A DNA stretch of 64,000 nt, taken from Enterobacteriaceae endosymbiont of Donacia sparganii. GTDB taxonomy: Bacteria > Pseudomonadota > Gammaproteobacteria > Enterobacterales > Enterobacteriaceae. The stretch lies in assembly GCF_012569045.1 (NCBI RefSeq), contig NZ_CP046196.1, positions 191,290 to 255,289 on the forward strand, written 5' to 3'. Positions within the stretch are counted from its first letter, which is position 1. Each line of letters starts with the position of its first letter. The notes beneath the pieces are model-generated. The model made no database searches, had not been told where the DNA came from, and was given only the letters and a program-made list of their open reading frames with translations. Made by a program: the position numbers and the translations under genes. Positions 1 to 64,000 of this stretch are shown here, in pieces.

Positions 1-350
1 CCAATAGTTTTTACATTAAATTTATTTAAAATATTATTTTTATGTAATTCTAAAATACAATTTAAAGCAGTTTGCCCCCCCATAGTAGGTAAAATAACAT
101 CAGGTTTTTCTTTTTCTATAATTTTAGAAATAATTTTCCAATTCATAGGTTCTATATAAGTAATATCAGAAACATTAGGATCAGTCATAATAGTAGCTGG
201 ATTAGAATTAACTAAAATTAAATTATATCCTTCTTCTTTTAAAGCTCTACATGCTTGAGTACCAGAGTAATCAAATTCACAAGCTTGTCCAATAATAATT
301 GGCCCAGCTCCTAAAATCATAATATTTTTTATATCAGTACGTTTCGGCAT
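1..350 (-). CDS. carB: Carbamoyl-phosphate synthase large subunit, N-terminal part (cut by window edge)
   Basis: Large subunit of carbamoyl-phosphate synthase, which uses ammonia from CarA, bicarbonate and two ATP to make carbamoyl phosphate for arginine and pyrimidines. Only about the first 116 residues lie in the window; the gene runs off the left edge. The start [16 protein letters not shown] and the following [14 protein letters not shown] and MGGQTALNC motifs match the E. coli N-terminal pre-ATP-grasp region closely. The ATG is at 350, one base after the carA stop (352-354), so the two genes form a tightly coupled carAB operon as in E. coli. No defect is visible in the part seen. Confidence 0.97.
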
Positions 351-351
351 T

Positions 352-1509
352 TTATAATCTCTTATATTTTATTACACAATATTTTTGAATTAATTCTATA
401 AAATAATCAAATAAAATAGATGCATCATGTGGTCCTGGACTAGCTTCTGGATGTCCTTGAAAACCAAAAACAGGTTTATTTATAAAATGAATTCCTTGTA
501 TAGTATTATCAAATAAAGATTTATGTGTTATTTTTAAGTTTTTAGGAAAATTATTTATATCAATAGTAAATCCATGATTTTGAGTAGTAATTAAAACTTT
601 ATTATTTTTTAAATCTTTAACAGGATGATTACTACCATGATGCCCTATATCCATTTTTTTTATTTTTGCTCCACTTGCAATAGCTAATATTTGATGACCA
701 AAACAAACACCAAAAATTGGAATATTTGTTGTTAATATTTTTTTTATATTCTTTATTATAGAAAAACATGGTCTAGGATCTCCTGGACCATTAGATAAAA
801 AAATACCATCGGGATTTAATAACATTATTTCTTTATAGCTAGTAAAAGCAGATATAACTGTAACTTTACATTTTCTATCAACAAACATTTTTAAAATACT
901 GGTTTTTACACCAAAATCTAATACTATAATATGCATTGAAAATAAATATTTTTTAATTATTTTAATATTTTTATTTCCTTCAATCCAAGAATAATTTACA
1001 GTTGTTGTAATATCTTTAATTAAATTTAATCCCTGTAATCCATTAAAATAATTAATTTTTTTTATAATATTTTTATAATTAAAATATTTTTCAGTAACAA
1101 TTAATCCTATTTTATTTATTTTTTTATTACGTATTAATCTAGTTAAATATCGAGTGTCTATTCCTTCAATAGCAACAATATTATTTTTTTTTAAAAATAT
1201 ATCTAATTTTTCTGTACTACGATAGTTACTTGATATTTTTGATAAATTATTAATAATAAGTCCTTTTAAATAAATTTTTGATGATTCATTATCTTCAGAA
1301 TTAATACCTGTATTACCAATATGAGGATATGTAAAAGTTAAAATTTGTTTATAATAAGAAGGATCAGTAATTATTTCTTGATAACCAGTAATAGCAGTAT
1401 TAAATACTATTTCTCCTATAACTATTCCATTAACTCCTATAGATTTTCCAAAAAGCTTAGTTCCATCTTCCATTAATACTATGGCTTGATTATTCAATTT
1501 ATTCTCCAA
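352..1509 (-). CDS. carA: Carbamoyl-phosphate synthase small (glutaminase) subunit
   Basis: Hydrolyses glutamine and passes ammonia to CarB for carbamoyl phosphate synthesis. It has 385 residues against 382 in E. coli. The N-terminal CarA-specific domain is followed from about residue 193 by a class I glutamine amidotransferase domain. The catalytic triad is complete: Cys269 in FGVCFGHQ, and His353 and Glu355 in [11 protein letters not shown]. The FLSNGPGDP motif is also present. It is the first gene of a carAB operon; dapB, which precedes it in E. coli, is absent. The upstream spacer carries no recognisable arginine or pyrimidine operator, so regulation looks lost, though operators are hard to see in such A/T-rich DNA. 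Confidence 0.98.
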
Positions 1510-1802
1510 AATTTACAATAATTTATATAAAAATATATTTTTAAAAAATTAATTATATTTAATTTTAATATTTTTACTATTTTTTATATAAAATTATAAT
1601 ATATAATATTTATATAAAAAAATAATATTTAAAATTAATAATAGATATAAATTAACTTTAAAAATTAAATTTAATATATTAATATTAAATATTATTATTT
1701 TATAATTTGTAAAAAAAGATTTTTATAAGATAATTTTTTATAAATAAAATATTTAATATAGATTATTAGTAAAATAATTAATAAAAAATATAAAATTAAT
1801 AT
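1510..1802. other. A/T-only spacer upstream of carA
   Basis: About 290 bases between the carA start and the ilvC terminator. I see no open frame with coding character, no RNA gene and no convincing promoter. The sequence is almost entirely A and T, so chance matches to -10 boxes are uninformative. It should contain the carA promoter by position. Confidence 0.5.
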
Positions 1803-1844
1803 TTTTAAAAAATACTCTCTTTATAAAAAAATAAAAAGAGAGTA
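1803..1844 (-). terminator. Rho-independent terminator of ilvC
   Basis: A 10-bp stem (1813-1822 pairing with 1835-1844, core ACTCTCTTT/AAAGAGAGT) sits about 10 bases past the ilvC stop. Read on the minus strand the stem is followed at once by six T residues. It is one of the few G/C-containing hairpins in the spacers and has the orientation expected to end ilvC transcripts before carA. Confidence 0.8.
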
Positions 1845-1853
1845 AATTATTAT

Positions 1854-3338
1854 TTATAATTTAAAATTAGTTAAAGATTTCATATGAATCATATAACTTC
1901 TTAAGAGATAACCTATTTTTTCAATAGGATGATTTCTAATATTATAATTTAAATCACGTAAATATTTATTTTTTATGCATTTATTTTTTATTTTTGAAAT
2001 ACCTATATCTTCTGCTGTAAGATTATTTATAAAGTTTTTTAATAAAGGAATAGCATTATTTGAAAATAAATAATTACCATATTCAGCTGTATCTGATATA
2101 ACTTTATTCATTTCATATAATTTTTTTCTTGCAATAGTATTAGCAATTAAAGGTAATTCATGTAAAGATTCATAATATGCAGATGCAGAGGAAATACCAG
2201 ATTCTGTCATTAATTCAAATGATAATTCAATACTACTTTTAATAAAAGCAATCATAACAATACCTTTATCAAAATAATCTTGTTCTTTTATATCATTATT
2301 TTTTATATTCTTAATTTTTTCAAAATTATTATTTTTATATAATTTTCTCCATTTAAGTAAATTACTATTATTATTATTCCAATCTTTTATAAGTTCTTTA
2401 GAAAATTTACCTGAAATTATATTATCAATATGTAATTTAAATAAAGGTTTTAATTTTTTTTTTAAAATTAATGTTAATTCATAAGCACGTATTTTACTAT
2501 AATTATTTAATCTATCCATCATTAAACTAATACCTCCTTGTTTTAAGGATTCTGTAATAAATTCCCATCCAAATTGTATTAATTGTGAAGCATATAATGG
2601 ATTAATATTAAGTTTTAATAATTTATCAAATAATAAAATAGAAGTTGTTTGTAACATTCCACATAATACTGTTTGTTCCCCCATTAAATCTGATTTAACT
2701 TCTGCTATAAAAGAAGATTCTAATACACCAGCTTTATGACTACCAATAGCAGTAGCCCATGCTTTAGCGGTTTTAAATCCATTATTAGTATTATCAGCAT
2801 TTTGATGAACAGCAATTAAAGATGGGACACCAAATCCTCTTTTAAATTCTTCTCTAACTTCAGTTCCTGGGCATTTAGGAGCTACCATAATTACAGTAAT
2901 ATTTTTAGGAATATTTTCTCCTTCTTCAACAATATTAAAACCATGAGAGTATCCTAATGTTGCTCCATTTTTTATTAAATGTTTAATATTTTTTAAGACA
3001 TTATGGTGATTATAATCAGGAGTTAAATTAATTACTAAATCTGCATTTGGTATTAATTCATTATAAGAACCTATAACAAAATTATTTTTATATGCTCTTT
3101 GCCAAGATAGATTTTTATTTTTTATAGATTCATTTTTTAAGGCATATGAAATATTTAATCCAGAATCTCTCATATTTAAACCTTGATTTAATCCTTGAGA
3201 ACCACAACCTATAATAACAATTTTTTTATTTTTTAAATAATTTATACTGTTTATGAATTCTTCAAATTGCATTAATCTACATTTTTGTAAATTTTTTAAT
3301 TTTTGACGAAAATTTAAATTATTAAAATAATTATTCAT
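1854..3338 (-). CDS. ilvC: Ketol-acid reductoisomerase (class II)
   Basis: Converts acetolactate or acetohydroxybutyrate to dihydroxy acids using NADPH and Mg2+, the second common step of valine, leucine and isoleucine synthesis. It has 494 residues against 491 in E. coli, so it is the long class II form with a duplicated C-terminal domain. The Rossmann motif [11 protein letters not shown] lies at about residues 43-53. [18 protein letters not shown] and [13 protein letters not shown] are highly conserved, and the second C-terminal repeat holds [16 protein letters not shown]. It is on the same strand as ilvGMED. In E. coli ilvA and the regulator gene ilvY lie between ilvD and ilvC; both are missing here, so induction by IlvY is presumably lost. 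Confidence 0.98.
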
Positions 3339-3380
3339 TAAATAATCCTATATACTATAAATATAGTTAATATTTTATTA

Positions 3381-3416
3381 ATTTAATAAATTTTTTTTAT
3401 AAAAAATTTATTAAAT
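3381..3416. repeat. Perfect A/T-only inverted repeat upstream of ilvC
   Basis: A 16-bp perfect stem (3381-3396 with 3401-3416) with a 4-base loop, built only of A and T, lies about 45 bases before the ilvC start in the 288-base gap between ilvD and ilvC. It could help end ilvD transcripts or be a chance palindrome in A/T-rich DNA. The rest of the gap (3339-3626) holds nothing I can identify. Confidence 0.5.
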
Positions 3417-3626
3417 ATTAATGATTATAATCTTATCATTTGTTTAAAAAAAATTATATATAACTATAATTAATAAATTTTATTTTATTAAATAATTAAT
3501 TATTCTAATAAAAATTATTATAACCTTAAAATTTATATTTTAAATAAAAATTTTTAATAATAAATTTATTTTATAAAAAATTAATTATATTAAATATATT
3601 TTAAAAATTTTTTTAAAAATATTAAT

Positions 3627-5495
3627 TTATTCATAATTATAATTTAATTTATTTTTATCTCTTACTGCACCTTTGTCAGCACTAGTTACTAAAGAAGCAT
3701 AAGCTTTAAGTGCAAAAGAAATTTTTCGTTTTCTTTTTAGAAGAGGTGTATATGCTAAAAATCCTCTTTTTTTTTCTTTATTTATTCTATAATTTAATAT
3801 AGTAGGAGAAACATCTAATTTTATTGATCTATTTGGTATGTTAATTTTAATAATATCATTATTTTTTACTAATGCTATGATTCCTTTACTTGCAGCTTCA
3901 GGAGAAATATGGCCTATAGATAGGCCTGAAGTACCTCCTGAAAATCTTCCATCAGTAATTAAAGCGCAACTTGTATCTAATTTCATAGATTTTAAATATG
4001 ATGTAGGATATAACATTTCTTGCATACCTGGTCCTCCTTTAGGACCTTCATATCTTATAACAATAATATCTCCAGGAAAAATTTTTTTATTTAAAATTGC
4101 ATATATTGCTGATTCTTGACTTTCAAATACTTTTGCTCTTCCTGTAAAAATCATTAATTTTTTATTTACACTAGCTGTTTTAACTACACAGCCATCTTTA
4201 GCAAGATTACCATATAAAATTGCTAACCCTCCATCTTGGCTAAATGCATATTTATATGAACGAATACAACCTTTTTTACGATTTATATCTAAATTCTTCC
4301 ATATTTTATTTTGTGAAAAAGGATTGATTGTTTTTATATTACCAGGAGCAGATTGATAAAATTTTTTTATTTGTGAATCTTTTGTAACGATTATATCATA
4401 TTTTTGTATAGTTTCTTCTACTGTTAACCCTAAAATATTTTTAATATTTTTATGTATTAATCCAATTTTATTTAATTCTCCTAAAACTCCTATTACTCCA
4501 CCTGCTCTATGAAAATCCTCCATATAAAATTTATTTGAACTAGGGGAAACTTTACATAACCATGGTGTTTTTCTTGATAATTGATCAATTTTTTTTAAAT
4601 TAAATGATATATTAGTTTCCTGTGATAAAGCTAACATATGTAATATTGTATTTGTAGATCCACCCATAGCAATATCTAACATTATTGCATTTTCAAAAGC
4701 TTTTTCATTAGCAATATACTTAGGTAAAATATTAATATTATTATTTGTATAATATTTTTTTGTAATTTCTACAATTTTATGAGCAGATTTTATACATAAT
4801 TCTTTACGATTTATGTGTGTTGATAATAAAGATCCATTACCTGGTAGTGCTAAACCTAAAGCTTCTACTATACAATTCATTGAATTAGCTGTAAACATAC
4901 CAGAACATGAACCACAAGTTGGACATGCATTAAGTTCTATTTGTCTTATATATTCATCTGATTGCTTTAAATTTCCTGATTGAACCATAGCATCTACTAA
5001 ATCAATTTTTATAATTTTTGTATTTTTTTTAGTATTAATTTTACCAGCTTCCATTGGTCCACCTGATATAAATACTGTAGGTATATTTAATCGTAAACTA
5101 GCCATTAGCATACCTGGAGTAATTTTATCACAATTAGATATACAAATCATTGAATCAACACAATGTGCATTTATAACATATTCTATAGAATCAGCAATAA
5201 GTTCTCTAGAAGGTAGAGAATATAACATACCATTATGACCCATAGCTATACCATCATCAATTGCTATTGTATTAAATTCTTTTGGTACTCCGCCCTCTTT
5301 TTTAATTTCTTCAGAAATAATTTTACTTAATTTTTGTAAATGTATATGTCCAGGAACAAATTCTGAAAAAGAATTTACTATAGCAATAATAGGTTTATTA
5401 AAATCTTCATCACTCATTCCTGTAGCTCTCCAAAGAGCTCTAGCACCAGCCATATTACGGCCTTTTGTTGTAATTAATGAACGATAATTAGGCAT
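3627..5495 (-). CDS. ilvD: Dihydroxy-acid dehydratase
   Basis: Iron-sulfur enzyme that dehydrates 2,3-dihydroxy-isovalerate and -methylvalerate to the 2-oxo acids of valine and isoleucine. It has 622 residues against 616 in E. coli. Cluster-ligand candidates are present: Cys122 in [10 protein letters not shown] and the CPTCGSC motif at 191-197. The C-terminal family signature [19 protein letters not shown] is intact. The start MPNYRS matches the family, and an A/G-rich stretch precedes it. It lies 35 bases after ilvE in the ilvGMED order. The gene that follows in E. coli, ilvA, is absent. Confidence 0.98.
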
Positions 5496-5530
5496 ATTTT
5501 TCTTCTTTTTAAAACTAATAAAATAAATAA

Positions 5531-6460
5531 TTATTTATTAAAATGATCTAACCAATTCCATTTATCTTTTATTTTTCCTTTAAATAAATATAAAAATTCT
5601 TTTTGTATATTTTTTGTAATATTTCCCCGTTTACCATTATTAATTAATATATTATCTATGCTACAAACTGGAGTAATTTCAGCTGCTGTTCCTGTTAAAA
5701 ATATTTCATCAGCTAAATATAAAGATTCTCTTAATATTAAACATTCTTTAATTTTTAAATTAAGATTTTTAGATATTTTAAAAACTGAATCTCTAGTTAT
5801 TCCAGGTAGAATAGATGAAGTTAATGGTGGAGTAAATAAAATTTTATTTTTAATTTTAAATATATTTTCTCCCGCTCCTTCAGATACAAAACCTGAACTA
5901 TCTAATGCTATTCCTTCATCATACCCATTTCTACGTGCTTCATTACTAATTAATAAAGAAGATAAATAATTACCACCTGCTTTTGCTAAACTAGGTATAG
6001 TATTAGGTTTTATTTTATTCCAAGAAGATATCATTGTATTAATACCATTTTTTTTTGTATTATAACCAAGATAATTTTTCCATGGGAAAGCACTAATCAT
6101 TATATCCGTATGATAGTTTATAGGTGGATTAATTCCTAATCCTACATCTCCTATAAACACTAAAATTCTAATATAAGCTTCTTCAAGTTTATTAATATTA
6201 ATTATAATATGAACAGCATCCATTATTTCTTTTATAGAAAATTTTAATGGAAAACGGTATATTTTAGCAGAATTATATAAACGATCAATATGATCTTTAT
6301 GACGAAAAATAGCTGGTCCTTTATATGTTTTATAACATCTAATACCTTCAAAAACAGATGTACCATAATGTAATGCATGAGTCATAACACTAATTTTAGC
6401 ATCTTCCCATTTTGTGATATCACCATTTAACCAAATAAAATCTGCTTTTTTTGTAGACAT
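5531..6460 (-). CDS. ilvE: Branched-chain amino acid aminotransferase
   Basis: PLP enzyme (fold type IV) that catalyses the last transamination to valine, leucine and isoleucine. Its 309 residues equal the E. coli length. The PLP lysine is Lys160 in [12 protein letters not shown]. The conserved [13 protein letters not shown], the EGAGENIF segment and [11 protein letters not shown] are all present. An AAGGA ribosome site lies about 10 bases before the ATG. It is the third gene of the ilvG-M-E-D cluster, separated from ilvM by 46 bases. In aphid symbionts this last step is often done by the host, so its retention suggests the symbiont can finish branched-chain amino acids itself. Confidence 0.98.
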
Positions 6461-6506
6461 TATTATATTTCCTTATTTTATATAATAATAATGTTATTAT
6501 AATATT

Positions 6507-6740
6507 TTATGATATAATTATTATATCTAGTACATCTATTAATTTTTTAATTTGTTTTACTAAAAAATCTATAGATCTATAACTTCGTACTATTAATTTA
6601 AAATTAATATTTTTTAATTTATTTACTACATCTATATTTATAGTTTTAATTAAAAATCCTCTATGACGAATAATTCTTATTATTCTTTCACTAATTTCAG
6701 GACTAATATTTGTTTTAATATATAATTGATATTGATTCAT
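6507..6740 (-). CDS. ilvM: Acetolactate synthase II regulatory (small) subunit
   Basis: Small subunit that activates and stabilises IlvG. It has 77 residues against 87 in E. coli, forming a single ACT-like domain (residues about 3-75). The opening MNQYQLYIKTNISPEISERI and the IIRHRGF segment match E. coli IlvM. The ATG at 6740-6738 directly abuts the ilvG TAA at 6743-6741, so translation is almost certainly coupled. The shorter C-terminus is the only change seen. Its identity rests on position as much as on the weakly conserved sequence. Confidence 0.92.
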   Translation of the reverse strand: MNQYQLYIKTNISPEISERIIRIIRHRGFLIKTINIDVVNKLKNINFKLIVRSYRSIDFLVKQIKKLIDVLDIIIIS

Positions 6741-8402
6741 TTAATTTTTCTCTATCATATTATTATTACTATATCCAGGAGGAACTAATGGCCAAACATT
6801 ATCATATTCATTAATAGAAACATGTAATATATAAGGTTTTTTTATAGAAAAAATTTTTTTTAAACTTTTATTAATTTCATTTGTATAACTGATACTATGT
6901 CCTGATATTCCAAAAGATTTAGCTAATTTTATAAAATTTGGATTATCACATAAAGTAGTTTCACTATATCTTTTACTAAAAAATAGTTCTTGCCATTGTC
7001 TTACCATACCTAATCTTTTATTATCTAATAATATAATTTTTATAGGTAAATTTTTTCTTTTAACTGTACTTAATTCTTGAATATTCATTATAAATGAACC
7101 ATCTCCTGATATACATACAACATTATTATTAGGTTTTGCAATTTGCGCTCCAATTGCGGCAGGTAAACCAAAACCCATTGTTCCTAATCCACTAGAAGTA
7201 ATAAAATTCTTAGGATTAGAAAAATTTATATGTTGTGCAACCCACATTTGATGTTGTCCCACATCTGTGGTAATAATAGTGTCTTTATCTTTAAAATCTG
7301 ATAATTTTTTAAGTAAAAAAGGAGCATAAATTTTATTATTTTTCATAAATAAATTATATTTATAAGAATATTTTTTTTTAATTTTTTTTATATAGTATTG
7401 CCATTTTAAAATATTTTTAGGGATTTCTAATAATGGAATTAAAAAATTTAAATTACCTAATAATTCTACATTTACTTTACAAATTTTATTAATTTCAGCT
7501 GGATCTATATCCATGTGAATAATACTTGCATAAGGAGCAAATTTTTTTATATTACCTGTAACTCTATCATCAAATCTAGCTCCAATAGCTATTAATAAAT
7601 CACATTTTTGTACAGTATAATTAGCTGCTTTATTTCCATGCATACCTAACATTCCTAAATAATAAGGATTTTTATTATCTATAGTCCCTAGTCCCTTTAA
7701 AGTTACTACTGTAGGTAATTTAGAATTTTTTACAAATTTTCTTAGTGTATTAACTGCATTACCTATATTAACACCTCCTCCTATATATAATATAGGCATT
7801 TTAGATTTTTTTAATAAATTATTAGCTTCTATAATTTTTTTTTTTGAATATTTTTTTTTTTGAATATTTTTTTTTTTTTTATTTTTAAATTTAATTTTTT
7901 CAGTTAAATTAGATAATTGTATATCTTTAGGTATATCTATTAATACAGGTCCTGGTCTATCAGATAATGCTATAAAAAAAGCTTTTTCTATAATAGAGGA
8001 TAACTCTAATGGTGAAGTTATTAAAAAACTATGTTTAGTACACGATAAAGACATACCTATGATGTCTATTTCTTGAAAAGCATCAGTACCAATTAAAGGA
8101 AGAGATACCTGTCCTGTAATAGCAATAAGAGGTACAGAATCTACCATAGCATCTGTAATTCCTGTTATTAAATTAGTAGCTCCAGGACCAGATGTTGCAA
8201 TACACACTCCTATTTTCCCAGTAGCCCTTGCATATCCAATTGCTGCTATAGCAGCTCCTTGTTCATGACGACATAATATATGTTCTATTTCTCCATCATA
8301 TAATGCATCATAAAGAGGCATTATGGCTCCTCCAGGATATCCAAATACTGTTTTAACATCTTGTTTTTTTAATGCTTGAATTATACATTGTGCTCCATTC
8401 AT
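6741..8402 (-). CDS. ilvG: Acetolactate synthase II catalytic subunit
   Basis: TPP-dependent enzyme that makes acetolactate and acetohydroxybutyrate, the first common step of branched-chain synthesis. I start it at the ATG at 8402 (553 residues; E. coli 548). MNGAQ is the family start, and AGAGG lies 6 bases upstream on the minus strand, whereas a possible ATG at 8444 has no ribosome site. Glu47 in CRHEQGAA (TPP activation), the SGPGATN motif and the TPP motif GDGSFIMN are present. The linker near residues 178-200 is lysine-rich and encoded by poly-A tracts. The frame is intact, unlike E. coli K-12 ilvG. No leader peptide gene (ilvL) or attenuator is visible upstream. Confidence 0.97.
7835..7880. 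repeat. Tandem poly-T/GAATA repeat inside ilvG
   Basis: Three T tracts of 11, 11 and 14 bases (7835-7845, 7851-7861, 7867-7880) are separated by two copies of GAATA, making a 16-bp tandem unit. On the coding strand these are A tracts that encode a lysine-rich linker between the pyrimidine-binding and central domains of IlvG. The frame is open through them. They are obvious sites for replication or transcription slippage. Confidence 0.9.
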
Positions 8403-8656
8403 TTTTAACCTCTTTAATTTAGTAAAATAATATGCATAATTCAACGTAATTATGGTTTAATTTATTTGTTTTAAGATTTAAAAATATGGTTTGTAATTTG
8501 ATATGTTATTAGAATTTTTTAAAAAATGATATAATTTCCAATTAAAATATTTTTTATATATAAATATATATTTATATTATTAATTTTACTATTTATTTAT
8601 TAAATTTTTTAAAAATTATAAAAATTGAAATTTATAAAATAAATATTATTATTTCT

Positions 8657-8729
8657 CAGGGGCGGAGGGATTTGAACCCCCAACCATTGGTTTTGGAGAC
8701 CAATATTCTACCAATTAAACTACACCCCT
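8657..8729 (-). tRNA. trpT: tRNA-Trp (anticodon CCA)
   Basis: A 73-base cloverleaf on the minus strand. The acceptor is AGGGGTG pairing with CGCCCCT, discriminator G. The anticodon stem TTGGT/ACCAA encloses loop CTCCAAA, giving anticodon CCA, and the T loop is TTCAAAT. It matches E. coli trpT closely, and trpT also lies upstream of the ilv cluster there. The three bases after the discriminator read AGA, so the 3' CCA is not encoded and must be added by a nucleotidyltransferase. Confidence 0.97.
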
Positions 8730-9012
8730 TTAAATTTATATATTTCAAAATATTAATATTATAATTTTTTTTTATTATAATTTATTATTTAAAATATATA
8801 TTTTATTTTTAATTTAAATTTTTTATAAAAATATATATAAAATATATGATAACATTTTATAGAAAAAATATAAATATAAAATAAAATTTTTTATTTTTTT
8901 CAAAATATTTATTTTTTTTTAAAAAATATATATTTTATATTTAATATAATTTATATTAATAATTTATTTTAAGAAAAAATATTATTTTATTGACTAAATA
9001 AAAGGATAAAAT
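8730..9012. other. Spacer between tRNA-Trp and fpr (divergent)
   Basis: About 280 bases of nearly pure A/T between two divergent transcripts. It must hold the promoters of the tRNA (minus) and fpr (plus) but no box stands out. AAAGGA about 7 bases before the fpr ATG is a good ribosome site. The comparable stretch on the ilvG side of the tRNA (8403-8656) likewise shows no leader peptide or terminator. Confidence 0.4.
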
Positions 9013-9765
9013 ATGACAGAATGGAGTATTGGTAATATTAAACAAATAAAATACTGGACAAAAAACTTATTTAGTATTATTTTAAACGCAAATGTTAATA
9101 ATTTTTTTGCAGGTCAATTTACAAAATTAGCTATAGAAGTTAATGGGAAAAAAATACAAAGAGCATATTCTTATATTAATTCTCCAAAAAATAAAAATCA
9201 TGAATTTTATATTTCTAATATTAAAAAAGGTAAATTAAGCCCATATTTGTATAATTTAAAAATTAATGATAAAATTATGATTTCTAAAAATGCACTAGGT
9301 ACATTTACGCTTAATAATATTAAATCTTGTACAAATTTATGGATGTTATCAACTGGAACTGGTATAGGTCCTTATCTTTCAATATTACAAGATAATATAT
9401 GTTTTAAAAAATTTACAAAAATAATTTTAGTACATTCTATTAGATATATAGAAGATTTTAGTTATTTAAATTTAGTTAAAAAAATTAAAAAAAAATATTA
9501 TAATAAATTAATAATACAAATTATTTTAACTAGAAATATTAATATTAATAATTCTATATTATTTGGTTATATCCCTGATTTAATAAAAAATGGAAAATTA
9601 GAAAATAAAATTGGAATAAAAATTAATAATAAAAATAGTCATGTAATGTTATGTGGTAATCCAGAAATGATTAAACAAACGCAAAAATTTTTAGAAAAAA
9701 ATAGAAATTTATCTAAAAATTTAATTAATAAAAATGGTAATATTACACTAGAAAAATATTGGTAA
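9013..9765 (+). CDS. fpr: Ferredoxin/flavodoxin-NADP+ reductase
   Basis: FAD enzyme that passes electrons from NADPH to flavodoxin or ferredoxin, which feed radical-SAM and iron-sulfur biogenesis enzymes. It has 250 residues against 248 in E. coli. The FAD-binding RAYSYINSP (about residues 50-58), the NADP-binding STGTGIGPYLSILQ (about 116-129) and HVMLCGNPEMI are conserved. The C-terminal residues EKYW agree with the E. coli EHYW end, where the terminal aromatic stacks on the flavin. An AAAGGA site precedes the ATG. tpiA follows 21 bases downstream and is probably co-transcribed; the two genes are also near neighbours in E. coli. Confidence 0.97.
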   Translation: MTEWSIGNIKQIKYWTKNLFSIILNANVNNFFAGQFTKLAIEVNGKKIQRAYSYINSPKNKNHEFYISNIKKGKLSPYLYNLKINDKIMISKNALGTFTLNNIKSCTNLWMLSTGTGIGPYLSILQDNICFKKFTKIILVHSIRYIEDFSYLNLVKKIKKKYYNKLIIQIILTRNININNSILFGYIPDLIKNGKLENKIGIKINNKNSHVMLCGNPEMIKQTQKFLEKNRNLSKNLINKNGNITLEKYW

Positions 9766-9786
9766 ATCTTAATAAAGAAAAAAAAT

Positions 9787-10569
9787 ATGAAAAAATTTTT
9801 AATTATTGCTAATTGGAAATTAAATGGTGATTATAATTTTATAAATAAAAATATAAATTTAATTAAAAAAAAAATAAATAATTCATTACATTTTTGTGAT
9901 TTATCTATAGCGCCACCTTATGTATATTTAAATTATATAAATAACTATTTAAAAAATACATCTATATCTTTAACAGCTCAAAATGTAGATATTCATCTTA
10001 AAGGATCTTATACTGGAGAAATATCAATAAATATGTTAAAAGATGTAGGTGTGAAATATGTTATAATTGGGCACTCAGAAAGAAGAATATTCCATCATGA
10101 AAATGATAATTTTATTTCTAAAAAATTTATATTAATTAAAAATAATGGATTAATTCCTGTTTTATGTATAGGAGAAACAGAAGAACAAAAAAAACAAAAT
10201 CAGACAGAAAAAATTTGTATTCAACAAATTAATGATATACTAAAAATTAGTGATATTAATATTTTTAATAAAACTATTATAGCTTATGAACCTGTCTGGG
10301 CAATTGGTACAGGAAAAATTGCAAATATAGATGAAGTACAAAAAACTATTTTATTTATTAAAAAATACATATCATCGTTAAATATTAAAATAGCAGAAAG
10401 TATATTATTTCAGTACGGTGGATCTATTAATTATAAAAATATAGATATTTTTTTAAAAAAAAAGGATATTAATGGTTTTTTAATAGGAAAAACTTCTTTA
10501 ACAACAGAAAATTTTATATTTTTGATTAAAAAAACTGAGAAAATAATTAGCTTATTAAATGTTTCTTAA
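9787..10569 (+). CDS. tpiA: Triose-phosphate isomerase
   Basis: Interconverts dihydroxyacetone phosphate and glyceraldehyde 3-phosphate in glycolysis. It has 260 residues against 255 in E. coli, a single TIM barrel. The catalytic residues are Lys11 (ANWKLNG), His96 (IGHSERR) and Glu168 (AYEPVWAIGTG), and the phosphate-binding GGSINYKN is present. The last 15 bases overlap the 3' end of lysS on the other strand, so the two genes converge tail to tail with no room for a separate terminator. Confidence 0.98.
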   Translation: MKKFLIIANWKLNGDYNFINKNINLIKKKINNSLHFCDLSIAPPYVYLNYINNYLKNTSISLTAQNVDIHLKGSYTGEISINMLKDVGVKYVIIGHSERRIFHHENDNFISKKFILIKNNGLIPVLCIGETEEQKKQNQTEKICIQQINDILKISDINIFNKTIIAYEPVWAIGTGKIANIDEVQKTILFIKKYISSLNIKIAESILFQYGGSINYKNIDIFLKKKDINGFLIGKTSLTTENFIFLIKKTEKIISLLNVS

Positions 10570-12069
10570 CATAGGAAATAAGATTACATCTCTTATTGAT
10601 TTTGTATTAGTAAATAACATAATTAATCGGTCAATACCTATACCTAATCCAGCTGTAGGAGGGAGTCCATGTTCTAATGCTTCTATATAATCTTGATCAT
10701 AAAAATCTTCATAAACATTTTTATTATTAATGTTTTTAACGTTTTTTTGCTCTTGAAATCTTTTTTTTTGTTCTTCATAATCATTAAGCTCAGAAAAACC
10801 ATTAGCTATTTCCATACCACAAATAAAAAATTCAAATCTATCAGTAAATAAAGGATTTAAATTATTACTTCTTGATAACGGAGAAATTTCAATAGGATAT
10901 TCTGTAATAAATGTTGGTTCTATGATTTTATTGGTAATTTTTTCTTCAAAAATTTCAAAAATAATCTTACCTTTATTCCAATTAGAATCTATTTTAATAT
11001 CTAATAAATTAGCAATTTGTATTAAATTATCAATATTTTCTAAATTTTCTAAAGTAAAATTAGGATAAAAATATATAATAGATTCTTTCATAGTTAACTT
11101 ATTAAAATTTTTATTTAAATCAAAAATATGATTATTATATTTTAATAAAGAGTTTTTAAATATTTTTTGATAAATTTTTTTAAATAATTTTTCAAATAAA
11201 ATCATTAAATCTTTATAATCAGAATAAGTTACATATAATTCCATCATAGTAAATTCAGGATTATGTTGCGTAGAAATACCTTCATTACGAAAATTTCTAT
11301 TAATTTCAAATATTTTATTAAAACCTCCAATAATAAGACGTTTTAAATATAATTCAGGAGCTATACGTAAATATATATTTGTATTATATGTATTATGATA
11401 TGTTATAAAAGGTCTTGCTAAAGCTCCACCAGGTATATTATGCATCATAGGAGTTTCTACTTCAATAAAATCTATTTTATTCATGTAATTACGAATATTT
11501 AATATAATTTGAGATCTTTTTTGAAAGATATAACGTGTATTTTTATTTACAATTAAATCTAAATATCTTTTTCTATATTTTATTTCTTTATTTTTTAATC
11601 CATAATATTTATCAGGTAAAGGTCTAATTGCCTTTGTTAATAAATAAATTTTTTGACAAAAAATAGATAAAACTTGAGTTTTAGTTCTAAAAATATAACC
11701 AACTATACCTATAATATCTCCTAGATCATATTCATCTAAAAATTTTTTATATGTTTTTATAGATGTTCCATTTTGAGATATATAAACTTGTATTTTTCCT
11801 GTATAATCTTGGATATTAATAAAAGAAGCTTTACCCATAATACGTAAATTTACTATACGTCCTGCAATATAAAATATTTTTTTATTTATTAGATTATTTT
11901 TATGATTATATTTTTTATATATTTCATGTAATGAAATATTAATTTTAAAATTATTAGGAAAAACTATGTTATTATTTTTTCTTAATTTTATTAATTTTTT
12001 ATATCTATATTTTATTTCATTATTAATATTTTTAAAACTATTATTAAGTTCATGTTTTTTTTCAAACAT
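10555..12069 (-). CDS. lysS: Lysyl-tRNA synthetase (class II)
   Basis: Charges tRNA-Lys. It has 504 residues against 505 in E. coli. An N-terminal OB-fold anticodon-binding domain (about residues 65-150, with GKASFINIQD) is followed by a class II catalytic core. Motif 2 is NRNFRNEGIS and motif 3 is GLGIGIDRLIML near the C-terminus; the substrate segments RIAPELYLKRL and EFFICGMEIANGFSELND are conserved. It follows prfB by 17 bases, the same prfB-lysS operon order as E. coli. This enzyme carries an unusual load here because the proteome is very lysine-rich. Confidence 0.98.
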   Translation of the reverse strand: MFEKKHELNNSFKNINNEIKYRYKKLIKLRKNNNIVFPNNFKINISLHEIYKKYNHKNNLINKKIFYIAGRIVNLRIMGKASFINIQDYTGKIQVYISQNGTSIKTYKKFLDEYDLGDIIGIVGYIFRTKTQVLSIFCQKIYLLTKAIRPLPDKYYGLKNKEIKYRKRYLDLIVNKNTRYIFQKRSQIILNIRNYMNKIDFIEVETPMMHNIPGGALARPFITYHNTYNTNIYLRIAPELYLKRLIIGGFNKIFEINRNFRNEGISTQHNPEFTMMELYVTYSDYKDLMILFEKLFKKIYQKIFKNSLLKYNNHIFDLNKNFNKLTMKESIIYFYPNFTLENLENIDNLIQIANLLDIKIDSNWNKGKIIFEIFEEKITNKIIEPTFITEYPIEISPLSRSNNLNPLFTDRFEFFICGMEIANGFSELNDYEEQKKRFQEQKNVKNINNKNVYEDFYDQDYIEALEHGLPPTAGLGIGIDRLIMLFTNTKSIRDVILFPMLRNI

Positions 12070-12086
12070 AACAAAAAATCCTATAT

Positions 12087-13182
12087 TTATAAACCTAATT
12101 TTAAACTAGCTTGAATAAATTTATCTAGATTACCGTTAAGTACTGATTGGACATCATAACTTTCTATACCTGTTCTTATATCCTTAATTCTTGAATCATC
12201 TAATATATAAGAACGTATTTGATAACTCCAACTAATATTAAATTTTTTTTTTTCAATTTTTTTTTTTATTTTTTGTTTTGTTTTATTTTGTAATTCATAT
12301 AATTTTAATTTTATTTGTTTCATAGCTTGATTTTTATTTTGATGTTGTGATCTATTATTTTGACATTGCGTAACTATTCCTGTTGGAATATGTGTAATAC
12401 GTACAGCAGATTCCGTACGATTTACATGTTGTCCACCGGCCCCAGAAGATCTATATACATCTACACGTAAATCTTCTAAATTAACAGATATATTATTATT
12501 ATTTTTAATTTCTGGATATATAAAGGTAGATACGAATGAAGTATGTCTTCTTCCTGATGAATTAAAAGGATTTTTTCTAACTAAACGATGAATACCATTT
12601 TCTGTTCGTAACCAACCAAAAGCATAATTACCTACTACATGTATTGTACATGATTTAATACCTATTTCTCCTGGAGATTCATCTATAATAGTAGTTTTAA
12701 AATTTTTTTTTTCTGCCCATTTTAAATACATTTTCATTATTATTTTAGCCCAATCTTGGGATTCTATACCTCCAGATCCAGATTGGATATTTATAAAACA
12801 ATTTTTTTTATCATTTTTTTGAACAAAAATTTTTTGTAATTCTAAAATATTTATTTCATCTTCTATCTTAAGTAAAATTTCTGTAGATTCTTTTAATATT
12901 TTTTTATCATTAGTTTTAATAGCTAAATCGATTAATTCAGTAATATCAATAATTTCTTGATTAATTTTATCTAAAGAAAATAATAAATTTTCTATTTTTG
13001 ATTTTTTTTTATTTAAGATAAGTAAATAATTAACGTTATTCCAAATATCAGAATTTTTTAATTTATTTTTTATTATTAGTAATTTTTTATTATATTTAGA
13101 ATAATTAAAGAAACCCCCTAATAAAAATATTTTTTTTTTTAATTTCTTTTAATTTATTTTTTAATAAATAAATTTCTAACAT
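12087..13182 (-). CDS. prfB: Peptide chain release factor 2, expressed by +1 programmed frameshift
   Basis: Release factor for UAA and UGA codons. The gene is in two frames: 25 codons from the ATG at 13182 to CTT at 13108, an in-frame TAA at 13107-13105, then skipping one T the frame continues from 13106 to 12087, giving 364 residues (E. coli 365, also with its stop at codon 26). The first part ends in RGFL and the second begins NYSKYNKK, matching E. coli RGYL and DYDAKK. The GGQ catalytic motif is at 249-251. The stop-recognition tripeptide, Ser-Pro-Phe in E. coli, is Asn204-Pro-Phe here. An AGGA site precedes the ATG. The gene is not broken: all domains are colinear with E. coli. Oddities are the UAA at the site and the SPF change. 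Confidence 0.95.
13105..13119 (-). promoter_or_regulatory. Programmed +1 ribosomal frameshift site of prfB with UAA stop
   Basis: On the minus strand the site reads AGGGGG TTT CTT TAA T. The internal Shine-Dalgarno-like AGGGGG (13119-13114), its three-base distance from the slippery CTT, and the stop at codon 26 all match the E. coli autoregulatory site, where the stop is TGA followed by C. Here the stop is TAA followed by T. An undisturbed G-run in such A/T-rich DNA argues that selection keeps the frameshift working. Confidence 0.93.
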
Positions 13183-13340
13183 ATTTATTTCCTAATTTTT
13201 AAAAAAAATATTTTAATTTAATTTTAAAATAATTTCTTATCTTAAGAAGGATAATATTTTATTTAAGATTATTAATATATTTTATATTGATATAATTAAT
13301 AAACAATGAACTAAAATATAATTTTTGTAATAAAATAATC

Positions 13341-13413
13341 TGGCCCTTGTTGGATTTGAACCAACGACCTAACGATTATGAGTCGTTTGCTCTAACCACT
13401 GAGCTAAAGGGCC
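13341..13413 (-). tRNA. ileX: tRNA-Ile2 (anticodon CAU, lysidine-modified type)
   Basis: A 73-base cloverleaf on the minus strand. The acceptor is GGCCCTT with AAGGGCC, discriminator A; the anticodon loop CTCATAA lies in stem AACGA/TCGTT. The CAU anticodon could mean Met, but the body matches E. coli ileX/ileY rather than metT. Pairs C4-G69 and C5-G68 are those that TilS uses to recognise tRNA-Ile2. tilS is present in this window. The bases after the discriminator read GAT, so CCA is not encoded. Confidence 0.94.
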
Positions 13414-13468
13414 ATTATTAATATTATGATATATTTTAAAATTTATTTCAATTAAATTTATAATTTTT

Positions 13469-14929
13469 TTAATTTATTAAATATAAATTTTGATTACCTC
13501 TTAAAATATATAAAAGAATTAATGATGGTTGTTTTCCTAAAATTTTTTTAAGATTTTTTATGTTATATATACGTTTTTTATTAATTGATATTATTATATC
13601 ACCTTTTTTAAGGCCTATTATTGCAGCAGGTGTATTAGGTATTACTTTTCTAACTTGTACTACAGTATTTTTTTTTAAATTTTTAAAAATATAATTTTTA
13701 TTTTTTAATAAAATATTATCTAAATATGCGCCTTCAATACCATAATACATAATTTCTTCATCAGAAGAATTATTTTTACAAAAATTATTTAATTTTATTT
13801 TTATTATTTTAAAAATACCTTTTCTTATAATTCCTAATTTTATAATTGTACCACGCATAAATGTGCTTATTTTAGCTTTTAATAAAGCATAACTATCAAT
13901 TTTTTTATCATTTAATGAAATAATAATATCACCAGATTTTAATTTATTATTTTTAAATGATACAATTTTACGTATAAAAACACCTTTATATATATTAGGA
14001 ACTCTCATTACTTTTGATATTTGTGGATCAAGTTCAACACCATAAATTCCTAAAGATCCTCTTTTTATTTTACCAAATTTTATAAATTGATTAACTAAAT
14101 TTATAACTGTATTACTAGGTATTGCAAAACCAATACCAATATTACCTTCATTAGGAGTTAAAATTGCTGTATTTATTCCAATTAAATCTCCATGTAAATT
14201 AACTAGTGCTCCTCCAGAGCTACCACGATTAATTGCGGCATCTGTTTGAATAAAATTTTCAAAATTCTCAATATTAAGTCCAGTACGTCCTAATCCAGAT
14301 ATAATTCCTGATGTAACAGTTTCTCCTAATCCATAAGGATTACCTATTGCTATAGTATAATCTCCAACTTTTAAATTATCAGAATTAGCTATTTTAAGAT
14401 CTTTTAAATTTCCTATTTTATCTTTAATTTGTATTAAAGCTATATCTGTTTTTGGGTCTTGTCCTACAATTTTGGCTTCATAAATCTTTCCATTATTTAA
14501 TTCAACTGAAATATAATTAGCATGATCTATAACATGATTATTAGTAATAATCATGCCTTTTTTAGAATTTATAATTACACCGGATCCAATTGAATGAAAT
14601 TTTTGTTCAAGAATATTGTTACTATTACCACAAATAGGAGTATTTTCATATGGCGATCCTTCTTTGCATAGTGAAAAATGTTCATTTAAATATTGTTGTA
14701 TATTAGAAGGTAATCTAAATTGAGAAACAAAAGTACTACCTTGGACATCAATATTAACAACAGATGGAGTAATTTTTGATAAAATTATAGATAAACTCGA
14801 AGGTAACAAATATTTTTTTTTAATTTTTGTTAAATTAAATGGTAATAATTTAGCATTAACATTTCCAGATATAAATGTCATAATACCAAAAATAAAAAAT
14901 ATACAAAAAATTATTTTTAATTTTTTCAT
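13469..14929 (-). CDS. degP: Periplasmic serine protease/chaperone DegP
   Basis: HtrA-family protease that degrades or shelters misfolded envelope proteins. It has 486 residues (E. coli DegP 474). A signal peptide with a hydrophobic core (residues 7-20) and an Ala-x-Ala type cleavage site near VNA (24-26) is followed by a trypsin-like domain with His132, Asp162 and Ser238 (RGSSGGAL; the usual Asn before the serine is Ser). Two PDZ domains follow. The long LA loop with Cys88 and Cys100 (CKEGSPYENTPIC) matches DegP rather than DegQ and may form the same disulfide. It is divergent from rpiA across a 262-base spacer in which I can identify no heat-shock promoter. Confidence 0.94.
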   Translation of the reverse strand: MKKLKIIFCIFFIFGIMTFISGNVNAKLLPFNLTKIKKKYLLPSSLSIILSKITPSVVNIDVQGSTFVSQFRLPSNIQQYLNEHFSLCKEGSPYENTPICGNSNNILEQKFHSIGSGVIINSKKGMIITNNHVIDHANYISVELNNGKIYEAKIVGQDPKTDIALIQIKDKIGNLKDLKIANSDNLKVGDYTIAIGNPYGLGETVTSGIISGLGRTGLNIENFENFIQTDAAINRGSSGGALVNLHGDLIGINTAILTPNEGNIGIGFAIPSNTVINLVNQFIKFGKIKRGSLGIYGVELDPQISKVMRVPNIYKGVFIRKIVSFKNNKLKSGDIIISLNDKKIDSYALLKAKISTFMRGTIIKLGIIRKGIFKIIKIKLNNFCKNNSSDEEIMYYGIEGAYLDNILLKNKNYIFKNLKKNTVVQVRKVIPNTPAAIIGLKKGDIIISINKKRIYNIKNLKKILGKQPSLILLYILRGNQNLYLIN

Positions 14930-15191
14930 AAAAAAATCTCATAATAGAATTTGTTAAATAAAGTCTATATAAAATTATTCAATCTTAATAAATTTATTTA
15001 AATAATATAAATTTATATTTTAATAAATAATTTTATATGATTATTTTTAAAAATTTTTATTTAAATACATTATATATGTAATAGTATTTGGATTTAAAGA
15101 AAAATTTTGAACAATTAAAATACAAAATTTTTTACAAATTATTATACTTAATATAATATAAATTATATTTTATATAAAGCTATAAAGATAT

Positions 15192-15872
15192 ATGTTTAAT
15201 AAACTAAAAAATATTGCTTCAAAAATTGCAATAAAATATATTAAAAATACTAATATTATTGGTATTGGTTCAGGAACTACAATATCTCATTTTATTGATA
15301 TTTTATATACTGAAAAAAAAAATATTAAAGGAGTAATATCTGCTTCTAAAAACTCTACAGAAAAACTAAAAAAATATAATTTTAATATTTATGAAATCAA
15401 TAAAATAAAAAAAATCGGAATATATTTTGATAGTGCAGACGAAATTAATAATAAAATGCAAATGATAAAAGGAGGTGGAGCAGCGTTAACTAATGAAAAA
15501 ATTATATCTAGTTTTTCAAATATATTTATTTGTATTATTGATCAATCAAAATATGTAAAACAATTAGGAAAATTACATCCAGTACCTATAGAAATTATAC
15601 CTTTAGCAAAAGCTTTTATTATTAAACAATTATTATGTATAGGTGCAATAGCTAAACCTCGTATAAACACAATTACAGAACATGGTAATATTATATTAGA
15701 TGTATATAAATTAAATTTAAATAATCCTATTAAAATAGAAAAATATATAAATAATATTCCTGGAGTTGTAACAGTTGGTTTATTTACACAAAGATGTGCT
15801 GATATAGTTATAATAGGTAAAAATGATTATACAGTATCTGTAATAAATAAAAAAAATTTTCAATTATATTAA
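15192..15872 (+). CDS. rpiA: Ribose-5-phosphate isomerase A
   Basis: Interconverts ribulose 5-phosphate and ribose 5-phosphate in the pentose phosphate pathway, supplying ribose for nucleotides and histidine. It has 226 residues against 219 in E. coli. The phosphate-binding IGIGSGTTISHFI (about residues 24-36), the catalytic DSADEINNKMQMIKGGGAALTNEK region (about 78-101) and the KLHPVP(IE) strand are conserved. dapF follows 54 bases downstream on the same strand. Confidence 0.97.
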   Translation: MFNKLKNIASKIAIKYIKNTNIIGIGSGTTISHFIDILYTEKKNIKGVISASKNSTEKLKKYNFNIYEINKIKKIGIYFDSADEINNKMQMIKGGGAALTNEKIISSFSNIFICIIDQSKYVKQLGKLHPVPIEIIPLAKAFIIKQLLCIGAIAKPRINTITEHGNIILDVYKLNLNNPIKIEKYINNIPGVVTVGLFTQRCADIVIIGKNDYTVSVINKKNFQLY

Positions 15873-15926
15873 TCATTTATTTATTCTTAATTTTTTATTT
15901 TTTTTAAAAACCTTATAATTAATCAT

Positions 15927-16757
15927 ATGAAAATAAAATTTACTAAAATGCATGCATTAGGTAATGATTTTATCATTATAAATAATATAAAAAAAAATTT
16001 ATTTTTAAATAAAATAGTTATACAAAAATTATCTAATAGATATTTAGGTATAGGATTTGATCAATTATTATTAATCGAATTATCATTAAATCAAAATATT
16101 GATTTTCATTATAGAATTTTTAATGCTAATGGTGATGAAGTTGAACAATGTGGTAATGGTGCACGTTGTCTAGCTTTATATTTAAAAATTAAGAAATTAA
16201 CTTCTAAAAATATTATATGTGTAAGTACAAAAAATCGTTTAATATATTTAAAAATCTTAAATAATAAAGTTATTTCCATAAATATGGGAGTTCCTTTATT
16301 TAATCCTAAAGATATACCATTTTTAACTAATAGTATTAAAAATACTTATAAAATTTTATTTCAAAATAAATATATTAATTTTAATATTATTTCATTAGGT
16401 AATCCACATTGTGTAATACAAGTAAAAGATGTATCAAATACTCCAGTATCATTAATAGGTTCATTTTTGGAAAATCATAAATTATTTCCTAAAAAAGTTA
16501 ATGTAGGTTTTATGCAATATTTAAATAAAAACACTATTAAATTAAGAGTATTCGAAAGAGGAGTAGGAGAAACAAAATCTTGTGGATCAGGTGCTTGTGC
16601 TGCTGCAGCTATAGGAATTAAAAAAAATATTTTATCAAAAAAAGTATATGTAAATCTTATTGGAGGTATTATAACTATTTTTTGGAAAGGTAATAATAAA
16701 AATTTATTTATGCAAGGAGACGCTAATTATGTTTATGATGGTGAAATAATATTATAA
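15927..16757 (+). CDS. dapF: Diaminopimelate epimerase
   Basis: Cofactor-independent racemase that converts LL- to meso-diaminopimelate, the precursor of lysine and peptidoglycan. It has 276 residues against 274 in E. coli, with two homologous halves. The catalytic cysteine pair is Cys75 (EQCGNGARC) and Cys219 (SCGSGACAAA). The start MKIKFTKMHALGNDF is the family start. It precedes uvrD and corA; the intervening E. coli genes (yigA, xerC, yigB) are deleted. Confidence 0.98.
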   Translation: MKIKFTKMHALGNDFIIINNIKKNLFLNKIVIQKLSNRYLGIGFDQLLLIELSLNQNIDFHYRIFNANGDEVEQCGNGARCLALYLKIKKLTSKNIICVSTKNRLIYLKILNNKVISINMGVPLFNPKDIPFLTNSIKNTYKILFQNKYINFNIISLGNPHCVIQVKDVSNTPVSLIGSFLENHKLFPKKVNVGFMQYLNKNTIKLRVFERGVGETKSCGSGACAAAAIGIKKNILSKKVYVNLIGGIITIFWKGNNKNLFMQGDANYVYDGEIIL

Positions 16758-16803
16758 TAAATTTTATTTTAAAATAAATATTTTAATTATGGTATTTTAC
16801 TAA

Positions 16804-18993
16804 ATGAAAAATATAGATTTATTAAAAAATTTAAATAATAAACAAAAAGAAATAGTAACTGAAATTAGAAAAAATTTATTAATATTAGCTGGTGCTGGAA
16901 GTGGAAAAACTCTTGTATTAATTCGTAGAATAGCATGGTTAATTTATAAAGAAAATTGTACTCCAAAATCTATTTTAGCTGTTACTTTTACAAATAAAGC
17001 AGCATTAGAATTAAAAGCTAGAATTACATCCTTAATAAATAATAAAAAAAAAAATGATATTTGGATAGGAACATTTCATGGTTTTGCTTATTATGTATTA
17101 AGAATTTATTATTTAGAAGCAGGATTAACAAAAAATTTTCAGATTATAGATACTTATGATCAAAAAAATTTAATTCAACGAATTTTAAAAAAATTATCTT
17201 TAAAAGATAAAATCTATTCAATAGAAAATATTATTAAATATATAAATAATTTAAAAAATAATTTATTTAATAATAAAAATATTAATATTTATAAAAATAA
17301 TTTTTATAATATAAATTTTTCTAAAATATATAGTGAATATCAAAATCTTTGTAAAATTTCTGAAGTTATTGATTTTAATGAATTAATATTATGCTTATAT
17401 AAATTATTTTTAAATAATCCTTATATATTAAAAATATATCAAAAAAGATTTCAGAATATTTTAATTGATGAATTTCAAGATACAAATGATATACAATATA
17501 AATTTATATCTTTATTATATAGTAAATATTATAATACTAAAATTATTCTTGTAGGAGATGATGATCAATCAATTTATGGGTGGAGAGGAGCTAAAATTGA
17601 AAATATGAATCATTTTTTACAAGATTTTGATCAAGTTAAAGTAATTTTACTTGAACAAAATTATCGTTCTACTTCTAATATTTTAAATGTTGCAAATAAA
17701 TTAATTTCTTATAATAATACTAGATTAAAAAAAAAATTATGGACTAATGCAGATAATGGAAAACTTATTTCAATATATTTTGCATTAAATGAATTTGATG
17801 AAGCTGAATATATAGCAAAATATATAAATAAAAAATTTATAAAAAAAAATATAAAATTAAATAATTGTGCAATTCTTTATCGAAATAATGCACAATCTCG
17901 TGTTTTAGAAGAAGTTATGTTAAAATTTTGCATTCCTTATAAAATTTATGGAGGAATACGTTTTTTTGAACGTAAAGAGATAAAAAATATTTTATCATAT
18001 TTAAGATTAATATCTAATTATAATGATGATAATTCTTTTGAAAGAATTTTAAATATTCCTAAAAGAGGAATTGGTAATAATACGTTAAATATTATCAAAA
18101 ATATTTCTAAAAAATATTTTTTAACATTGTGGAAATCTAGTCTTTATATTTTAAAAAAAAAAAAATATTTAAAAACAATGTCATTTAATGCATTAAAAAA
18201 ATTTGTTCAATTAATTAAATCTTTAAAAAAAAATACAAAAAATAAACCTTTACCTATAATTATAGAAGAAACTATAAAAAATTCTGGATTATGGGAAATG
18301 TATAATATAAATTGTTTATCTGAAAAAAATTTTACTAAAATAAATAATTTAAAAGAATTAATTAATGCAGCTAATTATTTTATGAAAATAATATTAGAAA
18401 ATAAAAATAAATTAAATATTAATAATAATGATCTATTAATAGATTTTCTTTCAAAAACTTCATTACTAACAGAAGATATTAATATAAATAGTGAAAAAAC
18501 TAATAATTATATACAAATGATGACAATTCATGCTTCTAAAGGATTGGAATTTTCTGAAGTATTTATTATCGGGATGGAAGAAGGTATTTTTCCAAATAAA
18601 ATTTTTTTTACTGATAAAGATATAAATGAAGAAAGACGTTTAGCTTATGTAGGTATTACTAGAGCAAAAAAAAAATTAACATTAACTTATACCAAAAAAC
18701 GTTATTTATATGGTAAAGAAATTAATTCTGTACCATCAAGATTTCTTAATGAATTACCAGAAAATTGTATTAAAAAAATCAGTTATTTAAAAAATATAAA
18801 TATTTTATTTAAAGAAAATAATATTTTAAGAAAAAAAAAATATTTTATAGGACAAATAGTTTATCATCAAATTTTTGGAAAAGGAATTATTTTAAAAATA
18901 GAAATTTTAGAAAATAATGAAAAATTACAAATTAAATTTGATAATACAGCAATAAAATGGATAATGTCTAATTATATAAAAGTTTCTATTTAA
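16804..18993 (+). CDS. uvrD: DNA helicase II
   Basis: Superfamily 1A 3'-5' helicase of nucleotide excision and mismatch repair. It has 729 residues against 720 in E. coli. Walker A is GAGSGKT with Lys35; DEFQDTND (motif II), GDDDQSIYGWRGA (motif III), QNYRST (motif IV), the IHASKGLEF region (motif V) and ERRLAYVGITRAKK (motif VI) appear in order. A run of 13 A residues at 18163-18175 encodes a lysine stretch without breaking the frame. The C-terminal tail keeps the FGKGIILKIE segment, a Tudor-like region. Its presence implies the symbiont keeps at least part of a repair pathway. Confidence 0.98.
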   Translation: MKNIDLLKNLNNKQKEIVTEIRKNLLILAGAGSGKTLVLIRRIAWLIYKENCTPKSILAVTFTNKAALELKARITSLINNKKKNDIWIGTFHGFAYYVLRIYYLEAGLTKNFQIIDTYDQKNLIQRILKKLSLKDKIYSIENIIKYINNLKNNLFNNKNINIYKNNFYNINFSKIYSEYQNLCKISEVIDFNELILCLYKLFLNNPYILKIYQKRFQNILIDEFQDTNDIQYKFISLLYSKYYNTKIILVGDDDQSIYGWRGAKIENMNHFLQDFDQVKVILLEQNYRSTSNILNVANKLISYNNTRLKKKLWTNADNGKLISIYFALNEFDEAEYIAKYINKKFIKKNIKLNNCAILYRNNAQSRVLEEVMLKFCIPYKIYGGIRFFERKEIKNILSYLRLISNYNDDNSFERILNIPKRGIGNNTLNIIKNISKKYFLTLWKSSLYILKKKKYLKTMSFNALKKFVQLIKSLKKNTKNKPLPIIIEETIKNSGLWEMYNINCLSEKNFTKINNLKELINAANYFMKIILENKNKLNINNNDLLIDFLSKTSLLTEDININSEKTNNYIQMMTIHASKGLEFSEVFIIGMEEGIFPNKIFFTDKDINEERRLAYVGITRAKKKLTLTYTKKRYLYGKEINSVPSRFLNELPENCIKKISYLKNINILFKENNILRKKKYFIGQIVYHQIFGKGIILKIEILENNEKLQIKFDNTAIKWIMSNYIKVSI

Positions 18994-19071
18994 AAAATAT
19001 TTTTAAAATAAAATTAAAATTTTAAATAAAATATAAATTTTTTAAAAATAATATCCTTATTAGGAGTTATT

Positions 19072-20028
19072 ATGTTAAATGCTTATAAAATATATAAAAA
19101 ACATTTAATTAATATAAAATTAAATGATGACTATAAAAATCTTTTAGATGCTATGTGGATTGATTTAATAAATCCTGAAAATAGTGAAAGAGAAAAAATA
19201 CATTCTTTACTTAAACAAAATTTAGCTACTAGACTAGAACTAGAAGATATAGAAGCTTCGGCAAGATTTTTTAAAAATAAAGAAGGATTACATATTCATT
19301 CATTCTTTTTTTATAAAAATAAAAATGAATATCCAGGTACTACTACTGTAGCATTTACAATTAAAAATAATAGACTGTATACTTTAAGAGAAAAAGAATT
19401 AGCTGCTTTTCGTTTATACAGAATACGTATACATAATCATCATACCATGATTTATGGAAATCCTTATGAACTATTATTAGATTTATTTGATACTAAAATC
19501 GAACAATTAGCTGATGAAATTGAAAATATATATAGTCATTTAGAATCTTTAAGTTGTATTATTATGAAAGGACATCAAAATGATCAATTTGATAATGCAC
19601 TTTCTACTTTAGCTGAATTAGAAGATATAGGTTGGAAAGTAAGATTATGTTTAATGGATACACAAAGAGCTGTAAATTTTTTAATGAGAAAAACTAGATT
19701 ACCTAATGATCAAATAGAACAAGCTAGAGAAATATCAAGAGATATTGAATCACTTTTACCTCATAATGAATCATTATTTCAAAAAGTTAATTTTTTAGTT
19801 CAAGCGGCAATGGGATTTATTAATATAGAACAAAATAGAATTATTAAAATTTTTTCATTAGTATCTGTAATTTTCTTACCCCCTACTTTAGTAGCATCTA
19901 ATTATGGTATGAATTTTTCTTTTTTACCAGAATTAAAATGGAAATATGGTTATATATATGCTATTATTATAATGTTAGCGTCAGCTTTAGCACCTTATTT
20001 TTATTTTAAAAGAAAAAAATGGTTATAA
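19072..20028 (+). CDS. corA: Magnesium/cobalt transporter CorA
   Basis: Inner-membrane Mg2+ channel. It has 318 residues against 316 in E. coli. A long cytoplasmic N-terminal domain (to about residue 250) is followed by two C-terminal membrane helices. The selectivity signature Gly-Met-Asn is at 279-281 (YGMNF) between them, and the protein ends with the basic KRKKWL. A GGAGTT ribosome site precedes the ATG. It ends the dapF-uvrD-corA group and is followed directly by a strong terminator. Confidence 0.98.
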
Positions 20029-20075
20029 GCACATAAAACATTAATAATTTGTTATTAATGTTTTATGTGCTTTTT
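20027..20075 (+). terminator. Rho-independent terminator of corA
   Basis: A perfect 21-bp stem (20027-20047 with 20052-20072) with loop TTTG begins within the corA stop codon and is followed by a T run. The stem includes G/C pairs (AGCACATAAAACATT). It is one of the best-formed hairpins in the window. Confidence 0.9.
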
Positions 20076-20472
20076 AAAAAAAAATTTTTATATAAATTAA
20101 TAATATAAATAAAAATTTATAATATTAAATACTTCTTATTATCCTTATTTTTTTTATATAATTTATTATTTAGAAATTAACATAATTAAAAATAAAATAT
20201 AAAATTTTTTTATTTAATCGAAATTTTAATTTAAATTTTAAATATTTTATTTTAATTAAAGAACTAATAATATTTTTTAATATAACAAAATACTAAAATA
20301 TATAAAAATAATAAAAAATCTTTATATACTTTATACTTAATTAATTATAAAAATAATAAAATTTACAATAAATAATTTTATTTTAAATATATTTAAATTA
20401 TATTTTATATATATTAATTTTTTTATTAATATTAAAATAAAATAAATATTTTTATATTTCTAAGAGATTATA
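20076..20472. other. A/T-rich spacer between corA and sucA
   Basis: About 400 bases with no gene I can support: no open frame resembling a protein family, no cloverleaf and no G/C-containing hairpin. It should contain the promoter of the sucA-sucB-cydABX group. In E. coli the sdh genes precede sucA; nothing recognisable of them remains here. Confidence 0.5.
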
Positions 20473-23181
20473 ATGAATAATGTTTACTTAAAAAAAAATA
20501 TTTTATATGAAAATATTTTTTATATTGAAAAATTATATCAAAAATTCTTAATAGATCCTTTATCAATAGATAAAGAATGGATTAGTATATTTATAAAATT
20601 TCAAGAAAAAAATAAAAATTTAAATAAAAAGAATAAATTTAAAAGTAATTATTTTGATAAAAATAAATTTTTAATAGAAAGAATAAATTACTTAATAAAT
20701 AATTTTAGAATGATAGGTCATTATTATGCTAATATAAACCCTTTAATTTTAAATAAAAAAAAATTAAGTAATACTTTACAATTTAAAAATTATCAAATTA
20801 GTAAAAAAGATTTACAAAAAAAAATTACATTAAATTCTTTTTTTAAAAATCAAAAAATAATTAATATATATAATTTTTTTCAAAAAATATACTGTAATTC
20901 TGTAGGTATAGAATTTTATCATTTATTAGATAATGAAAAATTTTGGATACAAAAAAATATAGAATTAATAAAAAATAATTTAAAATCTACAGAAAAAAAA
21001 ATATTTTTAGAAGAATTAATTGCAACAGAAATTTTTGAAAAAAATATAGGAAAAAAATTTCCAGGTGCTAAAAGATTTTCTTTAGAAGGTTGTGATGTTT
21101 TAATTCCTTTAATAAAGGAAATAATACGTTATTCAAGTAAATTAGAAAATAAAACAACAAAAATAATTTTTGGTATGGCACATAGAGGTAGATTAAATTT
21201 TTTAGTAAATATAATGGGTAAAAAAATTCAAAATATAATTAATGAATTTTCAAATATTTTTTTAGAAACAGATAATATCGATGATGTAAAATATCATTTA
21301 GGTTATTCTTCTATTATTAAAATTAATAAAAAAAAAATTAAGTTACAATTAGCTTTTAATCCTTCCCATTTAGAAATTATTAATAGTGTTACTATGGGTA
21401 TAGCTAGATCCCAAATTGATTATTTAAAGAAAAAAAATATTAATAATGTTAATATTTTACATATAAATATACATGGAGATGCATCTTTTAGTGGACAAGG
21501 AATAATACAAGAAATCTTAAATTTATCTCAAACTAAAGGACATGGAGTTAATGGTACTATACATATTATTATTAATAATCAAATCGGATTTACTACTTCT
21601 AAAATTACTGATATGAGATCTAGTTATTATTGTACTGACATAGCTAAAATGATTCAATGTCCTATTTTTCATGTGAATGCAGATCATTTAGAAAATGTAA
21701 TACTTATTATAAGATTAGCGATTGAATATAGAAATATTTTTAAAAAAGATGTTTTTATTGATTTAGTATCATATAGAAGACATGGTCATAATGAAATGGA
21801 TGATCCATATATAACACAACCATTAATGTATAATTATATTAAAAATCATAAAAAAATACAAGATTTATATTTTGATAAATTATTATCTAGTAATATTATC
21901 GATAATCAAAAAAAAATAGATTTATATAAAAAATATCAAAATTTATTTAATAAAGGTCATTCTTTTATTGAATCATATTTTTCTATTCAAAAAGATAACA
22001 AAAAAATAATATGTAAAAATTTTCAAATAAATGAATTAAAAAAATTACTTTTTAAAATTAGTTCTTTACCTCAAGATTTTAATATTCATCCTATAGTAAA
22101 AAAAATTTATTTAGATAGAATTAGTATGAGTAAAGAAGATAAAAAATTAGATTGGGGAGCTGCTGAAAATTTAGCTTATGCAAATATTCTAACTCAAGGA
22201 ATATCTTGTCGTTTATCAGGAGAAGATATTAAAAGAGGCACTTTTTCTCATAGACATATTGTTGTCTATGATCAAAAAAATGAAATTTCGTATACTCCTT
22301 TAAAACATATTAATTCAAAACAAGGAAATTTTTATATTTATAATTCTATTTTATCAGAAGAAGCTGTTTTAGGTTTTGAATATGGTTATTCTTTAAATAA
22401 CCAAAATACTATAACAATATGGGAAGCACAATTTGGAGATTTTATTAATGGAGCTCAAATTATTATAGATCAATTTATTAGTTCAGGAGAAAAAAAATGG
22501 GGATATAAAAGTGGATTAGTAATACTTCTTCCTCATGGATATGAAGGACAAGGACCAGAACATTCTTCATCAAGAATAGAAAGATTTTTACAATTATGTG
22601 CTGAAAATAATATGAGAATTTGTATTCCTTCTAATTCATCTCAAATATATCATTTATTATGTGAACAAGCGTTTAATTTAATAAAAAAACCACTAATTAT
22701 TATTTCTCCAAAATCTCTTTTAAGACATCCATTAGCATGTTCTTCATTAAAAAATTTTGTAAATAATTCTTTTAAATTAGTTATAGATAAATTAGACATT
22801 AAAATTAATAATATAAATATTCAACGGATTATTTTTTGTTCTGGAAAAATATATTATGATCTATTAGAACATAAAAATTCTATAAAAAATAATAATATTA
22901 TTTTAATTAGAATTGAACAATTATATCCATTTCCACAAAATAATTTAAAGAAAATAATTAAAAAATATATTAAAATTAATAATTTTTTTTGGTGTCAAGA
23001 AGAACCTAAAAATCAAGGTGCATGGATATATATCCAAAATTGTTTTAAAAATAAATTAAATTTAAATATTAATTATATAGGAAGAAATAAATCTGCATCT
23101 CCTTCAACAGGATTTTTTCCTATTCATAAAAAACAACAACAAAAAATAATATATTCTGTTTTTAACATTAATAAAAACTAA
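20473..23181 (+). CDS. sucA: 2-Oxoglutarate dehydrogenase E1
   Basis: TPP-dependent E1 that decarboxylates 2-oxoglutarate and passes the succinyl group to SucB. It has 902 residues against 933 in E. coli; most of the loss is in the variable N-terminal 100 residues. The substrate motif GMAHRGRLNFL (about 234-244), the TPP motif IHGDASFSGQG (333-343) with INNQIGFTT, and the C-terminal EAQFGDF and HGYEGQGPEHSS segments are conserved. An AGAG site lies 7 bases before the ATG. sucB follows after 23 bases; sucCD, next in E. coli, are absent. Confidence 0.98.
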   Translation: MNNVYLKKNILYENIFYIEKLYQKFLIDPLSIDKEWISIFIKFQEKNKNLNKKNKFKSNYFDKNKFLIERINYLINNFRMIGHYYANINPLILNKKKLSNTLQFKNYQISKKDLQKKITLNSFFKNQKIINIYNFFQKIYCNSVGIEFYHLLDNEKFWIQKNIELIKNNLKSTEKKIFLEELIATEIFEKNIGKKFPGAKRFSLEGCDVLIPLIKEIIRYSSKLENKTTKIIFGMAHRGRLNFLVNIMGKKIQNIINEFSNIFLETDNIDDVKYHLGYSSIIKINKKKIKLQLAFNPSHLEIINSVTMGIARSQIDYLKKKNINNVNILHINIHGDASFSGQGIIQEILNLSQTKGHGVNGTIHIIINNQIGFTTSKITDMRSSYYCTDIAKMIQCPIFHVNADHLENVILIIRLAIEYRNIFKKDVFIDLVSYRRHGHNEMDDPYITQPLMYNYIKNHKKIQDLYFDKLLSSNIIDNQKKIDLYKKYQNLFNKGHSFIESYFSIQKDNKKIICKNFQINELKKLLFKISSLPQDFNIHPIVKKIYLDRISMSKEDKKLDWGAAENLAYANILTQGISCRLSGEDIKRGTFSHRHIVVYDQKNEISYTPLKHINSKQGNFYIYNSILSEEAVLGFEYGYSLNNQNTITIWEAQFGDFINGAQIIIDQFISSGEKKWGYKSGLVILLPHGYEGQGPEHSSSRIERFLQLCAENNMRICIPSNSSQIYHLLCEQAFNLIKKPLIIISPKSLLRHPLACSSLKNFVNNSFKLVIDKLDIKINNINIQRIIFCSGKIYYDLLEHKNSIKNNNIILIRIEQLYPFPQNNLKKIIKKYIKINNFFWCQEEPKNQGAWIYIQNCFKNKLNLNINYIGRNKSASPSTGFFPIHKKQQQKIIYSVFNINKN

Positions 23182-23204
23182 AAAAGTAATTTATAAGGAT
23201 TAAA

Positions 23205-24368
23205 ATGGATAATGTTAATATTATTGTTCCTGATTTACCTGAATCAATAAATAATGCAATTATAATTAATTGGTATAAAAAACAAGGAGAAAAAGTAAAA
23301 ATTGATGATATTCTCTTAGAATTAGAAACAGATAAAGTAGTATTAGAAATTCCTTCAACTATTAATGGTATTTTAGAAAAAATTTTAGTAAAACCAGGTA
23401 TAAAAGTACAATCACAACAAATTATCGGTATTTTAAAAAAAACAAAAAATTTTAAAAATACAGAAAATATAATAAAAAATTCAAATTTAATTAATTCAAC
23501 TAAAAATAATGATCCAAAAAAAATAATTAATCAATTAAATGATTTTAGTCCTTCTAAACGAAGAATGATAAAAAAAGATAATATTTTATTATATAAAATA
23601 TCTAATTCTAATAAAAAATCTAATTTAAAAAATTTAGATAACAATAAAGAAAAAAAACAAAAAATTTTTAAAAATAATAATATTGAAAGAAAAGAAATGA
23701 GTCCAATAAGAAAATATATTTCTAAAAAATTAATGGATTCTAAAAATAATACAGTTACATTAACTACTTTTAATGAAGTAAATATGGAAAAAATTATTAA
23801 TATAAAAAATAATTATAAAGATTTTATTTTTGAAAATTATAATATTAAGTTAGGTTTTACTTCTTTTCACATTAAAGCAGTTACACAAGCATTAAAATTT
23901 TTTAAAAAAATAAATGCTTTTATTGATGGAGAAGATATTATTTATAATAATTTTTATCATATTAATATTGCAATTGCAACAGAAAGAGGTTTAATAACTC
24001 CTATTATATATGATACTAATAAATTATCAATAATAGATATTGAAAAAAAAATAAAAAAATTAGTTATTAAAAGTAATCAAAATCAGTTATCTACAAAAGA
24101 TTTAGTTAGTGGAACATTTACAATTACTAATGGAGGAGTTTTTGGTTCTTTAATGTCTACTCCTATTATTAATCCTCCACAAAGTGCTATATTAGGAATG
24201 CATGCTATTAAAGATAGACCTGTGGTAATAAACAAAAAAATATTCATTATGCCTATGATGTATTTAGCTTTATCATATGATCATCGTTTAATAGATGGAA
24301 AAGATGCTATAGGTTTTTTAATGCTAGTAAAAACATTATTAGAGGATCCTATACGTTTATTTTTATAA
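23205..24368 (+). CDS. sucB: 2-Oxoglutarate dehydrogenase E2 (dihydrolipoyl succinyltransferase)
   Basis: Transfers succinyl groups from SucA to CoA. It has 387 residues against 405 in E. coli. One lipoyl domain (residues 1-80, lipoyl-lysine Lys44 in [10 protein letters not shown]) is joined by a charged linker to a peripheral-subunit-binding segment ([10 protein letters not shown], about 107-116) and a catalytic domain ending in [10 protein letters not shown], with His360 and Asp364. It needs LpdA (encoded at 33736-35160) as E3. Product succinyl-CoA is the donor for MetA and for the DapD-DapE branch. Confidence 0.97.
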
Positions 24369-24469
24369 AAAATTAATAATTTATTATTATATTTTTTATA
24401 AAAATATTATTAAAATATATAAAAAAATAATAAATTTATATAAAAATTTAAATTATATAAGGATTAATA

Positions 24470-26041
24470 ATGTTAAATGTTGTTGACCTATCAAGATTAC
24501 AATTTGCATTAACAGCAATGTATCATTTTATATTTGTACCATTAACTTTAGGACTTTCTTTTTTATTAGCTATAATGGAAACAATTTATATTTTATCTAA
24601 AAATAAAATATATAGAGATATGACCAAATTTTGGGGAAAATTATTTGGTATTAATTTTGCTTTAGGTATAGTAACAGGATTGACAATGGAATTCCAATTT
24701 GGGACTAATTGGTCATATTATTCACATTATGTAGGAGATATTTTTGGTGCTCCATTAGCTATAGAAGGTTTAGTTGCTTTTTTTTTAGAATCAACTTTTG
24801 TTGGTTTATTTTTTTTAGGATGGGATCGTTTAAATAAAATACAACATATGATTGTAACATGGTTTGTTGCTATAGGCTCAAATCTTTCCGCTCTTTGGAT
24901 TTTAATTGCTAATGGATGGATGCAAAATCCTATTGCATCTTATTTTAATTATCAAAATATGCGTATGGAAATGAATAATTTTTGGAATTTAATTTTTAAT
25001 CCTATAGCACAAGTAAAATTTGTTCATACTGTAACAGCTGGATATACAACAGGAGCGATATTTATTATTGGAATTAGTGCTTATTACCTTTTAAAAAAAA
25101 GGGATATAGAATTTGCTAAAAAATCAATTATTATTTCTTCTTGTTTTGGTTTATTTTCTATTTTTTTTGTAATAGTTTTAGGAGATGAATCAGGATATCA
25201 ATTACGAACTACACAAAAAACTAAATTAGCAGCTATTGAAGCAGAATGGGAAACACAAAAACCACCAGCATCATTTAATATGATGTGTTTACCTAATCAA
25301 AAAAAACAATTAAATAAATATTCTATAAAAATACCTTATATATTAGGCATAATTGCTACAAGATCTTCTAAATTACCTTTAATAGGTATAAAAAATTTAA
25401 TTAAAAAAAATGAATTAAAAATAAAAAATGGATTAAAAGCTTTAATTGCTCTTGAAAAAATAAAAAATGGAGATTTAAAAATAAATAATATAAAAATATT
25501 TAATAAATATAAAAAATATTTAGGATATGGATTTTTAGTTAAACAATATTATCAAAATATTTATAATATAAATGATTTACAGATAAAAAATATTGCTAAA
25601 AATTCTATACCATTAATAAGTCCTTTATTTTTTTCTTTTAGAATTATGGTGTTATCTAGTTTTATTTTATTTATTATATTAATACTAGTTTTTATTTTTG
25701 CCATTATAAAAAATAATATTGAAAAAAAGAAAAATTTATTAAAAATATGTTTATATATAATTCCATTACCATGGATTGCTTCAGAAGCAGGTTGGTTTGT
25801 TTCTGAATATGGAAGACAACCATGGGCTATAAAAGATATACTACCTACATATATGGCTGGATCTTCTTTACAATTTTTAGAAGTATTATTTTCAATAATA
25901 ATTATTTTTATTTTTTATACAATTTTATTATTAGTAGAATTATTTTTAATATATAAAATATCTAGAATAGGTCCTAGTATTTTAGGTACTGGTAAATATT
26001 TTTTTGAAAAAAATATTTCAAAAAAAAAATATATTAAATAA
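24470..26041 (+). CDS. cydA: Cytochrome bd ubiquinol oxidase subunit I
   Basis: Main haem-bearing subunit of the bd terminal oxidase in the inner membrane. It has 523 residues against 522 in E. coli, with about nine hydrophobic helices. His19 (AMYHFIF) and the helix with VKFVHTVTAGYTTG carry haem-ligand histidines, and the GRQPW signature (SEYGRQPWAIKDILPT) is intact. The Q-loop (about residues 255-380) is retained at full length although lysine-rich. AAGGA lies before the ATG. It is followed by cydB and cydX, so this is a complete cydABX operon. Confidence 0.98.
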   Translation: MLNVVDLSRLQFALTAMYHFIFVPLTLGLSFLLAIMETIYILSKNKIYRDMTKFWGKLFGINFALGIVTGLTMEFQFGTNWSYYSHYVGDIFGAPLAIEGLVAFFLESTFVGLFFLGWDRLNKIQHMIVTWFVAIGSNLSALWILIANGWMQNPIASYFNYQNMRMEMNNFWNLIFNPIAQVKFVHTVTAGYTTGAIFIIGISAYYLLKKRDIEFAKKSIIISSCFGLFSIFFVIVLGDESGYQLRTTQKTKLAAIEAEWETQKPPASFNMMCLPNQKKQLNKYSIKIPYILGIIATRSSKLPLIGIKNLIKKNELKIKNGLKALIALEKIKNGDLKINNIKIFNKYKKYLGYGFLVKQYYQNIYNINDLQIKNIAKNSIPLISPLFFSFRIMVLSSFILFIILILVFIFAIIKNNIEKKKNLLKICLYIIPLPWIASEAGWFVSEYGRQPWAIKDILPTYMAGSSLQFLEVLFSIIIIFIFYTILLLVELFLIYKISRIGPSILGTGKYFFEKNISKKKYIK

Positions 26042-26062
26042 ACAATTAATTAGGTTATTTTA

Positions 26063-27208
26063 ATGTTAAATTATGAATTTTTATGTGTAATTTGGTCAAT
26101 AATCATTGGTATATTAATTACAGGATTTATAATTACTGATGGATTAGATATGGGAGTTGGTATTTTATTATTTATAATAGGTAAAAATAATATTGAACGT
26201 AGAATTATGATAAATACTATCGCTCCTCATTGGGATGGTAATCAAGTATGGTTAATTACAACTGGAGGAGCTTTATTTGCAGCATGGCCTATTGTCTATG
26301 CTACTATATTTTCTCATTTTTATATAGTAATGTTATTGTTATTAATATCATTATTTTTACGTCCTGTAGGTTTTGAATATAGATCTAAAATTAAAAATAA
26401 AATTTGGCAAAAAATATGTGATATATGTATTTCAATAGGAAGTATAATACCTCCTATTATTATAGGGATAGCATTAGGTAATATATTACAAGGAATTCCA
26501 TTTTATATGGATAAATATTATCATATTTATTCTGAAAAAAATTTTTTAAAATTATTTAATTTTTCTAGTATTATTATTAGTATAACAACTTTATTTTTAG
26601 TTATAAATCATGCTGCATCTTATTTACAAATAAGAATTAAAGATTATAATCTTAACTCTAGATTAAATTTAATTTTAAAATTATCTTCTATATTATTAAT
26701 AATATTTTTTATATTATCATTAGTTAATATTTTATTTTTTATGAAGGGATATAAAATTAATTTATTTATTTATAAAAAAATGAATAATATTTTTTTAAAA
26801 AATAATAATATTATTTATGAAAATAAAGCATGGATGTCTAATTTTAAAAATCATATTTATTTATATATTATACCTTTAACAAGTATTGTTTTACCTTTTT
26901 TAACATTTTTATCATCTATATTTAAAAAATTCATAATAACTTTTATTTGTTCTTCTTTAACTATTATTAGTATTATCCTAACTTTAGGAATTATAATGTT
27001 TCCTTTTATTATTCCTTCAAATATCAAACCTTATCAAAGTTTAACTATTTGGAATGCAACATCAAGTAAATTAACACTAAATATAATGTTATATATAGTA
27101 ATTATATTTATGCCTATTGTTTTGGCATATACTTTTTGGTGTTATAAAAAAATGTTTTTTTATATTAATAAAGAAAAAATTAAAAAGAAATCTAATTTTT
27201 ATTATTAG
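26063..27208 (+). CDS. cydB: Cytochrome bd ubiquinol oxidase subunit II
   Basis: Second membrane subunit of the bd oxidase. It has 381 residues against 379 in E. coli, with several hydrophobic helices. FIITDGLDMGVGILL (about residues 23-37), NTIAPHWDGNQVWLITTGGALFAAWP and FRLRPVGFEYR-like LFLRPVGFEYRSK are the conserved family segments. It lies 21 bases after cydA. It ends in TAG, one of only three non-TAA stops in the window. Confidence 0.97.
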   Translation: MLNYEFLCVIWSIIIGILITGFIITDGLDMGVGILLFIIGKNNIERRIMINTIAPHWDGNQVWLITTGGALFAAWPIVYATIFSHFYIVMLLLLISLFLRPVGFEYRSKIKNKIWQKICDICISIGSIIPPIIIGIALGNILQGIPFYMDKYYHIYSEKNFLKLFNFSSIIISITTLFLVINHAASYLQIRIKDYNLNSRLNLILKLSSILLIIFFILSLVNILFFMKGYKINLFIYKKMNNIFLKNNNIIYENKAWMSNFKNHIYLYIIPLTSIVLPFLTFLSSIFKKFIITFICSSLTIISIILTLGIIMFPFIIPSNIKPYQSLTIWNATSSKLTLNIMLYIVIIFMPIVLAYTFWCYKKMFFYINKEKIKKKSNFYY

Positions 27209-27242
27209 AAAAAATTATAAAATTTAAAATGGATATAAAGAG

Positions 27243-27332
27243 ATGTGGTATTTAATATGGTTATTAGGAATATTATTTTCTTGTATTATTACTATTTTAG
27301 TATGTTTAAAAAAAGAATATAAAAAAATATAA
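27243..27332 (+). CDS. cydX: Cytochrome bd oxidase small subunit CydX
   Basis: A 29-residue single-helix protein beginning MWYLIWLLGILFSC. This matches the E. coli CydX start MWYFAWILGTLLAC at the invariant Met-Trp-Tyr, Trp6, Leu8-Gly9, Leu11 and Cys14. It then ends in a lysine-rich tail, shorter than the 37 residues of E. coli. It lies 34 bases after cydB, exactly where cydX sits in E. coli. In E. coli CydX is needed for stable, active bd oxidase. Its retention in a genome that sheds small genes supports a functional oxidase. Confidence 0.93.
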   Translation: MWYLIWLLGILFSCIITILVCLKKEYKKI

Positions 27333-27360
27333 AAAATATTTTTTTATAAAAAAACTTAAT

Positions 27361-27409
27361 AAGTTCTTGTCTAATATTAATACTGATTTAATATCAGGCA
27401 AGAATTTTT
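27361..27409 (+). terminator. Rho-independent terminator after cydABX
   Basis: A 20-bp stem (27361-27380 with 27388-27407), with two G-T pairs and one A-C mismatch, closes a 7-base loop. It lies about 30 bases past the cydX stop and is followed by a T run. It separates the sucAB-cydABX group from parE. Confidence 0.85.
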
Positions 27410-27571
27410 ATAAAAAATTTTATATTAACATAATAAATAAAATTTTTTTTTGATAAATATGTTATAATAAAAAAAAATAAATTTTATTTTATAAATCATA
27501 TAAAATATGTTAAAAATAAAATTAAATAATTACATTAATTTATACATAAAATAAATATTTATTAAAATTAA

Positions 27572-27599
27572 TTGACTAAAAATGGATTTTTTTTATATT
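27572..27599 (+). promoter_or_regulatory. Possible sigma-70 promoter of parE
   Basis: TTGACT (27572-27577) and TATATT (27594-27599), each five of six consensus bases, are spaced by 16 bases and lie 34 bases before the parE ATG. The -35 box is one of few G/C-containing hexamers in this spacer, but the surrounding A/T content makes a chance -10 match easy. Confidence 0.4.
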
Positions 27600-27632
27600 T
27601 AAAATATAATATTATTATATACTTAATAAAAA

Positions 27633-29552
27633 ATGAACCATTTAAATCAATATAATGCTGATTCTATAGAAGTTTTAGAAGGATTAGATCCTGTAAGACG
27701 TCGACCTGGGATGTATACAGATCTTACTAGACCTAATCATTTAGCTCAAGAAGTTATAGATAATAGTGTAGACGAAGCATTAGCTGGATACGCAAAAAAT
27801 ATTTTTGTTACTTTACATAAAGATCAATCAATAGAAGTTATTGATGATGGTAGAGGCATGCCTACTGATATACATTCTCAAGAAGGTATACCAGCTATTG
27901 AACTTATTTTATGTCGTTTACATGCAGGAGGAAAATTTTCTAATAAAAATTATAATTTTTCAGGAGGATTGCATGGTGTAGGTATTTCTGTAGTTAATGC
28001 TTTATCAAAAAGAATGGAAGTAAGTGTTTTTCGTAAAAATAAAATTTATACAATAATTTTTGAAAATGGATATAAAATTCAAAATCTTAAAATTAATAAA
28101 AATATAAATAATCAAATAACTGGTACAAAAATTAGATTTTGGCCTAATAAAATTTTTTTTGAACATCATACTTTTTTAGTGTCTAATTTAATAAGCTTAT
28201 TAAAAGCAAAAGCAGTTTTATGCTCAGGTTTAACAGTATGTTTTAAAAATAATAATACTAAAGATAATTTTTGTTGGACTTATAAGAATGGTTTATCTGA
28301 ATATTTAACAAGTTCAGTAAAAAATACTCCTACTATCCCCAGCACACCTTTTATAGGTGAATATTTTAATGATATTAAACATTTAAATTGGGCTCTTTTT
28401 TGGATACCAGAAAATAATAATCATATTATTACTGAAAGTTATGTTAATTTAATTCCGACTACTTATGGAGGTACACATGTTAATGGATTACGTTTAGGAT
28501 TATTAGATGCAATACGTCATTTTTGTAATTTTCATAATATATTACCTAGAAATATAAAATTATTAGGAGAAGATATTTGGGATCAATGTTCTTATGTTTT
28601 ATCTATTAAAGTTCAAGATCCTCAATTTACAGGACAAACAAAAGAACGTTTATCTTCTAGGCAATGTACTATATTTGTTGCTAATATAGTAAGAGATTCT
28701 TTTATTTTATGGTTAAATCAAAATTTTAAAATTAGTGTTATTTTAATAGATATTTTTATTGCAAATGCTCAAAAACGTATTAGAGCATCTAAAAAATTTA
28801 TTAAAAAAAAAAATTATAATACAAATTCAATATTACCTAGTAAACTATCTGATTGTATAATTCATGATAAAAATCAAACAGAACTCTTTTTAGTAGAAGG
28901 AGATTCTGCTGGAGGATCAGCAAAACAAGCAAGAAATAAAAATTTTCAAGCTGTTATGCCATTAAAAGGCAAAATTTTAAATACGTGGGAAATTAATTCT
29001 GAAGAAATTTTATCTTCGCAAGAAATCTATGATATTTCTTTAGCAATAGGTATTTATCCTAATAATGAAGATCTAAAAAAATTAAGATATAATAAAATAT
29101 GTATTCTTGCGGATGCTGATTCAGATGGATTACATATAGCTACTTTATTATGTGCTTTATTTATAAAACATTTTTTACCATTAGTAAAAAATGGACATAT
29201 TTATGTCGCTATGCCTCCTTTATATCGTATAGATTTAGGTAAAGAAATTTTTTATGCTTTAAATGAAAATGAAAAAATTAAGATTTTAAAAAAAAATTAT
29301 TATATTAATAATAAAAAAAAAATTAATGTTCAAAGATTTAAAGGTTTAGGTGAAATGAATCCTACTCAATTAAGAGAAACAACTTTTAATCCAAATAGTC
29401 GTAGATTAATCCAATTAGTAATAAATAATAATGAAAAAGAAATAAATAAAACATTTTCTATTATGGATATGTTATTAGCTAAAAAAAGAGCAGAAGATCG
29501 TCGTAAATGGTTACAAAAAAAAGGTGATATTACAACAATGATAAATATTTAA
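27633..29552 (+). CDS. parE: DNA topoisomerase IV subunit B
   Basis: ATPase subunit of topoisomerase IV, which decatenates replicated chromosomes with ParC. It has 639 residues, close to E. coli ParE (630). E. coli GyrB (804) has an extra segment of about 165 residues in its C-terminal half that is absent here. The start region YNADSIEVLEGLDPVRRRPGMYTD, LHGVGISVVNALSKR (ATP lid), the TOPRIM motifs LVEGDSAGGSAKQARN and ADADSDGLHI, and the C-terminal LLAKKRAEDRRKWLQ match ParE rather than GyrB. It stands alone between two spacers; parC is not in the window. Confidence 0.95.
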   Translation: MNHLNQYNADSIEVLEGLDPVRRRPGMYTDLTRPNHLAQEVIDNSVDEALAGYAKNIFVTLHKDQSIEVIDDGRGMPTDIHSQEGIPAIELILCRLHAGGKFSNKNYNFSGGLHGVGISVVNALSKRMEVSVFRKNKIYTIIFENGYKIQNLKINKNINNQITGTKIRFWPNKIFFEHHTFLVSNLISLLKAKAVLCSGLTVCFKNNNTKDNFCWTYKNGLSEYLTSSVKNTPTIPSTPFIGEYFNDIKHLNWALFWIPENNNHIITESYVNLIPTTYGGTHVNGLRLGLLDAIRHFCNFHNILPRNIKLLGEDIWDQCSYVLSIKVQDPQFTGQTKERLSSRQCTIFVANIVRDSFILWLNQNFKISVILIDIFIANAQKRIRASKKFIKKKNYNTNSILPSKLSDCIIHDKNQTELFLVEGDSAGGSAKQARNKNFQAVMPLKGKILNTWEINSEEILSSQEIYDISLAIGIYPNNEDLKKLRYNKICILADADSDGLHIATLLCALFIKHFLPLVKNGHIYVAMPPLYRIDLGKEIFYALNENEKIKILKKNYYINNKKKINVQRFKGLGEMNPTQLRETTFNPNSRRLIQLVINNNEKEINKTFSIMDMLLAKKRAEDRRKWLQKKGDITTMINI

Positions 29553-29754
29553 AAAATTGAAATTTAAAAAAATTTTTTAAAATTTATTATAATAATTTTT
29601 ATTAAAGATTATAAATAAATATAAAAATTAATAAAAATTACAATTATAAATAAAATTTGTATTTATATTTTTAAATTTAATAAAATTTTATATTATAAAA
29701 TAACTAAAATTAGTTATATTATATAATTTTTTATCAAAATAAGGAATAGTTCCT

Positions 29755-32421
29755 ATGTCAGATAACTATATATCATATAATGATGTGGATCCAATTGAAA
29801 CAAGTGATTGGATAAAATCCATAGATTCTGTGATAAAAGAAGAAGGAATTGAAAGAGCAAAATTTTTATTAAAAAAAACTATAAAACATCTTAATAAGAA
29901 TGGAATTATTTTTGATATACATGATAATAATTATATTAATTCTATTTCTAGAGAACAAGAACCTATATATCCTGGAGATTTAATTTTAGAAAAAAAAATA
30001 AGGTCTTTTATTAGATGGAATGCAATAATGATTATTTTAAGAGCTTCTAAAAAAAATTTAGATTTAGGTGGTCATATTGCTTCTTATCAATCATCTTCAT
30101 ATATTTATGAAGTTTGTTTTAATCATTTTTTTAAAGCATATAATAATAAAGAAAATGGAGATATTATTTATTTTCAAGGACATATTTCACCTGGAATATA
30201 TGCTAGATCCTTTTTAGAAGGACGTATAAGTATTAATCATTTAAATAATTTTCGTCAAGAAGTATTTGGAAAGGGGTTATCATCATATCCGCATCCAAAA
30301 CTTATGCCTAATTTTTGGCAATTTCCTACTGTATCTATGGGATTAGGACCAATCTCTTCAATATATCAAGCTAAATTTTTAAAATATTTAGAAAATAGAA
30401 AATTACAAAAAAATACAAATAGAAAAATTTTTGCATTTTTAGGAGATGGTGAAATGGATGAACCAGAATCTAAAGGAGTTCTAAATATAGCTTCAAGAGA
30501 AAAATTAAATAATTTAATTTTTGTAATAAATTGTAACTTACAAAGACTAGATGGTCCTGTATATGGTAATGGAAAAATTATTAATGAATTAGAAAATATT
30601 TTTTTAGGATCAGGATGGGAAGTTATTAAAGTTATCTGGGGTAATCGTTGGGAAAATTTATTATTTAAAGATAAAACTGGTAAATTAATTCAATTAATAA
30701 ATAATACTTTAGATGGAGATTTTCAAAATTTTAATTCTAAAAATGGTTCTTATATCAGAAAAAATTTTTTTGGAAAATTTCCAGAAACTTTAAATCTTGT
30801 TAAAGATCTTACTGATAAAGAAATAGAACAATTAAATTATGGAGGACATGATTCAAAAAAAATTTATGCAGCTTTTAAAAAAGCTTATGAAATTAAAGAC
30901 AAACCTATAGTAATATTATTTCATACAATAAAAGGTTTTGGTTTAGGTAAAATAGCTGAAAGTAAAAATATTGCTCATCAAATTAAAAAAATTGATATTA
31001 ATACAATAAAATATATACGTGATAATTTAAATATTCCTATAAAGGATGAAGATTTATATAAATTACCTTATATATCTCTTAATAAAAATTCTTTAGAATA
31101 TTTTTATTTACATAATCAACGTAAAAAATTAGGAGGTTATATTCCTTCTAGAAGGATAAATTTTACAGAAAAATTACTTTTACCTAATTTAGATGATTTT
31201 AAATTATTATTTAAAAAACAATATAAAATATCTACAACAATTGCATTTATACGTATATTAAATATTTTACTTAGAAATAATAATATTTCTAATAGAATAG
31301 TACCAATTATAGCTGACGAAGCACGTACATTCGGGATGGAAGGATTATTTCAACAAATAGGAATTTATAATTCAAATGGATTAAAATATACTCCACAAGA
31401 TAAAGAATTACTAACATACTATAAAGAAGATATTAAAGGACAAATTTTACAAGAAGGAATAAATGAATCTGGAGCTTTTGCATCATGGTTAGCTGCTGCT
31501 ACTTCTTATTCAACTAATAATTATCCTATGATTCCATTTTATATTTATTATTCTATTTTTGGTTTTCAAAGAATTGGAGATTTTTGTTGGGCAGCTGGAG
31601 ATCAACAAGCAAGAGGTTTTTTAATTGGAGCTACTTCTGGACGTACTACTTTAAACGGTGAAGGATTACAGCATGAAGATGGTCATAGTCATATTCATGC
31701 TCTTACAATTCCTAATTGTATTTCCTATGATCCTACTTATGCATATGAATTAGCTGTTATTATACAGCATGGTTTAAAAAGAATGTATGGTAAAAAACAA
31801 GAAAATATATATTATTATATAACTACTATGAATGAAAATTATAATATGCCTTCTATGAATAGAAAACATGAATATGGTATTTGTAAGGGTATATATAAGA
31901 TTTTTTCTATTAAAAATAATATTAAAAAGATTAATATACAATTATTAGGTTCAGGAGCAATATTACGTAATATGTTGAAAGCAGCAGATATATTACATCA
32001 AGAATATAATATTAATTCAGATATTTTTAGTGTTACTTCTTTTACTGAAATTGCTAGAGAAGGACAAGATTGTGATCATTGGAATTTATTACATCCTTTT
32101 GAAAAACGTCGTATTCCATACATTACAAGTATAATGAAAAATTATCCAACAGTAGCAGCTACAGATTATATGAAACTTTTTGCAGAACAAATTCGTAAAT
32201 ATATACCCACAAATAATTATTTTGTTTTAGGAACTGATGGTTTTGGACGATCTGATAGTCGTAAAAATTTACGTGATTTTTTTGAAATTAATGAATTGTA
32301 TGTAGTACTTTCTGTATTAAATATATTATTAGATTTAAATCTTATTAACTTAAAAAAAATTTTATATTTTATAAAAAAATATAAAATTAATATAAATAAA
32401 AATAATCCTAGAATTTCATAA
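29755..32421 (+). CDS. aceE: Pyruvate dehydrogenase E1
   Basis: TPP-dependent homodimeric E1 that decarboxylates pyruvate for acetyl-CoA synthesis. It has 888 residues against 887 in E. coli. The TPP motif is FLGDGEMDEPES (about residues 229-240) with the downstream INCNLQRLDGPVYGNG. Other conserved segments are DEARTFGMEGLFRQ-like DEARTFGMEGLFQQ, AGDQQARGF and LNGEGLQHEDGHSH. AAGGA lies about 11 bases upstream of the ATG. The repressor gene pdhR, upstream in E. coli, is missing, so pyruvate control is presumably lost. aceF follows after 12 bases. Confidence 0.98.
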   Translation: MSDNYISYNDVDPIETSDWIKSIDSVIKEEGIERAKFLLKKTIKHLNKNGIIFDIHDNNYINSISREQEPIYPGDLILEKKIRSFIRWNAIMIILRASKKNLDLGGHIASYQSSSYIYEVCFNHFFKAYNNKENGDIIYFQGHISPGIYARSFLEGRISINHLNNFRQEVFGKGLSSYPHPKLMPNFWQFPTVSMGLGPISSIYQAKFLKYLENRKLQKNTNRKIFAFLGDGEMDEPESKGVLNIASREKLNNLIFVINCNLQRLDGPVYGNGKIINELENIFLGSGWEVIKVIWGNRWENLLFKDKTGKLIQLINNTLDGDFQNFNSKNGSYIRKNFFGKFPETLNLVKDLTDKEIEQLNYGGHDSKKIYAAFKKAYEIKDKPIVILFHTIKGFGLGKIAESKNIAHQIKKIDINTIKYIRDNLNIPIKDEDLYKLPYISLNKNSLEYFYLHNQRKKLGGYIPSRRINFTEKLLLPNLDDFKLLFKKQYKISTTIAFIRILNILLRNNNISNRIVPIIADEARTFGMEGLFQQIGIYNSNGLKYTPQDKELLTYYKEDIKGQILQEGINESGAFASWLAAATSYSTNNYPMIPFYIYYSIFGFQRIGDFCWAAGDQQARGFLIGATSGRTTLNGEGLQHEDGHSHIHALTIPNCISYDPTYAYELAVIIQHGLKRMYGKKQENIYYYITTMNENYNMPSMNRKHEYGICKGIYKIFSIKNNIKKINIQLLGSGAILRNMLKAADILHQEYNINSDIFSVTSFTEIAREGQDCDHWNLLHPFEKRRIPYITSIMKNYPTVAATDYMKLFAEQIRKYIPTNNYFVLGTDGFGRSDSRKNLRDFFEINELYVVLSVLNILLDLNLINLKKILYFIKKYKININKNNPRIS

Positions 32422-32433
32422 TAAAGAGATAAT

Positions 32434-33678
32434 ATGTATACAAAAATAATATTTCCTGATACAGGAATAGAGGAGATGAAAATTACTGATATCTTAGTAA
32501 AAGAAGGAGATAAAATTTTAAAAGAACAACCTATTATTACAGTAGAAAGTGATAAAACATCTATTGAAATACCTGCTAACCAAAATGGTATTATTAAAAA
32601 AATTTTAATATCTATAGGTAATAAAATTCATAAAGGAGATGTAATATTAGAAATATTAAATAATGAAAAAAAAAAAATAGAATTAAAAACATTAAGAACT
32701 TCTAATATAGAAGCTAAAAAAATAAAAGTTTCTGATATTTTAATTAAAAAAAACAATATAATTAAAAAAAATAAAACTTTAGATTTAGAAACATATATAC
32801 ATGCTTCTCCTCTTATAAGAAAAATGGCAAGAAAATTAGAAATTAATTTAAAAAATATAAAAGCTAGTGGTTTAAAAAATAGAATTACTAAAGAAGATAT
32901 ATTACAATATGTAAAAAATGAAAAAAATTTTAAAAATAATGATTTTAAAACATTTTCATTAAATTATAAAAAATTTGGTTCTTGTGAAGAAATTATTTTA
33001 AATAATATACAACAAATTACTAGTAAAAACTTATCTAATAATTGGAAAAATATTCCTCATGTTACACAACATATTGAAACTGATATTACAGAATTAGAAA
33101 AATTTAGAATTAAGAAAAATAATGAATTTTATCAAAAAAAACAAAACATTAAATTAACTTTATTAAGTTTTATGATTAAAATATGTGCGCATGCTTTAAA
33201 AAAATATCCTAATTTTAATTCTTCTTTATCAAATGATAATAAAAATTTAATAATTAAAAAATATTTTAATATTGGAATTGCTGTTAATACTCCTAAAGGT
33301 TTATTTGTTCCTGTAATATTTGATGTTTTACATAAAAGTATTAATAATTTATCAGAAATATTACGTAATATTGTAAATAAGACAAAAAATAATAAACTTC
33401 ATCCTAATGATATGCAAGGAGGTTGTTTTACAATATCTAATTTAGGACAATTTAAAGGTAGTTTTTTTACACCTATAATTAATGCTCCAGAAGTAGCTAT
33501 TTTAGGTATATCACAATCTAGTATAAAACCTATATGGGATGGAAATAAGTTTATACCAAAACTTATATTACCATTATCATTATCTTATGATCATAGAGTA
33601 ATAAATGGAGTTGAAGGTATTAATTTTTTAAATTATATTTGTACTTTAATATCTGATTTAAGAAATATTTTAATATAA
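32434..33678 (+). CDS. aceF: Pyruvate dehydrogenase E2, single lipoyl domain
   Basis: Dihydrolipoyl acetyltransferase core of pyruvate dehydrogenase. It has 414 residues against 630 in E. coli because only one lipoyl domain remains (residues 1-75, lipoyl-lysine Lys41 in VESDKTSIEIP) instead of three. A subunit-binding domain (about 125-160, ASPLIRKMARKLEI) and the catalytic domain follow. The active-site motif is DHRVINGVEG with His387; the fifth position is Asn391, a variant I recall in some other E2p enzymes. One lipoyl domain is enough for activity in engineered E. coli E2, so this is trimming rather than loss. Confidence 0.97.
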   Translation: MYTKIIFPDTGIEEMKITDILVKEGDKILKEQPIITVESDKTSIEIPANQNGIIKKILISIGNKIHKGDVILEILNNEKKKIELKTLRTSNIEAKKIKVSDILIKKNNIIKKNKTLDLETYIHASPLIRKMARKLEINLKNIKASGLKNRITKEDILQYVKNEKNFKNNDFKTFSLNYKKFGSCEEIILNNIQQITSKNLSNNWKNIPHVTQHIETDITELEKFRIKKNNEFYQKKQNIKLTLLSFMIKICAHALKKYPNFNSSLSNDNKNLIIKKYFNIGIAVNTPKGLFVPVIFDVLHKSINNLSEILRNIVNKTKNNKLHPNDMQGGCFTISNLGQFKGSFFTPIINAPEVAILGISQSSIKPIWDGNKFIPKLILPLSLSYDHRVINGVEGINFLNYICTLISDLRNILI

Positions 33679-33735
33679 TTTAAAAAAAATTATATATATA
33701 ATATTTAATATTTTTAATTAATAAAAGAGATTATC

Positions 33736-35160
33736 ATGAAAAATACAATAAACACTCAAGTTGTTGTAATTGGAGGAGGACCTGCAGGATATTCTGCAGC
33801 TTTTCGTTGTAGTGATTTAGGTTTAAAAACAATAATAGTAGAAAATTATCCAAATTTAGGAGGAGTTTGTTTAAATGTAGGTTGTATACCATCTAAAACA
33901 TTATTACATATAGCAAAAATTATTAAAGAAAATCAAAATTTTTTTAAAAAAGGAATTTTTAATAATAAAATTGAAATAAATATTAATAATATTATTAAAT
34001 TAAAAAAAAATATTATTAATAAATTAACTAATGGATTAAAGTTTCTTGCAAAAAATCGTAATGTAGATATTATAAATGGAATGAGTTTTTTTGAAACAGA
34101 AAATTGTTTAAATGTTATTAATAAAAAAAATATTCAAATTTTATTTGAAAATGCAATAATAGCAACTGGATCTAAACCAGTAAAATTACCATTTATTCCC
34201 TATGAAGATAATAGAATATGGAATTCTACAGATGCTTTACTTTTAGAAAAAATTCCTAAAAAAATGATGATTTTAGGAAGTGGAATTATTGGTTTAGAAA
34301 TGGCAACAATATATCAAGCTTTTGGTTCTGATATAGATATAATAGATATTTCAGATAACTTTTTACCAGAAGTTGATAATGATATTATTAATGTTTATAA
34401 AAAAACTGTAAAAAATAAATTTAATTTTATACTAGGAACAAAAGTTATATCAATAGATAATAGCCAAAATTTATTACAAGTACATATGACTAATGATAAT
34501 AATCGATCTATTTATTCTAAAAAATATGATATTATTCTTATTGCCATAGGAAGAAAACCTAATTCTAATTATATAAATAAAAAACTTAATAAAATTTTAA
34601 TTAATAATGATGGTTTTATTAATGTAGATAATCAAATGAGAACTAATATTCCTAATATCTATGCAATAGGAGATGTTATAGGACATCCTATGCTTGCACA
34701 TAAAGGGATTCATGAAGGGCATTTAGCTGCTGAAGTTATTTCAGGAAAAAATCATTATTTTGTTCCTAAAGTTATTCCATCTATTGCTTATACAAACCCA
34801 GAAATATCTTGGGTAGGAATAACAGAAAAAGATGCTATAAAAAATAATATAGATTATAAAATTTCTTCTTTTCCTTGGACAGCATTAGGAAGAGCTGTAT
34901 CTTCTAATGAAGAAGATGGTTTAACTAAATTAGTTGTAGAAAAAAATTCTAATAGAATTATAGGTGGAAGTATTATTGGTTATAATGCAGGAGAATTATT
35001 AGGAGAAATAGGATTAGCTATTGAAATGGGATGTGATATAGAAGATATTGCGTTAACTATTCACGCACACCCAACTCTTTATGAGTCTATAGGAATAGCA
35101 GCTGAAATATATACAGGATCAGTAACAGATATTCTTAATAATAAAAATAATATTTTATAA
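33736..35160 (+). CDS. lpdA: Dihydrolipoamide dehydrogenase
   Basis: FAD enzyme that reoxidises lipoamide and makes NADH; the shared E3 of pyruvate and 2-oxoglutarate dehydrogenases. Its 474 residues equal the E. coli length. An N-terminal FAD motif (VVIGGGPAGYSAA), the redox disulfide Cys45-Cys50 (GGVCLNVGCIPSK), an NAD motif (ILGSGIIGLEMA), a second FAD motif ending in AIGDV, and the C-terminal HAHPTLYESI with the active-site His are all present. It completes the aceE-aceF-lpdA operon. Confidence 0.98.
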   Translation: MKNTINTQVVVIGGGPAGYSAAFRCSDLGLKTIIVENYPNLGGVCLNVGCIPSKTLLHIAKIIKENQNFFKKGIFNNKIEININNIIKLKKNIINKLTNGLKFLAKNRNVDIINGMSFFETENCLNVINKKNIQILFENAIIATGSKPVKLPFIPYEDNRIWNSTDALLLEKIPKKMMILGSGIIGLEMATIYQAFGSDIDIIDISDNFLPEVDNDIINVYKKTVKNKFNFILGTKVISIDNSQNLLQVHMTNDNNRSIYSKKYDIILIAIGRKPNSNYINKKLNKILINNDGFINVDNQMRTNIPNIYAIGDVIGHPMLAHKGIHEGHLAAEVISGKNHYFVPKVIPSIAYTNPEISWVGITEKDAIKNNIDYKISSFPWTALGRAVSSNEEDGLTKLVVEKNSNRIIGGSIIGYNAGELLGEIGLAIEMGCDIEDIALTIHAHPTLYESIGIAAEIYTGSVTDILNNKNNIL

Positions 35161-35186
35161 GGAAAATTTATTTTAATAATACTAAA

Positions 35187-35221
35187 AAAATATTTATAAT
35201 TTAATTATTTATAAATATTTT
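35187..35221. terminator. Possible A/T-only hairpin between convergent lpdA and dapE
   Basis: A perfect 13-bp stem (35187-35199 with 35209-35221) with a 9-base loop sits in the 192-base gap between convergent genes. The position suits a two-way terminator. It contains no G/C pair and lacks a clear T run on the plus side, so chance cannot be excluded. Confidence 0.35.
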
Positions 35222-35352
35222 AATATTTAAATTAAATAGAAATTTTATTTTTAATAAAAAATTTTTAAATTATATAAAATATTTTAAAAAAAATTTATAT
35301 TAAAAATAATACTAATTAAATAAATATAAAATATATAAATTTTTTAAATAAT

Positions 35353-36510
35353 TTAAAAAAGTAAAATTTCTTTTATTATTTTATAATATATTTTATATAA
35401 AATATATAAATCATTTATATGAACACATTCATTAATTTTATGAATAGTTGAATTAATTAATCCTAATTCAACAATCTGTGCACCTGTCTTTATAATAAAA
35501 CGTCCATCAGAAGTTCCTCCATTATTAATTAATGTAGGATATTTGTGATTAATAGCATAAATACTTTTTTTAACTACTTTTATTAAATTTTTTTCTAATA
35601 TATTAGTATCTTTAATACTTAAAAAAGGTAACCCAGATAATTCCCATTTTATTTCATAATTAATTATATATTTTTTTACAATATTATTTAATATTTTTAA
35701 TATATTTTTATAACATATTTCATTATTAAAACGAAAATTTATATATAAAATAATATTTCCTGGTATTATATTATAATTTTTTATATTTGAACTAATTTTT
35801 GTTATTTGCATACTAGTTTTAGGGAAAAAACTATTTTTTTTACTCCATTTAATTAATATTAACTCATTAAGTAATGGTATTATCATATGAATAGGATTTT
35901 TTGCTAAATGATGATAAGCAACATGACCTTGTATACCTATTATTTTTAATTGAATATTTAATGAACCTCTTCTTCCATTTTTAATGTTATCTCCAATAAT
36001 TTTATTACTTGTAGGTTCACCTAATATACAAAAGTTTAAATTTTCTTTTTCTTTTAATAATTTATTAATAACTTGAATAGTTCCATTTTTTGCATTACTT
36101 TCTTCATCTGAAGTAATAAGAAAAGCTAAACGGCCATTATAATTAGGATAATTTATAATAAATTTTTTAGCCGCAAAAAACATTGCGGCTAAAGAACCTT
36201 TCATATCACAAACTCCTCTTCCATATAACATATTTTTATATATAACAGCATTAAAAGGATTAAATTTCCATTTTTTAATATCTCCAGGAGGGACTACATC
36301 TGTATGACCAGCAAAAACTAAAGTATTATGAATATTTTTATTATTATGTATTGCCCAAAAATTATTTGTATCTTGAATATTAATTAAATTAATATTAAAT
36401 TTTAATTGTTTTAAAATTTTTATTAAAATATTTTGACAACCAGCATCAAAAGGACTAATAGAATGGCATTTAACAAGTTTTTTAGTTAAATTAATTATTT
36501 GTTCTAACAT
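35353..36510 (-). CDS. dapE: Succinyl-diaminopimelate desuccinylase
   Basis: Zinc hydrolase of the M20 family that removes succinate from N-succinyl-LL-diaminopimelate, one step before DapF. It has 385 residues against 375 in E. coli. Metal-ligand motifs are in place: FAGHTDVVPPGD (His about 68), GRGVCDMKGS (Asp), TSDEESNAKNG (catalytic and metal Glu), LGEPTS, and a C-terminal STIHKINE His. Its presence shows that the succinylase branch of lysine/peptidoglycan synthesis is used, which consumes succinyl-CoA at DapD. It follows lon across 57 bases. Confidence 0.96.
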   Translation of the reverse strand: MLEQIINLTKKLVKCHSISPFDAGCQNILIKILKQLKFNINLINIQDTNNFWAIHNNKNIHNTLVFAGHTDVVPPGDIKKWKFNPFNAVIYKNMLYGRGVCDMKGSLAAMFFAAKKFIINYPNYNGRLAFLITSDEESNAKNGTIQVINKLLKEKENLNFCILGEPTSNKIIGDNIKNGRRGSLNIQLKIIGIQGHVAYHHLAKNPIHMIIPLLNELILIKWSKKNSFFPKTSMQITKISSNIKNYNIIPGNIILYINFRFNNEICYKNILKILNNIVKKYIINYEIKWELSGLPFLSIKDTNILEKNLIKVVKKSIYAINHKYPTLINNGGTSDGRFIIKTGAQIVELGLINSTIHKINECVHINDLYILYKIYYKIIKEILLF

Positions 36511-36567
36511 ATAATTTTTACTTTTAATTAAAGTAATAATATTTAATAAATATTTTTTTATTAATAC

Positions 36568-38901
36568 TTAATATGGTTTATTTTGTAAAGCTAATAATAA
36601 TACTTCTTCAATATTTTTTACTGTTAAAATTTTTAAATCTGTAATAATATTTCTCGGTATATCTTCTAAATTTTTTTTATTTTGTTCTGGGATTAAAACA
36701 ATATTAATTCCACCTCTATGAGCAGCTAACAATTTTTCTTTTAATCCTCCAATAGCTAAAACTTGTCCTCTTAAAGTAATTTCTCCAGTCATAGCTACAT
36801 TAGCTTTTACAGGATTATTAGTTAAACTAGATACGAGAGCTGTACACATAGATATACCAGCACTAGGCCCATCTTTTGGTGTTGCTCCTTCTGGAACATG
36901 AACGTGAATATCTATATTTTTATAAAATTCAGTATTAATATTTAATTTTTTAGTTCTTGCTTTTACTACAGTTAAAGCAGTCTGTATTGATTCTTGCATA
37001 ACTTCTCCTAAAGAACCTGTATATGTTAATTTTCCTTTACCTGGAATACATACAGTTTCAATAGTTAATAATTCTCCTCCAACTTCTGTCCATGCTAATC
37101 CAGTAACTTGACCGATTAAGTTTTCATTTTCTGCTTTACCATAATCAAATTTTTGTACACCTAAATAATTTTTTAAATTTAAATGATCTATTTTAATAGA
37201 TGTAATATTTTTTTCTATTAGAATAGTTTTAACAGTTTTTCTACATAATGTAGATAATTCTCTTTCTAATCCTCTAACTCCTGATTCTCTAGTATAATAT
37301 CTTATTATATCTATAATAGCTTTATTACTAATAAACAATTCTTGTTTTTTTAAACAATTACGATTAAATTGTTTTGGTAATAAATATTTTTTTGCTATAC
37401 TTAACTTTTCATCTTCAGTATAACCTGTTATTTTAATAACTTCCATTCGATCTAAGAGAGGTAATGGTATATGTACAGAAGAATTAGAAGTAGCAACAAA
37501 CATAACATTTGATAGATCATAATCTATTTCTAGATAATGATCATTAAAAGCAATATTTTGCTCTGGATCTAACACTTCTAATAATGCTGATGCAGGATCT
37601 CCTCTCATATCATATGAAATTTTATCTATTTCATCTAATAATAGTAATGGATTTTTTACTCCTGTTTTTGCCATTTTTTGGATAATTTTTCCAGGCATAG
37701 AACCAATATATGTTCTTCGATGTCCTCTTATTTCTCCTTCATCTTTTATACCTCCTAATGCTATTTTAATAAATTTACGTCCAGTTGCTCTTGCAATTGA
37801 TTTTCCTAATGAAGTTTTTCCTACACCTGGTGGGCCTACTAAACATAAAATAGGACCTCTAATTTTATTAGATCTGTTTTGAACAGCTAAATATTCTAAA
37901 ATATGTTCTTTTACAGATTCTAAACCAAAATGATCTTGATCTAATATTTTTTTTGCTTTACATAAATCTTTTTTTAATCTACTTTTTATATTCCATGGAA
38001 TTTGTATCATCCATTCAATATATCCTCTAACAACTGTTGCTTCTGCTGACATAGGAGACATCATTTTTAATTTTCTTAATTCAGAGTATGTTTTTTCTTT
38101 TGCTTCTTTTGGCATTTTTACTAATTTTATTTTTTTTTTTAATATTTTATTTTCATCAGGATGTTCATCTATTTCTCCTAATTCTTTTTGAATAGCTTTT
38201 ATTTGTTCATTTAAATAATATTCTCTTTGACTTTTTTCCATTTGTTTTTTAACTCTATTACGAATTTTTTTTTCTACTTGTAGTAAATCCATTTCAGATT
38301 CCATTATAGCCATTAAATATTCTAATCTTTCATTAACATTAGACATTTCTAGTATTAACTGTTTATTAGATAATTTTAAAGGCATATGAGCTGCTATAGT
38401 ATCTGCTAATTTAGCAGCATCATCAATATTATTTAAAGAACCTAATACTTCTGGTGGAATTTTTTTATTTAATTTAGTATATCCTTCAAATTGATTAATA
38501 GCAGCTCTAATTAAAACCTCTTTTTCTTTAATTTCAAGAATAGGAGAAGATAAATACTCTATTTTAGCTGTAAAATAATTATCATTATCTGATAAAGTAG
38601 TTATATTTGCTCGATATAATCCTTCTACTAATATCTTAACAGTACCATCTGGTAATTTTAACATTTGTAAAATAGATGTAATTGTTCCAACCGTAAATAA
38701 ATCATTTGTTTTAGGATCATCATTAGATGCTTCTTTTTGAGCAACTAACATAACTTTTTTATCGTTTTTCATAGCAGCTTCTAAACAACGTATAGACTTA
38801 TTTCTTCCAATAAACAAAGGGATTACCATATAAGGATATACAACTACATCACGTAATGGTAAAACAGGGATTATAATATTTTCTGAATTCTCAGAATTCA
38901 T
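36568..38901 (-). CDS. lon: ATP-dependent protease La
   Basis: AAA+ protease that degrades misfolded and regulatory proteins in the cytoplasm. It has 777 residues against 784 in E. coli. An N-terminal substrate domain (to about 300) precedes an ATPase with Walker A GPPGVGKTSLG (near 355) and DEIDKI, then a protease domain with catalytic Ser680 (KDGPSAGIS) and Lys721. It lies 77 bases after clpX. The E. coli order bolA-tig-clpP-clpX-lon is kept except for tig. No heat-shock promoter can be made out. Confidence 0.98.
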   Translation of the reverse strand: MNSENSENIIIPVLPLRDVVVYPYMVIPLFIGRNKSIRCLEAAMKNDKKVMLVAQKEASNDDPKTNDLFTVGTITSILQMLKLPDGTVKILVEGLYRANITTLSDNDNYFTAKIEYLSSPILEIKEKEVLIRAAINQFEGYTKLNKKIPPEVLGSLNNIDDAAKLADTIAAHMPLKLSNKQLILEMSNVNERLEYLMAIMESEMDLLQVEKKIRNRVKKQMEKSQREYYLNEQIKAIQKELGEIDEHPDENKILKKKIKLVKMPKEAKEKTYSELRKLKMMSPMSAEATVVRGYIEWMIQIPWNIKSRLKKDLCKAKKILDQDHFGLESVKEHILEYLAVQNRSNKIRGPILCLVGPPGVGKTSLGKSIARATGRKFIKIALGGIKDEGEIRGHRRTYIGSMPGKIIQKMAKTGVKNPLLLLDEIDKISYDMRGDPASALLEVLDPEQNIAFNDHYLEIDYDLSNVMFVATSNSSVHIPLPLLDRMEVIKITGYTEDEKLSIAKKYLLPKQFNRNCLKKQELFISNKAIIDIIRYYTRESGVRGLERELSTLCRKTVKTILIEKNITSIKIDHLNLKNYLGVQKFDYGKAENENLIGQVTGLAWTEVGGELLTIETVCIPGKGKLTYTGSLGEVMQESIQTALTVVKARTKKLNINTEFYKNIDIHVHVPEGATPKDGPSAGISMCTALVSSLTNNPVKANVAMTGEITLRGQVLAIGGLKEKLLAAHRGGINIVLIPEQNKKNLEDIPRNIITDLKILTVKNIEEVLLLALQNKPY

Positions 38902-38978
38902 AGATTTCTCTCTTTATTATTATAATACGTTAAAAATATATTTTTATATATATAACAAAAATTAATTAATATTTTTTT

Positions 38979-40244
38979 TTAAAAATTATTTTTTTTATAT
39001 TCTATAATAGGTTCAGATAAGTTATTCATAACTTTATTATTAATTTTAACCTTATAAATATTTTTTATTGAAGGTATATCATACATTATATTTAATAATA
39101 CTTTTTCTAAAATAGATCTTAAACCTCTAGCTCCAGTATTTAAAAAAATTGTTTTTTTAGCTATTGTTTTAATAGCATTATTACTAAATTCTAATTTAAC
39201 ATTTTCATATTCAAATAGTGTTTTATATTGTTTAATAAGAGAATTTTTAGGTTTTAATAAAATTTCTATTAATTTTTTTTCATTTAATTCATTTAATGAA
39301 ACTAAAATAGGTAAACGTCCTATAAATTCTGGTATTAATCCAAATTTTATTAAATCTTCAGGGAGTACTTTTTTAAAAAATTTATATTTATTTAAATAAA
39401 TATTTTTGTTTTTTTTAATTTTAGAATGAAATCCTATACTAATAGATTTGTTAATTCTATTAGAAATAATATCTTCCAGTCCATAAAAAGAACCAGCACA
39501 AATAAATAAAATATTTTTAGTGTTTATTTGAATAAATTCTTGTTGTGGATGTTTACGTCCACCTTTAGGTGGGATAGAAGCAATAGTACCTTCAATTAAT
39601 TTTAATAAAGATTGCTGAACACCTTCTCCAGAAACATCTCTAGTTATAGAAACATTTTCTGATTTACGAGCAATTTTATCAATTTCATCAATATATATTA
39701 TGCCATTTTGAGTTTTTTCTATATCATAATTAGCATTTTGTAGTAATTTTTGGATAATATTTTCTACATCTTCTCCTACATATCCTGCTTCTGTTAAGGT
39801 AGTTGCATCTGCAATTGCAAAAGGTATATTAAGAAAACGTGCTAATGTTTCAGCTAATAATGTTTTTCCACTTCCAGTTGGACCTAATAAGAGAATATTA
39901 CTTTTTTCAAGTATATTATTTTTTTTATTATAATTATTTAATTTTTTATAATGATTATATATAGATACTGCTAATATTTTTTTAGCTTTTGATTGACTGA
40001 TAATATATTTATTTAAATAATTAAAAATTTCATGTGGTGTTGGTAATTTAAAAATTTTATTATCAGATATATTTTTAAATTTATTTTCCTTTTCTTTTTG
40101 TAAAATATTATTACATAAAATAATACATCTATCACAAATAAAAATTGAATTACCTCCTGATATTAATTTATTAACTTCATTTTGTTTCTTTTTACAAAAA
40201 GAACAACATAACACTATATTTAAATTCTCCTTTTTATCTATCAT
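38979..40244 (-). CDS. clpX: ClpX unfoldase subunit of ClpXP
   Basis: AAA+ unfoldase that recognises tagged proteins and feeds them to ClpP. I start it at the ATG at 40244 (421 residues; E. coli 424), because an ATG four codons upstream overlaps the GAGGG ribosome site that is well placed, five bases away, for 40244. The zinc-binding domain has Cys14, Cys17, Cys37 and Cys40. Walker A is GPTGSGKT, followed by YIDEIDKI. The IGF-type loop for ClpP docking reads SIGFHSK (about 270), keeping Ile-Gly-Phe. It lies 58 bases after clpP. Confidence 0.96.
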
Positions 40245-40302
40245 TAAAACCCTCATTATTTACTAAATAAAAAAATTAATTTTATAAATTTTAATATAAA
40301 TA

Positions 40303-40929
40303 TTATTTTTTATTACAAATAATATTATCTACTAAACCATATTTTATTGCTTCTTTAGCTGATAAAAATTTATCTCTATTTGTATCTTTTTCAATAATTT
40401 CAATAGATTTACCTGTATGTAATGATATAATTTTATTTATATAATTTTTTATTCTTAAAATTTCTTGAGTTTGAATTTCTATATCTGTTATCTGTCCTTG
40501 ATAACTTGCCATAGGTTGATGAATCATTATTCTAGAATTAGGTAAACAAAATCTTTTATTTTTATGACCAGAAGCTAATAAAATAGCAGCCATTGAACAT
40601 GCTTGACCTATACAGAGAGTACTAACATCTGATTTTACAAATTGCATAGTGTCATAAATAGACATACCTGATGTAATTACACCTCCAGGACTATTTATAT
40701 AAAGAAATATATCTTTATTAGAATCTTCAGAATCTAAAAACAAAATTTGTGCAACTATTAAATTTGCCATACTATCTTCAATAGTACCTGTTAAAAAAAT
40801 AATACGTTCTTTTAAAAGTCTAGAAAAAATATCATATGATCTCTCTCCTCTTGAGGTATGTTCAATTACAATTGGTATTGTATTTATTTGATTTTTTTCA
40901 ATAATTTTACTATTTTTTTTATATAACAT
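40303..40929 (-). CDS. clpP: ClpP protease subunit
   Basis: Serine protease that forms the double-heptamer chamber of ClpXP. It has 208 residues against 207 in E. coli. The triad is Ser112 (GQACSMAA), His137 (RIMIHQPM) and Asp186 (NRDKFLS). A propeptide-like N-terminus of about 15 residues is retained but unrelated in sequence to that of E. coli. It lies 50 bases after bolA; trigger factor (tig), between these genes in E. coli, has been deleted. Confidence 0.98.
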
Positions 40930-40979
40930 TATTATCCTTTAATCAAAAATAATTTTATAAAATTTTATAAAATAAATTT

Positions 40980-41264
40980 TTAAAAATTTTTATATATTTT
41001 ATTCTTTTTTTCCCATTCATTTAAAGTATAAGTATTTAATGAAAATGAATGAATATTATTTAATTTATTACCTATAATATGATATATTATTCTATGACGA
41101 GTAATTAATGATTTTTTAATAAAAATATTACTTACAATAATAATTTCTAAATGAGTTATTAAATTTGTTATTTTATTATCATGATCATGACTAATATCAT
41201 TAATTTTTAAAAATATAGGTTGTAATTTAGATGTTATTCTACTTTTTATTTTTTTTATAATCAT
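40980..41264 (-). CDS. bolA: BolA-family protein
   Basis: Small protein with the BolA fold, which works with monothiol glutaredoxins in iron-sulfur trafficking and, in E. coli, also in cell-shape regulation. It has 94 residues against 105 in E. coli. The KLQPIFLKINDISHDH start region, the conserved RHRIIYHIIGNKL segment (His in the central helix, about 59-71) and HSFSLNTYTLNEWEK match E. coli BolA. It heads the clpP-clpX-lon cluster as in E. coli. Identity is clear from position and motifs, though divergence is high. Confidence 0.93.
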   Translation of the reverse strand: MIIKKIKSRITSKLQPIFLKINDISHDHDNKITNLITHLEIIIVSNIFIKKSLITRHRIIYHIIGNKLNNIHSFSLNTYTLNEWEKKNKIYKNF

Positions 41265-41315
41265 TATTATATATCCAAAATAATCAATTTTTATAATTTA
41301 AAATTAATTATTTAT

Positions 41316-42101
41316 TTATAAAACATTTTTAATACTAGACATTACTAATTTTATAATACTAGAATTACCAGCTAATATATTTGAAGAATTTTTATAATTA
41401 TAATTTCCAATAAAATCAGTTATTAAACCTCCAGATTCTTTTATTATTAATTCACCAGCAAGTAAATAATTAAAATTATTTACATTATTATTAATATAAC
41501 AATCAATTTTATTTGCTGCTAAATATACTAAATCTAAAGATATAGAACCACTCATTCTAAGTAAAATTAAATTATTTTTAAATAAATTAAATAAATTAAT
41601 ATTATTTTTATTAAAAAAAAAATAATTAGTATTTAAAGCAAATAATAAGTTTTTCTGTTTTATATATTTATCACAACGTAATTTATATCCATTTAATTGA
41701 GCATTTTGTCCTCTTATTGCTGTAAATAAATCATTTTTTAAGGGATCATATACTAAAGAAATTTCAGTTTTTTCTTTTATACAAATAGCAATAGATATTG
41801 AAAAATGAGGTAATTTTTTTAAAAAATTCATAATTCCATCTATAGGATTTATAATCCATACAGTTTTTTTATATTTAAAAATAAAAAGATTTTCTTTACT
41901 TAAAAAAATAATATTTTTTGCATATATATTATAAAATAATTTAGTAATTATATTAATTAAATTTTGATTAATTTTTTTTATAAATATATTAATATCATAA
42001 TTATAATGATTTATATTTATATTTTGTATTTCATAATTTTTAATAATAATATTACCAATATTACGTATTAGACGTATAGCAATATTAAGCATTGGACGCA
42101 T
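41316..42101 (-). CDS. suhB: SuhB, inositol-monophosphatase fold, catalytic residues lost
   Basis: In E. coli SuhB has inositol monophosphatase activity and, separately, joins the NusA-containing rRNA antitermination complex and aids ribosome assembly. It has 261 residues against 267, with the E. coli start MRPMLNIAIR kept. Most metal ligands are changed: the Asp of TNVDK aligns with Asn45, the first Glu of TEE with Lys69, and DPLDGT reads NPIDGI with Asn85 but Asp88 kept; the late Trp-Asp motif reads Phe-Asn. Yet KLPHFSISIA and AGELIIKESGG are well conserved and the frame is open. I infer a pseudo-enzyme kept for its transcription role; slow decay is the alternative. Confidence 0.9.
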   Translation of the reverse strand: MRPMLNIAIRLIRNIGNIIIKNYEIQNININHYNYDINIFIKKINQNLINIITKLFYNIYAKNIIFLSKENLFIFKYKKTVWIINPIDGIMNFLKKLPHFSISIAICIKEKTEISLVYDPLKNDLFTAIRGQNAQLNGYKLRCDKYIKQKNLLFALNTNYFFFNKNNINLFNLFKNNLILLRMSGSISLDLVYLAANKIDCYINNNVNNFNYLLAGELIIKESGGLITDFIGNYNYKNSSNILAGNSSIIKLVMSSIKNVL

Positions 42102-42286
42102 ATATTATTTCTCATTAATATTTATATATTATAAATTAAATAATTAAATAATAGATTTTTATCTTATATTAAAAAATCAAGATTTTAAATATATATTTTT
42201 CTAAAATTTTTTTTTAAAAAGATTGTTTTTTTAAATAAAACATATATTATTTAAAATAAATATTTAAAATAATTTTATTATTAATT

Positions 42287-42862
42287 ATGTTACAAATTAC
42301 AGAATTAGCTCAAAAATATTTTTTAAAATTATTATCTAAAAAAGATCCTAATACATGTATTAGAATAAAAGTTTTTATTAAAAATAATACCTTTAAAGGT
42401 AATGTTTCATTTTATGAAATACAAAAAATTAAAAAAAATGATATAAAATTAAATTTTAAAAAATTAGATATTTTTGTAGAAGTTAATAGTTTAAAATTTT
42501 TAGAAAATATTAAAATAGATATTATACAAAAAAATTTATCTAAACAATTAAAATTTATAATTTTAAATAAAAAAAATATAAAAATTAAAACAAATATTAG
42601 AAATTTAGAAAAAAATATTAATAAATTTTTAAAAAATATAATTAATCCTAAATTATTAAATCATGGAGGATTTATTACATTAAAAAATATAACAATAAAT
42701 AATATTGTATTATTAGAGTTTCATGGTGGTTGTCAAGGGTGTTCAATGAGTAATTATACTCTTAAAAATTGGATTGAAAAAGAAATATTACATAATTTTC
42801 CAAATATAAAAGGAGTACATGATGTAACTTTACATAAAAAAAATACATTATCTTACTACTAA
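42287..42862 (+). CDS. nfuA: Fe-S carrier protein NfuA
   Basis: Delivers 4Fe-4S clusters to apoproteins such as lipoyl synthase and radical-SAM enzymes. Its 191 residues equal E. coli. The N-terminal A-type-like domain lacks cluster cysteines, as in E. coli, and is highly diverged. The C-terminal NifU-like domain keeps Cys149 and Cys152 (CQGCSM), the cluster ligands, preceded by NHGG-like NHGGFITL and ending in SYY as in E. coli. It is divergent from suhB across a 185-base spacer. It would serve IlvD and lipoate synthesis for AceF and SucB. Confidence 0.95.
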   Translation: MLQITELAQKYFLKLLSKKDPNTCIRIKVFIKNNTFKGNVSFYEIQKIKKNDIKLNFKKLDIFVEVNSLKFLENIKIDIIQKNLSKQLKFIILNKKNIKIKTNIRNLEKNINKFLKNIINPKLLNHGGFITLKNITINNIVLLEFHGGCQGCSMSNYTLKNWIEKEILHNFPNIKGVHDVTLHKKNTLSYY

Positions 42863-42982
42863 GTAAATAAATATATTATTTTTTATTTAAATATTTTATG
42901 TTTTTTAATAAAATATATTTACTATTTTAGTAATATCAAAAATATTTATATATTTAAATATTTAAATAAGGAATTTAAATAC

Positions 42983-43885
42983 ATGCCAATTATAGTTCCC
43001 AAAAAATTACCTGCTATTAATTTTTTAAAAAAAGAAAATATTTTTTTATTAACAAAATCTCAAAAAAATAAATTTTATGATAATAAACTTAAGATACTTT
43101 TTTTGAATTTAATGTTTAAAAAAATAGAAACAGAAAACCAAATAATTAGATTATTATCTAATTCTCCATTATTAATAGATTTTTCATTATTATGTATAAA
43201 TGATAGTAAATCATCTAATAGTTTATCTATTAATCATATGAAAAAATATTATTTAAATTTAGAACAAATAAATCATAAATATTATGATGGATTAATTATT
43301 ACAGGAGCTCCTTTAGGATTAATTAATTTTTCCGAAATAAGATATTGGAAAGAATTCGTAAAAATTATACTTTGGGCTAAATATCATGTAAATTCTATTT
43401 TATCTATTTGTTGGTCTGTACAAGCAATATTAAATATATTATATAATATACCTAAAAAAATTAATAAATCAAAATTATTAGGTATATTTAAACATAAAAC
43501 TTTATTAAAAAATCATTTTTTAGTTCAAGGATTTGATGATTATTTTTTTGTCCCTCATTCTAGATATTCTAATTTTTCTTTTAGTTTTATAAAATATTAT
43601 ACTAATTTTAAAATTATTTCTGCTTCAGAAAAAGCAGGTGTATATCTTTTTTCTAGTAATAATGATAAATATATATTTATTACTGGTCATCCAGAATATG
43701 ATGCATTAACAATAAATAAAGAATATTTAAATGATTTAAAAAATAAATCAAATATTGATATACCATATAATTATTATCCTTTAAATAATAAAAAATTAAT
43801 ACCTAAAATTAATTGGAGAAGTCATGGTAATTTATTATTTTTAAATTGGTTAAATCATTTATTTAATAAATTAAATAATATTTAA
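42983..43885 (+). CDS. metA: Homoserine O-succinyltransferase
   Basis: First dedicated step of methionine synthesis: transfer of an acyl group to homoserine. It has 300 residues against 309 in E. coli. Catalytic Cys143 (SICWSVQA), His236 and Glu238 (TGHPEYD) are present. The residue that decides donor choice in this family (Gly111 in E. coli for succinyl-CoA, Glu in acetyl-CoA users) is Gly112 here (GAPLGL), so succinyl-CoA is the expected donor. The last ten or so E. coli residues are lost. proS follows closely on the same strand. Confidence 0.97.
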   Translation: MPIIVPKKLPAINFLKKENIFLLTKSQKNKFYDNKLKILFLNLMFKKIETENQIIRLLSNSPLLIDFSLLCINDSKSSNSLSINHMKKYYLNLEQINHKYYDGLIITGAPLGLINFSEIRYWKEFVKIILWAKYHVNSILSICWSVQAILNILYNIPKKINKSKLLGIFKHKTLLKNHFLVQGFDDYFFVPHSRYSNFSFSFIKYYTNFKIISASEKAGVYLFSSNNDKYIFITGHPEYDALTINKEYLNDLKNKSNIDIPYNYYPLNNKKLIPKINWRSHGNLLFLNWLNHLFNKLNNI

Positions 43886-43905
43886 ATTCTTTAAAAGGAG
43901 TGTTA

Positions 43906-45657
43906 ATGTTAACTACTAAATACTTATTTTTTACATCTAAAAACAAAATATATGATAAAAATATAAACAGTTATTCTTTAATGCTAAAATCAGGAATGAT
44001 TAGACAATTATCTTCTGGAATATATACTTGGTTACCCACTGGATTAAGAATAATTAATAATTTTAAAAAAATAATACGTTACTTTATGGAAGATATAGGT
44101 GCAATAGAATTATTATTACCTATATTACATCCAATTAGTATATGGAAACAAAGTGGTCGTGTAAATGATTATGGTAAAGAATTATTAAAAATTTTAGATC
44201 GTAAAAAAAATAATTTTGTTTTAGGACCTACACATGAAGAAGTTATTACTTATTTAATAAATAATGAGATTAAATCATATAAATCTCTACCTATTCATTT
44301 ATATCAAATTCAAACTAAATTTAGAGATGAAATAAGATCTCGTTTAGGAGTTATTCGTACTAAAGAATTTTTAATGAAAGATAGTTATTCTTTTCATATA
44401 AATAAAAATTCTTTACAAGAAACATACGATATTGTATTAAAAACTTATAAAAAAATATTTGATTTTATCAATATAAATTATTTAATCGTGAAAGCAGAAA
44501 ATAATATTATTGGTGGTGATATTTCTCATGAATTTCATATTTTATCTAAAAATGGAGAAGATTCAATTAATGTATCTAAAGAAAATAAATATTTTTTAGA
44601 TAAAAAATTAAAAAAAAATTTTATTAAAAAAAAATATAATATAAATAAAAAAAAACATCTTAAAAAAAAAATATTAATTTTAAAAAATTGTTTAACTAAT
44701 GAAGAACTAGCTAAATATTGTAATTTATCTATTAAAAATATTATTAAAACAATTATTATAAAAAAATCTGATAAAAAAAATCCTTTTATTGCTTTATTAA
44801 TTAGAGCAGATTTAAAATTAAATTTTCATAAAATTAAAAAAATTGATAATAAAGTGATAAAAATTTTATCAAAAATTGAAATAGAAAAAATATTTAAAAT
44901 AAATATAAATTCAATAGGACCTTTTAATTTAAAAATACCTATTATTGGAGACTATTCTATAGTTAGAATGTATAATTTTATTATAGGAGCTAATATTAAA
45001 AATAAATATTTTATTAATACAAATTGGGATATAAATTTATCTATTCCTAAATTTATTTATAATATTAGTTATTTAAATAATAAAAATCTAATTTTAGAAA
45101 ATAAAAATTTTCAAATTAAACGTAGTATAGAAGTTGCTCATATTTTTCAAATTGGGACAAAATATTCTAAATTAATGAATACTTATATATATGATAAAGA
45201 AAAAATTAAACAACCAATATATATGGGCTGTTACGGAATTGGAATATCAAGGTTAATTGCAGCTGTAATAGAACAAAATTATGATTCAAGAGGGATATAT
45301 TGGTCTAATTCATTATTAGCTCCTTTTTTAGTAGCTATTATTCCAATTAATATGTATAAATATTCTATAGTTGAAAAATATTCTTTTTTAATTTATAAAA
45401 AATTAAAGTTATTAGGAGTAAAAGTTATACTTGATAATAGAAATGAAACCCCAGGAGTTATGTTTACAGATATGGATCTTATTGGGATACCACATATTAT
45501 TACCATTAATAATAATAATATTATTAATAATAATGTTGAATATAAATATAGAAAAACAGGGTTTAAAGAAATTATTTCTATTCATTTAATTATTGATTTT
45601 ATTTTTAATAAAATTAAGTTAAATAAATGTTTTAATATATTTTATCCCAAAAAATAA
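43906..45657 (+). CDS. proS: Prolyl-tRNA synthetase (bacterial type with editing domain)
   Basis: Charges tRNA-Pro. I start at the ATG at 43906 (583 residues; E. coli 572) because AAAAGGAG ends six bases upstream and overlaps a possible GTG start at 43900. The class II core has GPTHEEVIT, the RDEIRSRLGVIRTKEFLMKD motif 2 region and CYGIGISRLIAA motif 3. The insertion editing domain (about residues 220-400) is still present, with GPFNLKIPII and the IKTIII lysine strand, though diverged. The anticodon-binding domain ends the protein. The last 26 bases overlap the end of tilS on the other strand. Confidence 0.97.
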   Translation: MLTTKYLFFTSKNKIYDKNINSYSLMLKSGMIRQLSSGIYTWLPTGLRIINNFKKIIRYFMEDIGAIELLLPILHPISIWKQSGRVNDYGKELLKILDRKKNNFVLGPTHEEVITYLINNEIKSYKSLPIHLYQIQTKFRDEIRSRLGVIRTKEFLMKDSYSFHINKNSLQETYDIVLKTYKKIFDFININYLIVKAENNIIGGDISHEFHILSKNGEDSINVSKENKYFLDKKLKKNFIKKKYNINKKKHLKKKILILKNCLTNEELAKYCNLSIKNIIKTIIIKKSDKKNPFIALLIRADLKLNFHKIKKIDNKVIKILSKIEIEKIFKININSIGPFNLKIPIIGDYSIVRMYNFIIGANIKNKYFINTNWDINLSIPKFIYNISYLNNKNLILENKNFQIKRSIEVAHIFQIGTKYSKLMNTYIYDKEKIKQPIYMGCYGIGISRLIAAVIEQNYDSRGIYWSNSLLAPFLVAIIPINMYKYSIVEKYSFLIYKKLKLLGVKVILDNRNETPGVMFTDMDLIGIPHIITINNNNIINNNVEYKYRKTGFKEIISIHLIIDFIFNKIKLNKCFNIFYPKK

Positions 45658-46963
45658 AAAAATTATCTTTTTTAGAAAAAGTAGCTTTACCTTCTTGGGT
45701 AATTAATTTATTTTCTAATTCTGCAATAAATTTATTATTATAAAATAATAATGGAATTTGTTCTCTTTTCCATTTAGGAATAGACAAATTTTTCCATATA
45801 TTATTAATATTTTTTTTATTTTTAAAATTATTAAAATAATATTTCCCTGTAATATTAAATTTTATGTATATAATTTCATTATATTTAGGTTTTCTAATGT
45901 AAATTGATTGTTTTTTATAATTAATATTAAAATATAATATTATTAATTTTCCTAATTTATTAGGTAATAAAAAAGGAATTTTAAGATTTTTCCATAATAA
46001 AATCTTGTTTTTTAAACAAGGAAAATATTTTATACAAAATAAATAATTTTTATATTTTCTAATAGAATATTTTCCTATCTTAATTTGAGAATTATTATTA
46101 TTTTTACAACAAACAATTTCATTCCATATAATAAATAATGCTTTTCTAGAAGGCATACTGTAATATTTATTATATTCTATCCATTTACGAATAATAAAAT
46201 TTCTTTTTATTATACTATAATTATATAATGGTTTAATAAATAAACTATTATCTTTTTGTATTAATTTAATTAATACTGGATTTATTAAATCTGTTAATAA
46301 ATCTTCTTGTTCTTGACAATTTTTAATAGATTTAATAACTGAATTTTTAAAAAATGGCCATCTGTTAGTTATTTTAGGTAAAATAATATTACGTAAAAAA
46401 TTACGATCATATTTTATATCTTTATTGCTTGGATCTTCTATCCATTTTAATTTTTTTTTTATAGCATAATAAAATATTTGTTTTTTATTTATATTAATTA
46501 AAGGACGAAATAATTTAATATTATTAATTATTTTTATTTTAGACATTCCTGATAATCCTTTTGGCCCACTTCCTCTTTTTAGAGATAAAAAAAAAGTTTC
46601 ATATTGATCATCTAAATGATGAGCCGTAACTAAAATTTCTTTTTTTTTTATAAAATTTTGAAAAATTTGATATCTTTTTTCACGGTAATATTGCTCTATA
46701 TTACTTTTTATTTTAATATTTATATTTTCATATAAAAATGATATATTCCATTTTTTACATTGTAAAAAACAAAATTTCATCCAATCATTAGATTGATAAT
46801 TTAAATTATGATTAATATAAATAGCTCTTAAATAAATAGGATATTTTTTTCTTAATTGTACTAAATTATATAATAATACCGTAGAATCTATACCTCCACT
46901 GTATGCTATCAGTATTTTTTTAAATTTACATAATATTAATTGTATTTCTTTTTTTATTAACAT
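45632..46963 (-). CDS. tilS: tRNA(Ile)-lysidine synthase
   Basis: Converts C34 of tRNA-Ile2(CAU) to lysidine so that it reads AUA and is charged with isoleucine. It has 443 residues against 432 in E. coli. The PP-loop ATP motif is YSGGIDST (residues 21-28); HHLDDQYETF, GLSGM and the WIEDPSN segment with RNFLRN are conserved. The C-terminal domain is retained though very diverged. Its substrate tRNA is encoded at 13341-13413. AUA is very common in this A/T-rich genome, so the enzyme should be essential. It follows dnaE by 36 bases. Confidence 0.96.
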   Translation of the reverse strand: MLIKKEIQLILCKFKKILIAYSGGIDSTVLLYNLVQLRKKYPIYLRAIYINHNLNYQSNDWMKFCFLQCKKWNISFLYENINIKIKSNIEQYYREKRYQIFQNFIKKKEILVTAHHLDDQYETFFLSLKRGSGPKGLSGMSKIKIINNIKLFRPLININKKQIFYYAIKKKLKWIEDPSNKDIKYDRNFLRNIILPKITNRWPFFKNSVIKSIKNCQEQEDLLTDLINPVLIKLIQKDNSLFIKPLYNYSIIKRNFIIRKWIEYNKYYSMPSRKALFIIWNEIVCCKNNNNSQIKIGKYSIRKYKNYLFCIKYFPCLKNKILLWKNLKIPFLLPNKLGKLIILYFNINYKKQSIYIRKPKYNEIIYIKFNITGKYYFNNFKNKKNINNIWKNLSIPKWKREQIPLLFYNNKFIAELENKLITQEGKATFSKKDNFFIFWDKIY

Positions 46964-46999
46964 ATTTTCGATCTTATGTTAAAAATAAATTATAAAATT

Positions 47000-49900
47000 T
47001 TAATTAAATTCTAATTCAATATTATCATTATTTAATAAACATATAAATTTATTAAAATTATTTATTTCATTAGAAATAAAATAAGATTTATTAAAAAATA
47101 TTTTTTTTTTAATATCTAAATTTTTATAAAAAAAATATACTTGTATATTTTTTTTATTATTAATATAATTTTTATTAAAAATTATTTTTTTTAAATTTTT
47201 TAAAAAAAAAATATTTTTTAAAATTTTTTTACTTGTAAAAATAACATTAATATTATGTAAATATTTTTCTCTAGCTTTTGTAATACTAATAACATTAGTA
47301 GCATTACATATAAATAATTTTAAAAAATTATTAAAATATAATATTCCATTTAAAATAATGATATTATTTAATAATATAACGTTATCTTTTTTAATTAAAA
47401 GATCTAATGATAAATGTATTTCAATTATACTCGAACTATCATCTAAATCAAAAAATAAAAATTTTTGTTTTTTTTTATTATAAGAAGTCCTAATATTACT
47501 TATAATTCCACCTATTGTAACTAATATAGGAGATTTAGAACTTTTTTTATAATTTACTAAAATATTTTTTATACTATTATTTTTTGTATAAAAAAAAATT
47601 TCTTTTAAATATTCCGTTAATGGATGTCCTGTTAAATAACAACCTAAAATATTTTTTTCTTTTATAAGAATATCTTTTTTTGTCCATAATAAATTTATAT
47701 TATTATTTATATATTGATCATCTTTTAATAAAAAATTTTGTTTTTGATTAAAAAAATCAATTTGTCCTGTTTGTTTTTCTTGAAAATATTTATTAGTTAT
47801 TTTTATAATTTTTTCTAAATTATTTATTAATAATCCTCTATTAAAATTAAAACAATCTAATGATCCAGAAAATATTAATACTTCTATAATTCTTTTATTT
47901 ATTTTTTTAAAATTAATATTAGTAAAAAAATTAAATATAGATGTAAAATAACCTAATTTTTTTCTTGAATTAAGTATGTTATATGCTTGTTGTTCACCAA
48001 TTCCTTTAATTGCTCCTAATCCGTATATAATATTACCATATTTATCAACATGAAATTTATATAAACTTTTATTAATATCAGGCGGAAGAATATTAATTTT
48101 CATATTTTTACATTCATAAATTAAATCAATAATTTTTTTAGTATTATCCATTTCTGATGTTAAAACAGCTGCCATAAATTCTGCAGGATAATATACTTTT
48201 AACCATAAAGTTTGATAAGATATTAAAGCATATCCTGCAGAATGAGATTTATTAAATCCATATGAAGCAAATTTTTCTAAATAATCAAAAATTTTCATAG
48301 ATAAAACATCATTTATTTTTAATTTTTTTGAACCTTGTAAAAAACGTTTTCTTTGTTGTAACATTTTTTTATGCTGTTTTTTACTTATAACTCTTCTTAA
48401 GATATCTGCTTCTCCTAAACTATATCCTGCTAGTACTTGAGCTATTTTCATTACTTGTTCTTGATATAAAATAATTCCATATGTAGGTTGTAATATCGAT
48501 TTTAATTTTTTATGTTGCCATTTTTTGTCAGGATATGAAATAATTTCTTTACCATGTTTTCTATTAATAAAATTTTCAACCATACCTGTTTGTAATGGTC
48601 CAGGTCTAAATAAAGCTAATAATGCTATTAAATCTTCAAAATTATCTGGTTTTAATTGTTTAATTAATTCTTTAATACCTTTTGATTCTAATTGGAATAT
48701 ACCTGTAGTTTTAGCAGTTTTTAAAAAATTAAAAATTTTTTTATCATTTAAAATAATTTCATTAATATTAATTAATTTTTTATGATTTTTAATAAATTCT
48801 TTATTAATCATATTTAATGCATGATTAATTACAGTTAATGTTCTTAAACCTAAAAAATCAAATTTTACTAAACCAATATCTTCTATATCATTTTTATCAA
48901 ATTGAGTAACTATATTTTTTCCATTATAATCACAATATATAGTTGTATATTTCGTGATATTATCTGGAGATATCACTACTCCTCCAGCATGTTTCCCAAT
49001 ATTTCTTATTGTACCTTCTAATTTAAGAGAAGTCCGTACTAATTCTTTAATATTAATATCAGATTTATATAAATCATATAATTTTTTATTATTCATAAAT
49101 GCTTTTTTTAAATCAATACCTACATCTAAAGGAATTAATTTTGAAATACGATTAATAAAATCATATGGATAACCTAAAACTCTACCTACATCTCTTATAA
49201 CAGCTTTTGCTGTCATAGTTCCAAATGTTATAATTTGAAATACTGATTTATATCCATATATTTCTTTTACATGATTAATAACTAAATCACGTTTTTCCAT
49301 ACAAAAATCAATATCAAAATCTGGTAATGATATTCTTTCTATGTTTAGAAATCTTTCAAAAATTAAATCAAATTTTATAGGATCTAAATTAGTAATATTC
49401 AATACATAAGCTACTAACGAACCTGCTCCTGAACCTCTTGCTGGACCAACAGGGATATTATTATCTTTTGCCCATTGAACAAATTCCATAACTATAAGGA
49501 AATAACTAGGAAAACCCATTTTATTTATAATATCTAATTCTTGATTCAATCTTTTTACATATTTTTCTTTTTTGGTTTTTAATGTATTTAAATTTGGATA
49601 TAAAATTTTTAATTTTTTTTGTAAACCTAGATAAGATTTTTGAATAATATAATTTTCTGGTGTTATATTTTTTTTTATTTTAAATTTAGGTAAAAAATAT
49701 TTATCAAAAGATAAAAAAACGTTACATCTTTTTGCAATTTCAACACTATTATATAGTGCTTCTGGAATATCTTTAAATAAAAAACACATTTCTTCTGTAT
49801 TTTTTAAAAATTGTTCTTTACTATATTTTGATTTTTTATGAATTTCATTTAAAGTATAACCTTTATTAATTGCTACACGAATTTCATGAGCATAAAAATC

Positions 49901-50533
49901 TTTTTTATTTAAAAAACAAACATCATTAGTAGCAACTACAGGAATTGAAAAATAATTAGATAATTTTAACATTAAATTGATGTAATTTTCTTCATATATA
50001 CGATTAGTTCTAATTAATTCTAAATAAAAACAATTATGAAAATATTTTTTATAAAAAGAAATTAATTGTTTTACTAAAAAAATATTTTTTTGTAAAATAT
50101 TTTTTCCTAATTCTCCTTGTATTCCTCCAGACAAAATAATCAATCCTTTATTATACTTTATAAGTAAATCATAAGTTATTACCGGTCCTAAATTATTATT
50201 ATATCCATTTTTATAAGAATCAAATATTAATAATTTAATATTTTGAAAACCTATATTATTCATTGCTAATATAGTTAATTTTGAATATTTATTATTATTA
50301 ATATTAATAAAATTTTTTATTTTTAAATCTACTCCAATAATTGCTTTTAATCCTAAATTATGAGTAATTTTATAAAATTTTATTAAACCAAATATATTAT
50401 TAAAATCAGTAATAGCTATTCCTGGCATATTTAATAATGCAGTTTTTTTTGCAATTTGTTCTATTTTTGCAAGACCATCTTTAATAGAATAATCACTATG
50501 TACATGTAAGTGAATAAATTTTAGATCATTCAT
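47000..50533 (-). CDS. dnaE: DNA polymerase III alpha subunit
   Basis: Replicative polymerase. It has 1177 residues against 1160 in E. coli. The N-terminal PHP domain (HLHVHSDYSIKDGLAKI, residues 8-24) is followed by the C-family polymerase core with catalytic Asp407 and Asp409 (LPDFDIDF). GPARGSGAGSLV and FNKSHSAGYALISYQTLWLK are conserved. A clamp-binding motif QIDFF appears near residue 910, matching the E. coli QADMF site. The C-terminal OB and tau-binding regions are diverged and asparagine/lysine-rich. In E. coli rnhB precedes it and accA follows it; both are missing here. Confidence 0.98.
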   Translation of the reverse strand: MNDLKFIHLHVHSDYSIKDGLAKIEQIAKKTALLNMPGIAITDFNNIFGLIKFYKITHNLGLKAIIGVDLKIKNFININNNKYSKLTILAMNNIGFQNIKLLIFDSYKNGYNNNLGPVITYDLLIKYNKGLIILSGGIQGELGKNILQKNIFLVKQLISFYKKYFHNCFYLELIRTNRIYEENYINLMLKLSNYFSIPVVATNDVCFLNKKDFYAHEIRVAINKGYTLNEIHKKSKYSKEQFLKNTEEMCFLFKDIPEALYNSVEIAKRCNVFLSFDKYFLPKFKIKKNITPENYIIQKSYLGLQKKLKILYPNLNTLKTKKEKYVKRLNQELDIINKMGFPSYFLIVMEFVQWAKDNNIPVGPARGSGAGSLVAYVLNITNLDPIKFDLIFERFLNIERISLPDFDIDFCMEKRDLVINHVKEIYGYKSVFQIITFGTMTAKAVIRDVGRVLGYPYDFINRISKLIPLDVGIDLKKAFMNNKKLYDLYKSDINIKELVRTSLKLEGTIRNIGKHAGGVVISPDNITKYTTIYCDYNGKNIVTQFDKNDIEDIGLVKFDFLGLRTLTVINHALNMINKEFIKNHKKLININEIILNDKKIFNFLKTAKTTGIFQLESKGIKELIKQLKPDNFEDLIALLALFRPGPLQTGMVENFINRKHGKEIISYPDKKWQHKKLKSILQPTYGIILYQEQVMKIAQVLAGYSLGEADILRRVISKKQHKKMLQQRKRFLQGSKKLKINDVLSMKIFDYLEKFASYGFNKSHSAGYALISYQTLWLKVYYPAEFMAAVLTSEMDNTKKIIDLIYECKNMKINILPPDINKSLYKFHVDKYGNIIYGLGAIKGIGEQQAYNILNSRKKLGYFTSIFNFFTNINFKKINKRIIEVLIFSGSLDCFNFNRGLLINNLEKIIKITNKYFQEKQTGQIDFFNQKQNFLLKDDQYINNNINLLWTKKDILIKEKNILGCYLTGHPLTEYLKEIFFYTKNNSIKNILVNYKKSSKSPILVTIGGIISNIRTSYNKKKQKFLFFDLDDSSSIIEIHLSLDLLIKKDNVILLNNIIILNGILYFNNFLKLFICNATNVISITKAREKYLHNINVIFTSKKILKNIFFLKNLKKIIFNKNYINNKKNIQVYFFYKNLDIKKKIFFNKSYFISNEINNFNKFICLLNNDNIELEFN

Positions 50534-50593
50534 ACTTTATATTAAAATTATAAACTTGATTAATGAAATACTAATTATTTTTTATGAAAAATT

Positions 50594-51034
50594 TTATTTT
50601 AAAATTTTCATACACATAATTTTTGCTTTACAAATAATTTTATTATTAATTTTTGCTATACTTTGGAAACAAAATAAAAGTTTTTTTTGTTTTTCTAAAA
50701 TACTTTCTATTATTATTTGATCACCGGGGAAAGCTGGTTTTTTAAACTTAGCTTGATCAATACCAGTAACATAATAAATTATTTTTTTTTCTAATTTTTT
50801 TTTATTTGTACTTTTATACAATAAAATTCCTGTAGTTTGTATCATTGATTCTAATAATAATACTCCTGGATAAATAGGTTTTTGGGGAAAATGTCCTTGA
50901 AAATAAGGTTCATTCATAGAAATATTTTTTATAGCATTTAAAAAGGTAAATTTTTTAAATGCTATAATCCGATCTACTAAAATAAATGGATATCTATGTG
51001 GTAAAATAGACAAAATTTCATTAATATCTAACAT
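50594..51034 (-). CDS. fabZ: 3-Hydroxyacyl-ACP dehydratase FabZ
   Basis: Dehydrates 3-hydroxyacyl-ACP in fatty acid elongation. It has 146 residues against 151 in E. coli, a single hot-dog fold. The catalytic pair is His48 and Glu62 (GHFPQKPIYPGVLLLESM). The start MLDINEILSILPHRYPF is typical. In E. coli it lies between lpxD and lpxA in the lipid A cluster; those genes, and lpxB, are absent from this site, so FabZ now serves fatty acid synthesis alone. Confidence 0.97.
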   Translation of the reverse strand: MLDINEILSILPHRYPFILVDRIIAFKKFTFLNAIKNISMNEPYFQGHFPQKPIYPGVLLLESMIQTTGILLYKSTNKKKLEKKIIYYVTGIDQAKFKKPAFPGDQIIIESILEKQKKLLFCFQSIAKINNKIICKAKIMCMKILK

Positions 51035-51113
51035 ATAATTCTTACTATTTTAATAATTTTTTTTATAAATATAAATTTATTATATAATTTTTATATTATT
51101 AATATAATTTTAT

Positions 51114-51635
51114 TTATTGTATTAAAAAAACATTATTCTGTTGAGTAGCTAAATCTATTACATCATCTGTAATATCTTTAACATTTTTTATATAAGCTAT
51201 AGATGAAACATCTAAAACAAGATTATAATGGCCTTTTTCTGCAATAATATTAATTAATTTATGAATAAAAACTAATATTTTTTCACGAGCTTTTTCTTGT
51301 CTTTGATTATTTTGTTTTGTATAAAATTTTATTTTTTTTAATAAAATATTTTTTTCATACACAATTTCTTTTTTTATTTTTTCCCTAACTTTTTTTGATA
51401 ATTTTTTATTTTTTAACTTTTTAATTTTAGATAGTAATGATTTTTCCATTTTTTCTATTACTAAAAAATCAGAACGTAATTCTTTTTCTAACTGTTGAGT
51501 CATTGTATTTTTTTGAGGTATTAAATTAAAAATTTTTGCAATATTTATTATTACTATTTTAGTACAACAGTATGCTCTATTGTAGGGTATAGTTAAAACT
51601 AAAATTAGTAATGTAATTTTAAAAAAATTTTTCAT
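51114..51635 (-). CDS. skp: Periplasmic chaperone Skp
   Basis: Trimeric jellyfish-shaped chaperone that holds unfolded outer-membrane proteins on the way to BamA. I start at the ATG at 51635 (173 residues; E. coli 161); a TTG two codons upstream at 51641 has a better placed AGAG and is possible. A signal peptide (MKNFFKITLLILVLTIPY) ends near AYC. The long lysine/glutamate coiled-coil tentacles (about 45-115) and the C-terminal KDITDDVIDL match the family. It follows bamA as in E. coli; lpxD, which should come next, is absent. Confidence 0.92.
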   Translation of the reverse strand: MKNFFKITLLILVLTIPYNRAYCCTKIVIINIAKIFNLIPQKNTMTQQLEKELRSDFLVIEKMEKSLLSKIKKLKNKKLSKKVREKIKKEIVYEKNILLKKIKFYTKQNNQRQEKAREKILVFIHKLINIIAEKGHYNLVLDVSSIAYIKNVKDITDDVIDLATQQNNVFLIQ

Positions 51636-51675
51636 ATTCAAATATACTCTTATTTATTTTACATTAAAATAGAAA

Positions 51676-54165
51676 CTACCAATTTTTTGAAAAATTAAAC
51701 TGAAAAAATTGAATTTTATCAGTTTTATATGATTTAATTGGATATGCAAAAGATATAATAATATCTCCAAAAGGAGTGTGAAATTGAAAAGAAAAACCTA
51801 TTGAAGATCTTATTTGTAAAAAAATATTAAAATTTGGTATTTTATATAATTTAGATAAATAATTATTTTTCCATGAAGTATCTATTAAATTACCGATATC
51901 CCAAAAAATAGAAGATCTAATCTGTTCTATATATTTATTTTTTAAAAATGGAAGAGGAATAATTAATTCATTATTTAAATTAAATAATAAATTACCTCCA
52001 ATTGAATTATTAGATAAACAAACAGTTTTACCATTACTACAATGATATCCTTTTGAAGAATAATATACTCCTTTAGGACCAATACTATTATTTTGGAAAC
52101 CTCTAACTGTATTAGGACCTCCTAAATAAAAATTTTTATAAAAGGGAAATTTACCACCTAAAAAACCATTTCCATAACCTAAATTACTTTTAAATAAAAA
52201 TATTAAAGGATTATCTTGTAAATAATTTTCTGATATTGGTAAATATAAAGGTATATATCTTAAATAATGAAAATTAATTTTATAATTACGATTATTACTA
52301 TACCATGGTATGGAAAAATATGTATTTAAAGAACTTAATATACCATTTGATGGTAAATCTATACTATTTAAATTTTTATATACAAAAGTATAATTAATTA
52401 TAAATTCATCTAATAAATAATTTTTATATGATTTACTATAAAATTTATATCCTATACTTCTAAGATAAGACCATAAAGATAATTGTGGTTCAATATTACC
52501 AATTTTATTTTTTACAAATCCAATACTATTAGTTATAAAAAATTTATTATTAATTGGAAATTTTAAAATTCCTAAAAAACCTTTATTTTTATTTATATAA
52601 TTAGAAAAAAAATTATTATTTTGATTTATTGTATTTAAAAAAATTTTTATGCCAACATTTATTTTTTCAAAAAAAACATGATTTTTCATTATGAAAAATT
52701 CTAAATAAGAATGATAAAAATCTTTACTAAAATTAATATCTACATCATAACCAGTTCCTAAAAAATTATTTTGTTTTAAAATAGTATTTAATCCTAATGA
52801 ACCTCCTTCAATTATTCCTAAACCTGAACTTAAAGATCCTTCATTTTTTTCGTCAACTTTAAAAATTACATCTACTGTATGATTAAAATCATTATTTTTG
52901 TGTAAAAATATTTCTACTTTATCAAAGTAACCTAAAGAATATATTTTTTGTCTTGTTTTTTTTATTAATTCAATATTTAATGGTTTTCCTTCTATTTGTA
53001 ATAATTCATTTCTTAAAATATTATCTTTAGTAAAATTATTTCCCAAAAAATCTATTTTTCTAACATAATATTGATGATTAGTTATAATTTTAAAAATTAC
53101 ATTTATTGTATTATTTTGTTCATTTAAAACTGTTTTAATTTTAATTTGAGGATTTAAAAATCCATTTTTTTCTAAAAATTTTTTTATTTTATATTTTAAT
53201 TCTATGATCTTATCATTTTGATAAACTGATCCAGGAATAATATTAATTATATTTTTTATAGATTTAAAATATTTTTTTTTATTAAAATTTATTTTAATTT
53301 TATTATAAAAATATTGTTTATTTTCTTTTATTTTTATTATTAAATAAATATTTTTTTTATCATATGATAAAATTTTTACAATGTTTTTAATTTGAAATTT
53401 TATATATCCATTTTTTATATAAAAATTTTTTAAATCGTTTAATTTTTTAATAATAAAACTAATTTTATATTTATTCTTTTTTGGAAAAATAAATAAAAAA
53501 TTATTATTTATTTTTAATAAATGTAACAAAAAATTAGTTTTATAAGTATTATTACCTATAATATTTATTTCATTAATTTTTGTAATACCATCTTCTTTTA
53601 AGGTTATTAAAATATCTACTTCATTATTTATATTTGTTTTAATTTTTATTTTAATAAATGACGATAACATATAATATTTTAAAAAAAATAATTCTATATT
53701 TCTTTTAAAAAAAAATAATGAAGAATTATTTAATATATTACCTTTTTCAATTTCTTCTTTTTTTAATAAAAAATTGATTAAATTATCACTAATTAATTTA
53801 TTACCTTTAATTATAATATTTTTAATAATTGGTTTTTCTATAATTTTAATAAAAATATAATTTTTATTTCGAAAAATATTAAGATTACTAATCATATTAG
53901 TACTAAATAATATACGCATAATATTAGATATTTCTTTTAAAGAAATACATTTTTTGGTATTTATATATGAAGGTAAGTTAAGATCTTCTAATTTAATCCT
54001 ATTCAGACCAAAAAATATTATATTATTAATACAATATTTTTTTTTTTTCATAACAGCTGGATAACAAATAATATTTGTATTAAAAATTAATAAAAAAATA
54101 AATATATATTTATAATACTTAATATTTTGTAGTAAATATATTTTTTTAAAACTGTTTAAAATCAT
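51676..54165 (-). CDS. bamA: Outer-membrane protein assembly factor BamA
   Basis: Central beta-barrel of the BAM complex that folds proteins into the outer membrane. It has 829 residues against 810 in E. coli. A hydrophobic signal region (about residues 19-37) is followed by five POTRA repeats (to about 440) and a 16-strand barrel. The lid-loop motif VRGF is intact (GGPNTVRGFQNNSIGPKG), with the two L6 cysteines after it, and the barrel ends in aromatic FSKNW. The 5' end overlaps rseP by 20 bases. It ends in TAG. POTRA domains are unusually rich in Lys/Asn/Ile. Confidence 0.96.
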   Translation of the reverse strand: MILNSFKKIYLLQNIKYYKYIFIFLLIFNTNIICYPAVMKKKKYCINNIIFFGLNRIKLEDLNLPSYINTKKCISLKEISNIMRILFSTNMISNLNIFRNKNYIFIKIIEKPIIKNIIIKGNKLISDNLINFLLKKEEIEKGNILNNSSLFFFKRNIELFFLKYYMLSSFIKIKIKTNINNEVDILITLKEDGITKINEINIIGNNTYKTNFLLHLLKINNNFLFIFPKKNKYKISFIIKKLNDLKNFYIKNGYIKFQIKNIVKILSYDKKNIYLIIKIKENKQYFYNKIKINFNKKKYFKSIKNIINIIPGSVYQNDKIIELKYKIKKFLEKNGFLNPQIKIKTVLNEQNNTINVIFKIITNHQYYVRKIDFLGNNFTKDNILRNELLQIEGKPLNIELIKKTRQKIYSLGYFDKVEIFLHKNNDFNHTVDVIFKVDEKNEGSLSSGLGIIEGGSLGLNTILKQNNFLGTGYDVDINFSKDFYHSYLEFFIMKNHVFFEKINVGIKIFLNTINQNNNFFSNYINKNKGFLGILKFPINNKFFITNSIGFVKNKIGNIEPQLSLWSYLRSIGYKFYSKSYKNYLLDEFIINYTFVYKNLNSIDLPSNGILSSLNTYFSIPWYSNNRNYKINFHYLRYIPLYLPISENYLQDNPLIFLFKSNLGYGNGFLGGKFPFYKNFYLGGPNTVRGFQNNSIGPKGVYYSSKGYHCSNGKTVCLSNNSIGGNLLFNLNNELIIPLPFLKNKYIEQIRSSIFWDIGNLIDTSWKNNYLSKLYKIPNFNIFLQIRSSIGFSFQFHTPFGDIIISFAYPIKSYKTDKIQFFQFNFSKNW

Positions 54166-55507
54166 TTATAAATGTAATCCCCATAATTATAAGTAAAATA
54201 AATATACTAATAGTATATATGAATTGTTTAATTTTATGTGGTAATTTTTTCCCAATAATTTTTTCAAATATTAAAAATAATAATTGACCACCATCTAATA
54301 TTGGTATAGGAATTAAATTAATTATACTTAAATTAATATTAATTAATGCTAAAAACATAAAATAATAAATTAAATTATTACGTATTAACATACTAGCAAC
54401 ATGTCCTATTGAAATAGGACCATTTAATTTATAAATATTCTTTTTATTATATAATAAATAAAAAAATGAATTTAAAATTAATTTAATTGATTTAAAAGTT
54501 TCGTTAAAAGATTTTTTTAATGCTTTAAAAAGATTAAATTTATATATAATATTTGATATATTTTTAGTATGAATTATCTGAGGTAAAATACCTAAAAAAC
54601 CAATATTTTTAAATTTTCTAGCAGAAATTAAAATAGAAAAATTTATATTTTTTTCTTTTCTTTTTATATTTAAATGAATAATTTTATTAGGATTATTATA
54701 AATTAATTTTTGAAAATTATACCAATTAATAAAATTTTTACCTTCTACACCTATTATTTTATCATTAATATGTAATTTTAATTTTTCTGCAGGAGATTCT
54801 GGTATTATATAATTAATAATAGGATTAATTTTTAATCCTTTAGGTAAAATACCTAACATTAATATTAAGTTTTTTTCTTTTGAAAATGTTATAAATTTTT
54901 TATCAATATTTATTTTTTTATTTTTAATTACATTAGAATTAATTTTATTAAATTCTAAGTTTATTTGATGATTAAGATTAATTTCTTTAATTAATTCCAT
55001 ATTTAAAATATTCCAATTATTAACATTAATACCATTAATTTTTTTAATTTCTAAATTAGGTTTTAATTTAATCATATTAGAAATTGAAATATAATTAATT
55101 TCATGAATAATATTTTTTTTAATAGGTAAACCTATTAAAAAAATCATCCAATAAATCAATATTGCGAAAATAATATTTGCAATTGGTCCTCCAAGAATAA
55201 TTAATATTTGTTTAAAAAAATTTAATTTATGAAAAAATAATAACTTAAATTTTTTTATATATTTAACATTATTATCTTGAATAAGATCAGGCATTTTTAC
55301 ATATCCCCCTAAAGGGATTAATCTTAATATATAATTAGTTCCATATTTATCACGATATTGAAAAATTTTTTTACCAAAACCTAATGAAAAACATTCTACA
55401 TAAGTATTAAAAATACGTGCTATATAAAAATGTCCATATTCATGTACTATAATTAAACTACTTATAGTTATAATAAATATTATTATATTATATAAAATAT
55501 TAAACAA
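54146..55507 (-). CDS. rseP: Site-2 intramembrane zinc protease RseP
   Basis: Inner-membrane metalloprotease that cuts RseA in the sigma-E pathway and clears leftover signal peptides. It has 453 residues against 450 in E. coli. Zinc ligands are His22 and His26 (VHEYGHFYIA) in the first helix plus the Asp of PIPILDGGQLL in the third; two PDZ domains lie between. The conserved GGYVKMPDL loop is present. cdsA, upstream in E. coli, is missing, leaving a 149-base gap. Neither RseA nor sigma-E is visible here, so signal-peptide clearance is the more likely retained role. Confidence 0.96.
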   Translation of the reverse strand: MFNILYNIIIFIITISSLIIVHEYGHFYIARIFNTYVECFSLGFGKKIFQYRDKYGTNYILRLIPLGGYVKMPDLIQDNNVKYIKKFKLLFFHKLNFFKQILIILGGPIANIIFAILIYWMIFLIGLPIKKNIIHEINYISISNMIKLKPNLEIKKINGINVNNWNILNMELIKEINLNHQINLEFNKINSNVIKNKKINIDKKFITFSKEKNLILMLGILPKGLKINPIINYIIPESPAEKLKLHINDKIIGVEGKNFINWYNFQKLIYNNPNKIIHLNIKRKEKNINFSILISARKFKNIGFLGILPQIIHTKNISNIIYKFNLFKALKKSFNETFKSIKLILNSFFYLLYNKKNIYKLNGPISIGHVASMLIRNNLIYYFMFLALININLSIINLIPIPILDGGQLLFLIFEKIIGKKLPHKIKQFIYTISIFILLIIMGITFINDFKQF

Positions 55508-55656
55508 AATTTAAACTCCTGAAATTAATATTAATTAATATTAGTAATAATAAATTAAGTTCTTCTAATAGAATAAGAAATAATTATTTTTAAATTACTA
55601 AAATAAAAATTTTTTATAAAAAATTTAAAGTTAATTATTAATAAAAAATAATTTAT

Positions 55657-56394
55657 TTAGTCTCCACCAAAACGACGATTTCTTTTTGTAAAAGAATTTA
55701 GTGCCCGTTGAAAATCTTTTTTATCAAAATCAGGCCATAATTTTTTAGTAAAATATAATTCTGAATATGCAATTTGCCAAATTAAAAAATTACTTATACG
55801 ATATTCTCCTCCTGTTCTGATTACTAAATCTATAGGAAAAATATTATTTAAGCAAATATAATTATTTATAATATGTTCATTTATATTATTAGGATTTAAT
55901 AATCCTTTAGAAACTTTTAAAGCAATTTTTTTCATACTATTTGTAATATCCCAACGACCACCATAATTTGCTGCTATATTTAATAATAATTTATTATTAT
56001 TTTTAGTTAAAGATTCGGCTTGAATAATAGCATCTTGTAAAGATGAATTAAATTTATTTCTATTACCAATAACTTTCAAACGTATATTTTTTTTTTTCAA
56101 ATTAATTGTTTCAACATCTAAAACTTCTTTAAATAAATCCATTAAAAATTTAACTTCATTGCTAGATCTTTTCCAATTTTCACTACTAAAAGCATATAAA
56201 GTTAATGCTTTTATTTCATATTTTAATGATAAACCTATTATTTTTTTTACAGTCTTAATACCTTCTCTATGTCCTAAAAATTTTAATTTTTTATTTTTTT
56301 TAGCCCATCTTCTATTACCATCCATAATAATAGCAATATGTTTAGGATAAAAAATAATATTCTGTTTTTTTTTAATTAATTTATTTTTTTCCAT
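55657..56394 (-). CDS. uppS: Undecaprenyl diphosphate synthase
   Basis: Cis-prenyltransferase that makes the C55 lipid carrier for peptidoglycan. It has 245 residues against 253 in E. coli. Catalytic Asp25 lies in AIIMDGNRRWAKK; GHREGIKTV, LYAFSSENWKRS and the C-terminal RTGGEYRISNFLIWQIAYSE are conserved. It sits between frr and rseP. dxr, between frr and uppS in E. coli, is absent here (85-base gap). Its retention fits with dapE and dapF in a cell that still builds peptidoglycan. Confidence 0.97.
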   Translation of the reverse strand: MEKNKLIKKKQNIIFYPKHIAIIMDGNRRWAKKNKKLKFLGHREGIKTVKKIIGLSLKYEIKALTLYAFSSENWKRSSNEVKFLMDLFKEVLDVETINLKKKNIRLKVIGNRNKFNSSLQDAIIQAESLTKNNNKLLLNIAANYGGRWDITNSMKKIALKVSKGLLNPNNINEHIINNYICLNNIFPIDLVIRTGGEYRISNFLIWQIAYSELYFTKKLWPDFDKKDFQRALNSFTKRNRRFGGD

Positions 56395-56479
56395 ATTTAT
56401 TAAAAATTAAATATTTTATATTTTAACTACAACATAATAATATAAAATTTTAAAAATTTATTTTCTAATTTTAAATTAT

Positions 56480-57034
56480 TTAATTTAATAGTTCTTTTTC
56501 TTTTTTTTTTAAAAATTCTTGTATATAATTAATGTATAATATTGTATTTTTTTGAATACTATCATATAATTTTTGTTCTTTATTTTCATTTATTTGTTTA
56601 TTTTTTAATAAAAATTTAACTTTATTATTTGATTTTCTACGTATATTACGAATATTAATTTTATTTAATTCTGCTTCTATTTTAAGATTTTTAAAAATTT
56701 TTTTTTTTCTAGATTCAGTAATAGGAGAAAAAATCACATGAATATCATAACCAATTCTTTTAGTTGTTACATCTAAATTTGAAAGTACAATACTTTTTTC
56801 TATATTTTTTATAATTGTAGGATCAAATGGAGTTATTTTAAGAGTAGAAGAATTTTGTACAACAATAGCAGATATATGATTAATTAATATTAATTTATTA
56901 TTTAATTTTACAAATATATTATTTAATAAATAAGGAGATAATCTGTTATATGACAAAATATTAATTTTCTTTATAAATAAATCTAAACATTTTTGCATAC
57001 TTTTTTTATTATCATTTATGATATCATCACACAT
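56480..57034 (-). CDS. frr: Ribosome recycling factor, with altered conserved motif
   Basis: Splits post-termination ribosomes with EF-G. It has 184 residues against 185 in E. coli and aligns without gaps at the N-terminus. The near-universal Arg28-Thr-Gly-Arg-Ala-Ser-Pro motif reads Ser28-Tyr-Asn-Arg-Leu-Ser-Pro, and the VPLPPLTEERR region reads VIFSPITESRK. The functionally important arginines in NIRNIRRKSN are kept. It lies 34 bases after pyrH in the rpsB-tsf-pyrH-frr operon. The frame is open, so I call it functional but fast-evolving. Confidence 0.95.
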   Translation of the reverse strand: MCDDIINDNKKSMQKCLDLFIKKINILSYNRLSPYLLNNIFVKLNNKLILINHISAIVVQNSSTLKITPFDPTIIKNIEKSIVLSNLDVTTKRIGYDIHVIFSPITESRKKKIFKNLKIEAELNKINIRNIRRKSNNKVKFLLKNKQINENKEQKLYDSIQKNTILYINYIQEFLKKKEKELLN

Positions 57035-57068
57035 GTAATTATCCTTTATTTAATTTATATTAATTTAT

Positions 57069-57797
57069 TTAACTATTTTTAATTATTGTTCCTTCAATCT
57101 GTCCTGTTACAATTCTATAAAGTGAACCTGGTTTTTGAATATTAAAAACATGTATCGGCATATTATAATCACGTGCTAAAATAAAAGCTGTATTATCCAT
57201 AATTTTAATTTTTTTTTTTATTACATAATCATAATTTATTTTATTAAAAAATTTAGCATCAGAATAATTTATAGGATCTTTTGAATATACTCCATTAACT
57301 TTTGTTGCTTTTAATACAGCATTTGCTTCTAATTCAATTCCTCTTAAACATGCTGTAGTATCTGTAGTAAATAAAGGATTACCTATACCTCCTGTTAAGA
57401 TAATTATTTTTTTTTTAATTAAATCAATTGCTTCAAAAGTATTATATCCATTACAAATCCCTTGAATAGAAAAAGATGACATTAAACATACATTAATTAA
57501 TTTTTTTTTAATTGAATGATATAGTAATAAACCATTAATTATAGTAGATAACATCCCAATTTGATCTCCTAAAACTCTTTTTAAATTATTATTTCCATTA
57601 CAATATTTTCCTCTAAATAAATTTCCTCCCCCTATTACAATACCTATTTCAATTCCTAATGGTAAAATACTTTTTATTTCTTGTATAATATAATCTAATA
57701 ATTTATTATCTATACCAGATAGATTTTTACCTTGTAAAAATTCACCACTTATTTTTAATATGATACGATCATAAATTATTTTTTTTTTAATATTCAT
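57069..57797 (-). CDS. pyrH: UMP kinase
   Basis: Phosphorylates UMP to UDP; hexameric, amino-acid-kinase fold. It has 242 residues against 241 in E. coli. The opening ILKISGEFLQG, IGIVIGGGNLFRG (phosphate-binding), LTGGIGNPLFTTDTTACLRGIELEA (about 129-153) and the C-terminal NIQKPGSLYRIV segment are conserved. It lies between tsf and frr as in E. coli. It lets the cell use pyrimidines made from CarAB-derived carbamoyl phosphate. Confidence 0.98.
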   Translation of the reverse strand: MNIKKKIIYDRIILKISGEFLQGKNLSGIDNKLLDYIIQEIKSILPLGIEIGIVIGGGNLFRGKYCNGNNNLKRVLGDQIGMLSTIINGLLLYHSIKKKLINVCLMSSFSIQGICNGYNTFEAIDLIKKKIIILTGGIGNPLFTTDTTACLRGIELEANAVLKATKVNGVYSKDPINYSDAKFFNKINYDYVIKKKIKIMDNTAFILARDYNMPIHVFNIQKPGSLYRIVTGQIEGTIIKNS

Positions 57798-57857
57798 AGG
57801 ATATTTATTATATATTTTTTAATAAAAAAGGTTTATTGAATTATATTAATAAAATAA

Positions 57858-58664
57858 TTAATTTTTAATTATATTTGTACCTAATTCAAAACATATGAAT
57901 TTTAAAATTTTCATTTTATTTTCATTTAAAAAATGAAAAACTGTTTTATTATTATCTAATAAAAATTTTTGATTATATAAAGTAATATTATTTATAAATT
58001 TTTTTATACGTCCTTCTACTATTTTTTGCATAATTATTTTAGATTTATTATTTTTTAATGCAATATTTTTTTGTAATTGATATTCATGATTTATAATATT
58101 TATTGGAATATTTTTTTTTTGTATATAATCTGGTTTTAACATTGCTATATGCATAGAAATTTGTTTCATTAATAATAAATTATCTAAATTAGATCTAATA
58201 ATTACTCCAATACGATTACTATGATGCATATATTTCCCTATAAATTCTCCTTTAATACAACCTAAACGATTAATAAATATATTTTCTTTTAAAATCCCAA
58301 TTAATTTTACTCTCTTTTTATCAAAAATTTCTCTTATTATAGATAAATTTGTTTGGTTATTTTCAAAAATATATTTTAAAATATTATTTCCAAACTTTAT
58401 AAGTTCTATTGATTTTGCAACAAAATCTGTTTGACAATTTATTTCTAATAATATTCCAAAATTTTTTGTAACATAATCTAAAATTAATCCTTCTTTTGTT
58501 TTATTTTTAGATTTTTTAATAGATTCTATTTTAGAATATTTTCTTATATAATCTAAAGATTGTGTAATATTTCCTTTTGTTGCAATTAATGCTTTTTTAC
58601 ATTCTATAATACTAATACCTGTTATATTTCTTAATTTTTTTATTTTATTAATATCGATTTTCAA
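57858..58664 (-). CDS. tsf: Elongation factor Ts
   Basis: Nucleotide exchange factor for EF-Tu. It has 268 residues against 283 in E. coli. The N-terminal UBA-like domain has LRNITGISIIECKKAL, and the core has the EF-Tu contact motif CQTDFVAKS (about residues 78-86). The coiled-coil region and the C-terminal module are present but shortened and diverged. It follows rpsB by nine bases, the standard rpsB-tsf pair. Confidence 0.97.
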   Translation of the reverse strand: MKIDINKIKKLRNITGISIIECKKALIATKGNITQSLDYIRKYSKIESIKKSKNKTKEGLILDYVTKNFGILLEINCQTDFVAKSIELIKFGNNILKYIFENNQTNLSIIREIFDKKRVKLIGILKENIFINRLGCIKGEFIGKYMHHSNRIGVIIRSNLDNLLLMKQISMHIAMLKPDYIQKKNIPINIINHEYQLQKNIALKNNKSKIIMQKIVEGRIKKFINNITLYNQKFLLDNNKTVFHFLNENKMKILKFICFELGTNIIKN

Positions 58665-58673
58665 TATTATCTC

Positions 58674-59378
58674 CTAATTTTTAAGATTTTTACTATTTAA
58701 ATTTAAATTATTACCTAAAATAAATTTAGTTACATAATATAAATATAATTTGATAGCACGTATAGCATCATCATTAGCCGGTATAATAAAATTAATTCCT
58801 TCAGGATTTGAATTAGTATCTACAATAGCAAAAATAGGGATATTTAATTTTTTAGCTTCTTGAATTGCAATTTTTTCATGATATGCATCAATAACAAAGA
58901 TTGCATCAGGTAATCCCCCCATATTTTTTATCCCACCTAAACTTCTTTCTAATTTTAACAATTCTCTATTACGTGTTAAAGCTTCTTTTTTTATTAATTG
59001 TTTAAATATTCCATTTTTACTTTGTAATTCTAGTTCTTTTAATCTTTTAATAGATTGTTTAACAGTTTTCCAGTTAGTTAACATCCCTCCTAGCCAACGA
59101 TGATTAACGAAAAATTGTTTACAGTTAATTGCAGTTTCTTTAATTAAATTAGATGCAGCTTTTTTTGTACCAATAAATAAAATTTTACCTTTACGAGAAC
59201 TTATTTTTTTTAATTCGGTTAAAGCAATATTAAACATTGGAATAGTTTTATCTAGATTAATAATATGTATTTTATTTTTATAACTAAAAATAAATTTTTT
59301 CATTTTAGGATTCCAAAAACGAGTTTGATGACCAAAATGAGCACCTACTTCAAACATTTTATTAATAGATATAAACAT
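58674..59378 (-). CDS. rpsB: 30S ribosomal protein S2
   Basis: Ribosomal protein S2. It has 234 residues against 241 in E. coli; the acidic C-terminal tail is lost. [47 protein letters not shown] and [14 protein letters not shown] are conserved. AAGGA lies about eight bases before the ATG. It is the first gene of a minus-strand run reaching tilS and ends in TAG. It is divergent from map, as in E. coli. I cannot make out the S2 autoregulatory leader. Confidence 0.98.
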
Positions 59379-59552
59379 AATTATTTATCCTTATTTTCTA
59401 TATATTTAAAATAATATTATATAATTAATATTTATACAAAAAATAATTTAATTAATTTATATAATTATTTGAAATATTATTTAATTTTAATTTAATTATT
59501 TATAATATAACATTTATTATTGTATAATTAAGTATTTTATAAAAAGAAAATA

Positions 59553-60341
59553 ATGAAAATATTTATTAAAAATTCTGAAGAAATAAAAAAAATTTATAAA
59601 TCTTGTCAATTAGCAGCAGAAGTATTAGAAATGATAGAAGCCTATATATTACCTGGAATTAGTACGGAAGAAATAAATAATATATGCCACAATTATATTA
59701 CTAAAATTCAAAAAGCTAAACCAGCTACTTTAGGATATAAAGGTTTTCCAAAGTCAATATGTATTTCTAAAAATAATGTTGTATGTCATGGAATTTCTAA
59801 TAAAAATGACATATTAAAAAATGGTGATATTGTTAATATAGATGTAACAATTTTATATAATAATTATTATGGTGATACATCAAAAATGTTTTTTGTCGGG
59901 AATAATATTTCAATAGAATCTAAATTATTATGTTTAACTGCTCAAAAAAGTTTATATAAGGCTATTAATATTTTAAAACCTGGTATTAGATTATATAAAA
60001 TTGGGCAAGTAATTCAAAATTATGTAGAATCGAAAAAATTTTCTGTTGTAAGAAATTATTGTGGTCATGGTATAGGTAAAAATTTTCATGAAAATCCTCA
60101 AATTTTACATTATAAATCAAATGATTATGGTTTTTTATTAAAACCAGGAATGATTTTTACTATTGAACCTATGATAAATGTTGGACATTATGATGTATAC
60201 ATAACAAATGATAATTGGACAGTAAAAACTAAAGATAAAACTAATTCTGCTCAATATGAGCATACTGTACTTATTACTAATTCTGGTAGTAAAATTTTAA
60301 CTATAAGACAAGAAGAAAAAAAAAAATTTATGAAAATATAA
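59553..60341 (+). CDS. map: Methionine aminopeptidase
   Basis: Removes the initiator methionine from nascent proteins. It has 262 residues against 264 in E. coli. All five metal ligands are in place: two Asp in NIDVTILYNNYYGDTS, His in CGHGIGKNFHENP, Glu in FTIEPMIN and Glu in QYEHTVLIT. Divergent from rpsB across 174 A/T-rich bases, as in E. coli. It converges on rpoD, with a shared hairpin between them. Confidence 0.98.
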   Translation: MKIFIKNSEEIKKIYKSCQLAAEVLEMIEAYILPGISTEEINNICHNYITKIQKAKPATLGYKGFPKSICISKNNVVCHGISNKNDILKNGDIVNIDVTILYNNYYGDTSKMFFVGNNISIESKLLCLTAQKSLYKAINILKPGIRLYKIGQVIQNYVESKKFSVVRNYCGHGIGKNFHENPQILHYKSNDYGFLLKPGMIFTIEPMINVGHYDVYITNDNWTVKTKDKTNSAQYEHTVLITNSGSKILTIRQEEKKKFMKI

Positions 60342-60342
60342 A

Positions 60343-60392
60343 TTTGATATAATTAAGTAATTAAATTTTTTTAATTACTTAATTATATCAAA
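60343..60392. terminator. Two-way hairpin between convergent map and rpoD
   Basis: A perfect 23-bp stem (60343-60365 with 60370-60392) with a 4-base T loop fills most of the 66-base gap between the map and rpoD stops. It has only two G/C pairs. Placement and perfection suit a bidirectional terminator. T-rich sequence follows on the minus side; the plus side has only a short T stretch. Confidence 0.75.
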
Positions 60393-60407
60393 ATTTATTA
60401 GTTACTA

Positions 60408-62219
60408 TTAATTGTCTAAAAAACTTTTTAATATTTCTGACCTACTTGGATGTCTTAATTTTCTTAATGCTTTTGCTTCTATTTGCCTAATCCTCTCTCT
60501 AGTTACATCAAATTGTTTACCTACTTCTTCTAAGGTATGATCGGAATTCATATCAATACCAAATCTCATTCTTAATACTTTTGCTTCTCTTGGTGTTAAA
60601 CTAGATAATATGTTATATGTAGCTACTCTTAAACTTTCTGAAGTTGCAGAATCTAATGGTAATTCTAAAGTATTATCTTCAATAAAATCACTTAAGTGTG
60701 ATTCTTCATCATCTCCTATAGGAGTTTCCATAGAAATAGGTTCTTTTGCTATTTTTAATACTTTTCTAATTTTATCTTCGGGGATAAGCATATGTTCGGA
60801 TAATTCTTCTGGTGTAGGTTCTCTTCCTAATTCTTGTAGTATTTTTCTAGAAACTCTATTAAGTTTATTTATAGTTTCAATCATATGAACAGGAATTCTT
60901 ATTGTTCTTGCTTGATCTGCAATAGATCTAGTTATTGCTTGTCTAATCCACCATGTAGCATATGTAGAAAATTTATAACCTCTTCTATATTCAAATTTAT
61001 CTACTGCTTTCATTAAGCCTATATTACCTTCTTGAATTAAATCTAAAAATTGTAATCCTCTATTTGTATATTTTTTAGCTATAGAAATAACTAATCTTAA
61101 ATTAGCTTCAATCATTTCTTTTTTAGCTCTTTTTGCTTTTGCTTCACCTATAGAAATTTTTTTATTAATATTTCTAATTTTTTTAATTGTTAATCCAGTT
61201 TCTTTTTCAATATTAATTAATTTTATGATACTATTATTTAATTTATTAAAAAATATATCTTTATTATATAAATTATAATTATTTTTAATTTTAAAATTTT
61301 TTAATTTTTTAAAAAAAAAATCTTTATTTGTTTCATTACCGTAAAATATTAAAATAAGTTTTTTTTTAGATATATTATATTTTTTCAAACATATTTGTAT
61401 AATTTGACGTTCTTCAATACGTATACGAAACATTATAGAACGCATATTATTAACTAAATAATTAAATTCTTTAGAATTTAACCGAAATTGCTTGAAAATT
61501 TCTGAAAGATTTTTCATCTCATTTAATGATTTATTATGATTTCTACCTTTTTTTTTAATAAAAATTGATGTTATATAATGTTGTTTTCTTAATTCTGAAA
61601 ATTTTTCTTTAGCTAATTTATAATCTATAATATTTTCATTATTTTCATTATTTTCATTTTTAACATCAGTAGATATTACTGCATCTGTAGATGATATAAG
61701 TTCTTCTTTAAGATTAGGATAAATAAAACCATTTATTAAATCTGATAAACGAATATCTCCAGATTCAACTTTATCATATTGTTTTAATAAATATTGTATA
61801 GAATTAGGATATTCAGCTACTGAAGCTTGTACTTGATTAATACCTTCTTCTATACGTTTAGCTATATTTATTTCTCCCTCTCTTGTTAAAAGTTCTACAG
61901 TACCCATTTCTCTCATATATATACGTACTGGGTCTGTAGTTCTCCCCATTTCTGCTTCTACATTAGATAATACTTGTACGGCATCTTCTGCTTCTGTTAT
62001 ATTATTTTCTTCATTATTTAATATTAAATCATCATTATCAGGAGCTTCTTCCATTACTTTAATACCCATATCATTTATCATTTGAATAATATTTTTTATT
62101 TGATCAGAATTAATAATATTATCAGGTAAATGATCATTAACTTCTGAATAAGTTAAATAACCTTTTTCTTTTCCACGATTTACAAGAAGTTTAAATTGTA
62201 GTTTTGAGTTATAATCCAT
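60408..62219 (-). CDS. rpoD: RNA polymerase sigma-70 factor
   Basis: Primary sigma factor. It has 603 residues against 613 in E. coli. Region 1.1 ([20 protein letters not shown]) and 1.2 ([11 protein letters not shown]) are followed by the non-conserved region with an Asn-Glu-Asn repeat (about 190-200). Region 2 is nearly identical to E. coli, including [15 protein letters not shown] (2.3-2.4), and region 4.2 has [30 protein letters not shown]. Promoter recognition should therefore follow standard -10/-35 rules. It lies after dnaG, in the E. coli macromolecular-synthesis operon order. Confidence 0.98.
61632..61658. repeat. Three 9-bp tandem repeats inside rpoD
   Basis: The unit ATTTTCATT occurs three times in a row (61632-61640, 61641-61649, 61650-61658). 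On the coding strand each unit gives Asn-Glu-Asn. It lies in the non-conserved region of sigma-70, where length changes are tolerated, and the frame is kept because the unit is nine bases. Confidence 0.9.
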
Positions 62220-62356
62220 AAAATAGTTCCATATTTTTATTTATTAATATTTAAATAAATTTTAATAAAATAGAATTTTAAATAAATTATTATTTTAATA
62301 AATAAAATATTACTATATACTAATAGTATATTTTATTTATGTTTTATTAAAATTTT

Positions 62357-64000
62357 TTAAATTATTTTTTTTTTAATTAATATCTTATTTAAAGACCATA
62401 ATTCTTGTTTTTTTTTATAATCTAACCCTTTTATTCTTTCTAAAGAAATTAAATATTCTTGCCTATCTTCTAAAATATTAATTTTTAATTTTTTTATTAA
62501 ATTAATAAAAAAATTTTCTATTTCATTATCAGGAATCATATGGTTCCATGTTAATAAAGTTTCAAGAACTTTTTTTAATTTAGTTCCTCTATATTGTTCT
62601 AATATTTTAACTGTTGTTAAATTTTGATTCTTATAAAAATTTACAAATTTTATAAAAAAAAATAAACCATTTATATTAGAACTTTTAAAAAATTCTAATT
62701 TCGGAACAAGATTAATTAATTTTGGATTTTGAATTAATAAACTTAATAATCTACGAATAGTAGTTTTTTTAAAATTATTATTTATAATTATTTTTTTTTC
62801 ATATTTAAATGAATCATATATATCAATAAGATTGATAATTCCTATTTTTTCTCCTAGTTTTTTAATTAAATTAATTTGAAAAAAATAATCAGGAATTAAT
62901 TTAATAAATGATAAAGCTTTATAAATAAGACTTGTTTTTTCTTCACAAGAAGAAAAAAAATTTTTTAAAAATAATCTTTTAAAAAAAAATTTTGAAAATG
63001 ATAAAGTATTATTAATTCTTTTTTCAAAAAGAATTTTTCCCTCTTTTCTAATTAAACTATCAGGATCTTCTCCATCAGGTAGGATCATAAATCTTATTTG
63101 TTTACCATTTACTAAAAAAGGTAAACTAATTTTTAAAGATTTCCATTGAGCTTCTATCCCAGCTTTATCTCCATCATAACAATAAATAATTTTATTTGTG
63201 ATACTAAATAATTTTTTTATATGCATATTAGTAATTGATGTTCCTAATATCGCAACTACATATTTTATATCAAATTGAAATAAACTAATTACATCAATAT
63301 ATCCTTCTACTACTAAAACTTTTTTTATAATATTATTTTCTTTTTTTGTTTCAAATAAACCATATAACTCATTACTTTTATGAAAAATATTATTTTCTGA
63401 AGAATTTAAATATTTAGGATTTTGATTTTTTAAAACTCTTCCTCCAAATCCAACTATTAAACCTTTTATATTTTTAATAGGAAATATAATACGATTATAA
63501 AAAATATCATAATAATTATTATTTTTTTTATCTATTTGTAGAATACCTAATTTTTCATATAAAATTTTTATATTTTTTGTATTATTTGATATTTTATTAG
63601 TCCAATAAAAAGGAGAAAAACCGATAGAAAAATATTTAATAATATATAAATTAAATCCTCTATTTAATAGATATTTATAAGCTTCTTTACCTAAAGGATC
63701 AAATAAAGATTTTTTATAAAAAATACTTAAATTAGAAATTAATTTATAATAAATATTATTTTTATATATTTTTTTTGATAGATATGATTTTTTAGCATAA
63801 ATAATAGGTATATTAAATATATTTGCTATTGATTCTATACTTTCAAGAAAAGATAAATTATCAAAATTCATAATAAAATCAATAATATTTCCATGTACAC
63901 CACATCCAAAACAATGATATAATTGTCTCGTAGAATTTACAACAAATGAAGGATTTTTTTCTAAATGGAAAGGACAGATACCAAAAAAATTTTTTCCTTT
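62357..64000 (-). CDS. dnaG: DNA primase, N-terminus beyond window edge
   Basis: Makes RNA primers for replication. 547 residues are visible and about 30 N-terminal residues lie outside the window (E. coli 581 in total). The frame runs to base 64000 without interruption; an ATG at 63871 is internal. The zinc-ribbon is partly visible as CPFH and, 20-odd residues later, CFGCG. The core includes GFGGRVL and the TOPRIM motifs VEGYIDVISL and YDGDKAGIEA. The C-terminal helicase-binding domain is short and diverged. It precedes rpoD as in E. coli. Confidence 0.96.
   Translation of the reverse strand, partial: KGKNFFGICPFHLEKNPSFVVNSTRQLYHCFGCGVHGNIIDFIMNFDNLSFLESIESIANIFNIPIIYAKKSYLSKKIYKNNIYYKLISNLSIFYKKSLFDPLGKEAYKYLLNRGFNLYIIKYFSIGFSPFYWTNKISNNTKNIKILYEKLGILQIDKKNNNYYDIFYNRIIFPIKNIKGLIVGFGGRVLKNQNPKYLNSSENNIFHKSNELYGLFETKKENNIIKKVLVVEGYIDVISLFQFDIKYVVAILGTSITNMHIKKLFSITNKIIYCYDGDKAGIEAQWKSLKISLPFLVNGKQIRFMILPDGEDPDSLIRKEGKILFEKRINNTLSFSKFFFKRLFLKNFFSSCEEKTSLIYKALSFIKLIPDYFFQINLIKKLGEKIGIINLIDIYDSFKYEKKIIINNNFKKTTIRRLLSLLIQNPKLINLVPKLEFFKSSNINGLFFFIKFVNFYKNQNLTTVKILEQYRGTKLKKVLETLLTWNHMIPDNEIENFFINLIKKLKINILEDRQEYLISLERIKGLDYKKKQELWSLNKILIKKKII

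Follow-up and report, generated by a model that had tools for sequence, protein, structure and literature searches.

A SuhB with a replaced catalytic site is retained in a reed-beetle endosymbiont, probably as a non-enzymatic factor of rRNA transcription

Why does a symbiont whose genome has shrunk to 471,720 bases on two contigs keep an open suhB gene when the encoded protein appears to have lost the catalytic site of its enzyme family? The question arose from a 64,000-nucleotide stretch of the genome of the Enterobacteriaceae endosymbiont of Donacia sparganii (the window), for which a first-pass annotation had proposed that SuhB survives as a pseudo-enzyme and has kept only its transcription role. 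The frame exists and is intact, and its features in window coordinates are as follows.

41316 to 42101, minus strand: suhB, an intact frame of 261 codons with a broken inositol monophosphatase (IMPase) catalytic site
41967 to 41969, minus strand: Asn45, codon AAT, at the site of the catalytic Asp44
41895 to 41900, minus strand: Ser68 and Lys69, codons AGT AAA, at Glu67-Glu68 of the TEE motif
41847 to 41849, minus strand: Asn85, codon AAT, at the metal ligand Asp84 of DPLDGT
41838 to 41840, minus strand: Asp88, codon GAT, equivalent to Asp87, the sole metal ligand left
41832 to 41834, minus strand: Ile90, codon ATT, at the site of the catalytic Thr89
41469 to 41471, minus strand: Asn211, codon AAT, at the metal ligand Asp212 of the PWD motif

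The gene in the window is a SuhB orthologue of the IMPase fold family PF00459. Its product scores 112.5 bits with Pfam Inositol_P (PF00459), for which the cut-off is 27, and the top solved relatives by sequence are chains of E. coli SuhB (E = 2e-52). PRK10757 (suhB) is the top-scoring NCBI model; its score of 204.8 bits lies under the curated cut-off of 332, a shortfall to be expected because this SuhB is a fast-evolving member. suhB adjoins bolA (40980-41264) and clpP, with nfuA divergent from it, and is the sole PF00459 gene of the genome, other IMPase-family genes being absent. The 5.2-kb plasmid of the same genome is closest to plasmids of the Plateumaris and Macroplea symbionts (best 68% identity over 72% of the length). 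An AlphaFold2 model of the symbiont protein (pTM 0.86, mean pLDDT 86.5) predicts an intact fold. The structures nearest to this model are those of E. coli SuhB (2qfl, 6tqn, 6ib7 and 6ib8, Z 27-28), which cover SuhB alone, SuhB with the AR2 domain of NusA and SuhB in the rrn antitermination complex. The symbiont protein shares with E. coli SuhB its fold, length, N-terminus and residue K251, and the partner proteins are also encoded by the symbiont genome. In contrast, five of the six catalytic residues are replaced, R184 is not conserved and the C-terminus is a few residues shorter. The E. coli SuhB reference used throughout agrees with the solved structures, and the NusA and CysQ references match their orthologues over the full length.

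We scored the six IMPase catalytic residues D44, E67, D84, D87, T89 and D212 (E. coli numbering), at which the symbiont SuhB reads N, S, N, D, I and N, respectively. They are the metal ligands and nucleophile activators of a catalytic inositol monophosphatase, and five are replaced here. Asn had been proposed in place of the catalytic Asp of TNVDK, the first Asp of DPLDGT and the Asp of the late Trp-Asp motif, and all three replacements (D44N, D84N and D212N) were borne out, as was the survival of the second Asp of DPLDG, D87, as the only catalytic residue retained. The Lys assigned to the first Glu of TEE was one column off. In an ungapped register set by the G70 column in relatives together with W81, Ser takes the first position and Lys the second, and neither is Glu. 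Beyond the residues listed in the first-pass annotation, T89, a sixth catalytic residue, is also lost, and W211 is changed to F210. The replacements of D44, D84 and D212 are all Asp to Asn with the codon AAT, a single G-to-A step from GAT. Judged by these residues, the symbiont SuhB has lost the IMPase catalytic site. The losses are not a chance event, since the same ones recur in all 24 members of the genus and purifying selection acts on the frame.

Each of the 24 genomes in the genus carries suhB, with an uninterrupted frame in 23 and a partly masked copy in G008. D44, E67 and D84 are lost in every one of these genomes, and D87 is retained in every one. Neutral evolution of suhB would have spoken against the first reading, and comparison with neutral simulations instead revealed that suhB is clearly under purifying selection in the genus. 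dN/dS was 0.16-0.39 in the six close pairs tested and reached 0.57 in other close pairs; these ratios are probably upper estimates because dS is compressed by the extreme A+T bias. Neutral simulations at matched dS gave a dN/dS near 1.4 and introduced 11-17 stop codons into each pair, whereas the real pairs have none. The neighboring bolA (40980-41264, minus strand) evolves faster than suhB in the genus, with dN/dS often >0.5 by the same crude method.

These data bear on the idea that suhB is slowly dying, its phosphatase useless, its catalytic site decayed and its frame simply not lost yet. A+T-driven changes do run throughout suhB, and the gene is degenerate in G145/G247, missing in a few reduced genomes and absent from Calaphidinae and Phyllaphidinae Buchnera (PMC11188193). 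The dN/dS of 0.16-0.39 without stops contradicts this idea, however, as do the long invariant blocks in SuhB and the presence of the gene in almost all reduced genera and in all 24 genomes of a genus whose reed-beetle host clade is 75-100 million years old (PMC7289800). We consider it decidedly unlikely that the gene is merely on its way out.

To place the symbiont protein among its relatives, we aligned SuhBs of the family, from full-size as well as reduced genomes, and scored them for the six catalytic residues. In genomes of <=1.05 Mb (94 SuhBs), no SuhB retains more than four, and most retain one or none. The SuhB of the Buchnera of Pemphigus obesinymphae (L260) has 1/6. Among the 11 SuhBs from genomes of 1.05-1.9 Mb, one has five residues and none has six. 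Genomes of >=2.6 Mb encode all six in 21/22 cases, the exception being G092 (3.3 Mb). All six are likewise intact in 79/79 SuhBs from named, mostly free-living relatives, which include E. coli and several larger-genome symbionts (Sodalis, Pantoea and Symbiopectobacterium). Loss of the catalytic residues is general in reduced enterobacterial genomes, as read from this alignment, and not special to the symbiont studied here. Identity to E. coli SuhB remains at 65-71% in several of the broken SuhBs; catalysis can therefore go early. For 54 less-diverged SuhBs, a gene tree built with the catalytic columns removed needed six state changes (bootstrap 6-7), two of which are forced by well-supported branches. 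In one larger-genome genus (L169 and L170, from G092 of 3.3 Mb and G213 of 2.1 Mb), SuhB also has a broken catalytic site, and K251 is replaced by Glu and L254 by Gln in the alignment used. Genus g6 (L112, L113 and L114, genomes of ~500 kb) has a DPLDGT motif one residue shorter (WIIN-FEKNIN).

CysQ, a paralogue with the same IMPase fold and the same set of catalytic motifs, served as a control. Unlike SuhB, CysQ has retained every catalytic residue in the same reduced genomes: it is complete (Asp, SEE, DPLDGT/DPMDGT and WD) in 21/21 genomes of <=0.9 Mb. Mutation pressure or generally weak selection therefore fails to explain the state of SuhB. Within the broken SuhBs, identity at the six catalytic positions is 25%, compared with a mean of 60% at the 151 SuhB positions that are invariant in free-living relatives (P = 0.001); the comparison is weaker when limited to Asp/Glu positions (0.26 versus 0.52, P = 0.05). 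K251 and L254 are retained in 65% and 71% of the broken SuhBs, respectively. A different catalytic activity at a rearranged site, either retained or newly acquired, might be imagined, given that D87 is kept here and in slightly more than half of the broken SuhBs and that IMPase-fold proteins accept other phosphoesters. Three of the four metal ligands as well as D44 and T89 are gone, however, and the replacements vary by lineage (N, K, I, S or Y), a pattern that speaks against any conserved new site; we regard such an activity as highly improbable.

In E. coli, the phosphatase activity is unnecessary for relieving the effects of suhB mutants, according to work cited in PMC6614801. SuhB there is required for BoxA antitermination, for NusB association at rRNA genes and for 30S maturation (PMC4807359), its dimer forms a hub that contacts NusA, S10 and NusG (PMC10250234), and suhB is ancestrally essential in Enterobacteriaceae (PMC11481867). 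Simultaneous Ala substitution of K251 and L254 in E. coli SuhB lowers binding to NusA-AR2 by three orders of magnitude (PMC6614801). The corresponding element in the symbiont is the following.

41340 to 41351, minus strand: C-terminal helix with K251 kept (AAA, 41349-41351) and L254 changed to Met (ATG, 41340-41342)

Loss of the NusA-binding surface or absence of the Nus partners would have counted against the earlier proposal. K251 is retained and L254 is conservatively Met, and the genome has NusA with AR2, NusB, NusG and a boxA-boxC element; NusG and Rho, the counterforce, are both present. NusA and NusB are each encoded by all 24 members of the genus. Among AR2-bearing members, AR2 is 72% identical as compared with 48% for AR1, and 18 residues of AR2 but none of AR1 match E. 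coli in every member. Because the RNA polymerase alpha CTD is a further binding partner of AR2 (PMC6614801), retention of this domain is no proof of SuhB binding. In a set of 80 genomes, 4/14 without AR2 (or without NusA) lack suhB, compared with 3/66 with AR2, a contrast (P = 0.016) that ignores kinship among genomes; the three AR2-bearing genomes without suhB count against a Nus-factor role.

The leader of the 16S gene in the first rrn copy matches E. coli boxA-boxC at 33/40 bases with identical spacing (P <= 0.0005), and the element sits below a boxB-like hairpin. It recurs across the genus. The match is weaker in the leader of the second rrn copy (22/40, P about 0.016). This second copy (L148, G000 C1:357482-359052) has a leader unlike the first, with a boxA-like site and a changed boxC region.

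Taken with the selection data, these features make it probable that the orthologous SuhB has lost IMPase catalysis and is retained as a structural Nus factor. The retained role would be the one in transcription of rRNA. The proposed separation of the two roles with the transcription role kept is thereby supported, but it was framed too narrowly, since the split is general in reduced enterobacterial genomes. In the host, the phosphatase would no longer be needed, and G-to-A pressure could convert metal-ligand codons from GAT/GAA to AAT/AAA, with the SuhB scaffold being held by its rRNA role. By analogy with E. coli, the SuhB dimer would bind nut-like leader RNA and NusA and would allow NusB/S10 to associate with the elongating polymerase at boxA, so that rRNA transcription, folding and 30S maturation would be promoted without phosphatase activity. 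The same catalytic loss would have taken place in several lineages of host-restricted Enterobacteriaceae.

A donaciine subclade provides a different view of the NusA contact. In G012, G013, G015 and G017 (NusA loci L133, L131, L125 and L123, respectively), NusA stops at 432-442 codons and AR2 is lost; a decayed AR2 remnant is readable downstream of the NusA stop in G013 and G015, indicating pseudogenization in place. In the subclade leaders recovered (G012, G013, G014 and G017), GGG of boxC is changed to GGA, and 3/4 have a C-to-T change in boxA. The AGN motif that precedes the K251 helix of SuhB is changed to VTN, ATN or ITS. suhB is kept without AR2 in G012, G013, G015 and G017 plus ten other reduced genomes. 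Within the subclade its dN/dS is 0.22-0.50, which is not raised, and SuhB is still constrained. AR2 binding therefore cannot be the sole reason for SuhB retention. Recruitment of E. coli SuhB depends on the RNA element and not on AR2 (PMC6614801), and persistence of SuhB without AR2 is for this reason possible. We rejected the notion that loss of AR2 always entails loss of K251, as K251 is found in 9/15 AR2-less and 52/79 AR2-bearing genomes; G014, whose NusA is masked, was counted among the 15 on the basis of its subclade.

The altered boxA/boxC and pre-K251 residues of this subclade, with SuhB still constrained, and the AR2-independent recruitment in E. coli also fit a broader alternative. 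SuhB might be kept throughout for another non-enzymatic role, as a free chaperone of rRNA or of ribosome assembly or through direct contact with RNA polymerase, NusG or S10, and not for the NusA-AR2/boxA complex. AR2, boxA and boxC are, however, strongly conserved in most members, and suhB loss is more frequent where AR2 is lost; we think this alternative unlikely, though the most plausible of those weighed against a structural Nus factor. A more far-reaching proposal combines both aspects: host restriction predictably, and independently in many lineages, makes SuhB a dedicated non-enzymatic rRNA factor, and the AR2-less donaciine subclade, in which boxA/boxC are being lost, keeps SuhB via an AR2-independent contact or chaperone role. 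We put this combination forward tentatively, as an idea with slightly less than an even chance of holding in full.

It is already known that E. coli can dispense with SuhB activity. The enzymatic and transcription roles are likewise separate in the E. coli SuhB with dispensable phosphatase, in work cited in PMC6614801; that case, as cited there, was shown in the laboratory, whereas the symbiont case arose in nature, has stayed fixed for as long as the host clade has existed and recurs in further lineages. In the open-licence literature searched, we found nothing on SuhB as a pseudoenzyme and no earlier report of repeated natural loss of SuhB catalysis across reduced genomes with CysQ as a control. 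A metabolic model of Buchnera left suhB out as unconnected to biomass (PMC2649895), and symbiont metabolic models should not treat SuhB as a metabolic enzyme. Nature appears to have repeated the laboratory answer on SuhB activity many times, with CysQ as an internal control. The broken SuhBs would constitute a large natural mutant set with which to map the residues important for the rRNA complex, and lineages without AR2, boxA or SuhB may reveal the order of steps in the disassembly of that complex.
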